Of a stretch of 64,000 bases of DNA, positions 1 to 64,000 are shown piece by piece. The translations under genes and the position numbers were made by a program. This DNA is from Planctomycetota bacterium. Its GTDB lineage: Bacteria; Planctomycetota; Phycisphaerae; Phycisphaerales; SM1A02. The notes under the pieces were generated by a model. It saw only the letters and a program-made list of their open reading frames with translations, ran no database searches and had not been told where the DNA came from. How positions within the stretch are numbered: position 1 is the stretch's first letter; each line of letters starts with the position of its first letter. The stretch spans positions 1 to 64,000 of the forward strand of contig JADFFQ010000007.1 in NCBI GenBank assembly GCA_022568135.1, read 5' to 3'.

Positions 1-141
1 CCCGCGAATCTCGCCCTCGCGGACATCTCCGGTTCCGCCAATGTGCCGGATGGTTGTATCGATGCGTTTGATCTGGCGAAGCTGCTGGCCGAGTGGTGCT
101 CGGTGGCCGGGGGCAACCCATGCGGCACCTGCGGCCCGTAG
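1..141 (+). CDS. C-terminal end of a dockerin-type protein (5' end outside window)
   Basis: The frame is open from base 1 to a TAG at 139-141. The 46 residues read PANLALADISGSANVPDGC then IDAFDLAKLLAEWCSVAGG, ending in a Cys/Gly/Pro-rich tail. The DGCIDAFDLAKLLAEW core is the EF-hand-like helix seen in type I dockerin-like C-terminal repeats of planctomycete exported proteins. These are thought to bind calcium and may anchor or sort the protein; that role is inferred. The ending is nearly the same as that of the minus-strand gene at 54525-55061, so the two are paralogues. The catalytic or binding part lies outside the window and cannot be judged. Confidence 0.7.
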   Translation, partial: PANLALADISGSANVPDGCIDAFDLAKLLAEWCSVAGGNPCGTCGP

Positions 142-142
142 G

Positions 143-238
143 TGCGCGACGCCTTGCCCGCCCGACTTCGACGGCAACGACACCGTCGGCATCCTCGACC
201 TGCTCGCGCTGCTGGCCAACTGGGGGCCGTGCCCATAG
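143..238 (+). pseudogene. Second dockerin-like C-terminal fragment in another frame
   Basis: Directly after the stop at 141, frame 2 reads CPPDFDGNDTVGILDLLALL then ANWGPCP and a stop at 236-238. DFDGNDTVGILDLLALLANWG is the other common planctomycete dockerin-like ending, with the DxDGNDTVGxxDL calcium-loop pattern. No start codon or upstream protein in this frame makes sense, since upstream it overlaps the previous gene. I read it as the debris of a second dockerin protein, or as a former fusion broken by a frameshift. Whether the two endings once formed one reading frame cannot be decided from here. Confidence 0.5.
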
Positions 239-240
239 GA

Positions 241-459
241 ATGTCCAACCGCGTCGCCTGCGAAACCCTCGACGCCATGTGCTCGGCCTGCCAGGTCCAC
301 TGCGCCACTTGGCGGACCAAGGATGTTGACGGCGACGGCAATTGGACGCTCGATGCCTGCGACGGCTTCGGCCAGTGGTGGATCGTCCACCATGACGGTC
401 TGCTGGCAGCGGTTGTGCTGCTGGGCGAACTGCTGGGCGTGGAGTGGGAGAATGGTTGA
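241..459 (+). CDS. Small ORF with a calcium-loop-like motif, probable remnant
   Basis: This 72-residue ORF starts with ATG at 241 and holds CETLDAMCSACQVHC followed by DVDGDGNWTLDACDGFGQWW. The DxDGDG stretch again resembles an EF-hand or dockerin calcium loop, so it may be more debris of the dockerin gene cluster rather than an independent gene. There is no clear Shine-Dalgarno. It overlaps nothing convincing and ends before the zinc-ribbon gene at 492. Function is not recognised. Confidence 0.25.
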   Translation: MSNRVACETLDAMCSACQVHCATWRTKDVDGDGNWTLDACDGFGQWWIVHHDGLLAAVVLLGELLGVEWENG

Positions 460-491
460 AGGGCCGGAAGTCCTCAACCGATGGGAGAAGG

Positions 492-950
492 ATGAGCACC
501 CGAAAAAACTACAGTCCGAAGGATGGACCTTGGCCTCCGCAGTGCATCATGTGTGACAGCCTTGATGTGGTGGTCCAACAGGTTCCGCCATCAGAGCCAG
601 GGCATTTCGTCCTGTTTTGTAATGACTGTGGTCACACGACCAACATCTCAGATGACCAGTTGACCGCACGTGAACGCGAAGTAACTCTTCCGTCTGGTGC
701 GTTCCCCGTGAGAGCCGTTGACGAGAATTGCTGGGAAGTCGAGCTGCCAGATACCGTCAAGAAGTGCCAGTGCGAGGACGATGCCCGCAACCTTGCTCTT
801 CTTCCCCTGGTCCATTGGCAGTGTCAGACGAACGGGGCTCAGGCCGAGCAAGTCGAGGCCGTTGCGAAAACGTATGACGACTATGGGGTCAACTTCCCTG
901 CCGTTAGGCGATTGAAGACCTGGCTCAAGGATCGGGATGAGGCGGCGTAG
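492..950 (+). CDS. Hypothetical zinc-ribbon protein
   Basis: The 152-residue product begins MSTRKNYSPKDG. ATG 492 is preferred over the in-frame ATG at 444 because GGGAGAAGG lies immediately upstream. An N-terminal zinc ribbon is visible as CIMC (about residues 18-21) and CNDC (about 42-45), followed by an acidic mixed region and a Lys/Arg-rich end (VRRLKTWLKDRDEAA). No enzyme motif is seen. It lies in an accessory segment with mobile-element debris, so a role in that element is possible but unproven. I do not recognise the family. Confidence 0.55.
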   Translation: MSTRKNYSPKDGPWPPQCIMCDSLDVVVQQVPPSEPGHFVLFCNDCGHTTNISDDQLTAREREVTLPSGAFPVRAVDENCWEVELPDTVKKCQCEDDARNLALLPLVHWQCQTNGAQAEQVEAVAKTYDDYGVNFPAVRRLKTWLKDRDEAA

Positions 951-1112
951 TTGCTTACTGCTACTTCGTTCCCCGAGGATGCGAGAGCTTCCGCTGCATG
1001 GTTTCTTGGAGTTCACGCACTAGCTGCATCTCGTAATCCGTTGCGTCGGGTAGGCGCTCGTCTGGCTATCGTTCTGTCGTGAAACGCCGCCTGACGAGGC
1101 TCGTGATCTGCC

Positions 1113-1240
1113 TGCTGCTCGGCGGTGCCGCGGCCGTTGTAAAAGTCCACCACGGACTTGGACCCGCCGCCGAGGTTGGTGACGATAAAGCCGACGCGCG
1201 GAGACAACTCGCCTTGGTGCCACTCGTCCTTGCCGCGGCG
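1113..1240 (-). mobile_element. IS1380-family transposase fragment
   Basis: Reading the minus strand, this stretch encodes KDEWHQGELSPRVGFIVTNL followed by VVDFYNGRGTAEQ. EWHxGELFPRVGFIVTN and VxFYNxRGTAEQ are signature stretches near the C-terminal third of IS1380 DDE transposases. The frame is lost after AEQ, where WIKEGK should follow, and nothing resembling the catalytic N-terminal two thirds is present. It is a short internal relic that abuts the 3' end of the HEPN-type gene at 1256. The rest of 951-1255 holds no convincing gene; the minus strand at 961-1066 can encode an unrecognised stretch ending QETMQRKLSHPRGTK. Confidence 0.65.
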
Positions 1241-1255
1241 CGCAGCTATGCGCCG

Positions 1256-1900
1256 CTACTTGTTGAACAATCCTCGATTTTCCGTAGCTGCCGCTACGAT
1301 TCCCAGAATGAACTTGATCCAGCTCGATGAGAACTCAATAGGGTCGATGCCGCTCACGGACAGCGAGCTGTCGTCAGCGGCAGGAGCTATTCGAATCGCG
1401 GCAAGCCTTCCTTCATGGACGATTTCACATCTCGCTTGATAGAGAATTCCCGTGGTGCTTACCAATCTCGGTTGCCCCAAATGTGCCCGAAAGTCGTCTC
1501 CGGCGTCTTTGAACTTGCGTTCGTAGGCTTCGGATGCCTCTTTGCTCTTAGCATACCATCGATCCAGATCCTGCTTGTATTCTTCAAAGGCCTTCGGGAA
1601 TTCATCCAAGTTTTCATCGTTGTTACTTGGAGGTGTGAATGCCGGAGGCTGGCCTACGTCTGGCTGTGGTGGTGAATCGACCGCAAAGCGGATCCTTCCC
1701 ATGATATGGGTTTGGGTTTCGTCCTTCAGGAAGGTTTTGAAGCGTGTTGGGGACGATTGGATGTACGACGGCAAGTGTAAATGCCCGTATCTCTTATAGG
1801 CTGTCGCTTCCACTGCAATGAGTGACAAGCAGAAAGCCGAGAAGAAGCGCTGTTCACCATAAAGAGTCAAAGCATCTTCAATGAGGATTTTGACCGACAT
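1256..1900 (-). CDS. HEPN-like domain protein, candidate RNase/defence protein
   Basis: The product is 214 residues from ATG 1900, which has AGGAGG eight bases upstream; the in-frame start further up at 1975 lacks this. The N-terminal half is helical (RFFSAFCLSLIAVEATAYKR), followed by a charged spacer, and residues 157-162 read RCEIVH, matching the R-x4-6-H motif that forms the RNase centre of HEPN domains. HEPN proteins act in toxin-antitoxin, abortive infection and rRNA-related roles. The assignment rests on this motif and helical context only. Its setting, beside an IS1380 relic and a phage-type gene, fits a defence or addiction function by inference. No antitoxin (MNT nucleotidyltransferase) is adjacent. 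Confidence 0.55.
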   Translation of the reverse strand: MSVKILIEDALTLYGEQRFFSAFCLSLIAVEATAYKRYGHLHLPSYIQSSPTRFKTFLKDETQTHIMGRIRFAVDSPPQPDVGQPPAFTPPSNNDENLDEFPKAFEEYKQDLDRWYAKSKEASEAYERKFKDAGDDFRAHLGQPRLVSTTGILYQARCEIVHEGRLAAIRIAPAADDSSLSVSGIDPIEFSSSWIKFILGIVAAATENRGLFNK

Positions 1901-2030
1901 AATGGCTACCTCCTGGACTAGCGGTATGCTGTGGCGCGATCTGCGTCCACTGGGCTGCTCATCATTGTCCGTCAAATTCTCCGTGAGCAGAGCTTGTCAA
2001 GCGCTGGGCCGTAGGGCGCGAGGCTAAGGG

Positions 2031-2186
2031 ATGAATCACTACGCCACCAACGTCTCACCGACCGACGTTGCCGCGCCGAATGATCTGTCGCGCCGACAAC
2101 CCAGACAGAGCCGTCTCGGTGGCGAGGAGATGGTTGAGTCCGTACCATTGAGCGATGTATCCAGCGGCCTGGAGCGTGCAGCATGA
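2031..2186 (+). CDS. Small ORF coupled to the DUF5681-like gene
   Basis: This 51-residue ORF, MNHYATNVSPTDVAAPNDLS onward, is polar and Arg-rich. It has AAGGG directly before ATG 2031, and its TGA overlaps the ATG of the next gene (ATGA at 2183-2186), the usual arrangement for translational coupling. That overlap is the main argument that it is real. No domain is recognised. By position it may be a small phage-type protein. Confidence 0.45.
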   Translation: MNHYATNVSPTDVAAPNDLSRRQPRQSRLGGEEMVESVPLSDVSSGLERAA

Positions 2187-2809
2187 CCGAACAAATCGCC
2201 ATTGAGCAGACGTACCCGCCTGGCAAGCATCCCAACAGCCTGGCCAACCTGCGGCCGTGGCCGCCTGGGCAGAGCGGTTGCCCTCAGCGTAACAATGGAG
2301 CGTACATATCCGAATGGCGTACTGCGATGCTGGGCGTCAAGGATGACGGGACGGCTCGATACACCAAGGCCGACCTTGAGCGCATCGTATCTGATGATGC
2401 TGCGCCGCCGGCGAAGGTCATCGCGGCACGATGGATTCTCAACTGCATGAAATCGGGCGAAAACTGGGTTATTGGCAAGGACGGCAAGCCTATGCCAGCA
2501 CGAATCGACAGCGAGCCGGGCCGCGAGAGGGAGCGACTCATGGACAGGATGGAGGGCAAGCCACCGCAACAGCTCATCATCCAACACCAACCCGCGGAGA
2601 AGCCCGCGGTGCTGGCGGATGAACTCGTGGCGCTACTTGACCAGCAACCCGAACTCGTGGACCAAGTCTGGCCGCGCTTGTTGCGCGCGTGCAACGATGA
2701 GCCGATGCTGAGGGAGCGCTTGCTGCCTGTCTTGAAGAAGCACCATCCTGACCTGGCCAGGTCGCTTGAGCCTGTTGAGACGACGGCCGTGGCGGTGCCG
2801 GCAGACTAG
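2183..2809 (+). CDS. DUF5681-like phage-associated protein
   Basis: The 208-residue protein opens with a PPGKHPNSLANLRPWPPGQS segment. The (F/W)xPGQSGxP pattern near the N terminus is typical of DUF5681, found next to terminase genes or in prophage remnants and possibly related to terminase small subunits. A middle helical region (AAPPAKVIAARWILNCM) and a charged C-terminal half (LLPVLKKHHPDLARSLE) follow. The start is fixed by ATGA overlap with the upstream small ORF. No large terminase follows, so the module is incomplete here. Role in DNA packaging is inference only. Confidence 0.55.
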   Translation: MTEQIAIEQTYPPGKHPNSLANLRPWPPGQSGCPQRNNGAYISEWRTAMLGVKDDGTARYTKADLERIVSDDAAPPAKVIAARWILNCMKSGENWVIGKDGKPMPARIDSEPGRERERLMDRMEGKPPQQLIIQHQPAEKPAVLADELVALLDQQPELVDQVWPRLLRACNDEPMLRERLLPVLKKHHPDLARSLEPVETTAVAVPAD

Positions 2810-2929
2810 CGTCGGCGCGAGGTGTGGTGGCTGGCGTGATCCAGGTCCGTTCGGCGGGGGTGACCCGCCTGCCCAATTGTTACACTGTAGTCTGAATCTG
2901 GCTGGAGTTCCGCACCAAGGGCAAGCTGA

Positions 2930-3370
2930 ATGACCAGCATGAACGAAGTGCCTGTTCGGTTTTGGTTGTTGATCGGCCTCGGCTACCTGGGCAGCATGTT
3001 CGTGGTGGCCTTCATCACCGCTTGGTGCTTGAAGTGGCCCACGAAGTGGATCGCAAAGAAGCCGATCGGCTACTGGCATTGCTACTGGACTGAGATGATC
3101 ATGTACGGCGTTGGCTTTGGTGCAGGAGTGGTGCTCGCCTTATTCGCTGATCTGACAGAGACATTGGGAGATTTGGAGACGGCCGCCAACGTGCTCAGCT
3201 GTGGCTCGGTCATCCTCGGTTTTGCAATCGGCGTCGGAATTGTGAGCATGAGGGTGGGTGTCACCCCAGGCAAAGCAGCCTTGATCTTTCTGTTGCGCGC
3301 TGCCCTTATCATTCCCGCCATCGTTGTCATCAGCATCATTGGCATGGTCCTGGCCTTAGTATTTGGGTGA
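2930..3370 (+). CDS. Small integral membrane protein of unknown function
   Basis: The 146-residue product has four hydrophobic stretches suitable as membrane helices: FWLLIGLGYLGSMFVVAFIT near residue 11, MYGVGFGAGVVLALFA near 58, VILGFAIGVGIVSM near 93, and AALIIPAIVVISIIGMVLAL near the C terminus. Loops carry Lys/Trp clusters (KWPTKWIAKKPIG). A second ATG at 2939 is equally possible as start. No family is recognised. It is the last gene before the tRNA fragment that appears to bound the accessory segment. Confidence 0.5.
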   Translation: MTSMNEVPVRFWLLIGLGYLGSMFVVAFITAWCLKWPTKWIAKKPIGYWHCYWTEMIMYGVGFGAGVVLALFADLTETLGDLETAANVLSCGSVILGFAIGVGIVSMRVGVTPGKAALIFLLRAALIIPAIVVISIIGMVLALVFG

Positions 3371-3596
3371 GCGGCGACGTGGGGCCGTGTTCAGCAGCTA
3401 CTTAGTCGGCTTCTCTTTCGCCCGCACCATAGCCAGAATACCCGCGCGCACCGCGTCGTCCTCGGCCCGGCGATCTAGTCGGCAATTTGCCGACCAACTG
3501 GGTTCAACCATGGGTGCGCCGAGGTACACTGGGGTGCGCACAAGTGCATTTGCGATACCGTGAAGGCCGTATGGCTTCGTGAGCGTGGTCTTCTAA

Positions 3597-3642
3597 CGGT
3601 CTTCGGAACCGAGGGTTGGGGGTTCGAGTCCCTCCGCGCGTG
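3597..3642 (+). other. tRNA 3' half, putative attachment-site copy
   Basis: A five-pair T stem (3618-3622 with 3630-3634, one G-T) closes the loop TTCGAGT at 3623-3629. Upstream, CGGT (3597-3600) and ACCG (3608-3611) close the seven-base loop CTTCGGA, which would place anticodon TCG (Arg). The 3' acceptor strand CGCGCGT plus a G follows, but neither a D arm nor a 5' acceptor strand can be folded upstream. A tRNA 3' half without its 5' half is the usual mark left by an integrase that uses a tRNA gene as attachment site. The intact tRNA would lie to the left, outside the window. The rest of 3371-3699 shows no gene. Confidence 0.55.
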
Positions 3643-3699
3643 TTGACGTGAGGGCGCAGCGGGAGGCTGGTCGGGCCGACGTGCACCTGCAAAGTTCAT

Positions 3700-5256
3700 A
3701 TGAGCGTTTTCCTCGCCTCGTTCGCCGTGTACACCTTGCTGATCGTGGCGGTTGGTGTGTACTCGGCGAGGTTCGCCCGCAAGAGTGATGAAGATTACTT
3801 CCTGGCAGGGCGGTCGCTGGGTCCCTGGTTGGCTGCGCTGTCAGCGTCGGCGTCGAGCGAGTCCGGGTGGGTGACGCTGGGGCTGGTCGGCTGGGCGTTC
3901 ATCTCAGGCGTTTCCGCGTACTGGATCATTCCCGGTTGCCTGGTGGGATTCCTTTTCAACTGGCTCGTCATCGCAGGGCGACTGCGTACGCGTGCCGGGG
4001 CGATTGGGGCGCTGACACTGCCGGACTTGTTCGCGTTCAGCTTCAAGGAACGTGTTCCGATTCTGAGGTTGTTATGCGTCTTGGTCATTCTCGTCGCGAT
4101 GATGCTTTATGTGGCCGCGCAATTCGCCGCAGCCGGAAAAGCTTTCGCCGCCAGCTTTGACGGGATTCAGTATCGCACCGGCGTGCTCATCGGCGCGGCC
4201 ATCGTGTTGACCTACACCGTCATCGGGGGCTTCCGAGCGGCATGCTGGACCGATTTCATTCAGGCGCTGGTCATGGTCGGCACGCTCGTCGTCTTTCCCG
4301 TCTATCTGCTGTTGAGCCAGGGCGGGTTCGGGTTCATCGCCGACACACTCGTCGAAGTTGACCCGTCGTTGATGAAGTTCGCTCCCGACAAGGCCGGTCT
4401 TGCCATGGTCGGCTTTCTTCTGGGGTCCGGTGCGTTGGGCATCAACTTCGGCTATCCGGGCCAGCCACATGTTCTGGTCAGGTTCATGGCGTTACGAGAG
4501 CCGCGAGAAGCGAAGATCGCCGGAGCGATCGCAGCAGTCTGGGCCACCTGTGTGTTTTGGGGGGCGGTCACCGTCGGTCTGATGGTTCGTGCGATCACGG
4601 AAAGCGGCAGTGAGTGGACGTCGGGTCTGGCCAGCGATCTGGCTGGCGGCGCCTCCGACGCCGGCGAGACCGGGCTGGTCCTGGCGGCGATCAACATGAT
4701 TCCCGGCGCGCTGTCGGGCATGGTGCTGGCCGCTGTGCTCGCGGCCATCTGCTCCACCGCCGACAGCCAGCTTGTCGTCGCCGCAAGCTCTGGCGCGAAC
4801 GACATCTACTCGCGGCTGATCGAAAAGACCTCCAAACCGGCACACATGGTGATCAATCGCCTCGTCGTTTTCGCACTGGGCGTCGCAGCGGTCCTGTTGG
4901 TCATTGATGAGCGGATCCACATATTCAGGTTCGTGCTGACCTACGGCTGGGCAGTGCTCGGGGCCTCATTTGGGCCGCAGCTCATTTTGTTGCTGCTGTG
5001 GAAGCGAGCGTCGTATGCGGGATGTGTCGCTGGGATGGTCGCCGGCTTCGGCCTCGCCCTGGCGTGGCCGGCCCTGTACAACCCCGTAGAGTATGGCGGG
5101 ATCGAGATCTATAACCTGCCGCTGGCGTTCACGGTGGCGCTGCTCATCAATATCATCGTGAGTCTGCTGACGGGCCCGGGGACGAAGCATCCCCCGCAAG
5201 CTGCGCCCGCCTCCGAAGCTCAAGGGCAAACTGATACAAATAGTCGCTGGCCGTAA
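3700..5256 (+). CDS. Sodium:solute symporter, PutP (proline)-like
   Basis: The 518-residue protein spans about 12-13 hydrophobic segments and shows PutP-type landmarks: DEDYFLAGRSLGPWLAALSA near residue 30, SSESGWVTLGLVGWAF next, and the late AAICSTADSQLVVAASS, which carries the conserved Ser/Thr sodium-site region of helix 8. It should import a solute, proline or a related compound, with Na+ across the inner membrane. Substrate is inferred from closeness to PutP and is not certain. The last 104 bases overlap the 3' end of the opposite-strand pgsA gene. Confidence 0.85.
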   Translation: MSVFLASFAVYTLLIVAVGVYSARFARKSDEDYFLAGRSLGPWLAALSASASSESGWVTLGLVGWAFISGVSAYWIIPGCLVGFLFNWLVIAGRLRTRAGAIGALTLPDLFAFSFKERVPILRLLCVLVILVAMMLYVAAQFAAAGKAFAASFDGIQYRTGVLIGAAIVLTYTVIGGFRAACWTDFIQALVMVGTLVVFPVYLLLSQGGFGFIADTLVEVDPSLMKFAPDKAGLAMVGFLLGSGALGINFGYPGQPHVLVRFMALREPREAKIAGAIAAVWATCVFWGAVTVGLMVRAITESGSEWTSGLASDLAGGASDAGETGLVLAAINMIPGALSGMVLAAVLAAICSTADSQLVVAASSGANDIYSRLIEKTSKPAHMVINRLVVFALGVAAVLLVIDERIHIFRFVLTYGWAVLGASFGPQLILLLLWKRASYAGCVAGMVAGFGLALAWPALYNPVEYGGIEIYNLPLAFTVALLINIIVSLLTGPGTKHPPQAAPASEAQGQTDTNSRWP

Positions 5257-5761
5257 GAAGGCTGACGCCGATGGTCACCGCGGCGACAATCACCATCGCC
5301 ATCTTGTCCAACTGGATCAAGACCGCCAGAATGAGTGCGAACTGAGCGAACGTCGTCACCTTGCCCAGCGGTCTGGGGCGCATCCGCTTGAAGGCCGGCC
5401 AGTCCTTTTGGGCAGCCGCGTAGGCGGCAACAAAGGCGATGGCGAAATCGCGAGCGAGCACCATCGCGGCCTGCCAAAGCAGCAACTGCCCTTCCCAGGT
5501 CAGCGTGGCGATCACCATGAACACAAAGAGCTTGTCGGCGACGGCGTCGAGCAGACCACCCAGCGGGGTGGTCACCGCGTACCGCCGTGCGATCCGGCCG
5601 TCGATCCAGTCGCTGGCCCCTCCCGCGACCACCACAACCACCCTGATGCCTTGCCACGCCGCAGGTATGAGCGGGAAGATCACGGCCAGCCCAATCCGTA
5701 GGATCGAAAGCAGGTTTGGAACCACTGCAACCAGTCGGGATGTTGCCACTACTTCCGGCAC
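5153..5761 (-). CDS. pgsA: CDP-alcohol phosphatidyltransferase (phosphatidylglycerophosphate synthase-like)
   Basis: The protein is 202 residues with several membrane helices and a perfect CDP-alcohol phosphotransferase signature, D-x2-DG-x2-AR-x8-G-x3-D-x3-D, beginning at SDWIDGRIARRYAV and ending GGLLDAVAD. These residues bind the divalent metal and CDP-diacylglycerol. The expected reaction is transfer of glycerol-3-phosphate to the phosphatidyl group in phospholipid synthesis at the inner membrane. PgsA is the closest match by length and by the LPNLLSILRI-like N terminus (VVPNLLSILRIG), although other acceptors cannot be excluded. Its 3' end overlaps the symporter gene tail to tail. Confidence 0.8.
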   Translation of the reverse strand: MPEVVATSRLVAVVPNLLSILRIGLAVIFPLIPAAWQGIRVVVVVAGGASDWIDGRIARRYAVTTPLGGLLDAVADKLFVFMVIATLTWEGQLLLWQAAMVLARDFAIAFVAAYAAAQKDWPAFKRMRPRPLGKVTTFAQFALILAVLIQLDKMAMVIVAAVTIGVSLLTASDYLYQFALELRRRAQLAGDASSPGPSADSR

Positions 5762-5837
5762 GACGGCACCTTACTCTGCCCAACGCCGCGAGCAAACCGC
5801 TCACTTGCCCCCAGGCAACCTGATAGGCTGGCCGGAC

Positions 5838-6683
5838 GTGCCCGACGACACGCTCAGGGTGGCCCTGGTCAGCGAGGTGTTTTTCGCGGCGGACGGCGAG
5901 CAGCGACTGCGCGACCGGCTTGGTGAAGCGAAGTCCCTGGGCGCCCAACTGGCGCTTCTGCCCGAGCTGCCTGTGAACCCGTGGTCGCCCGCGTCAAAGG
6001 CAGCTCGGCCGGACGACGCTGAGCCGCCCAATGGCCCACAATCCCAAATGCAGGCGAAGGCCGCCCGAGACATCGGCCTTGCCGTCCTCGGCGGAGCGAT
6101 CATCTACGATCCGGCCTCGGGGAAGCGCGCCAACACCGCGATGGTCTTCGACGCAGACGGAACGCTGATTGCTACGTACGCCAAACTTCACATTCCCCAT
6201 GAGCCCGGGTTCTGGGAGGCCAGCCACTACGACCCCGGCTGTCATCCGCCATCGGTCATTCGCAACCTCGCCATGCCGTTTGGGATTCAGATCTGTTCTG
6301 ACATCAATCGACCCGCCGGCAGTCACATCCTGGCGGTACAGGGTGCAGAGGCGATCATCGTGCCGCGCGCGACCGAACAAGCTACCTACGATCGCTGGCG
6401 CATCGTATTTCAGGCCACCGCGATGACCGCCGCAGCGTACGTGTTGTCGGTGAACCGCCCGGGCCCTGAGCACGGTGTGCCAATCGGCGGGCCGTCCATC
6501 GCCGTCGGGCCTCACGGGGACATTCTCCTGGAGACAATTGATCCGGTTGCGCTGATAACCCTGGACCGTAACAGTGTGCGCCAAGCGAGGCGCGCCTATC
6601 CGGGCTACCTGCCGGTGCGGGCAAGTCTGTATGCCGAGGCATGGGCAGAGGTCGTCCGCGGTCAGGATAAACGCCGCCCATAA
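5838..6683 (+). CDS. Carbon-nitrogen hydrolase (nitrilase superfamily), N-carbamoylputrescine amidase-like
   Basis: The catalytic triad of nitrilases is visible in order: Glu in LLPELP, Lys in YAKLHIPHEPGFWE, and the nucleophile Cys in FGIQICSDINRP. KLHIPxxPGxxE is close to the AguB group, which cleaves N-carbamoylputrescine in polyamine synthesis, but other amides are possible. GTG 5838 is chosen since homology begins at LRVALVSEVFF and the frame further upstream overlaps pgsA; TTG 5805 is an alternative. Product is 281 residues, cytoplasmic, divergent from pgsA. Confidence 0.8.
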   Translation: MPDDTLRVALVSEVFFAADGEQRLRDRLGEAKSLGAQLALLPELPVNPWSPASKAARPDDAEPPNGPQSQMQAKAARDIGLAVLGGAIIYDPASGKRANTAMVFDADGTLIATYAKLHIPHEPGFWEASHYDPGCHPPSVIRNLAMPFGIQICSDINRPAGSHILAVQGAEAIIVPRATEQATYDRWRIVFQATAMTAAAYVLSVNRPGPEHGVPIGGPSIAVGPHGDILLETIDPVALITLDRNSVRQARRAYPGYLPVRASLYAEAWAEVVRGQDKRRP

Positions 6684-6862
6684 TGCCTCATCTGCAAGCG
6701 CCCCAGCAAGCCTGATACACCCGAAGCGATCAGCGCATTCGTCTGTGACGCCACAATCAATGCTCATCGCAGCGGTGGTGTGGGCGAATCGAATCTGTTT
6801 GACGCTGTGAATAAGGTCGATGATGAAGTGTCGATTCTCCCTTGAGCCTGTGAGACCCATTC

Positions 6863-8056
6863 ATGACATTTGCAAGACACACAATGGAACAACGGATGGC
6901 CAGCCTGGAGCGGCAGGTTCGAGCATGCCGGCAAGAGGCGCGACGGTATCGAACGCTCTCGGCATTTGTGGTTGTGGCGCTGATCGCCGCATGCACGATG
7001 GCGGCGACGGTCGGACCGTTGGTGCCGGACGTGATCCAGGCTCGGCGGTTCGAAGTGATCGACGGCGAGGGCCAGGTGGTGTTTGCCGCGACGGCCGGGG
7101 CCAAGGGTGGACAGGTTGATCTGTGGAACAGCGCCGGGGATGACGTGCTTCGGCTCTGGGTCAACGACAGCGGCGGCGATCTGGCCCTTTGGAATGATGC
7201 GGGCAAGAACGTCTTCGGGGCCTTTGCCACGCCTCAAGGCGGGGAGACCGCTCTCTGGAACGCCCAAGGGCAACGAGTCATGCGCAGCCTCGCCGACACC
7301 CACGGCGGCAAGATCGAGCTCATCAACACGCTGCGGCAGAAACCGGCGTTCACGGCGGGCACCAGCGAACACGGCGGACTCATCACTGTTTCAAGCACCG
7401 CCGGCCAGGTGGTCTTCTCAAGCAACGCGACGAATGAAGGCGGGCAGCTCATCGTGAACAATGCCGATGGATCAGCGGTGTGGACCGTCTCCCCGGATGA
7501 GCGTGGAGCTGGATTGGTGAGCGTCGCCGACGCCCTCGGCCAGCGGCGCTTCACGGCAGGCGTGAACCCCCAAGGCGGTGTAGCCCGTTTCTACGGCCCG
7601 GGCGACACGCCAGCGGTGATTGCCGGCGCTTCGGCTACAAGCGGCGGCGGGCGGGTGGATGTATTCAATTCCCAGGGGTTTCGCGTGTTCTCTACCGCAG
7701 CCGATCCCGACGGAGGCGGGCAGCTCAATCTGGCCAACGAGGCGGGCATGGTGCTCTTCTCGGTCGATACCGTCAAAGATGACGGTGCTTTACTAGCCCT
7801 GATGAACAGTGCCGGCACCAGACTCTTCCTAGTCGGGAGTCGCCGGATGGGCGGCTTGATGAACCTGATGAACGGTCAAGGCAATGTCGTGTTCATCGCC
7901 GGCACCGACGAGCAAGGCATGAACGGTGCGTTGTCTGTCAAGAACGGCACGGGCAGAGAGGTGGTCCATGTCGGGGTCACTGATGCTGACGACGGGGCGG
8001 TGACGGTCTGGGACGCGGTCGGTCGCACCAAACGGACCTTGTCCACACATCGCTAG
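6863..8056 (+). CDS. Membrane-anchored protein with about 14 tandem 22-24-residue repeats
   Basis: A short N-terminal helical segment (MASLERQVRACRQEARRY) leads into one membrane helix (AFVVVALIAACTMAATVG), followed by about 340 residues of tandem repeats. Each repeat has the form [hydrophobic]-x-[hydrophobic]-x-N-x2-G-x2-V-x12-GG, for example VDLWNSAGDDVLRLWV, LALWNDAGKNVFGAFA and MNLMNGQGNVVFIAGT. The even period and paired glycines suggest a beta-solenoid outside the membrane. No enzyme motif is seen. ATGs at 6863, 6884 and 6896 are all possible starts. Function is unknown; display or surface binding is only a guess. Confidence 0.6.
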   Translation: MTFARHTMEQRMASLERQVRACRQEARRYRTLSAFVVVALIAACTMAATVGPLVPDVIQARRFEVIDGEGQVVFAATAGAKGGQVDLWNSAGDDVLRLWVNDSGGDLALWNDAGKNVFGAFATPQGGETALWNAQGQRVMRSLADTHGGKIELINTLRQKPAFTAGTSEHGGLITVSSTAGQVVFSSNATNEGGQLIVNNADGSAVWTVSPDERGAGLVSVADALGQRRFTAGVNPQGGVARFYGPGDTPAVIAGASATSGGGRVDVFNSQGFRVFSTAADPDGGGQLNLANEAGMVLFSVDTVKDDGALLALMNSAGTRLFLVGSRRMGGLMNLMNGQGNVVFIAGTDEQGMNGALSVKNGTGREVVHVGVTDADDGAVTVWDAVGRTKRTLSTHR

Positions 8057-8251
8057 ACCGCCTGCCGAGCAGCTGTAGCCGCCGTTACACGCCGCGGCCG
8101 TCATGCTTGCCCCAGATCGCCCAGGCCGATCGATCCATCCCACACGCAACGTCTCAACGGTTATCTCCTTTGCCTGGGCCCCGCGCAGGGCTACATTCCT
8201 GTAGGGCTGCGGTTGTTGCCGCCGACTCCCCAAGCACCGTGAGAAGAGTGA

Positions 8252-8716
8252 ATGTCTGAAGTCGATTCGCAGCCAAATCTCCGTCTGGTCCGCTGTGATG
8301 ATTGGCCGGTTGCGGCTGCATCGAGCGCTGCTCGAGGGGCGCCCGTGCGGTTGGCGGCCGAGAGCCGGGATGCGAATCACAAGCCCGCACTGGACCCGAC
8401 CGATCCCCGCTGGATCCTGGCCGCTCGAGCGTATTCACAGCTTGAGGATCAGACGCTGACATACCAAGACCGCGAACGTCTATTGCGAATGGGCAGGCAA
8501 CTGGGCGTGCGTCCATCGGACGTGAACATGATCATTGCCATCGTTCAAGATCACGCCCGCCGAGGTATCGACCTCTCGGAAGCTGTGGAGGCCATCGCGC
8601 TGCTCAAGCAGCCGGCTGCGGGCCCCTCGGCAGGTTGGATCTGGGCTCGATGGGCAGCGGCCATTGCGACGGCCTTGGTCGCCAACGCATTGCTCATCTG
8701 GTGGCTGACCGCATGA
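8252..8716 (+). CDS. Tail-anchored protein of unknown function
   Basis: The 154-residue protein has a polar N-terminal half, a helical middle (DPRWILAARAYSQLEDQTLT, then RERLLRMGRQLGVRPSDVNM) and a single C-terminal membrane helix (AAAIATALVANALLIWWLTA) ending at the last residue. This is a tail-anchored layout with the bulk in the cytoplasm. The middle segment is of a kind I associate with uncharacterised planctomycete proteins, but I cannot name a family. It lies alone between the repeat protein and the convergent rnc gene. Confidence 0.55.
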   Translation: MSEVDSQPNLRLVRCDDWPVAAASSAARGAPVRLAAESRDANHKPALDPTDPRWILAARAYSQLEDQTLTYQDRERLLRMGRQLGVRPSDVNMIIAIVQDHARRGIDLSEAVEAIALLKQPAAGPSAGWIWARWAAAIATALVANALLIWWLTA

Positions 8717-8786
8717 TCCCCGAGAGCTCACTGCACCCTGATTAGGATTCCTTGGCGGTCGACCTCCTGCTTAGCATCATGCCCCT

Positions 8787-9554
8787 CTAAGCCCCGTCAA
8801 GCGAGGGGTCTGACAACTGATGGGTGGCGCGCGGAGGGGTGCACAACCTGATCTCGCCCTGGGCAGCTCGCTCGGCCAGCCCCAACTCCAGCAGGGCCTC
8901 TAATGCCGCCTGTTGTTCCGCCTGCTTTTTGGACGGGCCCCAACAGGCCTTGAAGCGTTTGGCGCCGATCTCGACTGCGACCTCGAAACACTTGGCGTGA
9001 TCCGGCCCCTTTTCGTCAAGGACAATGTATTGCGGCGAATATCGGAGATGCTGCTGGGCGTCTTGCTGTAGCACGGACTTGAAGTTGAACTGATGCCCGG
9101 AGCCAGCCGCCTGCTCGATGGTTGGCTTTATTCCCTTGATGATGAACCGCCGAGCGGCCTCTATGCCGCCGTCAACGTGCAAGGCCCCGATGAGCGACTC
9201 GTAGACCGCCGCCAACACTGATCGGGGCAGCACGCGGTGATCGGACATGCCCTTGCCGAGTCGAAGCAGCTCATCGAGCCCGAGCTCCTGGGCGATGTCG
9301 GCACAGGCGCGCCTGCTGACCACCGACGATTTGATCTTCGTCAAATCACCTTCCAGCAGATCCTCATATCGCTGAAACAGATAGTCGCAGACAACCATCC
9401 CCAGCACGGCATCTCCGAGGAACTCCAGCCGCTCATTACTCTGCAGTCGCGAGTCGGCCACCGAGGCGTGCGTCAGCGCGCGTGCAAGCAACTGCCGATC
9501 GGAGAATCGATGTCCCAACAGCCGCTCAGCCGTGCGAATATCCTCAGGGTCCAT
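8787..9554 (-). CDS. rnc: Ribonuclease III
   Basis: The 255-residue protein has the RNase III signature NERLEFLGDAVL near residue 42 and the second acidic active-site segment AAVYESLIGALHVDGG near residue 115. A C-terminal double-stranded RNA-binding domain begins at FNFKSVLQQDAQQ and ends KKQAEQQAALEALLELG. It cleaves dsRNA in rRNA maturation and mRNA turnover as a Mg2+-dependent dimer. ATG 9554 (MDPEDIRTAERLLG) is chosen because it fits the family's N terminus; the frame is open further upstream without family similarity. Confidence 0.93.
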   Translation of the reverse strand: MDPEDIRTAERLLGHRFSDRQLLARALTHASVADSRLQSNERLEFLGDAVLGMVVCDYLFQRYEDLLEGDLTKIKSSVVSRRACADIAQELGLDELLRLGKGMSDHRVLPRSVLAAVYESLIGALHVDGGIEAARRFIIKGIKPTIEQAAGSGHQFNFKSVLQQDAQQHLRYSPQYIVLDEKGPDHAKCFEVAVEIGAKRFKACWGPSKKQAEQQAALEALLELGLAERAAQGEIRLCTPPRATHQLSDPSLDGA

Positions 9555-9970
9555 GGCATCCGGTCGCCGATGAGGGATCGGTGCAGGCCGCCAACGACAC
9601 CCCGGCTCCTGCGGGAGCGTCGAGGGGACCTGCCGCATCGTGCTGGTGCTGGGCGGGCTTTGCAGTCGCTGAAACTATGGCGGCTGCAAAACGCGCTCAG
9701 TGGAGCCTCCGCAGCTCCAGGTCACAACAAACTATATAGCACCTGGATCGGCTTCTGCCAACCACGACCTTAGCCATCCCACAAGTTCAGCCGCCAACCC
9801 GGGGATACGCGATCCTGAACTTGATTCAAGACTGCCCACAGGCCGTGGCTGCTGATTCGCTTGAGAGGCTGGCTTGGGACCGCCGGTGATGCTACGCTGT
9901 CTCCATCGCACGTCGGGCGGCTGTTCCAGAGCGGCGGCATCGAGCGTAGGTAGATCGGAACGACTCCCCT
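9555..9970. other. Gene-free interval between rnc and rpmH
   Basis: No protein-coding or RNA gene could be supported here. A run reading TATATAGC near 9736 is locally AT-rich and might be part of a promoter for either rnc or rpmH, but no clear -35 partner is seen. Confidence 0.4.
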
Positions 9971-10105
9971 ATGCACTATCCGCGTCATATAAGCAACATC
10001 AAGCGGAAGCGGAAGTTGAGCTTCCGAGCCCGTATGAAGACGAGCCTTGGGCGGAAGATGATCAATCGCAAGCGCCGCATGGGCCGGCGGCTGACCCCGG
10101 TGTGA
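9971..10105 (+). CDS. rpmH: Ribosomal protein bL34
   Basis: This 44-codon ORF encodes MHYPRHISNIKRKRKLSFRA and continues RMKTSLGRKMINRKRRMGRR before LTPV. The FRARMxTxxGRKxxxRRRxxGR core is diagnostic for bL34, a small basic protein of the large ribosomal subunit. An in-frame stop at 9947-9949 leaves ATG 9971 as the only usable start. Its usual partner rnpA (RNase P protein) is not found in the 98 bases to the next gene, aroK, which runs on the opposite strand. Length matches the family (44-47 residues). Confidence 0.92.
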   Translation: MHYPRHISNIKRKRKLSFRARMKTSLGRKMINRKRRMGRRLTPV

Positions 10106-10203
10106 CTCCGACGGCACAGCCCCAAACGCCAATCCGACGGTAGCGCCGGTGCTCAAAGCGTTGGGCTGTTCGAGCCGCCTCCAGCCACCGCGTACGTTAG
10201 CGT

Positions 10204-10737
10204 TCATTCCCGAAAGGCCAGCTCAATCAGCCCCTTGGCCGCTTCCTCGGGCGCGGTGTCGGTCACATCGTATTCCAGGTCCGCCAGCTCGCGGTAAGTC
10301 GGTTCCCGTTGAGCCAGCACCGCGGCGGTCTCTTGCACCGGATCGCCTTGGGTCAGCGACGGGCGATCACCGGGGTCGTGCGCCAGACGACGAACCAACT
10401 CGTCCGTCGCGCACCGGAGATAGATGACTTTGACCCGCCCAGCGCGCCGCTGGGCACCAATGCACTGTCGAACGGCTGGAATGATCGGCGTCCCGCCGCC
10501 GAGCGCGACTACCTGGTCATCGGCATCGAGGGTCTTGGTGAGCATCCGCAATTCAGCATCGCGCCAAGCGTCCTCCCCATGGACCGTCCATACGGCGTGG
10601 ACCGACGACTCAGCGAATGTCGCCAGCACGCGCTCATCGAGCTCGATGAACGGCCGTCGCAGCAGCTGGGCAAGCCGTCGGCCGATCGTGGACTTCCCGC
10701 AGCCCCGCAGACCCATCAGAAGCGTGTTCATGCTCAT
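10204..10737 (-). CDS. aroK: Shikimate kinase
   Basis: The 177-residue protein begins with the P-loop GLRGCGKST at residues 9-17, then RPFIELDERV with the shikimate-binding Asp, and VVALGGGTPI, the conserved GGG segment. A lid region with the DRPSL arginine follows (GDRPSLTQGD). It should phosphorylate shikimate at O-3 with ATP, in chorismate synthesis in the cytosol. Length matches the family. It stands alone, convergent with rpmH. Confidence 0.88.
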   Translation of the reverse strand: MSMNTLLMGLRGCGKSTIGRRLAQLLRRPFIELDERVLATFAESSVHAVWTVHGEDAWRDAELRMLTKTLDADDQVVALGGGTPIIPAVRQCIGAQRRAGRVKVIYLRCATDELVRRLAHDPGDRPSLTQGDPVQETAAVLAQREPTYRELADLEYDVTDTAPEEAAKGLIELAFRE

Positions 10738-10857
10738 GGTTGTACGGCCGATTGGCAGACATATGCAAAACCGTGCCGCAGCCCCCGAAGCGCCGCCACA
10801 CCCGCGACGTGCGCGGGGAGCATGTCCCTATCTTACGAAGAACTGCAATATGAATCG

Positions 10858-11244
10858 CTACGCGGCCTGCCGGGCCGTGCCGCTCGCCAGATAGCTGACC
10901 AGCCGGTCGCGATCGGAGCGGTTTGGGAATTCGACAAAGCGCAGGGCCATGCGGCGCGGGCCCGGATCATCTTCAGCATCGTTCACCCAGACCACGCTGG
11001 CCCAGGCTTCAACGCCGTGTTCCAACGGCGCACCGGGCAGATTGAGACGCACGGCAATGGATTCTCCGAGCTCGAGCGGCTCATCCAGTTCAATACGAAC
11101 TCCGCCCTCGCTAACGTCATAGACGTGCCCATGCAGCCCATGCGTGCCGGTCTCAGGGAGGCGCCGGGCTATCACCGTGGCGTACATCGGCAGCACTCGA
11201 AGCCGCCTGTGCGCGCGACGGTTGGGTTGATCGCTCACGTCCAT
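10858..11244 (-). CDS. PilZ-domain protein, probable c-di-GMP receptor
   Basis: The 128-residue protein holds the two c-di-GMP contacts of PilZ domains: RRAHRR (RxxxR-type) near residue 8 and DVSEGG (D/NxSxxG) near residue 44, followed by the beta-barrel pattern (VRIELDEPLELGESIAVRL). PilZ proteins bind cyclic di-GMP and control motility, adhesion or polysaccharide output. ATG 11244 has GGAG and AGGTG upstream; ATG 11280 is an alternative. A single domain with no effector attached, so the partner is unknown. Confidence 0.75.
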   Translation of the reverse strand: MDVSDQPNRRAHRRLRVLPMYATVIARRLPETGTHGLHGHVYDVSEGGVRIELDEPLELGESIAVRLNLPGAPLEHGVEAWASVVWVNDAEDDPGPRRMALRFVEFPNRSDRDRLVSYLASGTARQAA

Positions 11245-11629
11245 ATCACCTGCTCCGCCGACCGCTTCGTCCCGTCGCATGATGGAGATGACTATCGGCC
11301 ATTGGGCGGTCGTTCTTGAAACACGCCTGGGGACGGGGCGCCGGGTCGTGGCGGTCGCCCAGAACCTGGGACGGGCATGGCGGTTAGTCAGTAGCCCCGT
11401 TGAGGACCGCCCATCCGCCCAGCCACAGCTCCAAGAAGGTGAAACCGCGGATAAACATAGCTGGATGCAGATGCTACGAGCGGCAAACAACGTCGTGCGG
11501 GGCTTGTCCTGCACCTCATAGCCGCGCGAGTAACGACCGGATTCGCCAAACGTCTCGTCTGGTCGATCCGTGTTGATAAGTGTTTCCGCCTGCTGCGGAT
11601 GGCTCCGTGGACTTTGTAGCCTTGTAATA
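11245..11629. other. Gene-free interval
   Basis: No gene is supported between the PilZ gene and the Fur-type gene. An open frame on the plus strand at 11279-11521 has no recognisable protein features or ribosome-binding site. Nothing else seen. Confidence 0.35.
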
Positions 11630-12067
11630 TTAGCCGCGGGGTGGTGATGGTCTGGCCAGGAGTTGAATGTTGAGCCCGTCCACCTGAACGCCCAGCTTCA
11701 GCTCAATCTCGGCGATAACGGAGCGGGGCAAATGTTCGATCAACTTGGAGCCGAGCTCGCTGGGAACATCCTGGATTTCGTTGCTCTCCCGAAAGCAGAC
11801 ATGCAGATGTTCGCTGGTGTCGGCGTCATATCGGCAACTGCCGTTGCTGGTCGGCAGCTTGCGGGCCAGCCCGGCCTTGCACAAGGCCTCGAGCGTGTTG
11901 TATACGGTGGCGAGGCTGAGCCGAGTCGTGCTTGGCTTGACCGTGAGGAACAGCTCCTCTGCGGTCGGATGACTCCTGCTCTCGGCCAGGTTCTCATACA
12001 GCGCCCGCCGCTGGGCCGTGCATCGAAGATTGTGGCGGGCAAACAGCTCGCGAGTTGTCGCCATCAT
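11630..12067 (-). CDS. Fur-family metalloregulator
   Basis: The 145-residue protein has the Fur winged helix (LRCTAQRRALYENLAE, then HPTAEELF and the recognition helix LSLATVYNTLEALCKAG), and a dimerisation half with RYDADTSEHLHV. It should repress genes in response to a metal or peroxide. PerR-like length. Unusually the structural zinc motif CxxC expected after EHLHV is only a single Cys (CFRESNEIQDV). The gene is divergent from ilvC with 136 bases between, so autoregulation from that space is plausible. Two adjacent ATGs (12067 and 12064) could start it. Confidence 0.82.
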   Translation of the reverse strand: MMATTRELFARHNLRCTAQRRALYENLAESRSHPTAEELFLTVKPSTTRLSLATVYNTLEALCKAGLARKLPTSNGSCRYDADTSEHLHVCFRESNEIQDVPSELGSKLIEHLPRSVIAEIELKLGVQVDGLNIQLLARPSPPRG

Positions 12068-12203
12068 CAGCCTTCCTGGACGGATCGGCTCCTGGGCCTC
12101 AGAATCAACGCTGGATTATTGTCCCGATCTCAGGACCAGACCACTTTTGGGTAGTGATTGAATCCGAATCTCATAATTCCCCTTCCGCCGGGCAGGAGCG
12201 CCT

Positions 12204-13250
12204 ATGGCCGCCAAGATTCTTCGAGGACCCCAAGACGCACCGATCGACCCGCTCCGCGACAAGACCGTCGCGGTTGTCGGGTTCGGCAACCAGGGGCACG
12301 CCCACGCTCTGAACCTGCGCGAGTCAGGGATTGAGGTTGTGGTGGCCAACAGGCGCGATACGCCCAATGGTCGCCGAGCCCTGGAGTGCGGGTTCGAGCC
12401 GATGAATATTCCAGACGCGGTCAGCGATGCCGATCTGGTCATCATCGCCCTTGCCGACGAAGCCCAGCCCCAGCTGTACCTTCACAGTATCGCGCCCAAT
12501 CTGAAGGCGGACGCGATCGTGGGCTTTCTGCACGGATTCAACATCCGCTACGGCTTGATCGAGCCTGCTGCGGATGTGGGGGTGATCCTGATTGCCCCGA
12601 AAGGACCGGGCCGCACACTGCGGCGGCTGTATCGCCAAGACCGTGGCCTGCCTTGTCTGTTCGCAATGCATCAGGATTCGCCGAAGTCGGACGCAGAGGC
12701 GATCGGCCTGGCCTGGGCCAACGCGATCGGCTGTGCGCGAGCGGGCATCATTTACACCAGCTTCGCCGACGAAACTGAAACCGATCTGTTTGGCGAGCAG
12801 GCGGTGCTGTGCGGCGGCATGAGTGAGCTGATCCTGGCTGCGTTCACGGTGCTGACTGAAGCTGGGTATCCTGCGGAACTGGCCTACCTGGAATGCTGCC
12901 ATGAGGTCAAGCAGATCGCCGATCTGGTTTACCAGCGCGGGTTGGCCGGCATGTACCAGGCCGTCAGCAACACGGCCGAGTTCGGCGGCCATCGTGTTGG
13001 ACCATTACTGATCGACGACTCCGTTCGACAGCGGATGCAGCACATCCTGCGCGAAGTGCGCGACGGCACGTTCGCCAAAGCGCTGCGGCAGGACTATGAC
13101 CGGGATTTTACGTGGTTCAAACAGCAGCGCGAATCGGCCCGTAGCCACCCCATCGAGCCCGCCGGTGAAACCGTACGATCGTTGATGCCGTGGCTGTCAG
13201 AACCACAGGACTCAGACTCATTGAGCGACCCCTCTCCGAGTGGCGCGTGA
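12204..13250 (+). CDS. ilvC: Ketol-acid reductoisomerase
   Basis: The 348-residue class I-length protein has the NADPH-binding GFGNQGHAHALNLRESG near residue 28, FLHGFNIRYG with the catalytic His, and the Mg2+ ligands in ETETDLFGEQAVLCGG and LECCHEVKQI. It converts acetolactate or acetohydroxybutyrate into the dihydroxy acids of valine and isoleucine synthesis. CAGGAG precedes ATG 12204. One odd residue: the segment normally PKGPGHTVRRE reads PKGPGRTLRRLY. No other ilv or leu gene is adjacent; uppP follows with a possible 11-base overlap. Confidence 0.92.
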   Translation: MAAKILRGPQDAPIDPLRDKTVAVVGFGNQGHAHALNLRESGIEVVVANRRDTPNGRRALECGFEPMNIPDAVSDADLVIIALADEAQPQLYLHSIAPNLKADAIVGFLHGFNIRYGLIEPAADVGVILIAPKGPGRTLRRLYRQDRGLPCLFAMHQDSPKSDAEAIGLAWANAIGCARAGIIYTSFADETETDLFGEQAVLCGGMSELILAAFTVLTEAGYPAELAYLECCHEVKQIADLVYQRGLAGMYQAVSNTAEFGGHRVGPLLIDDSVRQRMQHILREVRDGTFAKALRQDYDRDFTWFKQQRESARSHPIEPAGETVRSLMPWLSEPQDSDSLSDPSPSGA

Positions 13251-14157
13251 TTCGCAGGGAAGCAGCGCTTTGACCATCTACGAAGCGATCGTCCTGGGCG
13301 TGGTGGAGGGCATCACCGAGTACCTGCCGATCAGCTCGACCGGGCATCTGATCATCACCTCCGCTTTGCTCAATCTCAATGAGACCGCTGAGGTCAAGCA
13401 GGCCGTTGACGCCTTCACGATCGTGATCCAGGGCGGAGCGATTGGGGCCGTGCTGGGTCTCTATTGGAAGCGCGTTCGACAGATGATTCGCGGTCTGCTC
13501 GGCAAGGACCACAATGGCCGAAGACTCCTGGTCAATCTGTTGGTTGCATTTGCACCTGCTGCGATACTTGGACCGTTCCTCGCTGGGACCATCAAATCGC
13601 ACCTGTTCTATCCCATCCCCGTCATGGCCGCTCTGGCCACCGGGGGCTTGCTGATGGTGTTCTTGACGAAGTGGCAGAGGAAGTTCTTCCACGGCAATGA
13701 GAGCCTAGAGCCGACCGATTCCCACAGCTACGTGGATATCGAGCACCTGACCTGGCTGAGATCACTGATCATTGGTCTGCTGCAGTGCGTCGCGATGTGG
13801 CCGGGCACGAGCCGATCGATGATGACGATCGTGGGCGGCATGGGCGTCGGGCTTCGACCCAAGCACGCCGCTGAGTTCAGCTTTCTGCTGGGGTTGCCAA
13901 CGCTCGGAGGCGCCTGCGTCTACAGCGCCGCAGGGAACTTTCTGGGCGATGGGCCGAATATGTTCGAGCTGCTGGGCGTCTGGCCGCTGGTGATCGGCTT
14001 TGTCGTCGCGACGATCTCCGCCGCCTTGGCCGTGAAGTGGCTCGTCGGTTATCTGGGTAGCCATGGCCTCGCGCTATTCGGCTGGTACCGCCTGGCCCTG
14101 TGTGTGCTGCTGGGCGTGTTGTATCTGCAAGGCACGCTGACAATCTCCCCCAGCTAG
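13240..14157 (+). CDS. uppP: Undecaprenyl-diphosphatase
   Basis: The 305-residue polytopic protein holds EGITEYLPISSTGHLI near residue 22, carrying the catalytic Glu and Ser/His residues, and MWPGTSRSMMTIVGGM near residue 187, the second active-site motif of the UppP/BacA family. It dephosphorylates undecaprenyl diphosphate on the outer face of the inner membrane to recycle the peptidoglycan carrier lipid, and confers bacitracin tolerance. GTG 13240 overlaps the end of ilvC; TTG 13270 with AGGGAAG upstream is an equally good start that avoids the overlap. Confidence 0.92.
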   Translation: MARDSQGSSALTIYEAIVLGVVEGITEYLPISSTGHLIITSALLNLNETAEVKQAVDAFTIVIQGGAIGAVLGLYWKRVRQMIRGLLGKDHNGRRLLVNLLVAFAPAAILGPFLAGTIKSHLFYPIPVMAALATGGLLMVFLTKWQRKFFHGNESLEPTDSHSYVDIEHLTWLRSLIIGLLQCVAMWPGTSRSMMTIVGGMGVGLRPKHAAEFSFLLGLPTLGGACVYSAAGNFLGDGPNMFELLGVWPLVIGFVVATISAALAVKWLVGYLGSHGLALFGWYRLALCVLLGVLYLQGTLTISPS

Positions 14158-14174
14158 GATCATGCGCACTACCC

Positions 14175-14705
14175 CTACTCTGAATGCGTATCAGCCAGGG
14201 TCTGGGCCATGAGGTCGCTGTAGCCGGCGCTGATCGGCTCGCCCAGGGTCGGCCCAAACACCTCGCGAAGATGGTTGATCGCCATGTGGCACTCTTGCAC
14301 ATCTAACTTGGGGGAGACGACCGCTTCGAACTCGATGAACGTTCCTATCTTGTCAACCTCATCGAGGTGAATTCGAACGTTGGCCAGCGTCCACAGTTCC
14401 CGAACCTTGGTCACCTCCAGCCACGCACGTAGATTATGGGTCCCCCAGCGGCGCTTCGCTTGTTCGTCACTGAGGATGGTGTAGTGGCACATCCTCGGGC
14501 GAACGAGGTCGGAGCGATGGTAGTAGATCCATTCCGTCGGTTCGCCTCGCGATTCGCGCTTCTTGAGCCGGCCGTCGAGCAGCTTGTAATACGTGTCCTT
14601 CTGGCGAAGCGTGCCGACATGGTGGGCCCCAAGTAGCGCGCATTGTCTGCGGGCAGCGACCGGATCGCGCAACTCTGCCTTGAACTCAATGTTGTGCATG
14701 CTCAA
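14175..14705 (-). CDS. CYTH-domain protein (class IV adenylate cyclase/triphosphatase-like)
   Basis: The 176-residue protein starts MSMHNIEFKAELRDP, the ExExK-type motif of the CYTH triphosphate-tunnel fold (here NIEFKAEL). Alternating basic strands follow (LKKRESRG, NVRIHLDEVDKIGTFIEFE). Members hydrolyse inorganic or thiamine triphosphate, or cyclise ATP to cAMP; which applies here cannot be told from sequence alone. VDKIGTFIEFE is typical of the CyaB-like branch. It is last in the minus-strand run that starts with the sigma-like gene, 120 bases after ligA. Confidence 0.75.
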   Translation of the reverse strand: MSMHNIEFKAELRDPVAARRQCALLGAHHVGTLRQKDTYYKLLDGRLKKRESRGEPTEWIYYHRSDLVRPRMCHYTILSDEQAKRRWGTHNLRAWLEVTKVRELWTLANVRIHLDEVDKIGTFIEFEAVVSPKLDVQECHMAINHLREVFGPTLGEPISAGYSDLMAQTLADTHSE

Positions 14706-14825
14706 TGTCGACCAACCCCCGAGAAGGCGCTGTCCGTCCGGCGTTCAAAGATACAAGCCCGCCACACCTTCGCAGCCGCGGCCCCCGCATATCCATGCCT
14801 GGCTGTGGCCTTGTAACACCGCATC

Positions 14826-17036
<2,211 letters not shown>

Positions 17037-19316
17037 CTACTGCTGTGGAATGACGTTGAGCGTGCAATACGCTTCGTCGTGAAGTAAAACCATTGAGTAT
17101 CTGGTCATATCGCCGGCCGTGTTGCGCCCCAAGCCGTTAGGAGATCGCGGACCTTCGCACACGGGCAGGGGGAGATGCTCGCCCTGGGAAAGATACGCCC
17201 ACATCGCTGCAATCTGTCGATCCGCATCGCCGCCGAGATGTTGGGTCAATCCTGAGCGGCCCGCGGAAAAGAATGAAGGCATGCGAGTGCCGGGGCGAAG
17301 CAGTTTGGGGTCGTGCATCCATGTAGCAAAGTAGCTGTAACGTAGTCGTTCAACCATTTGTGCCAGGTCGGATCCAGGAAGATCGGTTGACGCTCGTCCG
17401 GCGATGGAATGACATTGAATGCAGTTGAACCCGCCGGCGCCGACAAGTTGGCGACCGATCTCGGCGTCGGGCTCGGAAAAGTCGGGACCGTGGTCCGGCT
17501 CGGCTCGCACGCCGGCAACGGCTGCAAACAGCTCCGGGAGCCGCCCGACATTCGCCTCGCCGAACTGGGGCATCCGTGCGGCCATGTACGGCCGGGCGAT
17601 TCCATGTTCGGACAAAACGTTAGCCAGCCATTGCGGGTTGAGTCTGGCGCCTTCATCGCCGAGGTCCGGCGGTAGACGACCCTCATCGCCCAGGTCAAAG
17701 TCCCCAAGCGTCGTGAAATACGGGGCGACCGCGCGCTCAGGGCCGCCCGCACCATGGAACTGATGACAGGCGAGACAGTTGAGCCGATCCATCGTCGCGG
17801 CCAGCCGATCGTGCGGCACATCCCAGCCACGCCTCATCGGCACAGTGCGCAGGAAGGCAACGATGGCGGTCCGCTGCCCGGCGGTGATCCCGAAGTCGGC
17901 GCTGCCCGGCGGAGGCGCCTCGGCAAGGCATCCTCCCGGCGCATCCATCAGTCCACTCACTGACGCGCTCACACGCTCAAACGATGGCGCACGGAGCGAT
18001 GAGATGATCGTCGGCCGGTCGGGCCCCAGCCTGTGGCAGTTGGCGCAGCCTTTGTCAGCGAAGATCGCTGCACCGCGCTCAATGCGTGGCCCATCGAGCA
18101 CGAAGGGCTGGTGCTTGACAGTTGGCGTGTTCCTGCCGTCACGATGGATGAGATACGAAGCGATCGCCTCGGCTTCAATCTCGGTGAGGTTCTGCGAGGG
18201 CATGCGGCCACTGGGCCGAATGGCAAGCGGATCTCCCAGGAATGCAGCGAGCCGACCCGGCGTGGTCTTGAATGCCAGGGGTCCCAGGGGAGTGTAGGAT
18301 CGCCCCGGCTCAGGGCCGGGCGGTCGCAAGCCCGGTAGATTCTCAATCGGCTCATGCGGACCGTGGCAGGCGAAGCACCCGACGCTGTGATAGAGCACCA
18401 TACCGGTGTCAACGAGATCGCGATTCGGCTCGCTTTGCGTCTCGTCGATCGGTCCGCCCATGGAGACGAGAAAGTGAGTGAGATCATCAAGCCGGCTGGG
18501 TTCAAGCTCCGCGGGGTGAAAGAGGGCCGGCATGAACGCGCCGCCCTTCAGCGACTGCGGCTGGGCGATCCACTTGCGAATCCAGTCCGGCCGAGCGCGA
18601 GCACCGATCTGGCCGAGAATCGGCGCTGCGTTGATGTCGAGTTCGGCCTGCAAAGTGGGGTCCTTGCTGATGTGACAGGCCACACAGTTCAACTGCTGCA
18701 CCAGTGCGAAGCCCGCCACTGCGTCATCCGCCAGCAGACCACCGCCGTCGCTGGGTAGCGCAACGGCAACGGTCGAATCCTGAGGCTGCCACAGCGCCCG
18801 CAGCCGGGTGGGTCCACCACCGTCCCTGCGGAAGCGATAGGTGAACGTGACCAACCGGCTCGGCAGAAAGACCGTGTCGGTCATCAGCACTCTTGGCTTG
18901 TCGCCGGCATAGTCCGAGGCCAGCACTTTTCCTTTGCGTTGGATCATCAGCGATCCGCCCTGGATTTCGGCCCCAAGCGCCGCTCGCCGAACCGCCCCGG
19001 GATGGAACGTCACGATGAATTCACCGTCGAAAGGGCCCGGCGGAAGCCGACCGTCGAGTGTCTGGCCGTCGCGCAATGCGAACGCCATCGCCGGCAGCCG
19101 GCGTTGAACCGTCACGCCGGCGGCAGTGAGAATCGCCCGCACCCCGGGGACGGCAGGTGCAGCATCCTGCAACTGATCTCTCGTGCCGGACGCCTTCTGC
19201 CCGGGACCAACGGGGGCTGAGCGAATGATGATCGCGACCACGATCACGGTCACCGCAAGCGCCGCGGCGACGCCGATCCACGGCAGCACAGAGGGGCGGT
19301 TGACCTGTTCGCTCAT
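17037..19316 (-). CDS. Membrane-anchored pentaheme c-type cytochrome
   Basis: The 759-residue product has one N-terminal membrane helix (GVAAALAVTVIVVAIII), a beta-rich region of about 200 residues, and then five CxxCH heme sites: CVACH, CFACH, CANCH, CLACH and CIQCH. Each sits in a class I-like cytochrome context ending with a distal Met region such as MPALF, MPSQN and MPSFF. It is probably an exported electron carrier or oxidase subunit. ATG 19316 with GAGGGTG upstream is the start; the open frame extending further upstream overlaps the sigma-like gene and is spurious. No partner oxidase is adjacent. Confidence 0.82.
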   Translation of the reverse strand: MSEQVNRPSVLPWIGVAAALAVTVIVVAIIIRSAPVGPGQKASGTRDQLQDAAPAVPGVRAILTAAGVTVQRRLPAMAFALRDGQTLDGRLPPGPFDGEFIVTFHPGAVRRAALGAEIQGGSLMIQRKGKVLASDYAGDKPRVLMTDTVFLPSRLVTFTYRFRRDGGGPTRLRALWQPQDSTVAVALPSDGGGLLADDAVAGFALVQQLNCVACHISKDPTLQAELDINAAPILGQIGARARPDWIRKWIAQPQSLKGGAFMPALFHPAELEPSRLDDLTHFLVSMGGPIDETQSEPNRDLVDTGMVLYHSVGCFACHGPHEPIENLPGLRPPGPEPGRSYTPLGPLAFKTTPGRLAAFLGDPLAIRPSGRMPSQNLTEIEAEAIASYLIHRDGRNTPTVKHQPFVLDGPRIERGAAIFADKGCANCHRLGPDRPTIISSLRAPSFERVSASVSGLMDAPGGCLAEAPPPGSADFGITAGQRTAIVAFLRTVPMRRGWDVPHDRLAATMDRLNCLACHQFHGAGGPERAVAPYFTTLGDFDLGDEGRLPPDLGDEGARLNPQWLANVLSEHGIARPYMAARMPQFGEANVGRLPELFAAVAGVRAEPDHGPDFSEPDAEIGRQLVGAGGFNCIQCHSIAGRASTDLPGSDLAQMVERLRYSYFATWMHDPKLLRPGTRMPSFFSAGRSGLTQHLGGDADRQIAAMWAYLSQGEHLPLPVCEGPRSPNGLGRNTAGDMTRYSMVLLHDEAYCTLNVIPQQ

Positions 19317-19378
19317 GACGGACACCCTCACAGCGCCCACGATACCACCGCCGGGGCCCATGTCGCCGGGGCGTCGGT

Positions 19379-19951
19379 TCACGCCGCTGCGAGCACGCCC
19401 TTCAGCCACATCAGGGCCAGGATCATCGCCGCCAGCACCAGCCCCACGACGATGGCCAGCCGAAGCCGGCGCATTGTCTTGCGGCGCCGCCGCTGGGCCC
19501 GCCAAAACGCCGGCACCTCCAGCGACATGGAATACTTGAGCAGCGCTGCCGCGGCCGTCGTGGGGGAATCGCCCGCAGGAGCGGCCATGGCTGGCTCGGC
19601 CTGCTGAAGATGACGAGTCGTGGCCGTTATCGAGCAATCCATCGCCCTGGCCGTCTCGCGCTGCGGCACGCGGTAGACGTGGGTGAACACCCACGCTTCG
19701 CGCTGTTGGATGGGCAGCGAAGCCAAAGCGCTCGCCACGGCCGGCGGCACCGCGCCATCAACGATGGTGGCGCAGCCTATCTCCCGACTTCGCAGGACGG
19801 TGAGCCGGTCCAGATGGGCGCTATCAAGCCTGCGAAGGTCCGGCTGGGCGTCCACAACCGCCTCAATCACCCGGGTAGCGGTGACCGGATCGCCGATGAG
19901 CAGCGTCGCCAGCCGATAGACGCGTCGCTCGCACGCTTCGCGGTTCAGCAT
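19379..19951 (-). CDS. Sigma-70-like (ECF-type) factor with a C-terminal membrane helix
   Basis: Residues 70-115 form a sigma region 4 type helix-turn-helix: LASLPIQQREAWVFTHVYRV then PQRETARAMDCSITATTRHL. The N-terminal part is short and only weakly like sigma region 2. A basic stretch (RAQRRRRKTMRRLRLA) precedes a C-terminal membrane helix (VVGLVLAAMILALMWLKG). A sigma-like regulator fixed to the membrane is unusual. It lies 62 bases before the pentaheme cytochrome and on the same strand, so they probably share a transcript. It may be a degenerate or signalling form rather than a working sigma factor. Confidence 0.6.
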   Translation of the reverse strand: MLNREACERRVYRLATLLIGDPVTATRVIEAVVDAQPDLRRLDSAHLDRLTVLRSREIGCATIVDGAVPPAVASALASLPIQQREAWVFTHVYRVPQRETARAMDCSITATTRHLQQAEPAMAAPAGDSPTTAAAALLKYSMSLEVPAFWRAQRRRRKTMRRLRLAIVVGLVLAAMILALMWLKGVLAAA

Positions 19952-20124
19952 GTGGTGAGTGTATCTCCTGGAACCGCGCTGGCAGCCCGCCCAGGGCTGG
20001 TCGCAGGAAAGCCTCTGTGAGGTGGTGGCTCAAGTGCTCGCTATGATGGGCTGCATTGGAGCAACCCATCGCGCAGAACCGATACCATGGCTGTGCTGGG
20101 ACGTGCCGGATGGAGAGGTCGTGT

Positions 20125-21624
20125 ATGAGCCGACTTGCGCGTGGAGCGTTGGGCGCACTGGTCATCGTTCATTGGCTTGCCGCTACGGCCGTCGCCGATC
20201 TGCGAGCCGAGGTCGAGGTCGCCATCAAGCGGGCCCCACTTGCCGGGGCCACCGTTGCGGTCAGCATTCGCGACGCCGAGACCGGCGCCGTCCTCCTGTC
20301 ATACAAGGCCGACGAGCTGCTGATCCCGGCCAGCAACATGAAATTGCTGACGACCGGCGCCGCTCTGCACGTCCTGGGGGCGGATTTCGAGTTCAAGACC
20401 CGGCTGCTACGCGATGGTGATCGCCTCATCATCGTCGGCGACGGCGACCCGGGCTTCGGCGACCCCGATCTCCTGAAACTGATGCAACTCAGGGGCCAGC
20501 AAGGCATCGACATCGAGACGTTCATCGATCTATGGGTGCAGGCCGTCGTCGATTCCGGCATGTCGGACGTGAGCGAGGTCGTTGTGGACGACCGAATCTT
20601 CGATCGGCAATTCGTTCATCCTGCCTGGCCGATCGAGCAACTGAATCGCCGTTATTGCGCGGAGGTTTCCGGATTCAATTTCCACCTCAACATCCTGCAT
20701 TTCTATCCCAGCCCCGGCCCCGGCGAACGGCCCCAGCTGAAGCTCTTCCAACCGTACGTTGAGTGGCTGCATCCGACGAACCGTGCCACGACACGCAAGA
20801 CCACCCATGATCGCAATGATGTTTGGATCGCTCGTAAGCACAACACCAACGTGTTGACGTTCTACGGCAACGTCAAGCATTCCTATCGTGCGCCGGTGCC
20901 CGTGACGACGCACGACATGCCGGCGTTCTTTGCCCGCCTGTTCGCCGATCGACTGGCTAAGGCGGGAGTTGAGGTTGTGCGTTTTCGTGTCGCCGAGTCA
21001 CGTGAGCCCGCCCCAAGCGGCGAGATTGTGGGCCCGGTCATCGGCACTCCGATCAGCACTGTGGTCACCCGCTGCAACCGCCAAAGCCAGAACCTCTACG
21101 CAGAGTCGTTGATCAAGCGGCTGGCTTTTGCTCTGACCAATGAGCCGGGATCGTGGATCAACGGCTCGGCGATTGTCCGCAACGTGGTTCACGAGCGGCT
21201 GAACAATCCGAAGCTCGCGGCGAAGATCATCGTGTCCGACGGTTCGGGCCTGAGCCGAGAGAACCGCATCGCTGCGGAAACGCTCACGGCGTGGTTGAAC
21301 ACGTTCCACCACGATGAGCGGATTGGGCCGATGTTCATCGACAGTCTCGCACACGCCGGGCAAAGCGGCACCCTGGCCAATCGGTTCAGCAATGCCGATC
21401 TGTACGGCGCGACGGTGCACGCGAAGTCCGGCTATATCAAGTATGTCAGCTGCCTAAGCGGCTACATCACGATACCGGATGGTCGGCGCCGCTCCTTCAG
21501 CATTCTCGCCAACGAGCTTCGTCAGCCGGGAACCGTAAGCAAGGCGAAGAAGATGCAGGAACGCATTGTCTCACTGATCGCCTGGGATATGTCCACCGTT
21601 ACTTCACAACTCGGCAGCGACTGA
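20125..21624 (+). CDS. dacB: D-alanyl-D-alanine carboxypeptidase/endopeptidase, PBP4 type
   Basis: The 499-residue exported protein has a signal peptide (LARGALGALVIVHWLAATAVA), then the class C penicillin-binding motifs in order: SNMK near residue 72 (SxxK), SQN in NRQSQNLYAESL, and KSG in HAKSGYIKYVS. Long insertions between the first two motifs match PBP4. It trims or cleaves peptidoglycan cross-links in the periplasm. GGAGAGG lies six bases before ATG 20125; the in-frame ATG 20110 is possible. Planctomycetes were once thought to lack peptidoglycan, so its presence agrees with the newer view that they have it. Confidence 0.9.
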   Translation: MSRLARGALGALVIVHWLAATAVADLRAEVEVAIKRAPLAGATVAVSIRDAETGAVLLSYKADELLIPASNMKLLTTGAALHVLGADFEFKTRLLRDGDRLIIVGDGDPGFGDPDLLKLMQLRGQQGIDIETFIDLWVQAVVDSGMSDVSEVVVDDRIFDRQFVHPAWPIEQLNRRYCAEVSGFNFHLNILHFYPSPGPGERPQLKLFQPYVEWLHPTNRATTRKTTHDRNDVWIARKHNTNVLTFYGNVKHSYRAPVPVTTHDMPAFFARLFADRLAKAGVEVVRFRVAESREPAPSGEIVGPVIGTPISTVVTRCNRQSQNLYAESLIKRLAFALTNEPGSWINGSAIVRNVVHERLNNPKLAAKIIVSDGSGLSRENRIAAETLTAWLNTFHHDERIGPMFIDSLAHAGQSGTLANRFSNADLYGATVHAKSGYIKYVSCLSGYITIPDGRRRSFSILANELRQPGTVSKAKKMQERIVSLIAWDMSTVTSQLGSD

Positions 21625-21644
21625 GGCGGTTGCAATCGGCTGCG

Positions 21645-24632
21645 TTAGCCGGCCGATATTCCCAACATCGTCGCCGCCAGCTCGATTGGATGAAGCGCTC
21701 TTCGGCCGGTGCCGTCGAGGATCTGATGCCGACAGCTGGTCCCGGGGGCAACGATCGCTGCCTGAGGCTCGGACCGGATCGCCCCGAACAGCGCCAGCTC
21801 GCCGATGCGCATTGAGAGATCGAAATGATCCGGGGCATAGCCGAATGCGCCGGCCATCCCGCAGCATCCGGAGTCAAGGACGCTCAGCCGGCTGCCGAGC
21901 AATCGCCGCAACAGATTCGCGGAACTTTCGATCCCCCACAGCGCTTTCTGGTGGCAATGCCCGTGCAGAAGAACCCGTCGATCAGGCATCAGCGGCCCGG
22001 CGGCCAGCGGCGACCGGCGCCGATCCCAATGAGTGTCCACAAACTGTTCGACCAGGAACGTCTTCGCCGCAAGCTCGCTAAGAGAGTCGGGATCAACCCC
22101 GATATCGAGGTCCAGCCAGTCGTCCTTTATCGCTGAGACGCAACTGGGCTCGCACCCGACCACCGCCACCGCGTCGCAGCGCTTGACCTCGCGAATCAGC
22201 TCTTCGGCGGTATCGTGACATGCCTGTGATGCTTCGCCGAGCATTCCATTGCTGATCAGCGCCCGACCGCAACAGCCGATCTTCGGTAACGCCACGCGAT
22301 AGCCCAGCGCTTCGAGCGTCAGGATCGCGGCCCGACCGATCTTCGGCTCACTGTAAACGGCAAAACAATCCGGCATGAGCACGACCGTCGGGGCTTCCGT
22401 GTCTGCCTTGGGCGTCTCGCGAGCCTCAAACCACCGATACAACGATCGGCCAAACGACGGCAGGCTTCGACGACGGTCGATTCCAAGCAATCGCTTCAGG
22501 GCAAGTGCCGAAGGGCGGAAACGATTTAACGTGTTGGCAAGCGGGTAGACCGCGGACCCCAGTCGATTGATCCGACGCACCCGGCCGAACATCCCGACTC
22601 GCCACGGGATTCGCCCGGTCGCCGCGTAGCCCTGCGCGGTGTACTCGGCTTTGAGCTTGGCGACGTCCACGTTGCTGGGACACTCAGCCTTGCACGCTTT
22701 GCACGATAGACACAGATCCAGCGTCTTGATCGTCTCCGGGTCGTTGAAGGCGGGCGATCGGCCATCCTGGGAGAACTGGCCGGTAATGGCCAGCCGCAGA
22801 GCGTTGGCCCGGCCGCGCGTGGAATGGCGCTCATCAAGCAGGGCGCGATACGAGGGACACATCGTGCCGCCTTCGGTCTTGCGGCATACGCCGGCTCCAT
22901 TGCACATCTCGACGGCCTCGCCGAACCCGTCCTCCGCCTGGTATCGGAAAAAGGTCTTGATCGCGGGAACCTCAACCGGTGTTTGCAGTGGCTGGATCCG
23001 CAGCGCCTGCGTCATCGGCGCCGGCTCGACGATGTTGCCCGGGTTCATTCGATTCTCAGGATCAAAGATCGCCTTGATCGCCCGAAAGCCGTCGCAGATG
23101 GCGTCGCCGTAGAAACGCCGCAGAAGATGAGAACGAGCCCGGCCGTCACCGTGCTCGCCGGAAAGCGCCCCCCCGAACGCCTTGACCAGGTCGGTCACTT
23201 CCGCCGCGATTGCTTCCATCGCCATCCGATCGGCCTGATCACGCAGACAGATCATGGGGCGAATGTGCAGACACCCGACTGAGGCATGGGCGTAGAAGGC
23301 GGCGGTCGTTCCGTGCGCGGAGACGATCTGTCGGAACGCCTTAACGAACTCCGGGAGCCGGGCGGGATCGACCGCAGTGTCTTCGATGAAGGTCAGAGGT
23401 TTTCGCGCTCCGGAGACCGTGTGCAACAGCGGCTCGCCCGCCTTGCGAAGCTTCCACGCCAGAGCCATTCGTTGGGGGTCCGTGTAGCGCTTCATCGCCG
23501 CGGGCGCCAACATCGATTCGAGCTCAGCCAGCCGCTGCTGCACCTGCCCTTGGTCATCGGCGAAGTATTCCACATACAGCACCACTCCGGGTTCAGGGCC
23601 GGGTGACGAGGGCAGGAGCTTGACATACCGGCGGTATTCGACGTTGCGAGCCGCGAGGTCAATGATGATGTCGTCGATGAGCTCCACCGCCGCGGGGTTA
23701 GTCCGGAGGATTGCTTCCAGCGCATCGAGCGCTTCACCGACGCTTGCAAACGCGACGATCGCCAATCCCTTGGCGTTGGGAACCTCCACCAGCCGCAGCC
23801 TCGCCCCCAGAACCACCCCCAGCGTCCCCTCGGCGCCGCACAACAGATGCGCTAGATTCAACTGATCGAACCGCCCGGACGTGCAGCAATCAATCTGATC
23901 GAGGATCAGGTCGAGGTTGTACCCGTTGACACGCCGAATGGTCTTGGGATATCGCTGGCGGATCTCATCGGCCAGAGGCACGACGACCTCGGCCACGCGC
24001 CGGCTCAACTCGGCGACATCTGCGTCACGAACTGCCGCGCCCCGCTCGAGCGTCACGTGCGTCCCATCGGCCAAGAGAACATCAACAGCGTCCAGGTGTT
24101 CGACGGTTCGGCCGTAGAGGATGGAATGCGCGCCCGCGGAGTTGTTGCCGATCATGCCGCCGAGGGTTGCATGCGTTGAGGTGGCAACATCCGGCCCAAA
24201 CATGAGCCCATGTGCCGCGGCGTGGCGGTTCAGTTCATCAAGAACCACCCCGGGCTCGACGCTGACGGTCTTGCCGGGGGCGTCAATTGCGTGCACATGA
24301 CGGCAGTAGCGAGAAAAGTCGAGCACCACTGCGTTGCCGACCGCCTGCCCGGCCAGCGATGTTCCCCCACCGCGTGGCAGGATTGGAAGCCTATGCTGCG
24401 CGCAATACGCGATGATCTGCTGGACGTCCTTGATGTGGCGTGGGACCACCACGCCGATCGGCTCGACCTGGTAGATGCTCGCATCGGTGGAGTAGAGAAG
24501 GCGGTCGTGGCGACTGAATCGCACCTCGCCGTCAACAAGTGCGGCCAAGTCCTCGGCGATCTGCCCCGCCCTCAAGGGACCACCCACCGATGCGCGTCCG
24601 GGTGAAATGACATCCAGCGGGACGTCAGGCAT
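21645..24632 (-). CDS. FAD-binding and (Fe-S)-binding dehydrogenase, YdiJ/GlcD-GlcF-like fusion
   Basis: This 995-residue cytoplasmic flavoprotein has an N-terminal FAD_binding_4 domain (PRGGGTSLAGQAVGNAVVLD), a FAD-oxidase C domain, then ferredoxin-type cysteines (CNGAGVCRKTEGGTMCPSY and CLSCKACKAECPSNVD) and two CCG domains (IGCCGRAL, DSGCCGMAGAFGY). This order matches the E. coli YdiJ group, which oxidises D-2-hydroxy acids such as 2-hydroxyglutarate or lactate. Substrate is not fixed by sequence. It is the last gene of a minus-strand run, 44 bases after the TlpA-type gene. Confidence 0.88.
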   Translation of the reverse strand: MPDVPLDVISPGRASVGGPLRAGQIAEDLAALVDGEVRFSRHDRLLYSTDASIYQVEPIGVVVPRHIKDVQQIIAYCAQHRLPILPRGGGTSLAGQAVGNAVVLDFSRYCRHVHAIDAPGKTVSVEPGVVLDELNRHAAAHGLMFGPDVATSTHATLGGMIGNNSAGAHSILYGRTVEHLDAVDVLLADGTHVTLERGAAVRDADVAELSRRVAEVVVPLADEIRQRYPKTIRRVNGYNLDLILDQIDCCTSGRFDQLNLAHLLCGAEGTLGVVLGARLRLVEVPNAKGLAIVAFASVGEALDALEAILRTNPAAVELIDDIIIDLAARNVEYRRYVKLLPSSPGPEPGVVLYVEYFADDQGQVQQRLAELESMLAPAAMKRYTDPQRMALAWKLRKAGEPLLHTVSGARKPLTFIEDTAVDPARLPEFVKAFRQIVSAHGTTAAFYAHASVGCLHIRPMICLRDQADRMAMEAIAAEVTDLVKAFGGALSGEHGDGRARSHLLRRFYGDAICDGFRAIKAIFDPENRMNPGNIVEPAPMTQALRIQPLQTPVEVPAIKTFFRYQAEDGFGEAVEMCNGAGVCRKTEGGTMCPSYRALLDERHSTRGRANALRLAITGQFSQDGRSPAFNDPETIKTLDLCLSCKACKAECPSNVDVAKLKAEYTAQGYAATGRIPWRVGMFGRVRRINRLGSAVYPLANTLNRFRPSALALKRLLGIDRRRSLPSFGRSLYRWFEARETPKADTEAPTVVLMPDCFAVYSEPKIGRAAILTLEALGYRVALPKIGCCGRALISNGMLGEASQACHDTAEELIREVKRCDAVAVVGCEPSCVSAIKDDWLDLDIGVDPDSLSELAAKTFLVEQFVDTHWDRRRSPLAAGPLMPDRRVLLHGHCHQKALWGIESSANLLRRLLGSRLSVLDSGCCGMAGAFGYAPDHFDLSMRIGELALFGAIRSEPQAAIVAPGTSCRHQILDGTGRRALHPIELAATMLGISAG

Positions 24633-24676
24633 CTCAGGCTCGTACCTACCGGCCGACTGGACCCGGCGGCGGCGGA

Positions 24677-25933
24677 TTACTCGGCCTCAAGTGCTGCCAG
24701 CGCCTCAGTGATGTCGCGCTTGAGCGTGTCAACGTAATCGCCCGATATCCCATCGTGGCGGGCGTGCACGATACCGTCAGCGCGGATCACGAACGTCGCC
24801 GGGATCGCTCTCACGCGATAGGACGCTACGGTCTCATCCGTGTAGTCCATAACCACGGGCAGCGTATACCCCTGCTGTTTCCAGAACTTTCTGACCGCAT
24901 CCAGTCGAGCGTCCGGATTCTTGCTCTGACCCTCCAGGATATTGATGGTAAGGATTGTAACGGGCAAGTCTTCGTCGTCCGCCCACCGGGCCACCTGGTG
25001 AAGCAGCGGCAGTGCGACTCGACACGGCGCGCACCATGTAGCCCAGAAGTCCAGCACGACCACCTGCCCGCGCAGCTGGTCAAGATCGACCGCGGCGCCC
25101 TCGGCCGTCGCCAGCACAAAGCCGGGCGCCGGTTGGCCGACGAGTCCTGCAGCTTGGGGCGCAGGTGGCCGCGCGACGAGGGCCGAGAGGGTGTCCGCCC
25201 GCTGCCTATCACCGGGGTCGAATCTAAAAACCGCCTCATCCAGCGGCGCGTTGTGGATGTCGTACTCGAAGCTGTGGAGGTAGCGGAGCGTCGCGCCCGG
25301 CTGCACCAGGTTGCCCCCCGTGATACGCAACTCGATGGACTGAATCAGCTTCGTTTCAGGATCGACCAGCACAGACATGTCCTCGAAGTCGCTGGTCATC
25401 TTGATTTGCCGAAGCGTCTTCCCATCCTTGGTCACAGTGCCCAGAGCCGTCGGCTGCACCCACGGCGCCTTGGGATGAAACTGCATACACACCGACTCGA
25501 TCTCATCCTCGCCGAAGGCGATGGCCAGGTGGGGAAACGGGATGTCCACGAACGCGGTCATCAGCGCGTAATAGGGAGACTCGTCGTCGGACATGGAGAA
25601 GTAGGAGTCCTGCGTACTGTCGTGGACGGCCGCCAGCTTCCCGTCGTTCAGATAGCAGGTGAACCCGCGGAACTTGACGACACCAACTCGCCCCTTTCCC
25701 AGGATGAATTCCGCCTCGACCTGGGGGCCCTTGGAGGTAGCCCCTCCCTGGCTCAACTGCACGTTGACCTTGGTTCGGACAGTCAGGGCGGGTCGCTTGC
25801 GGTACGCGTCGATCGTTTCCGTGAACGCTTTGAGGGCCCCAAGGTCTGGATCATGAACCTGAGCAATTGCATGCGGTGAGACCAACGCGAGACCAACAAA
25901 GCCGACAAGAACCAGTCCAGTACGCGGAATCAT
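24677..25933 (-). CDS. Exported TlpA-type thiol-disulfide protein with an N-terminal LolA-like half
   Basis: The 418-residue product carries a signal peptide (MIPRTGLVLVGFVGLALVSP). The first half, to about residue 250, is beta-rich and resembles the DUF2092/LolA-like fold. The second half is a thioredoxin domain with the active site WATWCAPCRVALP and the cis-Pro segment RAIPATFVI. It should act in the periplasm in disulfide reduction or cytochrome c maturation. AGGAG lies nine bases before ATG 25933. It is a clear paralogue of the next gene upstream, with the same two-part plan. Confidence 0.82.
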   Translation of the reverse strand: MIPRTGLVLVGFVGLALVSPHAIAQVHDPDLGALKAFTETIDAYRKRPALTVRTKVNVQLSQGGATSKGPQVEAEFILGKGRVGVVKFRGFTCYLNDGKLAAVHDSTQDSYFSMSDDESPYYALMTAFVDIPFPHLAIAFGEDEIESVCMQFHPKAPWVQPTALGTVTKDGKTLRQIKMTSDFEDMSVLVDPETKLIQSIELRITGGNLVQPGATLRYLHSFEYDIHNAPLDEAVFRFDPGDRQRADTLSALVARPPAPQAAGLVGQPAPGFVLATAEGAAVDLDQLRGQVVVLDFWATWCAPCRVALPLLHQVARWADDEDLPVTILTINILEGQSKNPDARLDAVRKFWKQQGYTLPVVMDYTDETVASYRVRAIPATFVIRADGIVHARHDGISGDYVDTLKRDITEALAALEAE

Positions 25934-26007
25934 GCGCGGAGTCTCCTGGTGCTACTCCCCTGGACGCTCATCATAGGTCGATGCACCGATGCAAGATTCG
26001 CAGCAAG

Positions 26008-27198
26008 TCATGAATCGCCATGGAGCGATTCGAGAGTCTCCCGCTTGAGCGTCTGGACCATATTCGGGTCAAAGCCGATATGAATATTGATGATCTTGCC
26101 CTGGGGCCCGATGACGACCATGTGCGGGATGGGCTCGACCTCGAAGGCCGCGGCGACCGAGTTGTCATAATCCATCAGCGTGGGCATGGTGAAGCCCCGT
26201 TTCTTCCAGAATTGACTCACTAACTGCTTCTTCTGCTCGTTCGTCTGTACGCGCTCGAAAATGTCCACGGCGTACACCTTGACGGCACGGCCGTCCTGCT
26301 CGGCCCAATCCGCGAACTGCTGGAGCTTGGGCAGACTCATCCTGCACGGCGGACACCATGTTGCCCAAAAGTCAAGGACCACGACTGACCCGCGATGCTC
26401 GCCGAGCGTGACTGACTGGCCATCAAGCGTCTTGAGCGTGAAGTCCGGCGCCGTATCGCCCTTGGCAAGTTTCAGCTCTGATATGCTCTCCACGACCTGC
26501 CGGTCAGTGTTGTCAAACGCAATGGGTTGCGGCAACTTATCGTGTCGCTTCGGATCCATGCGGTAGCTGACATTTACTGGCCCAAAGTCGATTTCGACCT
26601 TGACGATGAACTTCCTGTCCGGATCAATGAACCCCTTGATGGTTGCGCCGCGGTCGGTCGTAAACTCAAGTTCATGGGCGGGCCTCCCGCCGAGGTCCGT
26701 CATTCGGTGGCCTACGAGTGTTAGATTGAACGCAATCGCCATCCCGAACGCCCCGAGGTAGTCGTCGAGACTCTTCCCGTAGCGCAATGCACATTGCGGT
26801 GCCGGCAGCGATTGGCCGTCGGCGAGGCCCCGGTAAGTCTCGACGATGTTGTTTGTCAGCGCCGTGGCGAAGTACTTGCCCGGTAGGTGTTCACGATGAA
26901 CAAAGAGCCGCTGATCAACGGCGGTTAGGATATGCCCCTGCCATCTCACTTGGGCATCGGGTCCTGCCCCCATGGCGACGCCGATGCTCTCGCTCTGACT
27001 TCTCGATCCTACCGTCGTCGTCATCTGTATGTTGTCGGTGAATGCAGGCGCTTCCTTGTAAGCCTGGGCGACCTCCTGAATCAGCTTGACGGCCTCATCC
27101 AGCGGAGTCTCGGTCGCGCGAGCCTGGGTCTGTACAGCCAGAGCAACAAGCAGCAGCGGTAGTGATCCCAAGAACGAAACTCTCCTGGCGGTTCTCAT
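26008..27198 (-). CDS. Exported TlpA-type thiol-disulfide protein, tandem paralogue
   Basis: The 396-residue protein has a signal peptide (RVSFLGSLPLLLVALAVQTQ), a beta-rich first half, and a C-terminal thioredoxin domain with WATWCPPCRMSLPKL and VEPIPHMVVIG as the cis-Pro segment. ATG 27198 has GGAG six bases upstream, better than the TTG at 27210. The copy downstream shares the two-domain layout but has CAPC instead of CPPC, which would shift the redox potential. The pair probably arose by duplication and may serve different partners. Confidence 0.82.
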   Translation of the reverse strand: MRTARRVSFLGSLPLLLVALAVQTQARATETPLDEAVKLIQEVAQAYKEAPAFTDNIQMTTTVGSRSQSESIGVAMGAGPDAQVRWQGHILTAVDQRLFVHREHLPGKYFATALTNNIVETYRGLADGQSLPAPQCALRYGKSLDDYLGAFGMAIAFNLTLVGHRMTDLGGRPAHELEFTTDRGATIKGFIDPDRKFIVKVEIDFGPVNVSYRMDPKRHDKLPQPIAFDNTDRQVVESISELKLAKGDTAPDFTLKTLDGQSVTLGEHRGSVVVLDFWATWCPPCRMSLPKLQQFADWAEQDGRAVKVYAVDIFERVQTNEQKKQLVSQFWKKRGFTMPTLMDYDNSVAAAFEVEPIPHMVVIGPQGKIINIHIGFDPNMVQTLKRETLESLHGDS

Positions 27199-27272
27199 AA
27201 TCGGCTCCAAAGCTGAGGGTCACCGGCGAAGGTAAATCGACACGTACACGCTGATCCATGATCAGCAGCGGG

Positions 27273-27791
27273 TTACTCCCCAGAACACACCGCTGTGGGG
27301 TGGTATTCCGTCGATGATCGTGACGCCAGTCGGTCCCGCAGACATTCTATGGTCACACCGAGCACCGGATGCACCACCGACGGGGCGACTTGCGCCAGCG
27401 GCCCAAGCACGAACGTCCGCAAATGCATCCGCGGATGAGGGACCGTAAGTCCCGGCCGGTCGATGACACGATCTTCGTACAGCAATAGATCCAGATCGAT
27501 CAGGCGAGGCCCCCACCGCTGCTCCCTTCGCCGATCTCGACCGTGAGCCGCTTCAATAGCGGCCATCGCCTCCAACAGCCCGTGCGGCTCCAGCGTAGTG
27601 CTCAGGGCGGCTGCCGCATTGAAGTATCGGGGTTGATCCACCGGCCCCTGCGGCGCCGTCTCGATGAGATCGCTGACGGCAACGACCGCTATACCGTTCA
27701 TTTCATCCAAGGCGGACAAAGCCGATTCAATCGCCGCGCGGCGATCACCGATGTTCGACCCCAGCGCGATATAGGCGTTCGCGTTGGACAT
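27273..27791 (-). CDS. folK: 2-amino-4-hydroxy-6-hydroxymethyldihydropteridine pyrophosphokinase
   Basis: The 172-residue protein begins MSNANAYIALGSNIGDRRAA and holds the HPPK signature RWGPRLIDLDLLLY, with the two Asp that bind Mg2+, plus VPHPRMHLRTFVLGPL. It transfers pyrophosphate from ATP to the pterin in folate synthesis in the cytosol. ATG 27791 is the start; the frame further upstream lies inside cinA and is spurious. It begins 14 bases after cinA ends. Confidence 0.93.
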   Translation of the reverse strand: MSNANAYIALGSNIGDRRAAIESALSALDEMNGIAVVAVSDLIETAPQGPVDQPRYFNAAAALSTTLEPHGLLEAMAAIEAAHGRDRRREQRWGPRLIDLDLLLYEDRVIDRPGLTVPHPRMHLRTFVLGPLAQVAPSVVHPVLGVTIECLRDRLASRSSTEYHPTAVCSGE

Positions 27792-27805
27792 TGTTCTCAG
27801 GACTC

Positions 27806-29107
27806 TCAGCAGTCCACGGACGCAGAGACCTCCCACAACAGTGCCGTGCTCGCAGGGGAATCGAGCAATACAAATCGTAGCATCTGCAGAGCGGTCTTGG
27901 CCGCTCGGTCGCGGATCGCGGATCGATCGCCGGGAAACTCGAATCGCCGTATGGAAACGATCACGTGAGCGCCGCGCGATTGTCCCAGCCCGACGTACAC
28001 GGTCCCGAGCGGCTTGGGCGTTGATCCGCCATCCGGACCGGCGATTCCGGTGATGGCCAGGCTGTAGTCGGCTCCGCTGCGAGCCAAGGCACCCTCGGCC
28101 ATCACACAGACCGCTGGTTCGGAGACCGCACCATGCTCCTGGAGCACCTGCTGCGGCACGCCAAGACATGACGTCTTGAGCGCATCGGTGTACGTCACCC
28201 AACCGCCGACGTAATAGGCACTGGAGCCCGCAATATCAACGAGCATCTTCCCGAGCAGGCCTCCGGTGCAGGATTCCGCCGTGGCGAGGGTTCGGTCGGA
28301 CTCGCGAAGCAGAGAACCCACCGCCGACGAGAGCGAATCATCATCACGACCGAAGGCATATGGCCGCCACTGTCGCATGATCACCGACGCGGCATTTTCG
28401 AGTTCACGCTGGGCCTTTGGGAGCGGACCCTTCGCCTGGATGCGGGCCGTGACGATAGATTCGCTCACGGTGATGCCCACCAATGGGCAGCTGTCCCGGG
28501 CTGTGATCGGCCCGAGCCGCTCGGCTGCCATCGACTCACCGAGGCCGTAGGCGTGCACACCGGCAGTCAACACGACCTGCCCGGCGTCGGGCAGGGGCAG
28601 TTGCGGCAGAACCTGATCCAGGAACATCGTTTGCATTTCATGCGGCGGGCCCGGCATGGCGAAGATCATGCATTCGCCGAGGCGACCGGCAATACCCATC
28701 GCGGTGCCCAGCGGATTGGGCACAGAGCGTGTCCCTTGTGGGCGCTGGGCCTGGGCGAGGTTCGATGGGGGCATCTCTCCCGGGCGGTTCTTGAACCACC
28801 GATTCAGATGCTGCAGGGCTACAGGATCACTTTCCAACGGGCGACCAGGTGCCAAGACATCGCCCAGCGCCGCACGGGTGAGATCATCGGGCGTCGGTCC
28901 GAGCCCGCCGGTGATCAACAGCGCCTCGCATACATCCGCCAGCTCGCGCACTGCGCGGGCGATCGAAGCCCGATCGTCCCCGACGACGCGCCGCTGAACA
29001 GTCGTGGCCGCCCGTGAGGCAAGTTGACCAGCCAGCCACTCTGAGTTGCTGTCAATGGTGCCGGCGGTGACAAGCTCATCGCCGATGGAAAGGATCGCTG
29101 CCCGCAT
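27806..29107 (-). CDS. cinA: CinA-family protein (nicotinamide-nucleotide amidase)
   Basis: The 433-residue protein has both CinA domains. The N-terminal molybdopterin-binding-like domain shows ILSIGDELVTAGTIDSNSEW and ITGGLGPTPDDLTR; the C-terminal PncC amidase domain shows ATAESCTGGLLGKMLVDIAG and TYTDALKTSCLGV. It probably hydrolyses ADP-ribose-type or NMN pyridine nucleotides in NAD recycling. ATG 29107 (MRAAILSIGDE) fits the family start. It sits between pyrF and folK on the same strand, with gaps of 43 and 14 bases. Confidence 0.92.
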   Translation of the reverse strand: MRAAILSIGDELVTAGTIDSNSEWLAGQLASRAATTVQRRVVGDDRASIARAVRELADVCEALLITGGLGPTPDDLTRAALGDVLAPGRPLESDPVALQHLNRWFKNRPGEMPPSNLAQAQRPQGTRSVPNPLGTAMGIAGRLGECMIFAMPGPPHEMQTMFLDQVLPQLPLPDAGQVVLTAGVHAYGLGESMAAERLGPITARDSCPLVGITVSESIVTARIQAKGPLPKAQRELENAASVIMRQWRPYAFGRDDDSLSSAVGSLLRESDRTLATAESCTGGLLGKMLVDIAGSSAYYVGGWVTYTDALKTSCLGVPQQVLQEHGAVSEPAVCVMAEGALARSGADYSLAITGIAGPDGGSTPKPLGTVYVGLGQSRGAHVIVSIRRFEFPGDRSAIRDRAAKTALQMLRFVLLDSPASTALLWEVSASVDC

Positions 29108-29150
29108 GGCAAGAGAGTCTAGCCATCGCTCGCCCAGCGGCTCGACGTAC

Positions 29151-30074
29151 CTAGCGCATTCCGACCGCCCGACCGATTTGCTCCGCAAACCGGCTCGCCG
29201 CGTCAGCGACGGCGCTGCTCCAGCGGGCGGTATCCGGATCAAACGCGTAGATCACACTCCGGCTGGAGGTGACGATCGCACCGGTCCCATCGCCGGCAAA
29301 GCACGGTCGGATATCCTCGACGCCGCCACCCTGGGCGCCGAAACCGGGAACCAGGAGGATCTGTTGGGGCATGAGCTCGCGCAGAGCGGCAGCCTCCTGG
29401 GGTTTGGTCGCCCCGACCACCGCGCCCAGAGCGCTATATCCGCACCGGCCGAGCAACGCCTGCCCCCCGATTGACGCAACCATTCGAGCCACCGACTCCG
29501 CGACGGTCTGGCCGGCAGCCAACCGCTGGGCCTGCACGGTGTCACCGCCAGGATTCGATGTGCGCACTAGCGCGAACGCCCCGAACCCCTTACGCAGAAA
29601 CGGCGTGATCCCATCTTCGCCAAAGTAGCTGTTGATCGTGATCCAATCCGGCCGAGCGTCCTGGCCGTCTTGGCATGGGTCGAATGCTGCGGCGGCGTAA
29701 TGCTCAGCGGAGAGACCGATGTCGCCGCGCTTGGCGTCGAGTATGACTTGCAATCCCCGCTGCCTGGCCTCAACTATCAGGCGGTTCAGCGCTTCGATGC
29801 CGAGGTGGCGGTGCCGCTCGAAGCAGGCGGATTGAAACTTCACGCATGGCACATGCTCAGCCACCGCGTCCAATACGCCGAGCGCGAAGGTGACGAGGGC
29901 TTCGACAGCATGGGCCGGGCTGCCGCCGGTCGGGCACAACGCTGCGGGCAAGCGATCGACGACGGGATCAATGCCCACACAAACGGGCGAGCCGGTGCGA
30001 GAAATGGCGGCCGTCAATCGATCAGCCGCATGGTCGGCGTATGGGTCCTCGTCGCGTTGAGTGGCTATGGCCAA
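29151..30074 (-). CDS. pyrF: Orotidine 5'-phosphate decarboxylase, type 2
   Basis: The 307-residue protein has the OMP decarboxylase core: VCVGIDPVVDRLP near residue 36, KFQSACFERH, and the catalytic DAKRGDIGLSAEHYA, which in the type 2 branch carries the Lys/Asp network (KRxDI). It makes UMP from OMP, the last step of pyrimidine synthesis. No ATG fits the N terminus; TTG 30074 is chosen because GGGAG lies eight bases upstream. The frame is open to 30194, so a longer form cannot be excluded. Confidence 0.88.
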   Translation of the reverse strand: MAIATQRDEDPYADHAADRLTAAISRTGSPVCVGIDPVVDRLPAALCPTGGSPAHAVEALVTFALGVLDAVAEHVPCVKFQSACFERHRHLGIEALNRLIVEARQRGLQVILDAKRGDIGLSAEHYAAAAFDPCQDGQDARPDWITINSYFGEDGITPFLRKGFGAFALVRTSNPGGDTVQAQRLAAGQTVAESVARMVASIGGQALLGRCGYSALGAVVGATKPQEAAALRELMPQQILLVPGFGAQGGGVEDIRPCFAGDGTGAIVTSSRSVIYAFDPDTARWSSAVADAASRFAEQIGRAVGMR

Positions 30075-30173
30075 GTATGTCGCTCCCGCCGGGCCGCGCC
30101 GGCTAGTCCAATACTGTATCTGCCCAAGAGCTGATCTTGGCGGACCACACGGTTCGGACCGATAGAATGCTTC

Positions 30174-30524
30174 ATGGATACCAGGCCCGCCCACCTGGAC
30201 CTGAAGAAGGACCGCGGGCTAACCATCCAATGGCCCGACGGGACCACCAGCTTCTACGCCATCGACTACCTGCGAAAAATGTCTCCGTCGGCTGATGCGC
30301 GAATGCTTCGCCAAGAGATGGCCAAGAACCCCTTGACCGTACTGCCGGCGAGCATGACCGATCGGCAGGAACCACTCAGTGCGGTGGACGCGGAGCTGGT
30401 CGGCAATTATGCCATCCGCATTCGATTCTCAGACGGCCATTCCACAGGCATCTATTCCTGGAACTATCTGCGCGAGATCGACCCTGCGGCTCCGCAACCC
30501 GAGCCAGGCCGACCCCACACATGA
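30174..30524 (+). CDS. DUF971 domain protein
   Basis: The 116-residue protein opens LKKDRGLTIQWPDGTTSFYA and ends AIRIRFSDGHSTGIYSWNYL REID, the paired (W/F)xDG...YLR segments of DUF971, also called the gamma-butyrobetaine hydroxylase N-terminal-like domain. Such small proteins are linked to Fe-S cluster carriers and Mrp, but no mrp gene is adjacent here. Its stop overlaps the start of the thioesterase gene by four bases (ATGA), so the two are translationally coupled. Confidence 0.82.
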   Translation: MDTRPAHLDLKKDRGLTIQWPDGTTSFYAIDYLRKMSPSADARMLRQEMAKNPLTVLPASMTDRQEPLSAVDAELVGNYAIRIRFSDGHSTGIYSWNYLREIDPAAPQPEPGRPHT

Positions 30525-31042
30525 GCGAGGAATCGTCAATGCCCAGCCTGGTTCCCCGCACGGTTGGGGCCGATATTCATGCTCTGGACGTTCCACATGC
30601 AGAGCCGTTTGTTTGCGACCTGCGGATCGACCATCAGCACAGCGGCGACTCGGTTGAGCACGTCTCGAACATCGAATACGTGCGGTGGCTTGATCGCGCC
30701 GCCGAACTCCATGCCGATCAGCTCGGCTACACGCGCGCTCGGATGCGTGCGAACGGGATGATGTGGTTCGTCGTCCACCACGAGATCGACTATCTGGCCG
30801 AGGCCTGGCCGGGCGATCACCTGCTCCTGGTGACGTGGGTCCGCGACATGGGGCGTGTAAAGTCCTGGCGGGATTACCTGTTGGTTCGCCCAGCCGATGA
30901 AGTGGTGGTGTGCCGGGCCGCAACGCTGTGGGTCCTGGTGGATCTGGCCACACGTCGGCCGAGGCGAATCCCGCACGAGATGGCCAAGCGCTTCCAGCCG
31001 CTTTCCATGTATAGGGCCCCCCAGCGATGCACATCGCGCTGA
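30521..31042 (+). CDS. Hotdog-fold acyl-CoA thioesterase (YbgC/4-hydroxybenzoyl-CoA type)
   Basis: The 173-residue protein carries HVSNIEYVRWLDRAAELHAD, the hotdog helix pattern with the catalytic acidic residue region, and IDYLAEAWPGDHLLLVTWVR, the core strand region. It probably hydrolyses a short-chain or aromatic acyl-CoA thioester in the cytosol. Coupled to DUF971 upstream (ATGA) and overlapping the glycosyltransferase start by 16 bases downstream, it is the middle gene of a three-gene operon. Substrate unknown. Confidence 0.8.
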   Translation: MSEESSMPSLVPRTVGADIHALDVPHAEPFVCDLRIDHQHSGDSVEHVSNIEYVRWLDRAAELHADQLGYTRARMRANGMMWFVVHHEIDYLAEAWPGDHLLLVTWVRDMGRVKSWRDYLLVRPADEVVVCRAATLWVLVDLATRRPRRIPHEMAKRFQPLSMYRAPQRCTSR

Positions 31043-32124
31043 TCATTGACCAAGAGCGCTTGGCTCAGGAGCAGTCGATGCTCGATCGTATCTCGGTCGG
31101 CCTCATCGATTGCGGAGCCCAGCTCACCACCATCGTCCCGGACACCCAGCCGGTCGATGACGCCCAGCAGAGCGCGCAACTCGTCGCCGCCGGTCGAATC
31201 GAGGTCTCGATGAACGTCCCGCCATGGATGCGTCGGACTCGAGCCCATCGACTCGCCAAGGCGGTGGAGTCGGCGGTCCCCGACGTGCTGCACGCGGTCG
31301 GTGATCGTGCCTGGATGGTCGGCCTGGATCTCGCGAGGGTGGTCAATCGGCCGGTGACGATCGACGTGTGGTCGGCTGACCAGGTGCGAAGCGTGCCTCA
31401 TCGCCGATCTGCTTCGCAAGTGGCCGGGTACGTCGCCCCCACCGAGCCCATCGCTGAGGGCCTCCGCAAGCGGATCGCTCCTGAATTGGTAAGCTTGGTG
31501 CCAATCGGGGTCACCTTGCCGCCACACCCACGAGAGGTGCTGGCGAACCCGCAGGACACGATCGCATTGGCGATCATCGGCAGCGGGCGAGACATCGCCG
31601 CCTATCGTGCCATGCTCGGTGGGCTCAGCCGCCTGACCCGAGAGTTTCCGCAGATTCAGGGATGCCTGGAATTGCGTGGCCCGCATGAGCACGAAATCTG
31701 GCAGTGTGCCCAGCGCCTGAATCTGCGGGGCCACCTCTCAGCGATCACCGATGCCGCTCTGCACCGACGCTTGCTCACGGGTTGCGACGTGCTTCTCATC
31801 CCGGAGCGATTCGGCCAGGTCCGCTCGCTCATGTTCGAAGCGATGGCCTTCGGCATGCCGATCGTCGCCAGCGACGACCCTTTTCTTGACGCGCTGGTTC
31901 CCGATGAAACTGCGATCATCGTGGGCAAGGCTGATCCGCAGGAGTGGGCCCAGCAACTGCGGCGTCTGCTCGTCCAACCGCAACTGGCCCGCAGCATCGG
32001 GGCATCAGGCCAGGCATTGGTTGCTGCCCGCCATCAATCAACGGATCAGGTGGGGAAGCTGATGGCCGCGTTTCAGCAGGTCCTCAGCGGCGGCGCCCAC
32101 ACCTTCGCGGGCACCGGTACCTGA
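31027..32124 (+). CDS. Glycosyltransferase, GT-B fold (family 4-like)
   Basis: The 365-residue protein has a GT-B layout. The C-terminal donor-binding half shows RFGQVRSLMFEAMAFGMPIV, a version of the E-x7-E/EAMAxGxP signature with ASDDPFLDALV after it. No membrane segment is seen. The first Glu of the usual E-x7-E is replaced, so donor handling may be altered. It likely adds a sugar from a nucleotide-sugar to a lipid or surface polymer. It closes the operon that begins with DUF971. Confidence 0.75.
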   Translation: MHIALIIDQERLAQEQSMLDRISVGLIDCGAQLTTIVPDTQPVDDAQQSAQLVAAGRIEVSMNVPPWMRRTRAHRLAKAVESAVPDVLHAVGDRAWMVGLDLARVVNRPVTIDVWSADQVRSVPHRRSASQVAGYVAPTEPIAEGLRKRIAPELVSLVPIGVTLPPHPREVLANPQDTIALAIIGSGRDIAAYRAMLGGLSRLTREFPQIQGCLELRGPHEHEIWQCAQRLNLRGHLSAITDAALHRRLLTGCDVLLIPERFGQVRSLMFEAMAFGMPIVASDDPFLDALVPDETAIIVGKADPQEWAQQLRRLLVQPQLARSIGASGQALVAARHQSTDQVGKLMAAFQQVLSGGAHTFAGTGT

Positions 32125-32700
32125 CGCCCGGACCCGCCGACGGCATTCCCGGACCCCAGCCCTGGGCCCTAAAATCCGCAAAAACTGTCGATCTCGCAGG
32201 GTGTGATCCGAGTATGCAAGGATACGGGAACCAAATTGACATCTTTCTCCCCTCCGCCCCGTTGACGCAGCAATGCTTCAGCGGGGTTTTGCGTGGACTG
32301 CCTGCCTAAAGGGCTCGAATCGAGCCGCCCGCCCACAGAGGAGAGCCCGGCCCCGATGTTCGGCAGCGCGACCTCAGCCCAGGGTTGCCGAGTCCAAGAC
32401 CAATTTGAGGCCTGCGGAACCCAGAACCCGATTCTCCGTCCTACAGTAGAGGTAGGCATATCTGAGCCCTCCATGGGCTGCCAAATGAGCGCGGGGCCGC
32501 CCGCTTGGGAAATAGGCGTCTGCACCCGGATTCCCATTCCCAACACAGGAGACACCTGTCACCATCGCGCAGTCGTCGATCGGCCGAAACGCCCTCCCAG
32601 GCCCGGTGTCCGGCAGCCGGCCAGTCGGATGGGTCACCAATCAGGTATAGTGGAAGCCGGTCATGCGACGGGAAACGATCTGTACGAAAGGAGCCCAATC
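32125..32700. other. 576-base interval with terminator and palindromes
   Basis: No protein gene is convincing. It holds the terminator at 32257-32290, a perfect 7-base inverted repeat around one base at 32312-32326 (GGCTCGAATCGAGCC), and a smaller hairpin (GAGCCC/GGGCTG) near 32463-32478. The amount of structure raises the possibility of a small RNA, but no known family signature (6S, RNase P, SRP, tmRNA) is matched. AAAGGAG near its right end belongs to the lipoprotein gene. Confidence 0.35.
32257..32290 (+). terminator. Rho-independent terminator after the DUF971 operon
   Basis: CCCCGTTGA at 32257-32265 pairs with TCAGCGGGG at 32278-32286 (nine pairs, one G-T) and is followed by TTTT. An inner AGC/GCT pairing shortens the loop. 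It lies 133 bases past the glycosyltransferase stop. Confidence 0.55.
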
Positions 32701-32928
32701 ATGATGCGAACACTGATGCTTGCCATTGCCACACTGACCCTGTGCGCGGCGCCAATCGGGTGCGGTGACGAGACGTCCGAGGCTGTGGATGAGTTGGGAA
32801 TCAAGGAAGGCCTGCGGCCAGTGCCGGAGACGCGGAGACCGCCTCCCGGACCGCCTCAGGGGGGGGCCAACATTGCTCAGGACGAAGGTACACCGGGTCA
32901 GAGGCGTGAGAATCCGCAAGGGCCTTGA
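32701..32928 (+). CDS. Small predicted lipoprotein
   Basis: The 75-residue product has a hydrophobic N terminus (MLAIATLTLCAAPIGCGDET) in which the Cys of PIGC could be lipidated after signal peptidase II cleavage; the -3 Pro is a weak fit to the lipobox. The mature part is Pro/Gly-rich and polar (RRPPPGPPQGG). AAAGGAG lies seven bases before ATG 32701, strong support that it is expressed. Two other ATGs sit one codon later and at MLAI. No family is recognised. Confidence 0.5.
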   Translation: MMRTLMLAIATLTLCAAPIGCGDETSEAVDELGIKEGLRPVPETRRPPPGPPQGGANIAQDEGTPGQRRENPQGP

Positions 32929-33422
32929 CCCGGCCGCTGGCGCTACTCAGGTCCTCGGAACCGACGCCCCTGGGCAACACACGATCATCGAGGGTTGGCT
33001 CAGGTTGGGGCATGTGATTGCCACCCGCATCGAGCGCGTGTCTGCCCGTGGCGCTCCCGTACGAGCCGCGGGCGTCGGTAAGCGGTCTACTCCCGTTCCC
33101 TGACAATCGCGGCCCATCGCAGACACTACACCTCAAATAGGACTTCTCGAGGCTGGGTGGAAAAAACCGCCGACAGGACCAGGTCCATATCGGCGGCGGG
33201 TGGATGGCTTTGTCGTAAACCCCTTTGCAGCCTCAAGCTGCGTCCGATTCGACCCTCTACCTACACTATGGCCGGTAAACGGCGGACGAGCAACCGATTT
33301 CCGCAAGATTCGCCGCCAAATGCCGCTACGCCGTCGGGAACCGGGCTACGCCCGGCCGGGCGAAGCGCTTCTCATCCTGTTCCCGGCCATCAGTGCACAC
33401 GTCAAGTAGACGGGCCAGCCGC
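32929..33422. other. 494-base gene-free interval
   Basis: No coding or RNA gene is supported between the lipoprotein and the convergent aminotransferase. The only clear structure is a hairpin CCGGGC/GCCCGG with a three-base loop at 33341-33355, without a T run. Confidence 0.35.
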
Positions 33423-34580
33423 TTACGCGGGCTCGGTCATCAGCTCGGCCAGAATCTGGAGCCCTGCCTGCAGGGTCGCATCGCTTGCGGCATAGCTCAG
33501 CCGAAAGTGAGTGTCGCGCCGGCTGAAGACGTTGCCGGGGATAACGAGCACGTTTCGCCGGATCGCCCTCTCCACGAAATCCGTCGCGCAACCACCGACC
33601 CGGGCGGGAATTTTTGGGAATACGTAGAACGCGCCGCCGGAGTGTGCCAGCTCGGTCACACCGGAGAACGCCTGCTCCACCATGTCTCGTTTCCGCTGAT
33701 AGGACCGTACGTGCTCGCTCATGTCCACATCAAAGGCCCCGACAAGGCCTGCTTGAGCCATCGACGGTGCGCAGACGAACGTGTACTGCTGCAATTTCGA
33801 CATCTGCTCAATGAGCGATCGTGGCCCGGCCACGTAGCCCATTCTCCACCCGGTGCAGCCGTAGCTCTTGCCGAACCCTCGCACCAGGAGCATCCGATCG
33901 GTGAATCGAGCCGGGCTGGGGCATCGACCATCTTCGCGTGCATCCTCATACGTGAACTCGTCATAGATTTCGTCTGAGACAATCAAGACACCTCTCTGCT
34001 GGCACAATCCGACCAAATCTCGAAGCTCGGACGAACGTAATACCACCCCGCATGGATTGCTCGGCGAGTTCAGCAACAGCACCTTGGTCCGATCCGTGAT
34101 CAGCGGTTCCACGCACTGGGCCGTCATGCGGAAGTCGGGGTAGGTGTCGCAGTAGACGATCGAAGCGCCGGTGAGCGGTCCCAGCGCCGGGTAGATCACA
34201 AAATACGGATCGGCGATGATCGCCTCGTCGCCCGGATCGAGCAGAGCCATAAACGCCAGGAGCAGCGCACCGCTTGTGCCCGACGTCACGAGCAGCTCGA
34301 GGTCGTCCGAAGGCACTCGCCAGCCGACGTCTCCGGCCAAATGCTCCGAGATCGCCCGGCGCAAATCCCCCCTGCCCTGGGTAAGCGAATATCGGTTCTG
34401 ATCGGCGCGGATCGCGGCGATCGCCGCTTCCTTGATCGGGTTCGGGACCGCAAAATCCGGCTGGCCGATCGACAAATCGATGGGATTGGTGAGGCTGGCG
34501 CCAAGCTCGAAGACCCGCCGTATGCCTGACACATCAATCGCACGGGCCCGAGCGCTGATCAATGAGTCGCATTCCATCAT
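33423..34580 (-). CDS. PLP-dependent aminotransferase, class I/II (aspartate-type)
   Basis: The 385-residue protein shows IDLSIGQPDFAVPNPIKEAA, the Asn/Pro segment LLLNSPSNPCGVVL, the Asp/Tyr pair VSDEIYDEFTYE, and the Schiff-base Lys in RGFGKSYGCTGWRMGY. The C-terminal Arg that binds the substrate carboxylate is in HFRLSYAAS. It transfers an amino group between amino and keto acids in the cytosol; the exact substrate is open. The closely spaced ATGs at 34592, 34580 and 34577 leave the start uncertain; 34580 best fits the family N terminus. Confidence 0.85.
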   Translation of the reverse strand: MMECDSLISARARAIDVSGIRRVFELGASLTNPIDLSIGQPDFAVPNPIKEAAIAAIRADQNRYSLTQGRGDLRRAISEHLAGDVGWRVPSDDLELLVTSGTSGALLLAFMALLDPGDEAIIADPYFVIYPALGPLTGASIVYCDTYPDFRMTAQCVEPLITDRTKVLLLNSPSNPCGVVLRSSELRDLVGLCQQRGVLIVSDEIYDEFTYEDAREDGRCPSPARFTDRMLLVRGFGKSYGCTGWRMGYVAGPRSLIEQMSKLQQYTFVCAPSMAQAGLVGAFDVDMSEHVRSYQRKRDMVEQAFSGVTELAHSGGAFYVFPKIPARVGGCATDFVERAIRRNVLVIPGNVFSRRDTHFRLSYAASDATLQAGLQILAELMTEPA

Positions 34581-34733
34581 GCAGGATGCCATCTCCGGCA
34601 CGGGCTGGTGAACCGCTTGGAGCAAAGACCCCTAAGCCACCGCAAAGCCAGCCGCCGTATCGGTTCCTCTAATGCCAGCCAACCCAACGCCACGCCGCGG
34701 CGGCCTGGTGACTGGCCCTGCCGAGAACAGGAT

Positions 34734-34979
34734 CTATTCGGTCGAGCTGGGCTCGGCCGCCGGGGTCCCCTCAGTGGTCTCTTGCTCTTTGGCAGCCTTC
34801 TTCTTCTTGGCGGTGACCACGCTTCGGTTGGCGACCTTCACCAGACCAAGCGGGGAATCCCTGTCAGGCTGAAAACGATCCTGCTCGAGGAGACGAGCAA
34901 TTCGTTCGGCCCGTGTCAGGACGTTGCGGTGTTCGTTGAGAGCACCGGGTTTGGTTTTCAGACTACGGTGAAGACTCAT
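34734..34979 (-). CDS. PVC-superphylum small basic protein
   Basis: The 81-residue protein opens MSLHRSLKTKPGALNEHRNV and LTRAERIARLLEQDRFQ, followed by SPLGLVKVANRS. This is the pattern of the short basic family shared by Planctomycetes, Verrucomicrobia and Chlamydiae (TIGR04137-like), suspected to be ribosome-associated. Here it has an added Lys-rich and then acidic tail (AKKKKAAKEQETTEG). It supports placing the organism in the PVC group. It lies 26 bases after the next minus-strand gene. Confidence 0.75.
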   Translation of the reverse strand: MSLHRSLKTKPGALNEHRNVLTRAERIARLLEQDRFQPDRDSPLGLVKVANRSVVTAKKKKAAKEQETTEGTPAAEPSSTE

Positions 34980-35005
34980 CGGCTTAGCAATTCGAGTAAA
35001 TCATA

Positions 35006-35734
35006 TCATCCTTCGAACCTCTCGGGGTAATACGCCAGATCGTCTCTGGGGTTGACCTGCAATTTCCATTTGCGGGCCGCCTCGACGATCCGACGCTCCA
35101 GGGCGCGAACCTCATCGGAGTCGCGCTGCCCCCTGGTGTAGCCCGGCAAAGCGATAACCCGGTACAAGCTGACATTCTTGGCCTGCACCACATACGCCTC
35201 AAGTCCCTGCTCGCGACAGAACCGCGCAAGCCTTATCGCGCTGTCGCGCCTTGTGTGGATCAGCACGAAATAGTTGTGCTGGGGCCGGCGGGGATCGGAG
35301 AGGATCGGCCCCCACCGATCCGGCCACGCCCAAGGCCGATCGGCGTCGCCTGGAAAGGTCTCCAGTGCCTTGGCAGCTTCCGCGGGCCCTGCCGGGGGTG
35401 TAAAGCCTTCATAGCGTTTGGCCATCGGATCTTGGGGCGGCCCAACTTGCAAAGCCTCTTGATCCCGCACCAATTCAGCCCCGACCACCCGCTCCGCCCG
35501 TGTGTAGCCCACCATATACGTGATGATCAGCAGCACGATCCCAGCCGCGGAGCCAAGGAGCAGATAACCCACCGGCAGGCGGACCGTTCGACCAGGGCTC
35601 AGCCAGCCGAGCGACTGACCGACCGCCGGTGCAGGCGGTGATTCCTCGGTCTGCTGCTTGGGTAACGCGGCAGCCTTCGCGCTGCGGGCGTGGATCAGCT
35701 CGTACAGTGCCGGACTGGAGCGCTTCCTGGACAT
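35006..35734 (-). CDS. Single-pass membrane protein with a SPOR-like C-terminal domain
   Basis: The 242-residue protein opens MSRKRSSPALYELIHARSA, has one membrane helix (GYLLLGSAAGIVLLIITYMV near residue 55), and ends in an alpha/beta region (NYFVLIHTRRDSAIRLARFC, then YRVIALPGYT) resembling SPOR domains that bind denuded peptidoglycan. That resemblance is my inference. ATG 35734 fits the coding pattern; the open frame further up is an extension without features. It sits between acpS and the small basic protein, all on the minus strand with gaps of 50 and 26 bases. Confidence 0.6.
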   Translation of the reverse strand: MSRKRSSPALYELIHARSAKAAALPKQQTEESPPAPAVGQSLGWLSPGRTVRLPVGYLLLGSAAGIVLLIITYMVGYTRAERVVGAELVRDQEALQVGPPQDPMAKRYEGFTPPAGPAEAAKALETFPGDADRPWAWPDRWGPILSDPRRPQHNYFVLIHTRRDSAIRLARFCREQGLEAYVVQAKNVSLYRVIALPGYTRGQRDSDEVRALERRIVEAARKWKLQVNPRDDLAYYPERFEG

Positions 35735-35784
35735 GCCATGATGCTCAGCACAACTGAGTCTTCGGCCAACCGCGGTCCCCCACC

Positions 35785-36168
35785 CTAGCCACACCCGACG
35801 ACGCTCGCCAGTGCGTTGCTGGTGGTGTGGCTCAAGCTCACGTGCCAATGGACGATCCCGAGCTCAGTGGCAAGCTCGGCGCAGCGGCCGGTGAGGGCGA
35901 GCCGAGGGCGGCCGGTCGGTTCTCGATCAACCTCGACGTCCAGCCAGCGGATTCCCCCGCTCCAGCCGGTACCCAGCGCCTTGAACACCGCCTCCTTGCA
36001 GGCGATGCGGACGGCGTAACGCTCCGCCCGCCGGCCTCGGCCGGAGTCTGCGTAGGCTCGCTCCGCTTCGCAGAAGCAGCGCTGTAAGAATCGGTCGCCG
36101 TGCTCATCGAGCATCGCCTCAATCCGCTGAATCTCAACCAGATCGACACCGTGTGCAAGGACCCGCAT
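35785..36168 (-). CDS. acpS: Holo-[acyl-carrier-protein] synthase
   Basis: The 127-residue protein starts VLAHGVDLVEIQRIEAML, with the Mg2+-binding Asp, and has RIACKEAVFKALGTGWSGGI, the WxxKEAxxKALG motif that positions coenzyme A. VHWHVSLSHTTSNALASVV ends the fold. It moves the 4'-phosphopantetheine arm from CoA to apo-ACP in fatty acid synthesis. Length fits the family (about 120-130 residues). It is divergent from moaB with 62 bases between. Confidence 0.92.
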   Translation of the reverse strand: MRVLAHGVDLVEIQRIEAMLDEHGDRFLQRCFCEAERAYADSGRGRRAERYAVRIACKEAVFKALGTGWSGGIRWLDVEVDREPTGRPRLALTGRCAELATELGIVHWHVSLSHTTSNALASVVGCG

Positions 36169-36230
36169 CGCGAGTATCGTATCGCAGGCAGCCCCGAGCG
36201 ACCCTGTCGCGGCGATACACTGACGATATC

Positions 36231-36770
36231 ATGCCCGCCGCCGACCATGAACGCCGCGCCGCCGACCACGCCGAGGCCCACCCGGCGAGCTGCGCCGTGC
36301 TGACCGTTTCGGACACCCGCACGGCCCAAACCGATCAAAGCGGGCCCCTGATCGAGCGGCTGCTGACCGACCGCGGCCATCGAATCACCGCCCGGGCCCT
36401 GGTCCGTGACGAACCGCCTGCCATCGCCGGCCAGCTGGATACATGGCTGGCCGACCCCTGTCTGGACGTCATCCTCACAACCGGCGGCACCGGCATCTCC
36501 ACCCGCGATACCACAATTGAAATCGTTCGCCGGTTGCTCACCGTTGAGCTGGAGGGCTTCGGCGAGCTGTTCCGGATGCTCAGCTACCGCCAGGTCCAAG
36601 CAGCGGCAATGCTCAGCCGGGCCGTCGGTGGGCTGGTGGTTCGCGACCCGCAGACGGGCGGTGACACATTCATCTTCGCCCTGCCAGGCTCAACCGACGC
36701 CGTGAGACTGGCCGTTGGCGAACTCATCGGGCCGCAACTGGCGCATCTCCTATGGCAGCGCGGGCAATAG
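36231..36770 (+). CDS. moaB: Molybdenum cofactor biosynthesis protein B
   Basis: The 179-residue protein shows CAVLTVSDTRTAQTDQSGPL, the MoaB/MogA start of the fold, and VILTTGGTGISTRDTTIEIV, the GGTG motif that binds molybdopterin. It adenylylates molybdopterin before molybdenum insertion. ATG 36231 is chosen because the frame further upstream reaches into acpS. The molybdopterin synthase large subunit moaE is 0.9 kb downstream, but moaA, moaC and moaD are not in the window. Confidence 0.88.
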   Translation: MPAADHERRAADHAEAHPASCAVLTVSDTRTAQTDQSGPLIERLLTDRGHRITARALVRDEPPAIAGQLDTWLADPCLDVILTTGGTGISTRDTTIEIVRRLLTVELEGFGELFRMLSYRQVQAAAMLSRAVGGLVVRDPQTGGDTFIFALPGSTDAVRLAVGELIGPQLAHLLWQRGQ

Positions 36771-36855
36771 ATGATCGAGCTTTGCGTGAAGCCGCCGTGT
36801 CTACGCGGCGGTGCGCCGGCGTGACCACCGGGGATTCACGCTCAGGGCTGAAGCG

Positions 36856-37611
36856 TCATGTAGCCGCAGCCCAGGCGTGGGCGGTCTGCTCGAGTCCGAG
36901 CCAGGGATCGGACCATTGGCGGGCATCGACGACCACCGACCGGCTGTACCCGCTGGTGGCGATCGCCACCTTGTAGGCGAGTACATCCAGGCGTGCGCCG
37001 TGCGTCTCGCCGATCGGCCCCCGCATGCCACAGGTCAGCAGATCACACAGACGAGCGGAGACCAACCGCGTGGCGTTGGCTGACGCGGCAGCGGCGGGAT
37101 CCTCGCCCAGGCTCAGCCAGCTCGGCGGATCGATGCCGACGCCGATGTAATCACGCGACACCGGAGGGACGGCGTGGTCCGCCAGCTGCACGCCGTGACG
37201 AACAGCGTGCTCGGTAATCGCCTCAACGATCGGCCCCACCACCCCCTGCTTGTTCTCATCCGGGAGCGCAAAGCTGAGGGGACAGCGGTCCAGATCGCCG
37301 GCCAGCTCGATCGCACCTAGCACTGCGGCGACGGCACGATCCACGTGGTCCGGCTCGACAAAGTGCGTCTGCGGGATCCACAGATCAACGCCGGCGGCAA
37401 TCAACCCCAATCGGCCCAGACGGACGCCCAAATCGCGCCGCCCGGAGCGGTCCAGGTCTCGCGGCCGCAGGCCGGGTTGCATCGCGGAAAGCTGCACATG
37501 ACGAAACCCCATTGCCGCGAGCCGATCCAGCGCCACCCGCGGCCGATCGCCCAACGGCGCGAGCGTCGGGGCCAATGGGAGATCATGGCGCACACCTGCC
37601 AACTGTCGCAT
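36856..37611 (-). CDS. TIM-barrel protein, sugar phosphate isomerase/epimerase-like
   Basis: The 251-residue protein begins PLAPTLAPLGDRPRVALDRL and GFRHVQLSAMQPGLRPRDLD, the typical first strands of the xylose isomerase-like TIM barrel. Later segments are NYIGVGIDPPSWL-like (YIGVGIDPPSWLSLG) and a Leu/Asp-rich end. The metal ligands (Glu, Asp, His, Glu) cannot all be placed with certainty, so an isomerase activity is only suggested. It lies divergent from moaE with 72 bases between, and tail to tail with moaB. Confidence 0.55.
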   Translation of the reverse strand: MRQLAGVRHDLPLAPTLAPLGDRPRVALDRLAAMGFRHVQLSAMQPGLRPRDLDRSGRRDLGVRLGRLGLIAAGVDLWIPQTHFVEPDHVDRAVAAVLGAIELAGDLDRCPLSFALPDENKQGVVGPIVEAITEHAVRHGVQLADHAVPPVSRDYIGVGIDPPSWLSLGEDPAAAASANATRLVSARLCDLLTCGMRGPIGETHGARLDVLAYKVAIATSGYSRSVVVDARQWSDPWLGLEQTAHAWAAAT

Positions 37612-37683
37612 GGTGCAAACGTATCGGCGGAGGCACGAATCGCCAAGTGGCCGTGGGGACGACTGGCCGAGTACGATGCCTCC

Positions 37684-38139
37684 ATGGGCCATGGTCAGCG
37701 CACCATCGACGTGCAGATACTTGACCATCCGGTGCGACCGATTCCGCTGGAGCCGTTCCCGCAACCGGCGGGCGGAGAATGCATCTTTCTTGGCCGGACT
37801 CGCAAGGATGTTCACCCCAAGCACGGCGAACTGGTGCAACTGAGCTATCGGGCGTATAGGCCGATGGCCGAGCGCGTGTTGCGCGAGCTGGCCGAACAAG
37901 CGGCGCAGCAGTTCGACTGTCCGGCGGTGCGGGTCCACCATGCCGTGGGCGAGGTGCCGCTGGGCGAGGCGAGCGTCTTGGTGCAGGTCGTCACCGGCCA
38001 CCGCGATCAGGCGTTCGAGGCGTGCCGGTTCCTCATCGATCGGCTCAAAGCCACCGCGCCGATCTGGAAGCGCGAGATCTGGGCCGATGGCGCCACCTGG
38101 TCGCAAGGCGCGCCTGTCGTGATGCGTGAGGACCGCTGA
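37684..38139 (+). CDS. moaE: Molybdopterin synthase catalytic subunit
   Basis: The 151-residue protein holds GECIFLGRTRKDVHPKHGEL, the GGxxxFxGxxR start, and APIWKREIWADGATW, the PxWKKE active-site Lys region that binds the MoaD thiocarboxylate. It builds the dithiolene of molybdopterin with MoaD. It ends one base into the next gene (TGATG), so the membrane protein downstream is cotranslated. No moaD gene is adjacent. Confidence 0.9.
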   Translation: MGHGQRTIDVQILDHPVRPIPLEPFPQPAGGECIFLGRTRKDVHPKHGELVQLSYRAYRPMAERVLRELAEQAAQQFDCPAVRVHHAVGEVPLGEASVLVQVVTGHRDQAFEACRFLIDRLKATAPIWKREIWADGATWSQGAPVVMREDR

Positions 38140-38747
38140 TGCAGGGATACTTCAAGATCTGCAACGCGGTGTATTGGGTCAGCCTCGCAGTTTGGCTCGC
38201 AGCGCTCGTCGCCGCAGGCGTGGCTGCGGCCAACGTCTTCGGCACGCTTGGCGAAACGCCCCTGCGGCTCGAGCAATACGCAGCGTACCCCGCCCAGGAG
38301 CACGCGAGGCTCGCGGCCGGCCTCATCATGGAAAGCGTGTTCTTCACCGTGGACTTGATCCAGTTCGTGGCGATCCCGCTGACGGTGCTGATGCTCGTCG
38401 CCCAACTCTCGGTATTCGGTATGCCGCTCAAGTCGGTCGCCAACCTCGGTCGTGCGTTGTGCATTGTCATTGCGGCAGGGATGTTTGTCTTTCACGCGAC
38501 AGCGGTCGCCCCCACGATGAATCGCCAGCTCCGGGCCTACTGGGCCGCCGCAAAGACGGGTGACATCGCACTCGCGCGCGAGCATCAGGCCGCCTTCAAC
38601 GAAGATCATCCCACGGCGGAGGCGATTCTACGGATCAATCTGATCCTCCTGGTGATCGCGGTCGGCGCCTCGGCCGCCGCCGGGCCGCCACCCGCGAAGC
38701 CGGCGGTGTCGAGGCTTCAAGAACCGGGACTGCTGAGCCATCGATGA
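38139..38747 (+). CDS. Membrane protein of unknown function (DUF4149-like layout)
   Basis: The 202-residue protein has four membrane helices: VYWVSLAVWLAALVAAGVAA, LIQFVAIPLTVLMLVAQLSV, LGRALCIVIAAGMFVFHATA and ILRINLILLVIAVGASAAA. The second loop carries an Asn/Arg/Tyr cluster. The layout recalls DUF4149, but I cannot confirm the family. Its ATG shares a base with the moaE stop, and its end overlaps the start of nth by four bases, so moaE, this gene and nth form a tightly coupled operon. Confidence 0.6.
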   Translation: MQGYFKICNAVYWVSLAVWLAALVAAGVAAANVFGTLGETPLRLEQYAAYPAQEHARLAAGLIMESVFFTVDLIQFVAIPLTVLMLVAQLSVFGMPLKSVANLGRALCIVIAAGMFVFHATAVAPTMNRQLRAYWAAAKTGDIALAREHQAAFNEDHPTAEAILRINLILLVIAVGASAAAGPPPAKPAVSRLQEPGLLSHR

Positions 38748-39451
38748 CCTCGATTACGTTGAAATCCCCGATCAGCAAGGCCGGTTTCACACTGCCCAAG
38801 AAGTCCAAAGCCCAGACGGCACGGGCTCGGCGGATACTTGACCGCTTCTACAAGCATTACCCCGAGGCGCACTGCGAGCTGAATTACAGCAGTCCTCATG
38901 AGCTGCTGGTGGCGACGATTCTCTCGGCCCAGGCCACGGATGTGGGGGTGAACAAGGCCACGCCCAAGCTGTTCAACGCGTTCCCCGGGCCCGCCGACTA
39001 CGCCGCCGCCAGCCCTGCCGAGATCGAGCCGTACATCCGTTCACTTGGATTCTTCCGCAACAAGTCCAAAGCGATCCATCTGGCAATGAAAGCGGTTCTC
39101 GATGACTTCGCAGGCGAGGTTCCCAACACCATGGACGACTTGCTCAAGCTCTTCGGCGTGGCTCGCAAGACCGCCAACGTCGTGCTCAGCAACGCCTTCG
39201 GCATCAACGTAGGCGTCGTGGTGGACACCCATGTGATCCGCCTCAGCGGACGTTTCAGACTGTCTGCGCATACTGATCCGACGAGAATTGAGCTTGATCT
39301 GATGGCCTTGTTTCCTCGGCCGCATTGGACGATGCTCGGCCACATGATGATCTTCCACGGCCGGCAGGTCTGCAAAGCCCGCGGCGCGCTGTGTGCCCAA
39401 CATCCGCTGTGTCAGAAATACTGCTCAAACGCCTGTGAACGAGGCAAATGA
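38744..39451 (+). CDS. nth: Endonuclease III
   Basis: The 235-residue protein has the helix-hairpin-helix and catalytic Lys in FGVARKTANVVLSNAFG and the catalytic Asp in VVVDTHVIRLSGR. It removes oxidised pyrimidines and nicks the abasic site in base excision repair. A C-terminal Cys cluster should hold a 4Fe-4S cluster, but the spacing reads C-x6-C-x5-C-x3-C (CKARGALCAQHPLCQKYC) instead of C-x6-C-x2-C-x5-C. Start overlaps the upstream gene. Confidence 0.9.
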   Translation: MTSITLKSPISKAGFTLPKKSKAQTARARRILDRFYKHYPEAHCELNYSSPHELLVATILSAQATDVGVNKATPKLFNAFPGPADYAAASPAEIEPYIRSLGFFRNKSKAIHLAMKAVLDDFAGEVPNTMDDLLKLFGVARKTANVVLSNAFGINVGVVVDTHVIRLSGRFRLSAHTDPTRIELDLMALFPRPHWTMLGHMMIFHGRQVCKARGALCAQHPLCQKYCSNACERGK

Positions 39452-39546
39452 CAGTAATCCTCGACCCGAGGGGGCCCAGGTCTGCCTGCCGCGCCGCTGG
39501 GCCAGCGGCGGCTAAACTGAAAGGCGACCACTCGACGGGCCAACAG

Positions 39547-40221
39547 ATGTTCGCCAACATTGCACCAGATACCACCATCACCGCGATCGAACCACTTCGA
39601 TCTGATCCGACGATGCGACGGGTACGGGTTGGCCGCAAGACCATCGCCACCGTACAAGCCGCCGACGTGGAAGCGATGGGGTTGGCCGTCGGCCTGGACT
39701 GGACCGATCAGCTTGCCCAACGGGTCCAACGCGCCGTCGAGACGCACCAGGCTCGCGGGGCGGCACTAGGGCTGCTGAACCGCCGGGCATATTCCTGCGG
39801 GGAGCTGATCGACCGCCTCGCCCGCAGAGGACACAGCAGCCAGGTCGCCGTGAGTATTGCCCAAGAACTCGCAACAGCCGGCTTGATTGATGATGAGGCC
39901 TACGGCCGGGCGATCGCGCGAGAGACCGTCGCAACCAAGCCCGCTTCGCAGGAGTTCCTGGCAAGGAAGTTGCGGGAACGCCGCATCCCCGACGATCTTG
40001 CGCAGAGAATCGCCTGCGAAACACTTGCTGACGTGGACTTGGTCGAGGCCGCAACGCAATACGCCCGCAAGCGATTGCACGCCATGCCGACGGTGAGTCG
40101 GACCACGGCCACCCGGCGAATCGCCGCTGCCCTGGCTCGACGCGGGTTTGACGCCGACACGATCGCCGCCACGCTTGGGAGACTCAATCAAGCTCCGCTG
40201 ACGGACCAGCCTGCAACGTGA
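39547..40221 (+). CDS. recX: RecX-like regulatory protein
   Basis: The product carries RecX three-helix repeats: LGLLNRRAYSCGELIDRLAR RG near residue 75, then GLIDDEAYGRAIARETV and ARKLRERRIPDDLAQRIACE. RecX binds RecA filaments and limits recombination. ATG 39547 (MFANIAPDTTITAIEPL) is preferred since RecX homology begins at ITAIE; ATG 39448, which overlaps the nth stop and has GAGG before it, would add 33 residues. No recA is seen in the window. Confidence 0.75.
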   Translation: MFANIAPDTTITAIEPLRSDPTMRRVRVGRKTIATVQAADVEAMGLAVGLDWTDQLAQRVQRAVETHQARGAALGLLNRRAYSCGELIDRLARRGHSSQVAVSIAQELATAGLIDDEAYGRAIARETVATKPASQEFLARKLRERRIPDDLAQRIACETLADVDLVEAATQYARKRLHAMPTVSRTTATRRIAAALARRGFDADTIAATLGRLNQAPLTDQPAT

Positions 40222-40277
40222 TTCGATCGCCGTGCGCGGGTCCCCGTCGCGGACCGCGTGAGCAGCCGAACCAGGAA

Positions 40278-41279
40278 ATGTCTCGTCCCAGCATGTCAAG
40301 CCTGCCTTCCGACGAACTTCGCCGCGCCCCGGTGTTGACGTATCGGCTCATCACCGGCGGGCTCTTGATCGCCTTCCTACTGGCTGTGGTTCTGCTGGAT
40401 GATTGGCTCGACGGCGTTGAGTTGACCCGCGGCTGGCGGAGCCTTTTCCTGGAGAAGGATCATCCGCCACGGGGCCTGGTTCTGTTCGGGCTGGCGCTGG
40501 CGGTCGCACCGGTGGCCGCGTGGGAGCTCTCGGCGATCTTTCGGGCGAACGGAATCGCCACCCGCACCTGGCTGAACAGCCTCGCGGCGATGACCGGGCT
40601 TGTGTTGAGCTTCAGCATCCCAACCCGAACGGAAACGACCCTCGGCACGGAAGCCACGACGACCATTGCCATCATCTCGACGGGCATGATCATCGTGTTC
40701 GTGGCCGCCCTGTTGACGTTCAGCCGGCAGCGGAACGCCCAGGGCGTGGTCGCCGCTGCCGGGGCCGTTGTCTTCACCATGGTGTACCTCGGATTCATGC
40801 TCGGCTTCCTGCTGGCGCTGCGCCGCGGTCATTCCGCGTGGATCGTCGTCGGCGTGATCCTCCTCACCAAATCATCCGATACCGGGGCTTTCTTCGCTGG
40901 CCGGGCGATCGGGCGGCACAAGATGATCCCCTGGCTGAGCCCGGGCAAAACCTGGGAAGGACTCGCCGGGGGTGTGGCGGCCGCTGTGCTTATCGGGGCG
41001 GCGCTCGCCGGCGCCAGCCGATGGCTACCGGAGCCGGCCGATCATGTGCCGTGGTTGCTCGGTGCGGTCTGTGGAGTCGTTTTCGCCCTGGTCGGACAGC
41101 TCGGCGATCTGGCGGTCAGCCTCTTCAAACGAGGCGCGGGGATGAAGGACACCTCGGCAATCCTGCCCGGCCTCGGCGGAGTGCTTGATGTGCTGGACTC
41201 GCCGCTGATGGTTGCCCCGGTGGCCTACTGGATCCTGACCCTCGCGCTGCCGGGGCCGGCGGGAGCGCTCCCGTCGTAG
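40278..41279 (+). CDS. cdsA: Phosphatidate cytidylyltransferase
   Basis: The 333-residue membrane protein has the CDS signature SLFKRGAGMKDTSAILPGLG followed by GVLDVLDS, with the KR, KD and final D pair in place. The usual PGHGGxxDRxD reads PGLGGVLDVLD, so two of the less strict positions differ. It makes CDP-diacylglycerol from phosphatidate and CTP, the precursor used by the pgsA gene at 5153. About seven to eight membrane helices. ATG 40278 with AGGA upstream is chosen; GTG 40218, next to the recX stop, and ATG 40293 are alternatives. Confidence 0.85.
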   Translation: MSRPSMSSLPSDELRRAPVLTYRLITGGLLIAFLLAVVLLDDWLDGVELTRGWRSLFLEKDHPPRGLVLFGLALAVAPVAAWELSAIFRANGIATRTWLNSLAAMTGLVLSFSIPTRTETTLGTEATTTIAIISTGMIIVFVAALLTFSRQRNAQGVVAAAGAVVFTMVYLGFMLGFLLALRRGHSAWIVVGVILLTKSSDTGAFFAGRAIGRHKMIPWLSPGKTWEGLAGGVAAAVLIGAALAGASRWLPEPADHVPWLLGAVCGVVFALVGQLGDLAVSLFKRGAGMKDTSAILPGLGGVLDVLDSPLMVAPVAYWILTLALPGPAGALPS

Positions 41280-41356
41280 AAGAAGAATATTGATCCCCAC
41301 GTCGCTTCCTCGGCAGCCCACGTGTACACTCTTTGCTTGGGCCGCTTGGAGCACGA

Positions 41357-42109
41357 ATGAGTCTGACTGACAGTCTGCTAACCCTATATCGGGTTGAAGC
41401 CCAGCTGCGCGGCCTGCGCGGCAGACTCGAATCCGCCCAAAACTACCTGACGGCCCAAACCCAGCAGCTTGAAGAACTCCGCGAGCAGCATCAGGAGCTG
41501 CAAACGCGCACGCATCAGATACAGGCCAAGATCGGCAACCTCGAGGGCGAGACCGCCGCCATCGACACTCGTATCGAAAAGCTGCGCAATGAGTTGAACA
41601 TGGCCTCGACCAACAAGCAGTACACAGCGGTTCTCACCGAGCTGAACACGGTGAAACTCTCTCGCAACGAGGCCGACGACCACATCCTCGAGGAAATGGA
41701 GCGAATCGATCAGATCAAAGAACAGCTCGCGAAGCTCGACTCCGATATAGCCGAGCGCGAGAAGATCCGAGCGAGCGCCGAAAGCGAGCTTCAAGGGCGG
41801 CACGAAGAGGTCGGTGACCGATTGGCTGAGCTAGAGGCCGAGCGCCAGGTCGCAGCCGCCGAAGTCCCCGCTGCTGAACGGAGGATATTCAACGAGATGG
41901 CTGACGCCTATAGCGGGGAGGCGATGGCTGCGGTCCAAGAGATCAGCCGCAAAAGCCGTGAATATGCCTGTGGAGAGTGCAACATGTACCTGCCGTTCGA
42001 AACGGTCGCCGCGCTCATGGGAGCAACCAACACACTCGTACGGTGTCACGCCTGTGGGCGAATCCTCTTCCTTCAGGATGAAACTCGCGGCGCGCTGGCG
42101 AAGAGATAG
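41357..42109 (+). CDS. Coiled-coil protein with a C-terminal zinc ribbon (DUF164-like)
   Basis: The 250-residue protein is a long coiled coil from about residue 10 to 175 (LRGRLESAQNYLTAQTQQLE, then TNKQYTAVLTELNTVKLSRN), followed by a C4 zinc ribbon: CGEC ... CHACGRILFLQ. NKQYxALLxEL is typical of the zf-RING_7/DUF164 family, thought to bind nucleic acid. ATG 41357 fits better than 41333. It is often found near DNA or RNA genes; here it lies between cdsA and nrdR. Exact role unknown. Confidence 0.8.
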   Translation: MSLTDSLLTLYRVEAQLRGLRGRLESAQNYLTAQTQQLEELREQHQELQTRTHQIQAKIGNLEGETAAIDTRIEKLRNELNMASTNKQYTAVLTELNTVKLSRNEADDHILEEMERIDQIKEQLAKLDSDIAEREKIRASAESELQGRHEEVGDRLAELEAERQVAAAEVPAAERRIFNEMADAYSGEAMAAVQEISRKSREYACGECNMYLPFETVAALMGATNTLVRCHACGRILFLQDETRGALAKR

Positions 42110-42165
42110 ACGGAGTTTCGCCGCACACCTGCGCCTGATCCCCGAACCACGACCAGCCGATTTCA

Positions 42166-42672
42166 TCAGCTCTGCACATCGCCGGGAAACAGGTCGCGCT
42201 GGTTTGGCAGGTTCTTCGGCCGGGCCTTGAGGGCGCTGAGTTCTTCGGCGAACTCGTCCAGCGTGCGGAACTCGTGGTACTCGCTGGCATAGCGGATGTA
42301 GGCGATCTCGTCCATTTCTCTGAGCTTGGCCGCGACACGCTTGCCGATCTCGGCGCTCGGCACCTCGCGCTCGAACTCGCGGTGCACCTGCTCCTCGGTT
42401 TCCTGAGCGAGCCTGAGCTTGGCCTGCTCGGGGATCGGCCGCTTGCCGCAGGCTGCCTGCAGGCCCTTGAGCACGTTCTGCTGGTCGAAAGGCACACGGC
42501 TGCCGTCCTTCTTCACGACCATGAGCCTCGCCGTCTTCTCGACCCGCTCGTAGGTGGTGTAGCGCCTTTCGCACGCCAGGCACTCCCGCCGCCGACGTAC
42601 CAGCACTCCCCCCTCGGAGGGTCGGCTGTCGATCACCCGATCATTGTCTTGGCCGCAATAAGGGCAGATCAC
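42166..42672 (-). CDS. nrdR: NrdR transcriptional repressor
   Basis: The 168-residue protein starts at GTG 42672 with VICPYCGQDNDRVIDSRPSE, the CPxC...CxxC zinc ribbon (CLACERRYTTYERVE), then an ATP-cone domain (LMVVKKDGSRVPFDQQNVLK). NrdR senses dATP/ATP and represses ribonucleotide reductase genes. Length fits the family (about 150-180 residues), with a Pro/Asn tail. No NrdR box is seen nearby and no nrd genes are in the window. It is divergent from thrS. Confidence 0.93.
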   Translation of the reverse strand: MICPYCGQDNDRVIDSRPSEGGVLVRRRRECLACERRYTTYERVEKTARLMVVKKDGSRVPFDQQNVLKGLQAACGKRPIPEQAKLRLAQETEEQVHREFEREVPSAEIGKRVAAKLREMDEIAYIRYASEYHEFRTLDEFAEELSALKARPKNLPNQRDLFPGDVQS

Positions 42673-42882
42673 TGCACGATCCTCAATCCACCCATGATCT
42701 GGGCGTCGATGATGTCGCAGACCCATCATCTTGATCGATGATCATTCGCGGGTCAACCCTGGCCGGCTCATCTCGGTGACGGGTGGGTCCTCCGCGCACC
42801 ACAAAGGCCCGCCCCATAGAGCGGCTTCGCCTTGGCCCCGGGGGCCCGGGGGATCTCAAGTTCGTGCCCATACTTCGCCGAA

Positions 42883-42910
42883 TTGACCTGTTGGCGGTCC
42901 CGGATATCCT
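42883..42910 (+). promoter_or_regulatory. Predicted promoter for the thrS leader
   Basis: TTGACC at 42883-42888 and TATCCT at 42905-42910 are spaced by 16 bases, a good sigma-70 arrangement. The expected start near 42917 lies only a few bases before the leader ATG at 42921, so the leader peptide would be translated from an almost leaderless end, which would explain the missing Shine-Dalgarno. Confidence 0.5.
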
Positions 42911-42920
42911 CATACTGACT

Positions 42921-42983
42921 ATGTCTTTCAAATACGCCACGACCACGACGACGGCGACCACGATTATCACTGCTCGCGGGTGA
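42921..42983 (+). CDS. Threonine-rich leader peptide of thrS
   Basis: Twenty codons encode MSFKYATTTTTATTIITARG. Eight are threonine (codons 7-11, 13, 14 and 17) and two are isoleucine, much like E. coli ThrL. The stop TGA at 42981-42983 lies inside the antiterminator arm. This is the layout of an attenuation leader: the ribosome senses charged tRNA-Thr. The same frame is open upstream to 42783, but the promoter placement and peptide composition favour ATG 42921. A minus-strand frame here is a mirror of the Thr codons and is not a gene. Confidence 0.8.
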   Translation: MSFKYATTTTTATTIITARG

Positions 42984-43028
42984 CGGCCGTTGCGTGGACA
43001 CTCAATGAAGCAGCGGGCGCGGCCGTCG
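42981..43028 (+). promoter_or_regulatory. Antiterminator pairing of the thrS attenuator
   Basis: TGACGGCCGT at 42981-42990 can pair over ten positions (two of them G-T) with 43019-43028, which contains most of the 5' arm and loop of the terminator. The two structures exclude each other. A ribosome stalled on the early Thr codons leaves 42981-42990 free and the antiterminator forms; a ribosome at the stop codon covers it and the terminator forms. Confidence 0.7.
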
Positions 43029-43047
43029 GGCCGTGCTTTTTTCTTTT
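43017..43047 (+). terminator. Intrinsic terminator (attenuator) upstream of thrS
   Basis: GCGCGGCC at 43017-43024 pairs with GGCCGTGC at 43029-43036 (eight pairs, one G-T) around the four-base loop GTCG, followed by TTTTTTCTTTT at 43037-43047. It ends 35 bases before the thrS start. Together with the antiterminator it forms a switch. Confidence 0.85.
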
Positions 43048-43082
43048 CGCCACTGCCGCAGAGTCAGTGAAGGACCGCAACC

Positions 43083-45164
43083 ATGCCTCGCATCACCCTG
43101 CCCGATGGAACTGTTCGAGATTACGATCACCCGGTAACTGCCGCCGAGGTCGCCGCGGGAATCGGGCCTCGGCTGGCCAAGGACGCCCTGGGCGCGCGAA
43201 TCAACGGCGAGCTGCGTGATCTGAGCAGCATCATCACCGACGACGCAGAAGTGTCGATCGTGACCTCCACCAGGCGCGAAGGCAAGCTGGACCCGGACGC
43301 GTTATCCCTGATTCGTCATAGCTGCGCCCACGTCATGGCCGAGGCAATCCAGCGCCTCGCCCCCGGGGTGCAACTCGTCTACGGACCACCGCTGGACACC
43401 GGGTTCTATTACGACCTGGCCGTGCCAGAGGGTCGGCCGCTCAGCACCGAGGATTTCGAGGCCATCGAAAAAGAGATGGGCAAGATCATTGCCGATGACC
43501 GGCCGTTTGCCCGCTATGAGCTGGCCAATGATGAGGGGATGGAGAAGCTGAAAGCCGAGGGTAGCAAATACAAGATCGATAATGCCCAGCGAGCGATTGA
43601 GGCCGGGTCCCAGCGTCTGAGTTGGTACGTCACCGGGGAGCGGGGCCGGGATTGGGAGGATCTCTGCCGCGGCCCCCATGTGCCCAGCAGCGGGCGGATT
43701 GGGGCGTACAAGCTGCTGAGCCTCGCCTCAAGCTATTGGCACGGTGACGCCGCCTCAGATCGCCTCACTCGCGTCTATGGCACCGCCTTCGCCACTCCCC
43801 AGCAGCTTCAACGCCATCTTCAGCAGCTCGAAGAGGCCAAAGAACGTGACCACCGTCTGCTGGGAAAGCAGTTGGACCTGTTCCACATCGACGAAGCCGT
43901 CGGGCCGGGGCTGATTCTGTGGACCCCCAATGGAGCCATCATTCGCCGGGAGCTTGAGGTGTTCATCCAGGCGGAGCTGACCAAGCAAGGGTACCAGATG
44001 GTCTATACGCCGCACATCGGCAAGCTCGAGCTGTACAGGACCAGCGGACATTTCCCGTATTTCCGAGAGAGCCAGTATCCGCCGATGATCAGTGTCGATC
44101 AGCTCCAGGCTTTCGCAGCGGAAGGCGTCAGCTGCGCGGAGCTGGCCAATCGCATGCAGCGGGGGGACATCGAAGGCTATTTGCTCAAACCGATGAACTG
44201 CCCGCATCACATGAAGATCTTCGCCTGCCGTCCGCACAGCTACCGGGATCTGCCGGTTCGCCTAGCGGAGTTCGGCACCGTGTACCGCTGGGAGCAGTCC
44301 GGCGAGATCGGCGGGCTGACCCGCGTTCGCAGCATCACCCAGGACGACGCTCATCTGTTCTGCACCGAGGAGCAGATCGCCGAGGAGCTCCACGGCTGCC
44401 TGGAACTGGTCAAGATCATCTTTTCAACCCTGGGCATAGAGGACTACCGGGTGCGAGTGGGCCTGCGCGATCCCGACGGCACGAAGTATGTCGGCGACGC
44501 ATCGGCGTGGGACAAGGCGGAGCAGGCATGTCGGGACGCGGTGCCTACCCTCGGTGTGCCCTTCGTTGAAGAGGCGGGCGAGGCGGCGTTCTACGGCCCG
44601 AAGATTGACTTCATGGTCCGAGACGTGATCGGCCGGGAATGGCAGCTCGGGACCATCCAGGTCGATTACAACCTGCCGCAGCGCTTCGACCTCAGCTACA
44701 TCGGGGCTGACAACGAGCCGCATCGGCCGGTGGTGATCCACCGCGCGCCGTTCGGATCGATGGAGCGGTTCGTTGGTTTGTTGATCGAGCACTTCGCCGG
44801 CGCGTTTCCAACCTGGCTGGCGCCCCAGCAGGTTCGCGTGCTCCCGATCAGCCGAAAGACGCTCAGCTACGGCAAGGTCGTCGTCGCTGCCCTGGTGGGC
44901 CAAGGCGTCCGGGCCGCGATCGACGACTCAGATGACCGCCTCCAGGCCAAGATCAGGGGCGCTGCCCAGATGAAGATCCCGTATCTGCTCGTGGTCGGGC
45001 CAAACGACCAGCAGCGGAACGAGGTAAGCGTGCGGGCCCGCGGAATTCGGCGCGACCTCGGACCGCTTGGGCTGGAAACATTTTTGCGGACCATCCAGGA
45101 GGAAATCGAGACCCGTGGTCGCCGCACAGTCGTCTCTGAGCACTTCCAGGCCGCGGCCGTCTAG
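43083..45164 (+). CDS. thrS: Threonyl-tRNA synthetase
   Basis: The 693-residue protein has the TGS domain (MPRITLPDGTVRDYDHPVTA), the editing domain with HSCAHVMAEAI near residue 80 and the later Cys/His zinc-type editing motif in DLCRGPHVPS, the class II catalytic core with KPMNCPHHMKIF, and the C-terminal anticodon-binding domain. It joins threonine to tRNA-Thr. GAAGGA lies before ATG 43083. Between YPPM and GYLLKPMNC there is an insertion of about 27 residues. It is controlled by the leader, antiterminator and terminator upstream, and followed by infC, as in E. coli. Confidence 0.97.
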   Translation: MPRITLPDGTVRDYDHPVTAAEVAAGIGPRLAKDALGARINGELRDLSSIITDDAEVSIVTSTRREGKLDPDALSLIRHSCAHVMAEAIQRLAPGVQLVYGPPLDTGFYYDLAVPEGRPLSTEDFEAIEKEMGKIIADDRPFARYELANDEGMEKLKAEGSKYKIDNAQRAIEAGSQRLSWYVTGERGRDWEDLCRGPHVPSSGRIGAYKLLSLASSYWHGDAASDRLTRVYGTAFATPQQLQRHLQQLEEAKERDHRLLGKQLDLFHIDEAVGPGLILWTPNGAIIRRELEVFIQAELTKQGYQMVYTPHIGKLELYRTSGHFPYFRESQYPPMISVDQLQAFAAEGVSCAELANRMQRGDIEGYLLKPMNCPHHMKIFACRPHSYRDLPVRLAEFGTVYRWEQSGEIGGLTRVRSITQDDAHLFCTEEQIAEELHGCLELVKIIFSTLGIEDYRVRVGLRDPDGTKYVGDASAWDKAEQACRDAVPTLGVPFVEEAGEAAFYGPKIDFMVRDVIGREWQLGTIQVDYNLPQRFDLSYIGADNEPHRPVVIHRAPFGSMERFVGLLIEHFAGAFPTWLAPQQVRVLPISRKTLSYGKVVVAALVGQGVRAAIDDSDDRLQAKIRGAAQMKIPYLLVVGPNDQQRNEVSVRARGIRRDLGPLGLETFLRTIQEEIETRGRRTVVSEHFQAAAV

Positions 45165-45498
45165 CGGCCCCCAGACGGCCGATGCGGGGGTCCGCCACCC
45201 GCGGGGGCTCGTCTGCGTGTTTATTGTTTCGACAAAATATCATTTGCCCCCTGCCCGATGGCGATGTAGGGTATTGACTTGAACACCCGACGGCCGTACG
45301 GAACCGGCCGTGGGCCTGCGACGTTGGAGCCTGGACGCGGATGCGACCCCAGCACACATTGACTCGGCACGGGACTGCGTAGCTGCATGTCTTCCGACGT
45401 TGCCGACCCAACACAGTCAACGACTCAGCAATGCCGCCGCCTTCGGCTTGGCGTCGGTTCTGATGTCATCTTGGCAAGCCGAATAGAGGAGTCACACC
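45165..45498. other. thrS-infC intergenic region
   Basis: No gene. A GC-rich hairpin (GCGGG/CCCGC, 45184-45202) followed by a T-rich stretch (TGTTTATTGTTTC at 45218-45230) may end thrS transcription. TTGACT at 45274 and 45359 are candidate -35 boxes without good -10 partners. TAGAGGAG at its end belongs to infC. Confidence 0.4.
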
Positions 45499-45501
45499 AT
45501 C
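45486..45501 (+). promoter_or_regulatory. infC: Shine-Dalgarno and ATC start of infC
   Basis: The run GAGGAG at 45486-45491 lies seven bases before ATC at 45499-45501. Above it an in-frame TAG (45484-45486) closes the frame. Between this stop and the first internal ATG well inside the conserved protein, ATC is the only start with a proper ribosome-binding site. IF3 rejects non-AUG/GUG/UUG starts, so this start makes infC sensitive to its own product. Confidence 0.7.
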
Positions 45502-46170
45502 GCCCGGAGACGATTATTCCGCCCCTATGAGAGGACCCCCAGGGGCCCCCGCGTCAACGAACGAATCCGCATCAGCCCGCTTCGGTTGATCGATGAGAAC
45601 GACGAGATGGTTGGAGTTGTGGAGCTCGAGGCTGCCCTTCGCCTGGCCAGGGAAGCAGGGCTCGATCTCGTGGAGATCTCCAGCACCGCAACTCCCCCGG
45701 TCGTTCGGATCATGGACTTCGGCAAGTGGAAGTATGAACAGTCCAAGAAGGACAAGGCGAGCAAAGCCAAGTCCAAGACCACCGATCTGAAGGAGGTCCG
45801 GCTGGGGCGATCCATGAAGATCGACCCTCACGATATCGGTATCCGCCTGGACCAGGCTCGCCGCTTTCTGATTGAAGGCCACAAGGTGCAGATCGTGCAG
45901 AACTTCCGTGGACGCGAGATGCTCCACAGAGAGCGCGGCCATCAACGAATGCGGGAAATCACGGAGCAGCTTGCCGATGTTGCGAAGGTCGAGGTTCCCC
46001 CTCGACAGCTCGGTCGCCGCATGACCATGATCTTCGCACCCGATCGCGCGAAGATCGACCAACTCAAGCGAAATCAGGCCGCCGTGGACGCAAGCCCTAA
46101 GAGCGACTCGGCCGAGACCGCCACCGCCGAGACCTCTCAGTCAGAGCACCTCCATGCCAAGAACGCCTGA
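45499..46170 (+). CDS. infC: Translation initiation factor IF-3
   Basis: From ATC 45499 the 223-residue product begins ARRRLFRPYERTPRGP and RVNERIRISPLRLIDENDEM, the canonical IF3 N-terminal start. The linker is KSKTTDLKEVRLGRSMKIDP, and the C-terminal domain follows (HKVQIVQNFRGREMLHRERG). IF3 binds the 30S subunit and checks the start codon. A start at TTG 45586 would delete conserved residues, so ATC is chosen. rpmI and rplT, usually next, are absent: a phosphoesterase gene follows after 238 bases. An acidic/Ser/Thr tail extends the C terminus. Confidence 0.95.
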   Translation: MARRRLFRPYERTPRGPRVNERIRISPLRLIDENDEMVGVVELEAALRLAREAGLDLVEISSTATPPVVRIMDFGKWKYEQSKKDKASKAKSKTTDLKEVRLGRSMKIDPHDIGIRLDQARRFLIEGHKVQIVQNFRGREMLHRERGHQRMREITEQLADVAKVEVPPRQLGRRMTMIFAPDRAKIDQLKRNQAAVDASPKSDSAETATAETSQSEHLHAKNA

Positions 46171-46283
46171 GCTCAGCTCGCCGCCAGTTCCCTTCACATG
46201 GCCGCAAATCTTCGGCCTATTCTGATCCGGCTCCCCAGGGACGCGAAATCAGGGGTAGAAAACCCGCAGGTGTTTGCGGAACA

Positions 46284-46314
46284 TTGACAATCCTCGCCGG
46301 TCTATTCCGATAGA
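46284..46314 (+). promoter_or_regulatory. Possible promoter of the phosphoesterase gene
   Basis: A consensus -35 TTGACA at 46284-46289 is followed after 18-19 bases by GATAGA (46309-46314), a weak -10. It lies about 95 bases before the start at 46409. Confidence 0.35.
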
Positions 46315-46408
46315 AGCTACACAGCGGTAGGGCCCCCAGCCGGGATCACGCGCCTCGCCGCCGGCTGCCCTATCCCACGGCAAGATCACCAAGCCCAGGG
46401 GCCGAACG

Positions 46409-47176
46409 ATGCGCCGCTACGCCGTCATTTCCGACATTCACGGCAACCTCCATGCCCTGGAGGCGGTGCTGGCCGAAATCGCCCGAATGGGGATTTCCAA
46501 GATCATCTGCCTCGGCGATGTCGTCGGCTACGGGCCGTTCCCCGATCGGTGCATCGACCTGGTGATCAAGTGCTGCTCGACGGCCATTCGCGGCAACCAC
46601 GATGACGCGGTGATCAACCCCCAGCTCGAAGAGGAATTCAACGGGCCGGCAAAGGAGGCGATCGCCTGGTCGCGCGGGGTGCTGGGGCCGCTCCATCTGG
46701 ACGCCCTGTGCCGGCTGCGGGAGATTGAACATCCCCATGAGTCGGTGATGTGCGTCCACGATTGCCCCGTCGCCGCCGCGACCGATTATGTCTACGATAC
46801 GCACATTGCCGCGATCGCCTTCGGCGGGGTCAACACGCCCATCTGCCTGCTCGGGCACACGCATGTTCCCATGGTCTTTGAGGCCCCCCCGGCCGATGAT
46901 TCCAAGGGGGAGCTTACCGCACACGACGTGGTCGCGTATGTGACGCCGGACGGTGAACCGATCGCGCTTGCTCAGGATCGGCGGTACATCTGCAACCCCG
47001 GCTCCGTCGGCCAACCGCGCGATGCCGACCCCCGCGCGAGCTTCGCGGTGCTCGATCTTGACCAGCGCACGTTCACGGTGCATCGCACGGGCTACGACAT
47101 CGACGCGGCGCAGCTGGCCACGCAGCAGGCCGGCCTGCCCACGGTGCTCGCCGACCGCCTCGCCATCGGCGCGTGA
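46409..47176 (+). CDS. Metallophosphoesterase (YfcE/calcineurin-like)
   Basis: The 255-residue protein shows the metallophosphoesterase motifs in order: VISDIHGNLHAL near residue 6, CLGDVVGYGPFP, IRGNHDD and LGHTHVPMVF, with a final NPGSVGQPRDADPRAS. The residues D, H, D, N, H and H bind two metals. It should hydrolyse a phosphodiester or phosphomonoester in the cytosol; related proteins act on bis(5'-nucleosyl) polyphosphates. Substrate is not known. It follows infC in the same direction. Confidence 0.85.
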   Translation: MRRYAVISDIHGNLHALEAVLAEIARMGISKIICLGDVVGYGPFPDRCIDLVIKCCSTAIRGNHDDAVINPQLEEEFNGPAKEAIAWSRGVLGPLHLDALCRLREIEHPHESVMCVHDCPVAAATDYVYDTHIAAIAFGGVNTPICLLGHTHVPMVFEAPPADDSKGELTAHDVVAYVTPDGEPIALAQDRRYICNPGSVGQPRDADPRASFAVLDLDQRTFTVHRTGYDIDAAQLATQQAGLPTVLADRLAIGA

Positions 47177-47190
47177 GCGATGCGCTTGCT

Positions 47191-47371
47191 CATAAAGCCG
47201 CGACCGGTGGTCGCAGTCCAACGGCATGCTCGCGGTAAGCCCGCCGCGATCTTCCCCGCGCGCTCGTTGCGTTTTTTCGCGCCGGTTTCGGATGCATATG
47301 GCATGCGGGGGTCCACCGGGCCGGCACGGCCCGGCTCGCGATGCACCCCCCGGGCAGAGCCCGGGGCTATA
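47191..47371. repeat. Palindromic intergenic repeat block, copy 1
   Basis: Three units sit between the phosphoesterase and MATE genes. Bases 47191-47214 are the exact reverse complement of 55203-55226. Bases 47311-47324 are the exact reverse complement of 54408-54421. Bases 47347-47371 form a hairpin ending GGGGCTAT, shared with 55123-55148 and 55322-55348. All units can fold and no coding frame crosses them. Confidence 0.75.
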
Positions 47372-47398
47372 GGAAAGCTGAACGCTGATCGCTGACGG

Positions 47399-48937
47399 CT
47401 ACACCTTGATCCGCTTCCAGCCGCCGTGGAAGAAGCGGGCTGAGAACAACGCCGCGCGCACGGCAAACTCGCCGCACAGACCGATCCATACACCCTTGAG
47501 GCCGTAGCCCAGCGTCACGCCGAACAGGTACGCGGCGGGCAGACGCACACCGTAGCTGGAGATTGTCGTGATGATGAACGTCCAGGTGGTGTCGCCCACG
47601 CCGCGCAGCCCCTGGCGCAACACCATGGTGATCGCGAAGAAGACCTGCATCACGCCGCAGATCAGAAGCAGCTCGGGCGCATTCTCAAGATGAATCTCCT
47701 GCGTACTGACGACGCGTGTCAGCCACCCACCGCCGAAGATAAACAGCACCCCCACCACCCCCATGACGAGCATGGCCAGGCCGGTGCAGGCCAGGATCGC
47801 GCGCTGGGCCATGTGCGGGTTCTTCGCGCCGAGGTACTGCCCGGCGAGGGCCCCGGCGGCGGTGCCGATGGCAAAGCCGGGCATGAAGCTGAACGCCTCC
47901 CACTGGATGGCGATGATGTGGGCGCCCTGGAGGCCTTCGCCGTTGGCCGCAGTTGCCGCAATCCGGCCGATGAACATCAGCACGAAGATGTTCACCGCCC
48001 ACATCGAGATGCCTTCGCAGAAGTTCGGCACGCCGATGCGGACGATGCGCTTGATCACCGGTGGATCCAATCGCAGCTCGGCGGCGTCGAGTCGCATGTC
48101 CTTTACACCAACCAACAGCACCCAGAGCGTCAATGCCGCGCCCAGGCTGTAGCTGACCGCTGTGCCGACGGCGATCCCGATGACGTGCAGATCGAAGCCG
48201 AACGGGTTCTCAAATAGAAACTCGCCGAAGCGGAGGTCGGCGCCGGAGAGCGCCCAGGAAAGAAGGATGTTGAGCACGTTGACCGCAATGGCGATGGCGG
48301 AAGGCTTGGTGGTTTCGCCCGCTCCGTGCAGGCACATCGCACCGACCATCATGATGCCGGTCAGCGGCATGGCATACGCCAGAATCTGGATGTATTGCGT
48401 GCAATAGTCCGCGGCGGCCAGCGACAAGCCGCACATCTGGGCCAGCGGCGCAGCCCCAAACCACAGGCCTATCCCAACCAGGGCGCCCCAGAACACAGAG
48501 AGCGTCATCGCCTGCCCCAGTGCCCGCCGGCTTTGGCGCAACTCGCCGGCCCCGATAGCCCGGGCGATCAACGCCTGGCCGCCGATCCCCAGACCCGTCA
48601 TGGCGATCCCGATGAACCACCCAACATAGGCGCCGATGCCGAGCCCATCCAGAGCAGCCACGACGATCTGGTCGGGCAGACCTCCCGCCATGATCTTGTC
48701 GGCCAGCCCCACGCACGCGGCCATGGTTTGTTGGAGCAGCACCGGCAGCGCGAGAATCCAGATCGCCGCCCACATTGACTTGCCCGCGAGCTTCCCGGAG
48801 CGGATCTCTCCCTCGCTGCTGATAAGCGCTTCAGTTTCGCCGACGGCGATCGCGCCCACCGGCGGATCGTCCGGCTCGACCGCGGACGAGGTCTCAACAT
48901 GAGATTCATCGTCGGTGTTGGGCGGGCGCGCACTCAA
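47399..48937 (-). CDS. MATE-family efflux transporter
   Basis: The 512-residue protein has about 12 membrane helices in two similar halves. The first starts SMWAAIWILALPVLLQQTMA with VGLADKIMAGGLPDQIVVAA, and IGGQALIARAIGAGELRQSR is the typical MATE loop; the second half repeats it as GTAAGALAGQYLGAKNPHMA. It exports drugs or metabolites with Na+ or H+ influx. The N-terminal 50 residues are acidic and cytoplasmic. TTG 48937 is the furthest start and GTG at VGAIAVGE is an alternative; neither has a clear Shine-Dalgarno. Confidence 0.88.
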   Translation of the reverse strand: MSARPPNTDDESHVETSSAVEPDDPPVGAIAVGETEALISSEGEIRSGKLAGKSMWAAIWILALPVLLQQTMAACVGLADKIMAGGLPDQIVVAALDGLGIGAYVGWFIGIAMTGLGIGGQALIARAIGAGELRQSRRALGQAMTLSVFWGALVGIGLWFGAAPLAQMCGLSLAAADYCTQYIQILAYAMPLTGIMMVGAMCLHGAGETTKPSAIAIAVNVLNILLSWALSGADLRFGEFLFENPFGFDLHVIGIAVGTAVSYSLGAALTLWVLLVGVKDMRLDAAELRLDPPVIKRIVRIGVPNFCEGISMWAVNIFVLMFIGRIAATAANGEGLQGAHIIAIQWEAFSFMPGFAIGTAAGALAGQYLGAKNPHMAQRAILACTGLAMLVMGVVGVLFIFGGGWLTRVVSTQEIHLENAPELLLICGVMQVFFAITMVLRQGLRGVGDTTWTFIITTISSYGVRLPAAYLFGVTLGYGLKGVWIGLCGEFAVRAALFSARFFHGGWKRIKV

Positions 48938-48991
48938 ACGTGGGCGATTGTAGCAACCGGCTCACCGCCCACCGCGCGAATCGCATCCAAC

Positions 48992-49969
48992 TCAGATATC
49001 AACCAGTACCTTGAGCATCCCCGGTCGGCTTGCCGCCTGCAGAAGGGCCGGCCCGTCGTTGAGGCTCATGCGTTTGCCGATGAGGCTCACCACGTCGATC
49101 TCTCCGCGAGCGAGCATGGACACGGCCTCCCCGATCGGCCCGGACCGTGAACCGAGCAGGGAAAGCTCCTTCATCACTACCGTCGTGAGGTCGGTCTGGG
49201 CCGCCGGACTCGGCTGGCAAGCAAACATGGTCTTGAGCACAATCGTGCCACGGGGCCGCACCAGTTGCATCGCCAGCTCCAGCCCGGTAGGTGAGCCGGT
49301 GCAGTCCACCACGATATCCTGGTCCGCGCGCCGGCCGATGTCGTCCACGTGGCGGTGCTTGATCTGCCACTTCTCGCACAGCGCCAGGTTCTCGGAGTAC
49401 CGGCCGATCAATCGAACGGAGGCGTTGAGCCTGGCCATCACCTGGACCATGAGCAACCCCAATGCTCCGTCGCCGAGCACGGTGATGTACGGCTTGCCCT
49501 CGATGGTGAGCTGCCGAGCCGCCTGGATTGCCGAAGCCAGGGACTCGACGAACACCGCCTGATCATTATCAATCGAATCGGGCAGCGCCACCAGGTTGTT
49601 CACGGGCAGCACGAACCAATCAGCCAGGCATCCGTCACGCCCCTGCATGCCGAGCACCGTTCGTTGCCGGCAGTGACTCTTCAAGCCCGCCTGACACATG
49701 TCACAACGACCACACACGGCCTCCACCGAGCCGACGATGCGTGTGCCGACGAGATCGGCCCCAATCTCGCCGTTGACCACATCTACGACACCTGCGAACT
49801 CGTGACCCAGCGTGCCCGAGAACTCCAACAGTCCCCTGGACAGCTCAATGTCAATGGCGCTGATGGCGGCCTTAGCGGTGCGAACAAGCGCCTCGCCGGA
49901 TTGCGGCTGGGGCTGCGGGTGATTGGTGACAAGTGCCGGGGCAGCGCCGTCCAAGCGCAGCGCCCGCAT
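48992..49969 (-). CDS. Zinc-type MDR dehydrogenase, first catalytic Cys replaced
   Basis: The 325-residue protein has the structural zinc motif CGRCDMCQAGLKSHC, the GHEFAGVV segment and a Rossmann fold (VLGDGALGLLMVQVMARLNA). It should oxidise or reduce an alcohol or polyol with NAD(P). The usual GICxTDLE position reads AAISAIDIE, so the first catalytic zinc Cys is Ser. The start is uncertain: ATG 49969 (MRALRLDG) suits the family, and ATG 50032 would overlap the HEAT gene by 17 bases. The latter gene lies immediately upstream. Confidence 0.78.
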   Translation of the reverse strand: MRALRLDGAAPALVTNHPQPQPQSGEALVRTAKAAISAIDIELSRGLLEFSGTLGHEFAGVVDVVNGEIGADLVGTRIVGSVEAVCGRCDMCQAGLKSHCRQRTVLGMQGRDGCLADWFVLPVNNLVALPDSIDNDQAVFVESLASAIQAARQLTIEGKPYITVLGDGALGLLMVQVMARLNASVRLIGRYSENLALCEKWQIKHRHVDDIGRRADQDIVVDCTGSPTGLELAMQLVRPRGTIVLKTMFACQPSPAAQTDLTTVVMKELSLLGSRSGPIGEAVSMLARGEIDVVSLIGKRMSLNDGPALLQAASRPGMLKVLVDI

Positions 49970-50015
49970 GAACCCCGATGCAACTGGGGCAGTCGGCTCT
50001 CGCTGCCGGGACGTG

Positions 50016-50882
50016 TCAGCCGCCTGTTTCATCTGCTGCCGAGTCGTCGTCCTGATAAGTCTGGCGTTGCGATGCTGGGCGCAAGCCTGCCGGCGGGCCC
50101 GGTTGCTCGAATGTCTTGCCCGACCAGATCGCCAGCTTCTCCAGCCAGGTCCGGCGCCGCTGGTACGTCGGGTACAGGTACTCCCGTTGGCCCGCAAACG
50201 GTTTATCGACGGCGTTGTACCAACGCAGCCACGCTCGCGGATCGAGCCCAAAATTCTCTCCGGTCAGCGTCACCAGCGATTGCTGAGCGGCCAGATTGAC
50301 CGATAGCTCCAGCGCATCCAGCGCCCCAACGAGGCCCTGAAAGACGCGATCCTGAGGATATTGTCCAAGCGCCACAGCGGCGGCGACACGGATGTCGGGC
50401 TGCTCGCCCTCGTCGCCCAGCGTTTGCAGCAGAGGCGAGACGACCGCCGGGTTGTGGATCCGCTGAAGGGCTTTGGCCGCCTCCCATCGAACCTGAAGCT
50501 CCTGCTCATCGCCAAGGCCGCCAGCAATGCGCGGGGCGTCCTCGGGCCCGCCATAGCGACCCAGCGCGCCTATCGACGCCGCCTTGACCAGCGGATCGCG
50601 CTCGTTCTCGACCCGGTCGCGATACATGGCTAGATATGCGTCCGCACCACCGAACGAGGAATTTGCGATCAACACGGTGCCGCGGCGCCGATTGTCCGGG
50701 TCGTGCGGATCCACCATCAGCCTGACCGCCTTGTCAGCGTTGACCGGCATTATCGACTCGCCCAGCGCGCTGAGATCCTGCCCCATCGTGCTACAGCCGA
50801 TGACCACGCCCGCGGCCAACGCGCCCAAGCCACTCCATCCGCACCGCCTGGTAACGCTATGCAATGTCCGCATGTCACTCAT
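50016..50882 (-). CDS. HEAT-repeat lipoprotein
   Basis: The 288-residue protein has a signal sequence (GLGALAAGVVIGCSTMG) with the lipobox VIGC at about residue 27-30. HEAT-type helical repeats follow: DPLVKAASIGALGRYGGPED, then LQVRWEAAKALQRIHNPAVV and PDIRVAAAVALGQYPQDRVF. HEAT arrays bind proteins. It ends in a Pro/Gln-rich tail. ATG 50882 or 50873 could start it. It lies upstream of the MDR gene, same strand. Function unknown, envelope location probable. Confidence 0.7.
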   Translation of the reverse strand: MSDMRTLHSVTRRCGWSGLGALAAGVVIGCSTMGQDLSALGESIMPVNADKAVRLMVDPHDPDNRRRGTVLIANSSFGGADAYLAMYRDRVENERDPLVKAASIGALGRYGGPEDAPRIAGGLGDEQELQVRWEAAKALQRIHNPAVVSPLLQTLGDEGEQPDIRVAAAVALGQYPQDRVFQGLVGALDALELSVNLAAQQSLVTLTGENFGLDPRAWLRWYNAVDKPFAGQREYLYPTYQRRRTWLEKLAIWSGKTFEQPGPPAGLRPASQRQTYQDDDSAADETGG

Positions 50883-51105
50883 GGATGGCGTCTGCCCACA
50901 TTAGAGCCGTTAGTGTAGAGGATCGGCATACCTACCGCGAACGCGCCAGCCGATGGGGAAGTGACCCGCGTCAGCGTCGGCATGCCCTGCATCTCATCAA
51001 CTCGGCGAAGGAGCATCAATGCCCCCCTGCCAGGACTCTAGCGGTCCTGTACCGTATCCGACAGCACCGTAGCGGGGTTGTATATTGGAACCGGAAATTG
51101 ACCGG

Positions 51106-51753
51106 ATGCCCAGTCCTAGAATTACAACGTATGTGCTCGGTGAGTTTCAGACCAACTGCTTTGTGGTCACGACACCCGACCAGACTGAGTGCTGGCTCGT
51201 CGATTGCGGCTTCGAACCCGCGGCAATGCTCGATGACGTTGTGCGGCGCGGGTTGAAACCGGTGGCTCTGCTGCTGACTCATACCCACCCGGACCACATC
51301 GCGGGCGTCGATGCGGCGCTGACTCGCTTTGGGCGGATACCCGTCTACGTGCACAATGCGGAAGCGGGCCATTGTGCCGATCCGACGCTCAACCTCTCCG
51401 CGATGATGGGTATGCCGATCACCGTTACGGAACCCGACCATTACCTGGCCCACGGCGACACGCTGGATCTCAACGGCACGACCTGGCGAGTCGTGCATGC
51501 CCCCGGCCACAGCCCCGGCGGGGTGCTCTACGTCCACGACGAGTCAATGCAAGCGATCGTCGGGGACACGCTATTTGCCGGCTCGATGGGGCGGATCGAC
51601 TTTCCCAGTTCAGATCCCGACGCCTTCCGCCACACCATCCACGACGTGCTCATGAGCCTGCCGGACGAGATGACCATTTATCCCGGCCACGGGCCAAGCA
51701 CCACCATCGGTCAGGAGAGACGAACCAATCCGTTCGTCATCAACGGGTTCTGA
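51106..51753 (+). CDS. Metallo-beta-lactamase-fold hydrolase (glyoxalase II-like)
   Basis: The 215-residue protein has the metal site THTHPDHIAGVD (HxHxDH) near residue 60, the second His in HAPGHSPGGVLYVH and the bridging Asp in IVGDTLFAGSMGRIDFP, with a final GHGPSTTIGQE. This pattern with GD-LF-xGSxGRxD is common in hydroxyacylglutathione hydrolase-like proteins. It probably splits a thioester. ATG 51106 follows the HEAT gene divergently. Confidence 0.85.
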   Translation: MPSPRITTYVLGEFQTNCFVVTTPDQTECWLVDCGFEPAAMLDDVVRRGLKPVALLLTHTHPDHIAGVDAALTRFGRIPVYVHNAEAGHCADPTLNLSAMMGMPITVTEPDHYLAHGDTLDLNGTTWRVVHAPGHSPGGVLYVHDESMQAIVGDTLFAGSMGRIDFPSSDPDAFRHTIHDVLMSLPDEMTIYPGHGPSTTIGQERRTNPFVINGF

Positions 51754-51909
51754 TGGGACTTGCCCCAGGCCGGCCCCCGGCCGCTTGGATTCCTACTCGA
51801 CTTATCCAGACCGCATATCCGCTCCACTTTCGCAGCGGTTCACTGCCGGCGTACTCAATCGCAGCCACGTTCAGCCGATACCCTCATGTCCGAGGAGAGG
51901 GGATCAGCA

Positions 51910-52422
51910 ATGCAATGTCCACAATGCTCGTCAACGATGCAAGGGTTTGAGTACGAGGGCGTGCCGATCCAGACCTGCGAATCGTGCGGTGGGGAGTTCA
52001 TCGGCGGCGCCGAACTCGCGCACGTGGTCCGCACCCGCCAGGAGCAGTTCGACGTCGGGCTCAAGGACATGCTGGCCCAGCGCAAGCCGATCTTCGGCGT
52101 GCCGCAGCCCCAGACGAAGCGATTGCATTGCTGTCCCGGATGTGGAGAGCCGATGAACGTGCTCAACTACGGCGCCGATAGCGGAATCTACGTCGATCGA
52201 TGTGAGGGCTGTGATAGCCTCTGGCTCGATCACGAGGAGCTTGAGAAGATCCAGGCGCTCATGGAACGCAGGACCGATGAGGCGCCGCAACAACTGCAGG
52301 CGATCGCTGACAAGCTTGAGCTTGCTCGGCGGGAGGCCGCCCAGAGCACCGCAGACGCTTTCGCCGGTTCGCGGTTCGCCTTCGTCAATGCGCTGATCAA
52401 CCGCCTGCTCGACGCTGCCTAG
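51910..52422 (+). CDS. Zinc-finger protein (two TFIIB-type ribbons)
   Basis: The 170-residue protein has two zinc ribbons of the zf-TFIIB type: MQCPQCSSTMQGFEYEGVPI with CESCGGEFIG, and CPGCGEPMNVLNYGADSGIY with CEGCDSLWLDHEELEKI. The rest is an acidic helix (PQQLQAIADKLELARREAAQ). GGAGAGGGG lies eight bases before ATG 51910. Such proteins are widespread and of unknown role, often linked to RNA or protein binding. Confidence 0.75.
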   Translation: MQCPQCSSTMQGFEYEGVPIQTCESCGGEFIGGAELAHVVRTRQEQFDVGLKDMLAQRKPIFGVPQPQTKRLHCCPGCGEPMNVLNYGADSGIYVDRCEGCDSLWLDHEELEKIQALMERRTDEAPQQLQAIADKLELARREAAQSTADAFAGSRFAFVNALINRLLDAA

Positions 52423-52464
52423 GCCAATTCCCCACCATTGGCGCCGGGCGTTGCGACTCGCCGC

Positions 52465-54264
52465 TCAGTCGTAGGCCTCGAAACGCATCGAGTTGATCCA
52501 GTGATTCACCCGGCGATCAAGCACGGTCAGGGGAATGGCCCCGGCGCCAAGGATAAAGTCATGAAAGGCGCGAACGTCGAACTTCTCGCCAAGGGTTTGC
52601 TCCGCTTGCTCCCGAAGCGCTCGGATCTTCAGCTCGCCGATCTTGTATGCGCACGCCTGCCCAGGCCAACTGATGTAACGATCGATCTCAGTCTCGATAT
52701 TCAACTGGGACAGGGCGGTGTTATCCAGCATAAACTGGATCGCCTGATCGCGTGACCACCCGAAGGCGTGCATCCCGGGATCGACGACCAGCCGACACGC
52801 CCGCCACATCTCATAGAGCAATCGGCCGAAGTTGTCGTAGGGATCTTCGTACAGCCCCATCTCCAGTCCCAGCCGCTCGGCGTACAAGGCCCAGCCCTCG
52901 CCGAAGGCCGTGATGTACGCATCCTTTCTGAACTCCGGAAGACCCTCAAGCTCCTGAGCCAGGGCGCCTTGCAAATGGTGCCCCGGCACCGCTTCGTGCA
53001 ACGCCAGCGGAATCATCTCGTATTTCGGCCGCTGATCGAGCCCATGGGTGTTGGCGTAGAACCACCCCGGCTCGGCATTGCGGATATCCCCGCGCTGGTA
53101 GTACGCGGTGGTCTGGTCGGGAGCCATAAAGTCCGGCACCGCCCGGACACCGTAAGGCAGCCGCGGCAGCGTCTTGAATAATTTGGGAAGCCCGGCATCG
53201 ACCTGCTTGCAGATGTCACGATAGCCGGCCAGCAGATCTTCCGCCGTCGTGTGGTAGAAGCGGGAATCGGTTCTGAGGTATCCAACGAACTCCCTGAACA
53301 GCTCATCTTCCTCAACGTCGCCCAGGGCAGGAAACTTCGTCAAGAAGTCGCTCCCGCGGATGACCTTCATCATCTCGGCACGGATGCGCCCCACCTCGCT
53401 CAAGCCCAACTCGTGAATCTCGCGCGGCGTCATGTCCGTCGTGGTCATCACGCGCAGCTGATAGGCGTAATACGCTTCCCCATCAGGCAGATCGATTGCG
53501 GCGATCGTCCGGCGACAGGCCGGCACGTATTCCTCGGCTACAAATTGGCCGAGCTGACGCATCGCTGTCAGCACAGCAGGGAACGCCTGATCGTCGAAGC
53601 GACGTCGCAGCTCCTGCTGCTGTTGCTCGGTGATGAACTGGGGCATCCGATCAAACGGGGCCGCCAAATCGACAAGGCCGCGGACGACAATCGTCTTGAT
53701 CTGCTGAGGCACAGCGAGCATGGTGACCTGCGGAGGGGTGCGGCCTTCTTCGAGGCCCACACGAAGCAGCTTGATTGTGCTGCTCGCTACCTGCGGCACT
53801 TGTTCGAGGCGCTTCAGGTAGTTCGCGTAATCCTCATAGCTGTTGAAACGAACCCGCTCAGCCATCTGGGGAATCTTCTGCTGCGGACCGAACCGCCGCC
53901 CGATCGGGGCGAGAAACATACGGAAGCGGAAACCTTCGATCGCGTTGGTCAGTTGAAGTTCGAACAATTCATAGTTGAGCTGATCGTCGCCGTTCATCCC
54001 GCGGGCGTCGATCGCGTGCAGGCGATCCAGGAAAGCCTTGGTTTGAACATGTCGGCGTTCGATCGCTTCGAGGCTGTGGTCGGTGATCCGATCGGCGCGA
54101 GAGTAGTCGCCCCGGGCCATGGCCCTCTCCGGGAACTGCTCCATCTGCCAGTCGAACCGCTCCTGAAACAATCTGTGCAACTGCTCGGCTTCCTCCTGGG
54201 CCGAGGCCCGACAGACCACCACGAGACTGATGAGCAACGATACGAGGGTGCTTGGTATACGCAT
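52465..54264 (-). CDS. DUF885 metallopeptidase, exported
   Basis: The 599-residue protein has a signal peptide (IPSTLVSLLISLVVVCRASA) and, near residue 415, ALHEAVPGHHLQGAL, the HExxPGHH zinc motif of DUF885; the third ligand should be the Glu in ITAFGEGWALYAERLG. It is a helical zinc peptidase distantly related to the M3/M32 clan. Substrate unknown. ATG 54264 fits the signal peptide better than ATG 54282. Confidence 0.85.
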   Translation of the reverse strand: MRIPSTLVSLLISLVVVCRASAQEEAEQLHRLFQERFDWQMEQFPERAMARGDYSRADRITDHSLEAIERRHVQTKAFLDRLHAIDARGMNGDDQLNYELFELQLTNAIEGFRFRMFLAPIGRRFGPQQKIPQMAERVRFNSYEDYANYLKRLEQVPQVASSTIKLLRVGLEEGRTPPQVTMLAVPQQIKTIVVRGLVDLAAPFDRMPQFITEQQQQELRRRFDDQAFPAVLTAMRQLGQFVAEEYVPACRRTIAAIDLPDGEAYYAYQLRVMTTTDMTPREIHELGLSEVGRIRAEMMKVIRGSDFLTKFPALGDVEEDELFREFVGYLRTDSRFYHTTAEDLLAGYRDICKQVDAGLPKLFKTLPRLPYGVRAVPDFMAPDQTTAYYQRGDIRNAEPGWFYANTHGLDQRPKYEMIPLALHEAVPGHHLQGALAQELEGLPEFRKDAYITAFGEGWALYAERLGLEMGLYEDPYDNFGRLLYEMWRACRLVVDPGMHAFGWSRDQAIQFMLDNTALSQLNIETEIDRYISWPGQACAYKIGELKIRALREQAEQTLGEKFDVRAFHDFILGAGAIPLTVLDRRVNHWINSMRFEAYD

Positions 54265-54282
54265 ACCGTTAGGATATCGCAC

Positions 54283-54450
54283 ATCGGCCGCCTGTTGTGC
54301 CCAGGGGGCAAAGCAATGACCATGCCATGGACCCCCCCGACACGGCCGGGCTCCCCCGGAGGTGCATGAGCAGGCTCACAGCGAGCCGGGTCCCGATTTC
54401 ATCGGGACCGGCCCGGTGGACCTCCACATACCCCACGTTTCCGCCCCCCA
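54283..54450. repeat. Palindromic intergenic repeat block, copy 2 (inverted)
   Basis: The interval holds a hairpin TCCCGATTTCATCGGGA at 54391-54407 and, next to it, 54408-54421, the exact reverse complement of 47311-47324. A CCGGGCTCCCCCGG hairpin lies at 54344-54357. The order of units is inverted relative to copy 1. Confidence 0.65.
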
Positions 54451-54524
54451 CGAAAACAAAGAGAAAGCCCAGGGAAAGCGTTCCCTGGGCTTTACCTCGT
54501 GACTCATCACTGATCACTCATCGC

Positions 54525-55061
54525 TCATGGCGGGCCGAAGCACGTACCGCAGGGGTTGCCGCCGGCGACCGAGCACCACTCGGCCAGCAGCTTCGCCAGG
54601 TCGAACGCGTCGACGCACCCATCCGGCACCATGGCCGCACCGGAGATGTCCGCGATGGCGAGATTCGCCGGCGAGCAGTTCTCGCAAGGCGGGCTCGGCG
54701 GGTTCGGGTCGCCGGCACCAGAACACCACGCCCCGAGCATGGCCCCGAGGTCAAACGCGTCAACGCATCCATCGGGCACACCAAGTGGGCCGGTGATGTC
54801 GGCCACGGAGACGGCGACAATCTCAAAAGGCAAGTTCTCGATACTCTCAACCTCACCAACACAAATTGGTCTACCACAAAGAGTAAAAGTAGGATCATAA
54901 ATAGCTATATCAGAAAAACCAACACTAAATGCATTGGGTCCTGGTACTGGCCTGCTCCCCAAAAACTGATCCAGGTGTTGTGAGAGTCCCGATGACCCCC
55001 GGGGCGGGCCGGGGTGGCATCCCGATTGAATCGGGACCCCGCCCGTGACCCATTGGAACAC
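54525..55061 (-). CDS. C-terminal remnant of a dockerin-type protein
   Basis: The readable protein ends in two dockerin-like repeats, VPDGCVDAFDLGAMLGAWC and VPDGCVDAFDLAKLLAEWC, closing SVAGGNPCGTCFGPP, almost the same as the end of the gene at base 1. Before these, FSVGFSDIAIYDPTFTLCGR and similar residues resemble the tail of an exported domain. No signal peptide or good start is found, and the 5' part runs into palindromic repeats. I take it as a decayed gene or a C-terminal fragment left by recombination. The stretch 54830-54960 is much more AT-rich than its surroundings. Confidence 0.5.
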   Translation of the reverse strand: MFQWVTGGVPIQSGCHPGPPRGSSGLSQHLDQFLGSRPVPGPNAFSVGFSDIAIYDPTFTLCGRPICVGEVESIENLPFEIVAVSVADITGPLGVPDGCVDAFDLGAMLGAWCSGAGDPNPPSPPCENCSPANLAIADISGAAMVPDGCVDAFDLAKLLAEWCSVAGGNPCGTCFGPP

Positions 55062-55122
55062 GGATCGTCTGGCCGGTCAAGGGAAAAATGGCGATAATCG
55101 CGGGCCGAGATGACAAAGCAAT

Positions 55123-55348
55123 GCCCCGGCAGAGCCGGGGGCTATGGGATTGGGTGGGCGGATTGTTCGGCGACGAGCATCGTTGGCGCCGACGAAAAGA
55201 CCGCGACCACCGGTCGCGGCTTTATGGATGAGGCAAACGACGCGCCCGGCGGGTCAATCCCCCGGCGGAGAGAACCGGGAGCGACCGCGCGGCCTGGCGG
55301 CCACGGATAAACACCAAAGAATCCCCCGGCGGAGCCGGGGGCTATGGG
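55123..55348. repeat. Palindromic intergenic repeat block, copy 3 (inverted)
   Basis: Bases 55123-55148 and 55322-55348 share a CCCCGGC-(A/G)GAGCC-GGGG hairpin ending GGCTATGGG with 47347-47371. Between them, 55203-55226 is the exact reverse complement of 47191-47214 and contains an 8-base stem CCGCGACC/GGTCGCGG (55201-55219). A further hairpin CCCGATTGAATCGGG lies at 55021-55035. No coding frame crosses the block. Confidence 0.7.
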
Positions 55349-55349
55349 G

Positions 55350-57407
55350 TCATTCGTCATCTTGTTTTGGTTTGTACGCCTTGACGACGTCGGCCTGGAT
55401 GTTCGGCGGGGTCCGCTCGTCGTGTGAGTATTCCATCGTGTACGAACCGGCGCCGCCGGTGATCGACTTGAGTTGGCTGGAATAGCTCATCACTTCGGCC
55501 AGCGGGGCTTCGGCTGTGATGACGGCCAGGTTGCCCGGGAGCATGTCTGTGCCTTGGATGCGCCCGCGCCGGCCGGAGATGTCCGAGGAGATGTCGCCGA
55601 TCATTTCCAAAGGCACGGTGATCTCCATTGAAACGTACGGTTCCAGCAGCACGGGCTTGGCCTTGAGCACGCCGTCGATGAAGGCTTTGCGACCGGCGGT
55701 GAAGAACGCGATCTCCTTGGAATCGACGGGGTGATGCTTGCCGTCGTGGACGGTCACCTTGATGTTGTGCATGCGGCAGCCAGCCACGGCGCCTTCACTC
55801 ATGACCCGGCGGATACCCTTCTCGATCGCGGGCATGAACTGCTTGGGGATGGACCCGCCGAACGTCTTGTCGATGAACAACAAGCCGTCATCAACGCCCT
55901 CTTCATCGCGGCCAAACGGCTCAACGCGCAGGAAGACCTCGCCGAACTGGCCGGCCCCACCGGTTTGTTTCTTGTGGCGGTGATGCCCCTCGGCGAGGGC
56001 GGTGATCGTCTCCTTGTAGGCAACCTTGGGCGGGCGGGTCTCGACCTCGACGCCGTAGCGATCCTTCAGCAGCCGCAGCTTCACTCGCAGATGCTGTTCG
56101 CCCAATCCGCGCATGACGGTTTCGCCCGTCGTCTGAACGCGGTCGATGACGAGGGTCGGGTCCTCGGCGACGAGCCTGCTCAGCGCTTCGGCCAGCTTGG
56201 TTTCGGTGCCCGTGGTCGTACCTTGGACCGCAAGACCATACATCGGCTTGGGAAGCCCCGGGCAGCGCAACCGCAGATCATCACCAAGGTCGCCTGAATG
56301 GAGGATGCTGTTGAAATTGATCTCGTCGATCTTGGCGACCGCGCCGATATCACCGGCAATGATCTTGTCCGTCTCGGCATGGGTCTTCCCTTGGAGCTTG
56401 AACACGTGGGCGATGCGCAGCACTCTGCGGTGACCGTCCACCTGAGGTTGACTGTCCGGCCCGATCGTCCCCTGGTGAACCCGAAAGACGCACAGTTTGC
56501 CAACGTAAGGGTCGGACGATACGCGGAAGACGTGGGCAATCGGGGGCTTACCGGCATCGGGCTGCGGTTCGGTCGATTGCTCTTCGCTATTGCGGGTGTA
56601 ATCGAGCGTCCGTGGGTTGCCCTGGGTCGGATTGGGACAAAGCTCGGCGATGATCTTCATCAACTCGCTCACGCCGACGCCCTCACGGGCCGAGGTGAAG
56701 CAGAGGGGAATCAAATGTCCCTGGCGCAGCGCCGCATTGAAGGCGCCACGGAGCTCTTCGGCAGCCACTTCGCCCTGCTCGAGATACTGCTCCATGAGTT
56801 TCTCGTCGGTCTCGACGACTTGATCGACGATCGCCGTGTGGAAGTCCGCCACGTCGCCCAGGTCACTGTCGCCGCCATCGCCTGTAAAGCAATCGATCAC
56901 GGCCTTGCCACCGTCGGCTGGCAGGTTCAGCGGTCGGCAGGCGCTGCCGAACGATTCCTGCAGCGCTTCAAGCAGGTCGGACAAGCCTGACGGGTGGTCG
57001 ATTTTGTTGATGACGATCATGCGAGGCAGGTGATGCTCGTGAGCCGCCTTCATCATTCTGCGCGTCACGGTCTCGATGCCCGCGTCGGCGTCGATCACCA
57101 CGACAACCGTTTCCACCGCCGGCAACACGCTTAGCGATCGGCCAAGGAAATCGGACGTTCCGGGGGTATCGACAAGGTTGATGTGGGCGTCTTGGAAATC
57201 GAAATGCACCAATGCGCTGTCCAAGCTGTGGCCGAGCTCCTTCTCCAGGTCATCGAAATCACAGACAGTGTTGCCGTCTTCGACCCGCCCCACCCGGCCG
57301 ATCACGCCGGCATTGTGCAGCATCGCCTCGACGAGCGTGGTCTTTCCGCTACCCGCGGCGCCGACCAGGGCGAGATTGCGAATCGCCTCGGTGCTGTAGC
57401 TGGGCAT
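55350..57407 (-). CDS. Elongation factor G-like GTPase (EF-G paralogue)
   Basis: The 685-residue protein has the GTPase motifs GAAGSGKTTLVEAM near residue 16, VDTPG, NKID and SAREG, then the EF-G domains II to V, including GGSIPKQFMPAIEKGIRRVM and DISSDISGRRGRIQGTDML. It drives ribosome translocation or recycling. Sequence features (short G domain loops, GNTVCDFDDLEKELG switch I with atypical residues) place it in the EF-G2-type group rather than the str-operon EF-G. No rpsL, rpsG or tuf gene is adjacent, which also fits a paralogue. Confidence 0.9.
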   Translation of the reverse strand: MPSYSTEAIRNLALVGAAGSGKTTLVEAMLHNAGVIGRVGRVEDGNTVCDFDDLEKELGHSLDSALVHFDFQDAHINLVDTPGTSDFLGRSLSVLPAVETVVVVIDADAGIETVTRRMMKAAHEHHLPRMIVINKIDHPSGLSDLLEALQESFGSACRPLNLPADGGKAVIDCFTGDGGDSDLGDVADFHTAIVDQVVETDEKLMEQYLEQGEVAAEELRGAFNAALRQGHLIPLCFTSAREGVGVSELMKIIAELCPNPTQGNPRTLDYTRNSEEQSTEPQPDAGKPPIAHVFRVSSDPYVGKLCVFRVHQGTIGPDSQPQVDGHRRVLRIAHVFKLQGKTHAETDKIIAGDIGAVAKIDEINFNSILHSGDLGDDLRLRCPGLPKPMYGLAVQGTTTGTETKLAEALSRLVAEDPTLVIDRVQTTGETVMRGLGEQHLRVKLRLLKDRYGVEVETRPPKVAYKETITALAEGHHRHKKQTGGAGQFGEVFLRVEPFGRDEEGVDDGLLFIDKTFGGSIPKQFMPAIEKGIRRVMSEGAVAGCRMHNIKVTVHDGKHHPVDSKEIAFFTAGRKAFIDGVLKAKPVLLEPYVSMEITVPLEMIGDISSDISGRRGRIQGTDMLPGNLAVITAEAPLAEVMSYSSQLKSITGGAGSYTMEYSHDERTPPNIQADVVKAYKPKQDDE

Positions 57408-57564
57408 GGGCGGACCTCCTCAAACGCAGCCGGGCCGGCAACGGCCGCAAGCTGGACACTTCAGGCGAATCATACCGCGGCGCCTCCGGTGGTGCCCGGC
57501 GGCCTCGCGGTCGGCCGAGCCGACCCATACCACACGGCTACACTGCAATTGAGGACACCCCCGG

Positions 57565-58056
57565 ATGCACCAGCCGCGCTTCCACATCGTGCTGCTCAAT
57601 CCCCAGATCCCGAACAATACGGGCAACATCGGCCGGACCGCCGCGGCCACCGGCTGCCGGCTGCACATCGTGCACCCCCTGGGCTTCGACATGTCTGAGA
57701 AGGCCTGCCGCCGCGCGGGGCTCGACTACTGGCACCTGGTCGATTGCTTCGAGCATGAGAGTTGGGAGGCGTTCTTGGAAAGCGAGCGGCCGAAGCGCCT
57801 CTGGCTCTATACGACGAAATCAACTCGGCCGCACTGGGAAGCCGAATTCCGCACCGGTGATTATCTGTTGTTTGGCCAGGAGACCGCCGGTGTGCCGGAC
57901 CATATCCACACCTGGGCCGAGCAGACGTTCGGGCCGCAACATCGCATCACGTTGCCGATGGCTCCCGGGGCCCGGAGTCTGAACCTCGCCACCGTCGTCT
58001 GCGCCGCGGTCTACGAAGCCCTGCGACAGACGGGCGCATCGCCAGATGGTTCCTGA
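57565..58056 (+). CDS. trmL: tRNA (cytidine/uridine-34-2'-O)-methyltransferase
   Basis: The 163-residue SPOUT protein has HIVLLNPQIPNNTGNIGRTA near residue 8 and the knot region LLFGQETAGVPDHI and ITLPMAPGARSLNLATVVCA, all typical of TrmL. It methylates the wobble base of tRNA-Leu using SAM. Length matches the family (about 157 residues). It is divergent from the EF-G gene. Confidence 0.93.
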   Translation: MHQPRFHIVLLNPQIPNNTGNIGRTAAATGCRLHIVHPLGFDMSEKACRRAGLDYWHLVDCFEHESWEAFLESERPKRLWLYTTKSTRPHWEAEFRTGDYLLFGQETAGVPDHIHTWAEQTFGPQHRITLPMAPGARSLNLATVVCAAVYEALRQTGASPDGS

Positions 58057-58110
58057 AGGCTGCATTGAGGATGTTCGCGCCAGTCCCGGCTAGTGAAGAC
58101 CGCGGGCGCG

Positions 58111-59436
58111 TCAATGCGGCAACGGAAATCGTCTGCACAGCTCGCGCACTTCGACGCGGACTGAACTGATGACCGCTTCGTCGCCCTTGGCCTTGAGTAT
58201 ACGGTCGATGTACGTCCCGACCCGGCGCAGGTCGTCTTCGATCAGACCGCGGGTGGTCAGAGCCGGCGTGCCGATGCGAAGCCCTGAGGTCGCAAACGGC
58301 GAGCGCGTTTCCTGGGCGACGGTGTTCTTATTGACGATGATCCCGGCGTCTTCCAACCAGATCGCCGCCTGCTTGCCGGTGAGATCGGCATCGAACTTTC
58401 GCAGGTCCATGAGCATCAGATGATTGTCCGTGCCGTTGGACATCAGGTGGTATCCGCAGCTCAGCAGGTGCTCGGCCAGGGCCTTGGCGTTGGCGACCAC
58501 CTGATGCGCGTATTGCTTGAACTCAGGGCGCAGCGCTTCGCCGAAGGCGACCGCCTTGGCGGCGATGATGTGCATCAATGGCCCGCCCTGGGTGCCGGGG
58601 AAGACGGCTTTGTTTATCTGCTTGGCCAGCTCCTCGTCGTTGGTCAGGATGAGCCCGCCGCGCGGGCCGCGCAAGGTCTTGTGCGTGGTCGTGGTCACGA
58701 TGTGACTGTGCGGGAACGGCGAAGGATGCGCGCCGCCTGCACAGAGCCCGGCGATGTGGGCAATATCTGAGATCAGCAGCGCGCCCGCGCGGTCGGCAAT
58801 CTGGCGGAAACGTGCGAAGTCGATGAGGCGCGGGTACGCGGAATAGCCGCAAAGGATGATCTTGGGCTTGTGCTCGACGGCGAGCATTTCGACTGCGTCG
58901 TAGTCAATGTAGCCGTAGTCATCGCGCGACTCGTCGTAGACCAGCGGGTAGTGGATCGGTTTGAGCCATTTGCCGGAGATCGAAACGGGGGAGCCGTGGG
59001 TCAGGTGCCCGCCGTCGGACAGCACCACGCTCATGAAGGTGTCGCCGGGCTCGAGCAGCGCGAAGTACACGGCGAGATTGGCGTTCGCTCCGGAGTGCGG
59101 CTGAACGTTGGCGAACGCACAGTTGAACAGGTCCGTGGCTCGGTCGATGGCGAGCTGCTCGATGCGGTCGTGATGGACGCACCCGGAGTAGTACCGCTTG
59201 CCGGGGTAGCCTTCGGCATACTTGTTGGTCATCCAGGAGCCCATGGCGTGCATGACGGCCGGGCTGACGTGGTTCTCAGAGGCGATCAGCTCCAGGGTAG
59301 TCGCCTGCCGCTCGGCCTCGTCGGCAATAATGCGCGCGACTTCGGGGTCCAGGTGCTGGAGCAGATCGAGCAGGCCGGCGGATAACGAGCCCAGCGCGGA
59401 TGGGGTTGTCTCGGTGGCGGGAGCGGTTCGCGTCAT
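58111..59436 (-). CDS. glyA: Serine hydroxymethyltransferase
   Basis: The 441-residue PLP enzyme has the N-terminal [14 protein letters not shown], the [12 protein letters not shown] motif, and the Schiff-base Lys in [14 protein letters not shown]. It interconverts serine and glycine with tetrahydrofolate, providing one-carbon units, and connects to folK at 27273. ATG 59436 fits the family; the frame above is open to 59460. The glyA start is 52 bases after the zinc-ribbon membrane gene. Confidence 0.96.
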
Positions 59437-59488
59437 GATGGGGACATCGTACGCGAGCAACGGTGAGCGTGAAACCTACCAGGCAAGC

Positions 59489-60448
59489 TCACGCCAGCGG
59501 GCTGGTCGCGAGCCAGATCGCCCACGCGACCGCCGGCAGAAGGAATCCGACGACAACTACCGAGACCCCCACTGCCCAGCCGTGGGGCATTTTCAGAAAG
59601 CGCGAGGTGGCGACCGACCACCAAATGATCTCCAACGGAAGAAGCGCCATCCAGGCGGAAGCGGCGAGATTACCCATGGATACTGTCCAGGGAGAAGCGA
59701 TGTCATTCATGACGACCATGAACGTCGTGAGCACCACTGCAGGCAATGGGAGCGCGTAGCCGTACACGGTCATGCGCACGATGTGCGACCAGCGGACCTT
59801 GCATACGCGGCGCGATACGGGGAGGACCGAGAACGTCAGCGCGCAGCAGGTGTGCATCGTCAGCACCATGGCAAAGCCCAGCAGGAAATCCAGCCACAAA
59901 TAGCGGGCAATCTCAAACGGTGTGTAATACGGCCACGCTGGGCCCGAGATGGAGCGGACAGAGCCAAGTGATTGGTCCGACAATGGAAGAAGTGCCGCCT
60001 GGGAAAAGACCGGCCAACCCGATGTGGTCACCGAGTAGTTTGGGTCCATCGACAGGTTGTACCAGCGACCCCAAAGGAGTAGGCCGTGGGACACAGCGAA
60101 GGCGACGTACCCCAACACAAGCATCAGTCCCAGGTAGGCGGCGATGCGCCCCCATCGACTCGGATGTGACATGCGCAGCGCCGACCAGAACCCCCATGGC
60201 CAGAATGAGCGGACAAACGTGCTCGCCGCTTGCCACAGGAGCGGCCGGACCCCTCTGGTTGCCTCGACGCACCACTGCGGCTCGAATTTGTCCGGCCGAA
60301 GGACTTCCGGCCAGTTGAATTGCAGTCCGCATTCGGTGCAGGTGCCTTCGAGCGGACACTGCTGCGTCCACGTCGGTATCACGCCGCGCAGGTCGTAGCC
60401 GCAGCGCGGGCACTTGGCAACAGAGCTGATGGTGGCTTTAGACGACAT
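59489..60448 (-). CDS. Polytopic membrane protein with an N-terminal zinc ribbon
   Basis: The 319-residue protein starts KCPRCGYDLRG with CPLEGTCTECGLQFNWPEVL, a zinc ribbon common in planctomycete membrane proteins. It then has five to six membrane helices (AAYLGLMLVLGYVAFAVSH, LWLDFLLGFAMVLTMHTCCA, VYGYALPLPAVVLTTFMVVM, VSVVVVGFLLPAVAWAIWLA). Layout resembles Yip1-like proteins, but the family is not certain. ATG 60448 is the start with SSVAK following. It precedes glyA. Confidence 0.6.
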   Translation of the reverse strand: MSSKATISSVAKCPRCGYDLRGVIPTWTQQCPLEGTCTECGLQFNWPEVLRPDKFEPQWCVEATRGVRPLLWQAASTFVRSFWPWGFWSALRMSHPSRWGRIAAYLGLMLVLGYVAFAVSHGLLLWGRWYNLSMDPNYSVTTSGWPVFSQAALLPLSDQSLGSVRSISGPAWPYYTPFEIARYLWLDFLLGFAMVLTMHTCCALTFSVLPVSRRVCKVRWSHIVRMTVYGYALPLPAVVLTTFMVVMNDIASPWTVSMGNLAASAWMALLPLEIIWWSVATSRFLKMPHGWAVGVSVVVVGFLLPAVAWAIWLATSPLA

Positions 60449-60515
60449 CGCCGCCGGTCTCTCGGGATGCCGTACCATACGGGACGCAGCGCCTCAAGCC
60501 CAAGAGATTACTCGA

Positions 60516-62033
60516 ATGCTCGGTACCCCCCTGTTTGCCTTGCTGGCGTTTCTGTTGCAGCCGAACTCGGCGGGGAGGATCGTCATCGATGGGCGGTTCG
60601 ACGACTGGGCGACCGTGCCGATCGCGCTCGCTGACCCGGCCGACGCGCCGAAAGCGGCGGTGGATTTCGGCGAGGTGCGGATCAGTCACGATGATCGCTT
60701 TGTGCATCTGCTCGTGGACTTCGGCAGGACGGTCAACGTCCAGAAACTCGACGGAACAGTGCTGCTGCTGCTCGACTGCGATGGCAACCGTGAAACGGGC
60801 AAATCGATGCACGGTCTGGGCGGCGTGGATGTAATCATCGAGCTGACCCCAGCCAATGCGGAGTTCTCCGACCGAGCAGGCAAGGGCGTCGGCCTGCGCT
60901 CAACCACATATCAGCCGGATCCCCAAGACACAGCGGCCCGGCGCCTCAGCCCCTACGACATCGGCTTCACGTTCGCGCCTACCTATGCCAGCGACCGGTT
61001 CGAGTTCCGCATACGGCGAGGGGTGGTGCTGCCCCAGACCGCCGCGACGTTCACCGGGGATCGGTTCACCGGCAAGTTGCTCTTCCGGGACCGGGCCGGC
61101 CGCGTGAACGACGAAACCGGCACATTCAGCTATGAGCTCACACCCGTCGAGCCTCCCGCAAAGCCGCAAGCGGGTGATCCACTGAGTCGCGCAGGCGAGG
61201 CCGGCTTGCGAATCGTCAGTTGGAATGTCAATCAAGGCGCTCTGCTTACCAACTCCGAGCCGTTCGGACGAGTCTTGGCTGCCGTCGATCCCGATGTCAT
61301 CCTTCTCCAGGAGCTGACCGACCGCAACACAGCAGGCCAGATCAAGGGAGTTCTGAACCGTTGGCTGCCCCGTGACGGGCCCAAACAGTGGCACGTCGTA
61401 TTCGGAGCCGGTGGCGGCAATCTGCGCTGCGTCATCGCCAGCCGCCTCAATCTGCACATCATCGAACCGCTCCAACTGATTTGGTACCCCGACTGGCCGG
61501 ATCACGCCGTGCGAGCCGTTGGGGCGATCGTCAAACGTGCAGGGAAGCGCCTGTTGATCGTCTCCATCCATCTGCGCGCGGGTGGTCGAGCCGGCAGCTA
61601 CAAGGATCGGACGCGCCAGGTTGAGGCCGATGCGATTCGACGAGCCATCCAGCAGGCGGCGTCGGGCCAGCCGTATGACGGGGTGATCGTTGCGGGCGAT
61701 TTCAATCTCGTGGGTTCGCGCCAGCCGTTGGACCTCGTGGCGGAGGGGCTGGACGCCGACGGCTCGGCCCTGGCCGTCGCCCAAGCGTATCAGCTCGACG
61801 GGCTGTCGAACGCCACCTGGTCTGATCCCGATGAGCCGTTCGTGCCCGGACGGCTGGACTATCTGCTGTATTCCGACGCGACTTTGACGCTGCCCAGAGC
61901 GTTCGTGCTCGACTCGCGCGATCTGCACCCGCGCTGGCTGGACCGACACGGCCTCAAGCTCGATGACACGGCGTCGGCTTCGGATCACCTGCCGCTGATC
62001 GCGGACGTGAAATGGATTGACCCCGGCCTGTGA
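60516..62033 (+). CDS. Exported endonuclease/exonuclease/phosphatase-family protein
   Basis: The 505-residue product has a signal sequence (MLGTPLFALLAFLLQPNSAG), then a beta-rich domain resembling a CBM9/DOMON-like fold (IDGRFDDWATVPIALADPA). The second half is an EEP domain: RIVSWNVNQGALL, ILLQELTD, LIVSIHLRAGG, VIVAGDFNLVG and SASDHLPLIADV. Those residues (N, E, H, D, N, H) form the metal-dependent phosphodiesterase site. It is probably secreted or periplasmic and may act on nucleic acid or phospholipid. ATG 60516 fits the signal peptide. Confidence 0.82.
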   Translation: MLGTPLFALLAFLLQPNSAGRIVIDGRFDDWATVPIALADPADAPKAAVDFGEVRISHDDRFVHLLVDFGRTVNVQKLDGTVLLLLDCDGNRETGKSMHGLGGVDVIIELTPANAEFSDRAGKGVGLRSTTYQPDPQDTAARRLSPYDIGFTFAPTYASDRFEFRIRRGVVLPQTAATFTGDRFTGKLLFRDRAGRVNDETGTFSYELTPVEPPAKPQAGDPLSRAGEAGLRIVSWNVNQGALLTNSEPFGRVLAAVDPDVILLQELTDRNTAGQIKGVLNRWLPRDGPKQWHVVFGAGGGNLRCVIASRLNLHIIEPLQLIWYPDWPDHAVRAVGAIVKRAGKRLLIVSIHLRAGGRAGSYKDRTRQVEADAIRRAIQQAASGQPYDGVIVAGDFNLVGSRQPLDLVAEGLDADGSALAVAQAYQLDGLSNATWSDPDEPFVPGRLDYLLYSDATLTLPRAFVLDSRDLHPRWLDRHGLKLDDTASASDHLPLIADVKWIDPGL

Positions 62034-62117
62034 GGGTGCGCCGACGGACGCCGGGCTGTACAGTGCCCGCCTGCGTTGTTGCTCCCATGAGATACCGACG
62101 GCCTCAGGAAGCTGACA

Positions 62118-62711
62118 ATGAACATGCATCAGACAAGGACCCGACATCGGATCATTGAAACCTTCGCCGGGGCGTTCGCGCTGATTGAGAGTGCCTCCGG
62201 CGAACTGGCCACAATCTGGACCAGCATCGGCGACGCAGCATGGGTCTTGCCGCGGGGTTCACGACACCATCCAAGTCTCATGCCGGCTCTTGCCGGGCGG
62301 CTGCAGCGGTACTTCGCCGGCGAAGCCGTCGATTTCGACGATGTTCCCACCCCGCAAGGCAGCCCGTTCTTTGAGCGGTGTTGGCAAGCCTGCCGATTGA
62401 TTCCCCGCGGGGAAACTCGCAGCTACGCCCAGCTCGCGGCCCTTGCCGGGTCAGGTCTAAAGGCCGCGCGTGCCGCCGGTCAAGCAATGCGCCGCAATCC
62501 GTTGGCGGTAATCGTTCCTTGTCATCGGGTGGTCGGCGCCGCAGGACAGCTGCATGGCTACAGTGGAAACCGAGGTCCTGCAAGCCCACAGATTGCGGTC
62601 AAACGTGCTCTACTGTGCCTCGAAGGCGCGCTGGGACCCGAGAACGGACAACGTGCCACGAGCCGGGCCGCCCGTCGGGCCGTGGGCGCCTCATCCCACG
62701 CAGCCGGCTGA
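62118..62711 (+). CDS. ogt: Methylated-DNA--protein-cysteine methyltransferase
   Basis: The 197-residue protein has the active-site motif VIVPCHRVVGAAG (PCHRV), the recognition helix with AARAAGQAMRRNP, and RGETRSYAQLAALAG. The Cys accepts the alkyl group from O6-methylguanine and is used once. An N-terminal GELATIWT region fits Ogt. The C terminus is longer than usual and Ala/Arg-rich. It lies 37 bases before the UDP-glucose dehydrogenase gene. Confidence 0.9.
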   Translation: MNMHQTRTRHRIIETFAGAFALIESASGELATIWTSIGDAAWVLPRGSRHHPSLMPALAGRLQRYFAGEAVDFDDVPTPQGSPFFERCWQACRLIPRGETRSYAQLAALAGSGLKAARAAGQAMRRNPLAVIVPCHRVVGAAGQLHGYSGNRGPASPQIAVKRALLCLEGALGPENGQRATSRAARRAVGASSHAAG

Positions 62712-62748
62712 CGCTGTGTGAACAGCCCCTAAGAAGGACCACCCGACA

Positions 62749-64000
62749 ATGAAACTCACCATGGTCGGCACCGGCTATGTCGGACTCGTCACCGGGTCGT
62801 GCTTTGCCAATACCGGCAACGACGTCACCTGTCTTGATGTGGACGAGAAGAAGATCGCCCTGCTGAAGCGGGGTACGTGTCCGATACACGAGCCGGGGCT
62901 GAGCGAGCTGATCGCCCGCAACGCCGACAGCGGCCGGCTCGAGTTTACCACCAACAGTCGTCAGGCGTACGCGGGCGCTGAAGTAATCTTCATCTGCGTC
63001 GGCACTCCGTCCGGACAGGAAGGCTCCGCCGACGTGGGGCCCGTAATGCGAGCTGCCGAAGATATCGCCCAAGGCCTTGAGCAATCCGGCTCAATTTCCA
63101 AGGCAAGGCTGGTGGTGGTGAAGTCCACGGTCCCCGTTGGAACAACCCACCGCGTGCGTGATCTGATTCGCACGCGCACCGAGGTGGCGTTCTCCATCGC
63201 CCACAACCCGGAATTCCTCAAGGGCGGGGCAGCCGTCAGCGATTTCCTACGGCCGGATCGGGTCGTGTGCGGTGTCGAGGATGATGCCGCGGCGGAGATC
63301 TTGCGCGACTTGTACGAACCCTTCGTCCGCCAGGGCAATCCGATCATCATGATGGACCTCCGCTCATCTGAAATGGTCAAGTACGCCTCGAACGCGATGC
63401 TCGCGTGCAAGATCAGCTTCATCAACGAGATCGCCAACCTCTGTGAACGCTGCGGGGCGGACATTCGTGCTGTCCGTGAGGGCATGTGTGCCGATCACCG
63501 CATCGGCAACCAGTTCCTGCATCCCGGGCTGGGGTTCGGCGGATCGTGCTTTCCCAAGGACGTCCTTGCCATGGTCGGGATGGGGAAGGCCGTGGGCTTT
63601 GAGTGCAAACTCATCGAGGCGGTGCACGTGGTGAATGAGGATCAACGGCGTTACTTCTTCAACAAGATCGTCGAGCACTTCGCAGACGACCTCTCCGGCC
63701 GCACCCTTGCCTTCTGGGGCGTCGCGTTCAAACCGGAGACCGACGACATCCGAGAAGCGCCGGCGCTGACGCTTATGCAGCGGGCACTGGATTCCGGCGC
63801 GTTGATCCGCGCGTTCGATCCCGTCGCGGCCGACCCTCTCAAGAGCGCGATGCCCGCCGTCACCACTGCCAACGATATGTATGAAGTCCTGGCCGGAGCC
63901 GACGCCCTGGTGATCTGCACCGAATGGAGCGAGTTCCGCCATCCGGACTTCGACCGTATCGCCGCGGCGCTGCGGGCCAAGGTCATCTTCGACGGACGCA
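62749..64000 (+). CDS. ugd: UDP-glucose 6-dehydrogenase (3' end outside window)
   Basis: The first 417 codons are present. The protein begins MKLTMVGTGYVGLVTGSCFA, the NAD-binding GxGYVG motif, and has KSTVPVGTTHRVRDLI, the central helix KYASNAMLACKISFINEIAN, and the catalytic Cys267 in LGFGGSCFPKDVLAM, followed by WGVAFKPETDDIREAPA. It makes UDP-glucuronate for polysaccharide. AAGGA precedes ATG 62749. The frame is still open at base 64000, probably near its end. Confidence 0.95.
   Translation, partial: MKLTMVGTGYVGLVTGSCFANTGNDVTCLDVDEKKIALLKRGTCPIHEPGLSELIARNADSGRLEFTTNSRQAYAGAEVIFICVGTPSGQEGSADVGPVMRAAEDIAQGLEQSGSISKARLVVVKSTVPVGTTHRVRDLIRTRTEVAFSIAHNPEFLKGGAAVSDFLRPDRVVCGVEDDAAAEILRDLYEPFVRQGNPIIMMDLRSSEMVKYASNAMLACKISFINEIANLCERCGADIRAVREGMCADHRIGNQFLHPGLGFGGSCFPKDVLAMVGMGKAVGFECKLIEAVHVVNEDQRRYFFNKIVEHFADDLSGRTLAFWGVAFKPETDDIREAPALTLMQRALDSGALIRAFDPVAADPLKSAMPAVTTANDMYEVLAGADALVICTEWSEFRHPDFDRIAAALRAKVIFDGR

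Follow-up and report, generated by a model that had tools for sequence, protein, structure and literature searches.

A near-cognate AUC start and a predicted structured leader at the IF3 gene in an order of uncultured planctomycetes

Where does translation of infC, the gene for initiation factor IF3, begin when its reading frame offers no ordinary start codon ahead of the conserved N terminus, and what might the long leader in front of it do? We asked this of a 64,000-nucleotide stretch of Planctomycetota DNA (the window) and of infC loci from its relatives. The ATC start of infC in the window is not new, since infC of this order joins the infC genes already known to begin with near-cognate codons. 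The unusual part is the leader, with its predicted promoter, two tandem short ORFs and predicted pseudoknot, which lies outside the coordinates of an earlier sequence-only reading of this DNA. We regard the leader as of greater importance than the ATC start.

The product of infC scores 179.8 bits against TIGR00168 in a profile search (cut-off 60), matches both Pfam domains, IF3_N and IF3_C, and matches solved IF3 chains. The sequence-only reading had proposed an ATC start with GAGGAG seven bases ahead of it and a TAG closing the frame upstream, and each of these elements was found at its claimed position (Table 1). The spacer between GAGGAG and ATC is TCACACC, the frame is open from ATC to the TGA at 46168-46170, and the 3' end of the 16S rRNA in the same genome, GGATCACCTCCTTTCTA, contains the anti-Shine-Dalgarno CCTCC. 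It is also correct that no ATG, GTG or TTG retains the IF3 N terminus: the first canonical codon in frame is a TTG, which gene callers limited to those three codons would pick. Starting there would give a product of 194 aa. We rejected it because it costs the IF3_N profile its first 12 positions (−15 bits) and because the 29 residues that precede it are conserved in the family. A longer N terminus beyond the TAG was likewise rejected, since identity before the ATC is at chance except at the Shine-Dalgarno codon and the codon just before the start; a search of the infC alignments for a homologue whose conservation continues past the TAG found none. The start codon of infC is almost certainly the ATC.

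Table 1. Features of the infC locus in the window (1-based positions).
Feature	Positions	Strand	Details	Identified by
thrS	43083..45164	+	conserved upstream neighbor of infC	ORF recognized by sequence
Predicted infC promoter	45244..45272	+	−35 TTGCCC (45244-45249), 17-nt spacer, −10 TAGGGT (45267-45272)	conserved across thrS-infC gaps
Leader ORF 1	45341..45382	+	ATG; encodes MRPQHTLTRHGTA, then stop; GGAG 11 nt upstream	tandem-ORF search in leaders
Leader ORF 2	45387..45530	+	47 aa; ATG 4 nt past the ORF 1 stop	tandem-ORF comparison
Predicted H-type pseudoknot	45433..45483	+	S1, 45433-45440 with 45451-45458; S2, 45442-45450 with 45475-45483	explicit scan, register test, covariance-model recovery
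In-frame TAG	45484..45486	+	closes infC frame upstream; adjoins Shine-Dalgarno	
Shine-Dalgarno	45486..45491	+	GAGGAG	16S 3' end match; G/A-rich column in relatives
infC	45499..46170	+	translation initiation factor IF3, 223 aa	TIGR00168, IF3_N, IF3_C, conservation onset
Near-cognate start codon	45499..45501	+	ATC	
TTG	45586..45588	+	first canonical start in infC frame; rejected as start	

Comparison among relatives bears out this placement. We recovered infC from 59 of 61 relatives, 290 of 294 phylum genomes and 80 named loci, and examined 261 loci around the start, in all of which the conserved Asn of RVN could be aligned. Starts were called by a script using Shine-Dalgarno match and position, with a few ambiguous loci settled by hand and 9 of the 261 left out. 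The start column of the order, read from 59 distinct genes, is ATC in 46, ATT and ATA in 6 each, and CTG in 1; ATG, GTG and TTG occur there in none (0/59). Near-cognate initiation, which the sequence-only reading had supposed to be conserved, is thus found in all 59, and ATC, which it had called a rare codon, seldom starts a gene but is the norm for infC in SM1A02's order. Pairwise amino acid identity among the 33 distinct infC genes of the family jumps from 0.05-0.13 at most upstream positions to 0.94 at the start codon, then settles at ∼0.5 just after it; the upstream exceptions are the Shine-Dalgarno codon (0.43) and the codon preceding the start (0.30). ATA makes up 6 of 58 codons in the start column vs. 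10 of 840 Ile codons inside the same genes (Fisher p = 3e-4). Because ATA is about tenfold commoner there, the column is unlike an internal Ile codon. Nearly half of the order genes (28/59) have an in-frame stop 1-12 codons upstream of the start, positions −12 to −9 are G/A-rich across the 59, and the second IF3 residue is Ala in 40 of them, a context that favors removal of the initiator Met.

Beyond the order, infC starts with ATC, ATT or ATA in the rest of its class and mostly with ATC and ATT in the rest of the phylum. Several families have canonical starts: TTG in f15, f58, f51 and most of f13, GTG in f30, and ATG in f39. At the GTG, TTG and ATG genes of f30, f58 and f39 the Shine-Dalgarno spacing tends to be unusually short, 3-4 nt vs. 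5-9 for ATC, ATT and ATA starts on the same script's scale, and this short spacing may be another means of weakening the site. ACG very rarely serves as a bacterial start codon; eight infC loci (L036, L039, L042, L188, L204, L221, L229 and L247; families f23, f37 and f46) apparently use it behind a good Shine-Dalgarno, most of them with no canonical codon nearby. Four nearly complete phylum genomes (G040, G107, G117 and G138) gave no infC match; a contig edge can cause such a gap, as genome G013 shows (see below).

The genome that carries the window encodes an initiator-type tRNA-Met whose anticodon stem holds three G-C pairs; its anticodon arm, GGGCTCATAACCC, carries what we take to be the initiator signature. 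In PMC5472188, IF3 is described as repressing near-cognate starts, including that of E. coli infC. The E. coli start is ATT, as the sequence-only reading had stated and as we read from NC_000913. With this tRNA, the anti-Shine-Dalgarno and an IF3 42% identical to that of E. coli, the genome has the components that such repression requires, and IF3 is expected to discriminate against AUC here as well. Since infC begins with near-cognate codons in Streptomyces, E. coli and S. aureus, IF3 autocontrol through the ATC start is likely here too.

What precedes this start is less familiar. Within the E. coli-type order thrS-infC-rpmI-rplT, thrS is present in the window and the downstream pair is not: rpmI-rplT occurs in the downstream infC flank of none of 59 order members, and the rplT of the window's own genome lies on another contig than infC. 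Of 59 order members, 28 have thrS upstream of infC, as do 44 of 57 named loci, mostly at a distance of 200-460 nt; the gap in the window is 334 nt. Aligning these gaps revealed a promoter to which a promoter scan, blind to a −10 of TAGGGT, does not respond. The pattern TTGC..-N16-18-TANNNT occurs in 44 of 64 thrS-infC gaps, vs. 1.6 expected from shuffles, and the spacer is exactly 17 in 40 of those 44. infC is therefore predicted to be transcribed from its own conserved promoter, with a transcript start near 45280 and a leader of ∼220 nt.

Two tandem short ORFs occupy this leader. A strict search, requiring a Shine-Dalgarno, an ATG, 8-18 codons and a further ATG at the stop, found them in 23 of the 44 promoter-bearing leaders vs. 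0.6 expected. A looser search, in which the second ORF must reach the infC start region, found them in 61 of 85 leaders drawn from the family, family f4 and the named relatives, vs. 0-11 in six natural controls (reverse complement, 11/85; reversed sequence, 0/85; flanking windows, 5-6 of 81-84). ORF 1 stop and ORF 2 start overlap as ATGA in 43 of the 61. In most relatives ORF 2 stops at or near the infC Shine-Dalgarno (between −18 and −3 relative to the infC start in ∼35/61), and at three loci its stop overlaps the near-cognate infC start itself, as ATAG in L025 and as CTGA in L115 and L120. In the window, ORF 2 runs 32 nt into infC. In one group of loci (L111-L113, L118, L123 and L128), ORF 1 reads MIFSNSFSV or nearly so, the two ORFs overlap as ATGA, and the ORF 2 stop mostly falls on the Shine-Dalgarno (TGAGGA). 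We judge that leader ORFs 1 and 2 are probably translated. Their peptides are another matter. Substitutions per codon position are 100/89/92 and 94/86/69, with no third-position excess in the leader ORFs. A conserved leader peptide was ruled out on this ground, since substitutions spread evenly over codon positions suggest that the peptides are seemingly not selected. The window also holds a seven-codon ATG ORF in the infC frame (MSSWQAE, 45463-45486), which ends at the TAG adjoining the Shine-Dalgarno and whose ATG sits inside the loop of the predicted pseudoknot.

That pseudoknot ends 3 nt before AGGAG. A plain minimum-energy fold of 45440-45560 is no stabler than shuffles (z = +1.0), so the knot needs an explicit search. 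Such a scan gave scores of at least 32 in 13 of 33 family leaders vs. 0.78 expected from dinucleotide shuffles, and 16 of the 33 family members hold the knot in register, vs. 0-3 in 23 natural control windows, the reverse complement included; the relatives share common descent, and close genera are counted separately in these leader and knot counts. In near relatives, 80% of the positions pair in register, vs. 26-57% when the strands are slid. Distant members rebuild the stems from different letters. A covariance model, R1, has a single strong match in the window's own genome, namely the infC leader of the window. It also recovered the infC leader of G047 without protein evidence, and that of G013 at a contig end, which the protein search had missed: infC there is cut after 33 codons, and its S2, CAGCTTG/CAAGCTG, is different and fully paired. 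The signal has its limits. About half of the family members have no pseudoknot in the strict search, and the explicit scan found no knots above chance in families f5, f6, f26 and f30. In an alignment of 12, broken by indels, pair changes on both sides stood out modestly against shuffles (45/500), and further pair types were not in excess (412/500 shuffles); L014, on the wrong strand, was left out of alignment A2. Taken together, these results indicate that the predicted pseudoknot is very probably real. Some Gemmatimonadota loci (L135-L140) carry a GC-rich hairpin ∼60 nt before infC whose loop, CTCCTCCAG with variants, can pair with an SD-like CTGGAG, and this hairpin may sequester the Shine-Dalgarno.

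The infC leader may be new. Rfam covariance models run over 44900-46500 at E up to 5, the L20 leader included, gave no plausible match, and a literature search for a planctomycete infC leader found no publication. As to what it does, we consider reasonably probable a reading in which infC has the AUC start, the conserved promoter, the tandem ORFs and the knot and is subject to IF3 feedback, reinitiation being its least certain step. When IF3 is plentiful, 30S complexes on the infC AUC would be destabilized, and reinitiation would be inhibited, so that less coupling from the leader ORFs would reach infC. When IF3 is scarce, ribosomes leaving the translated leader ORFs would open the pseudoknot and initiate on the AUC. 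Because the ORFs lack codon-position bias, they would matter as translated stretches rather than as peptides. In E. coli, reinitiation falls when IF3 is overexpressed (PMC2268962), although that effect was measured without a Shine-Dalgarno, whereas infC here has a strong one. Since IF3 both lowers reinitiation and rejects near-cognate codons, an AUC fed by the leader would present two IF3-sensitive steps, and the outcome would be negative feedback on infC. We offer only tentatively the combined model, in which reinitiation from the leader ORFs and rejection of the AUC, both IF3-sensitive, would act in series. Equally tentative is the idea of the leader as an IF3 sensor that counts reinitiation, the mini-ORFs and knot delivering post-termination ribosomes to the AUC. 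The infC Shine-Dalgarno is strong enough for direct entry, and some relatives lack the knot; both points count against the combined model. In the window's genus, moreover, the 32-nt overrun of the infC start by ORF 2 weakens the coupling model: ribosomes reinitiating after ORF 2 would need to travel backwards, unless the genus depends mainly on direct entry at GAGGAG.

A simpler account keeps only the near-cognate start and its IF3 feedback and assigns the leader ORFs and knot to general mRNA stability or to a different regulator, a ribosomal protein for instance. Control by ribosomal proteins or small ligands through 5' pseudoknots is of a known kind, and with no rpmI-rplT as neighbors the L20 circuit of E. 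coli is missing here, so that a different one could have taken its place. The AUU-type mechanism alone is enough in E. coli (PMC5472188). However, the infC initiation site is where the tandem ORFs and the knot both end, and they are conserved along with it, while Rfam's ribosomal-protein leaders gave no match; we think this account rather unlikely. Distinctly less likely is that the ATC merely sets a low translation rate, with no feedback. Any weak start codon lowers output, and the TTG, GTG or ATG starts of several phylum families imply that near-cognate feedback is not universal. Yet a near-cognate codon is kept in all 59 order members even as the codon itself varies among ATC, ATT, ATA and CTG, as if rejection by IF3 were what is selected, and E. 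coli offers the precedent of IF3 feedback. It is very improbable that the knot signal arises secondarily from a conserved leader peptide or from G+C-rich base composition. ORF 2 does read AAxFGxA across the stems in several relatives, but neither dinucleotide shuffles nor the natural control windows reproduce the signal, the ORFs show no third-position excess, and at L101, L147, L150, L119 and L280 the stems have changed wholly with pairing kept. Finally, initiation of infC at TTG 45586 or some other canonical codon, with the ATC region untranslated, is barely credible: the TTG is the sole canonical in-frame start ahead of the bulk of IF3, but it forfeits the conserved N-terminal residues described above.

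The favored reading, an AUC start and leader acting with IF3 feedback, may be relevant in several ways. First, with the ATC start a textbook feedback loop reaches an uncultured planctomycete order, and gene callers confined to ATG, GTG and TTG will truncate IF3 across that order. Second, if the mini-ORFs are translated, the act of translating non-conserved upstream ORFs would control an essential initiation factor, a bacterial case of such control. Finally, if the reinitiation-counting reading is true, the leader would belong to a class not yet described for infC, and it suggests a natural reporter of IF3-dependent reinitiation.

It is useful to set the start codon beside those already known. 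In E. coli, infC has an AUU start and is autoregulated by IF3 (Butler, Springer, Grunberg-Manago, as cited in PMC5472188). Both genes carry a near-cognate start behind thrS, and the two IF3 proteins are 42% identical. They differ in that the codon is AUU there and AUC here, that the thrS gap is 3 nt there but here holds a promoter, tandem ORFs and a pseudoknot within its 334 nt, and that rpmI-rplT follows there but not in the window's lineage. Streptomyces, from another phylum, shares both the ATC start and the annotation problem, infC being misannotated in most Streptomyces genomes; a comparable leader was not encountered in the part of PMC5472188 that describes it. The infC start of Listeria is ATT (PMC13068326), and that of S. 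aureus is AUA by retapamulin profiling, with autoregulation proposed (PMC13009471). S. aureus shares the near-cognate start with the window, although there it was seen experimentally, whereas we infer it here.

The leader can be compared in the same way. The pseudoknot of the E. coli IF3-L35-L20 operon is long-range and controls rpmI. Like the one predicted here, it lies in an infC transcript, where it controls translation, but ours would be compact and of the H type, placed immediately 5' of the infC Shine-Dalgarno (for the E. coli knot, Chiaruttini 1996, as cited in PMC6728339). Termination-reinitiation coupling at ATGA overlaps (PMC6728339) likewise offers stop-start overlaps and ORFs that stop at the next Shine-Dalgarno. 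Unlike those systems, the planctomycete leaders have non-conserved mini-ORFs that lead into the near-cognate start of the IF3 gene.
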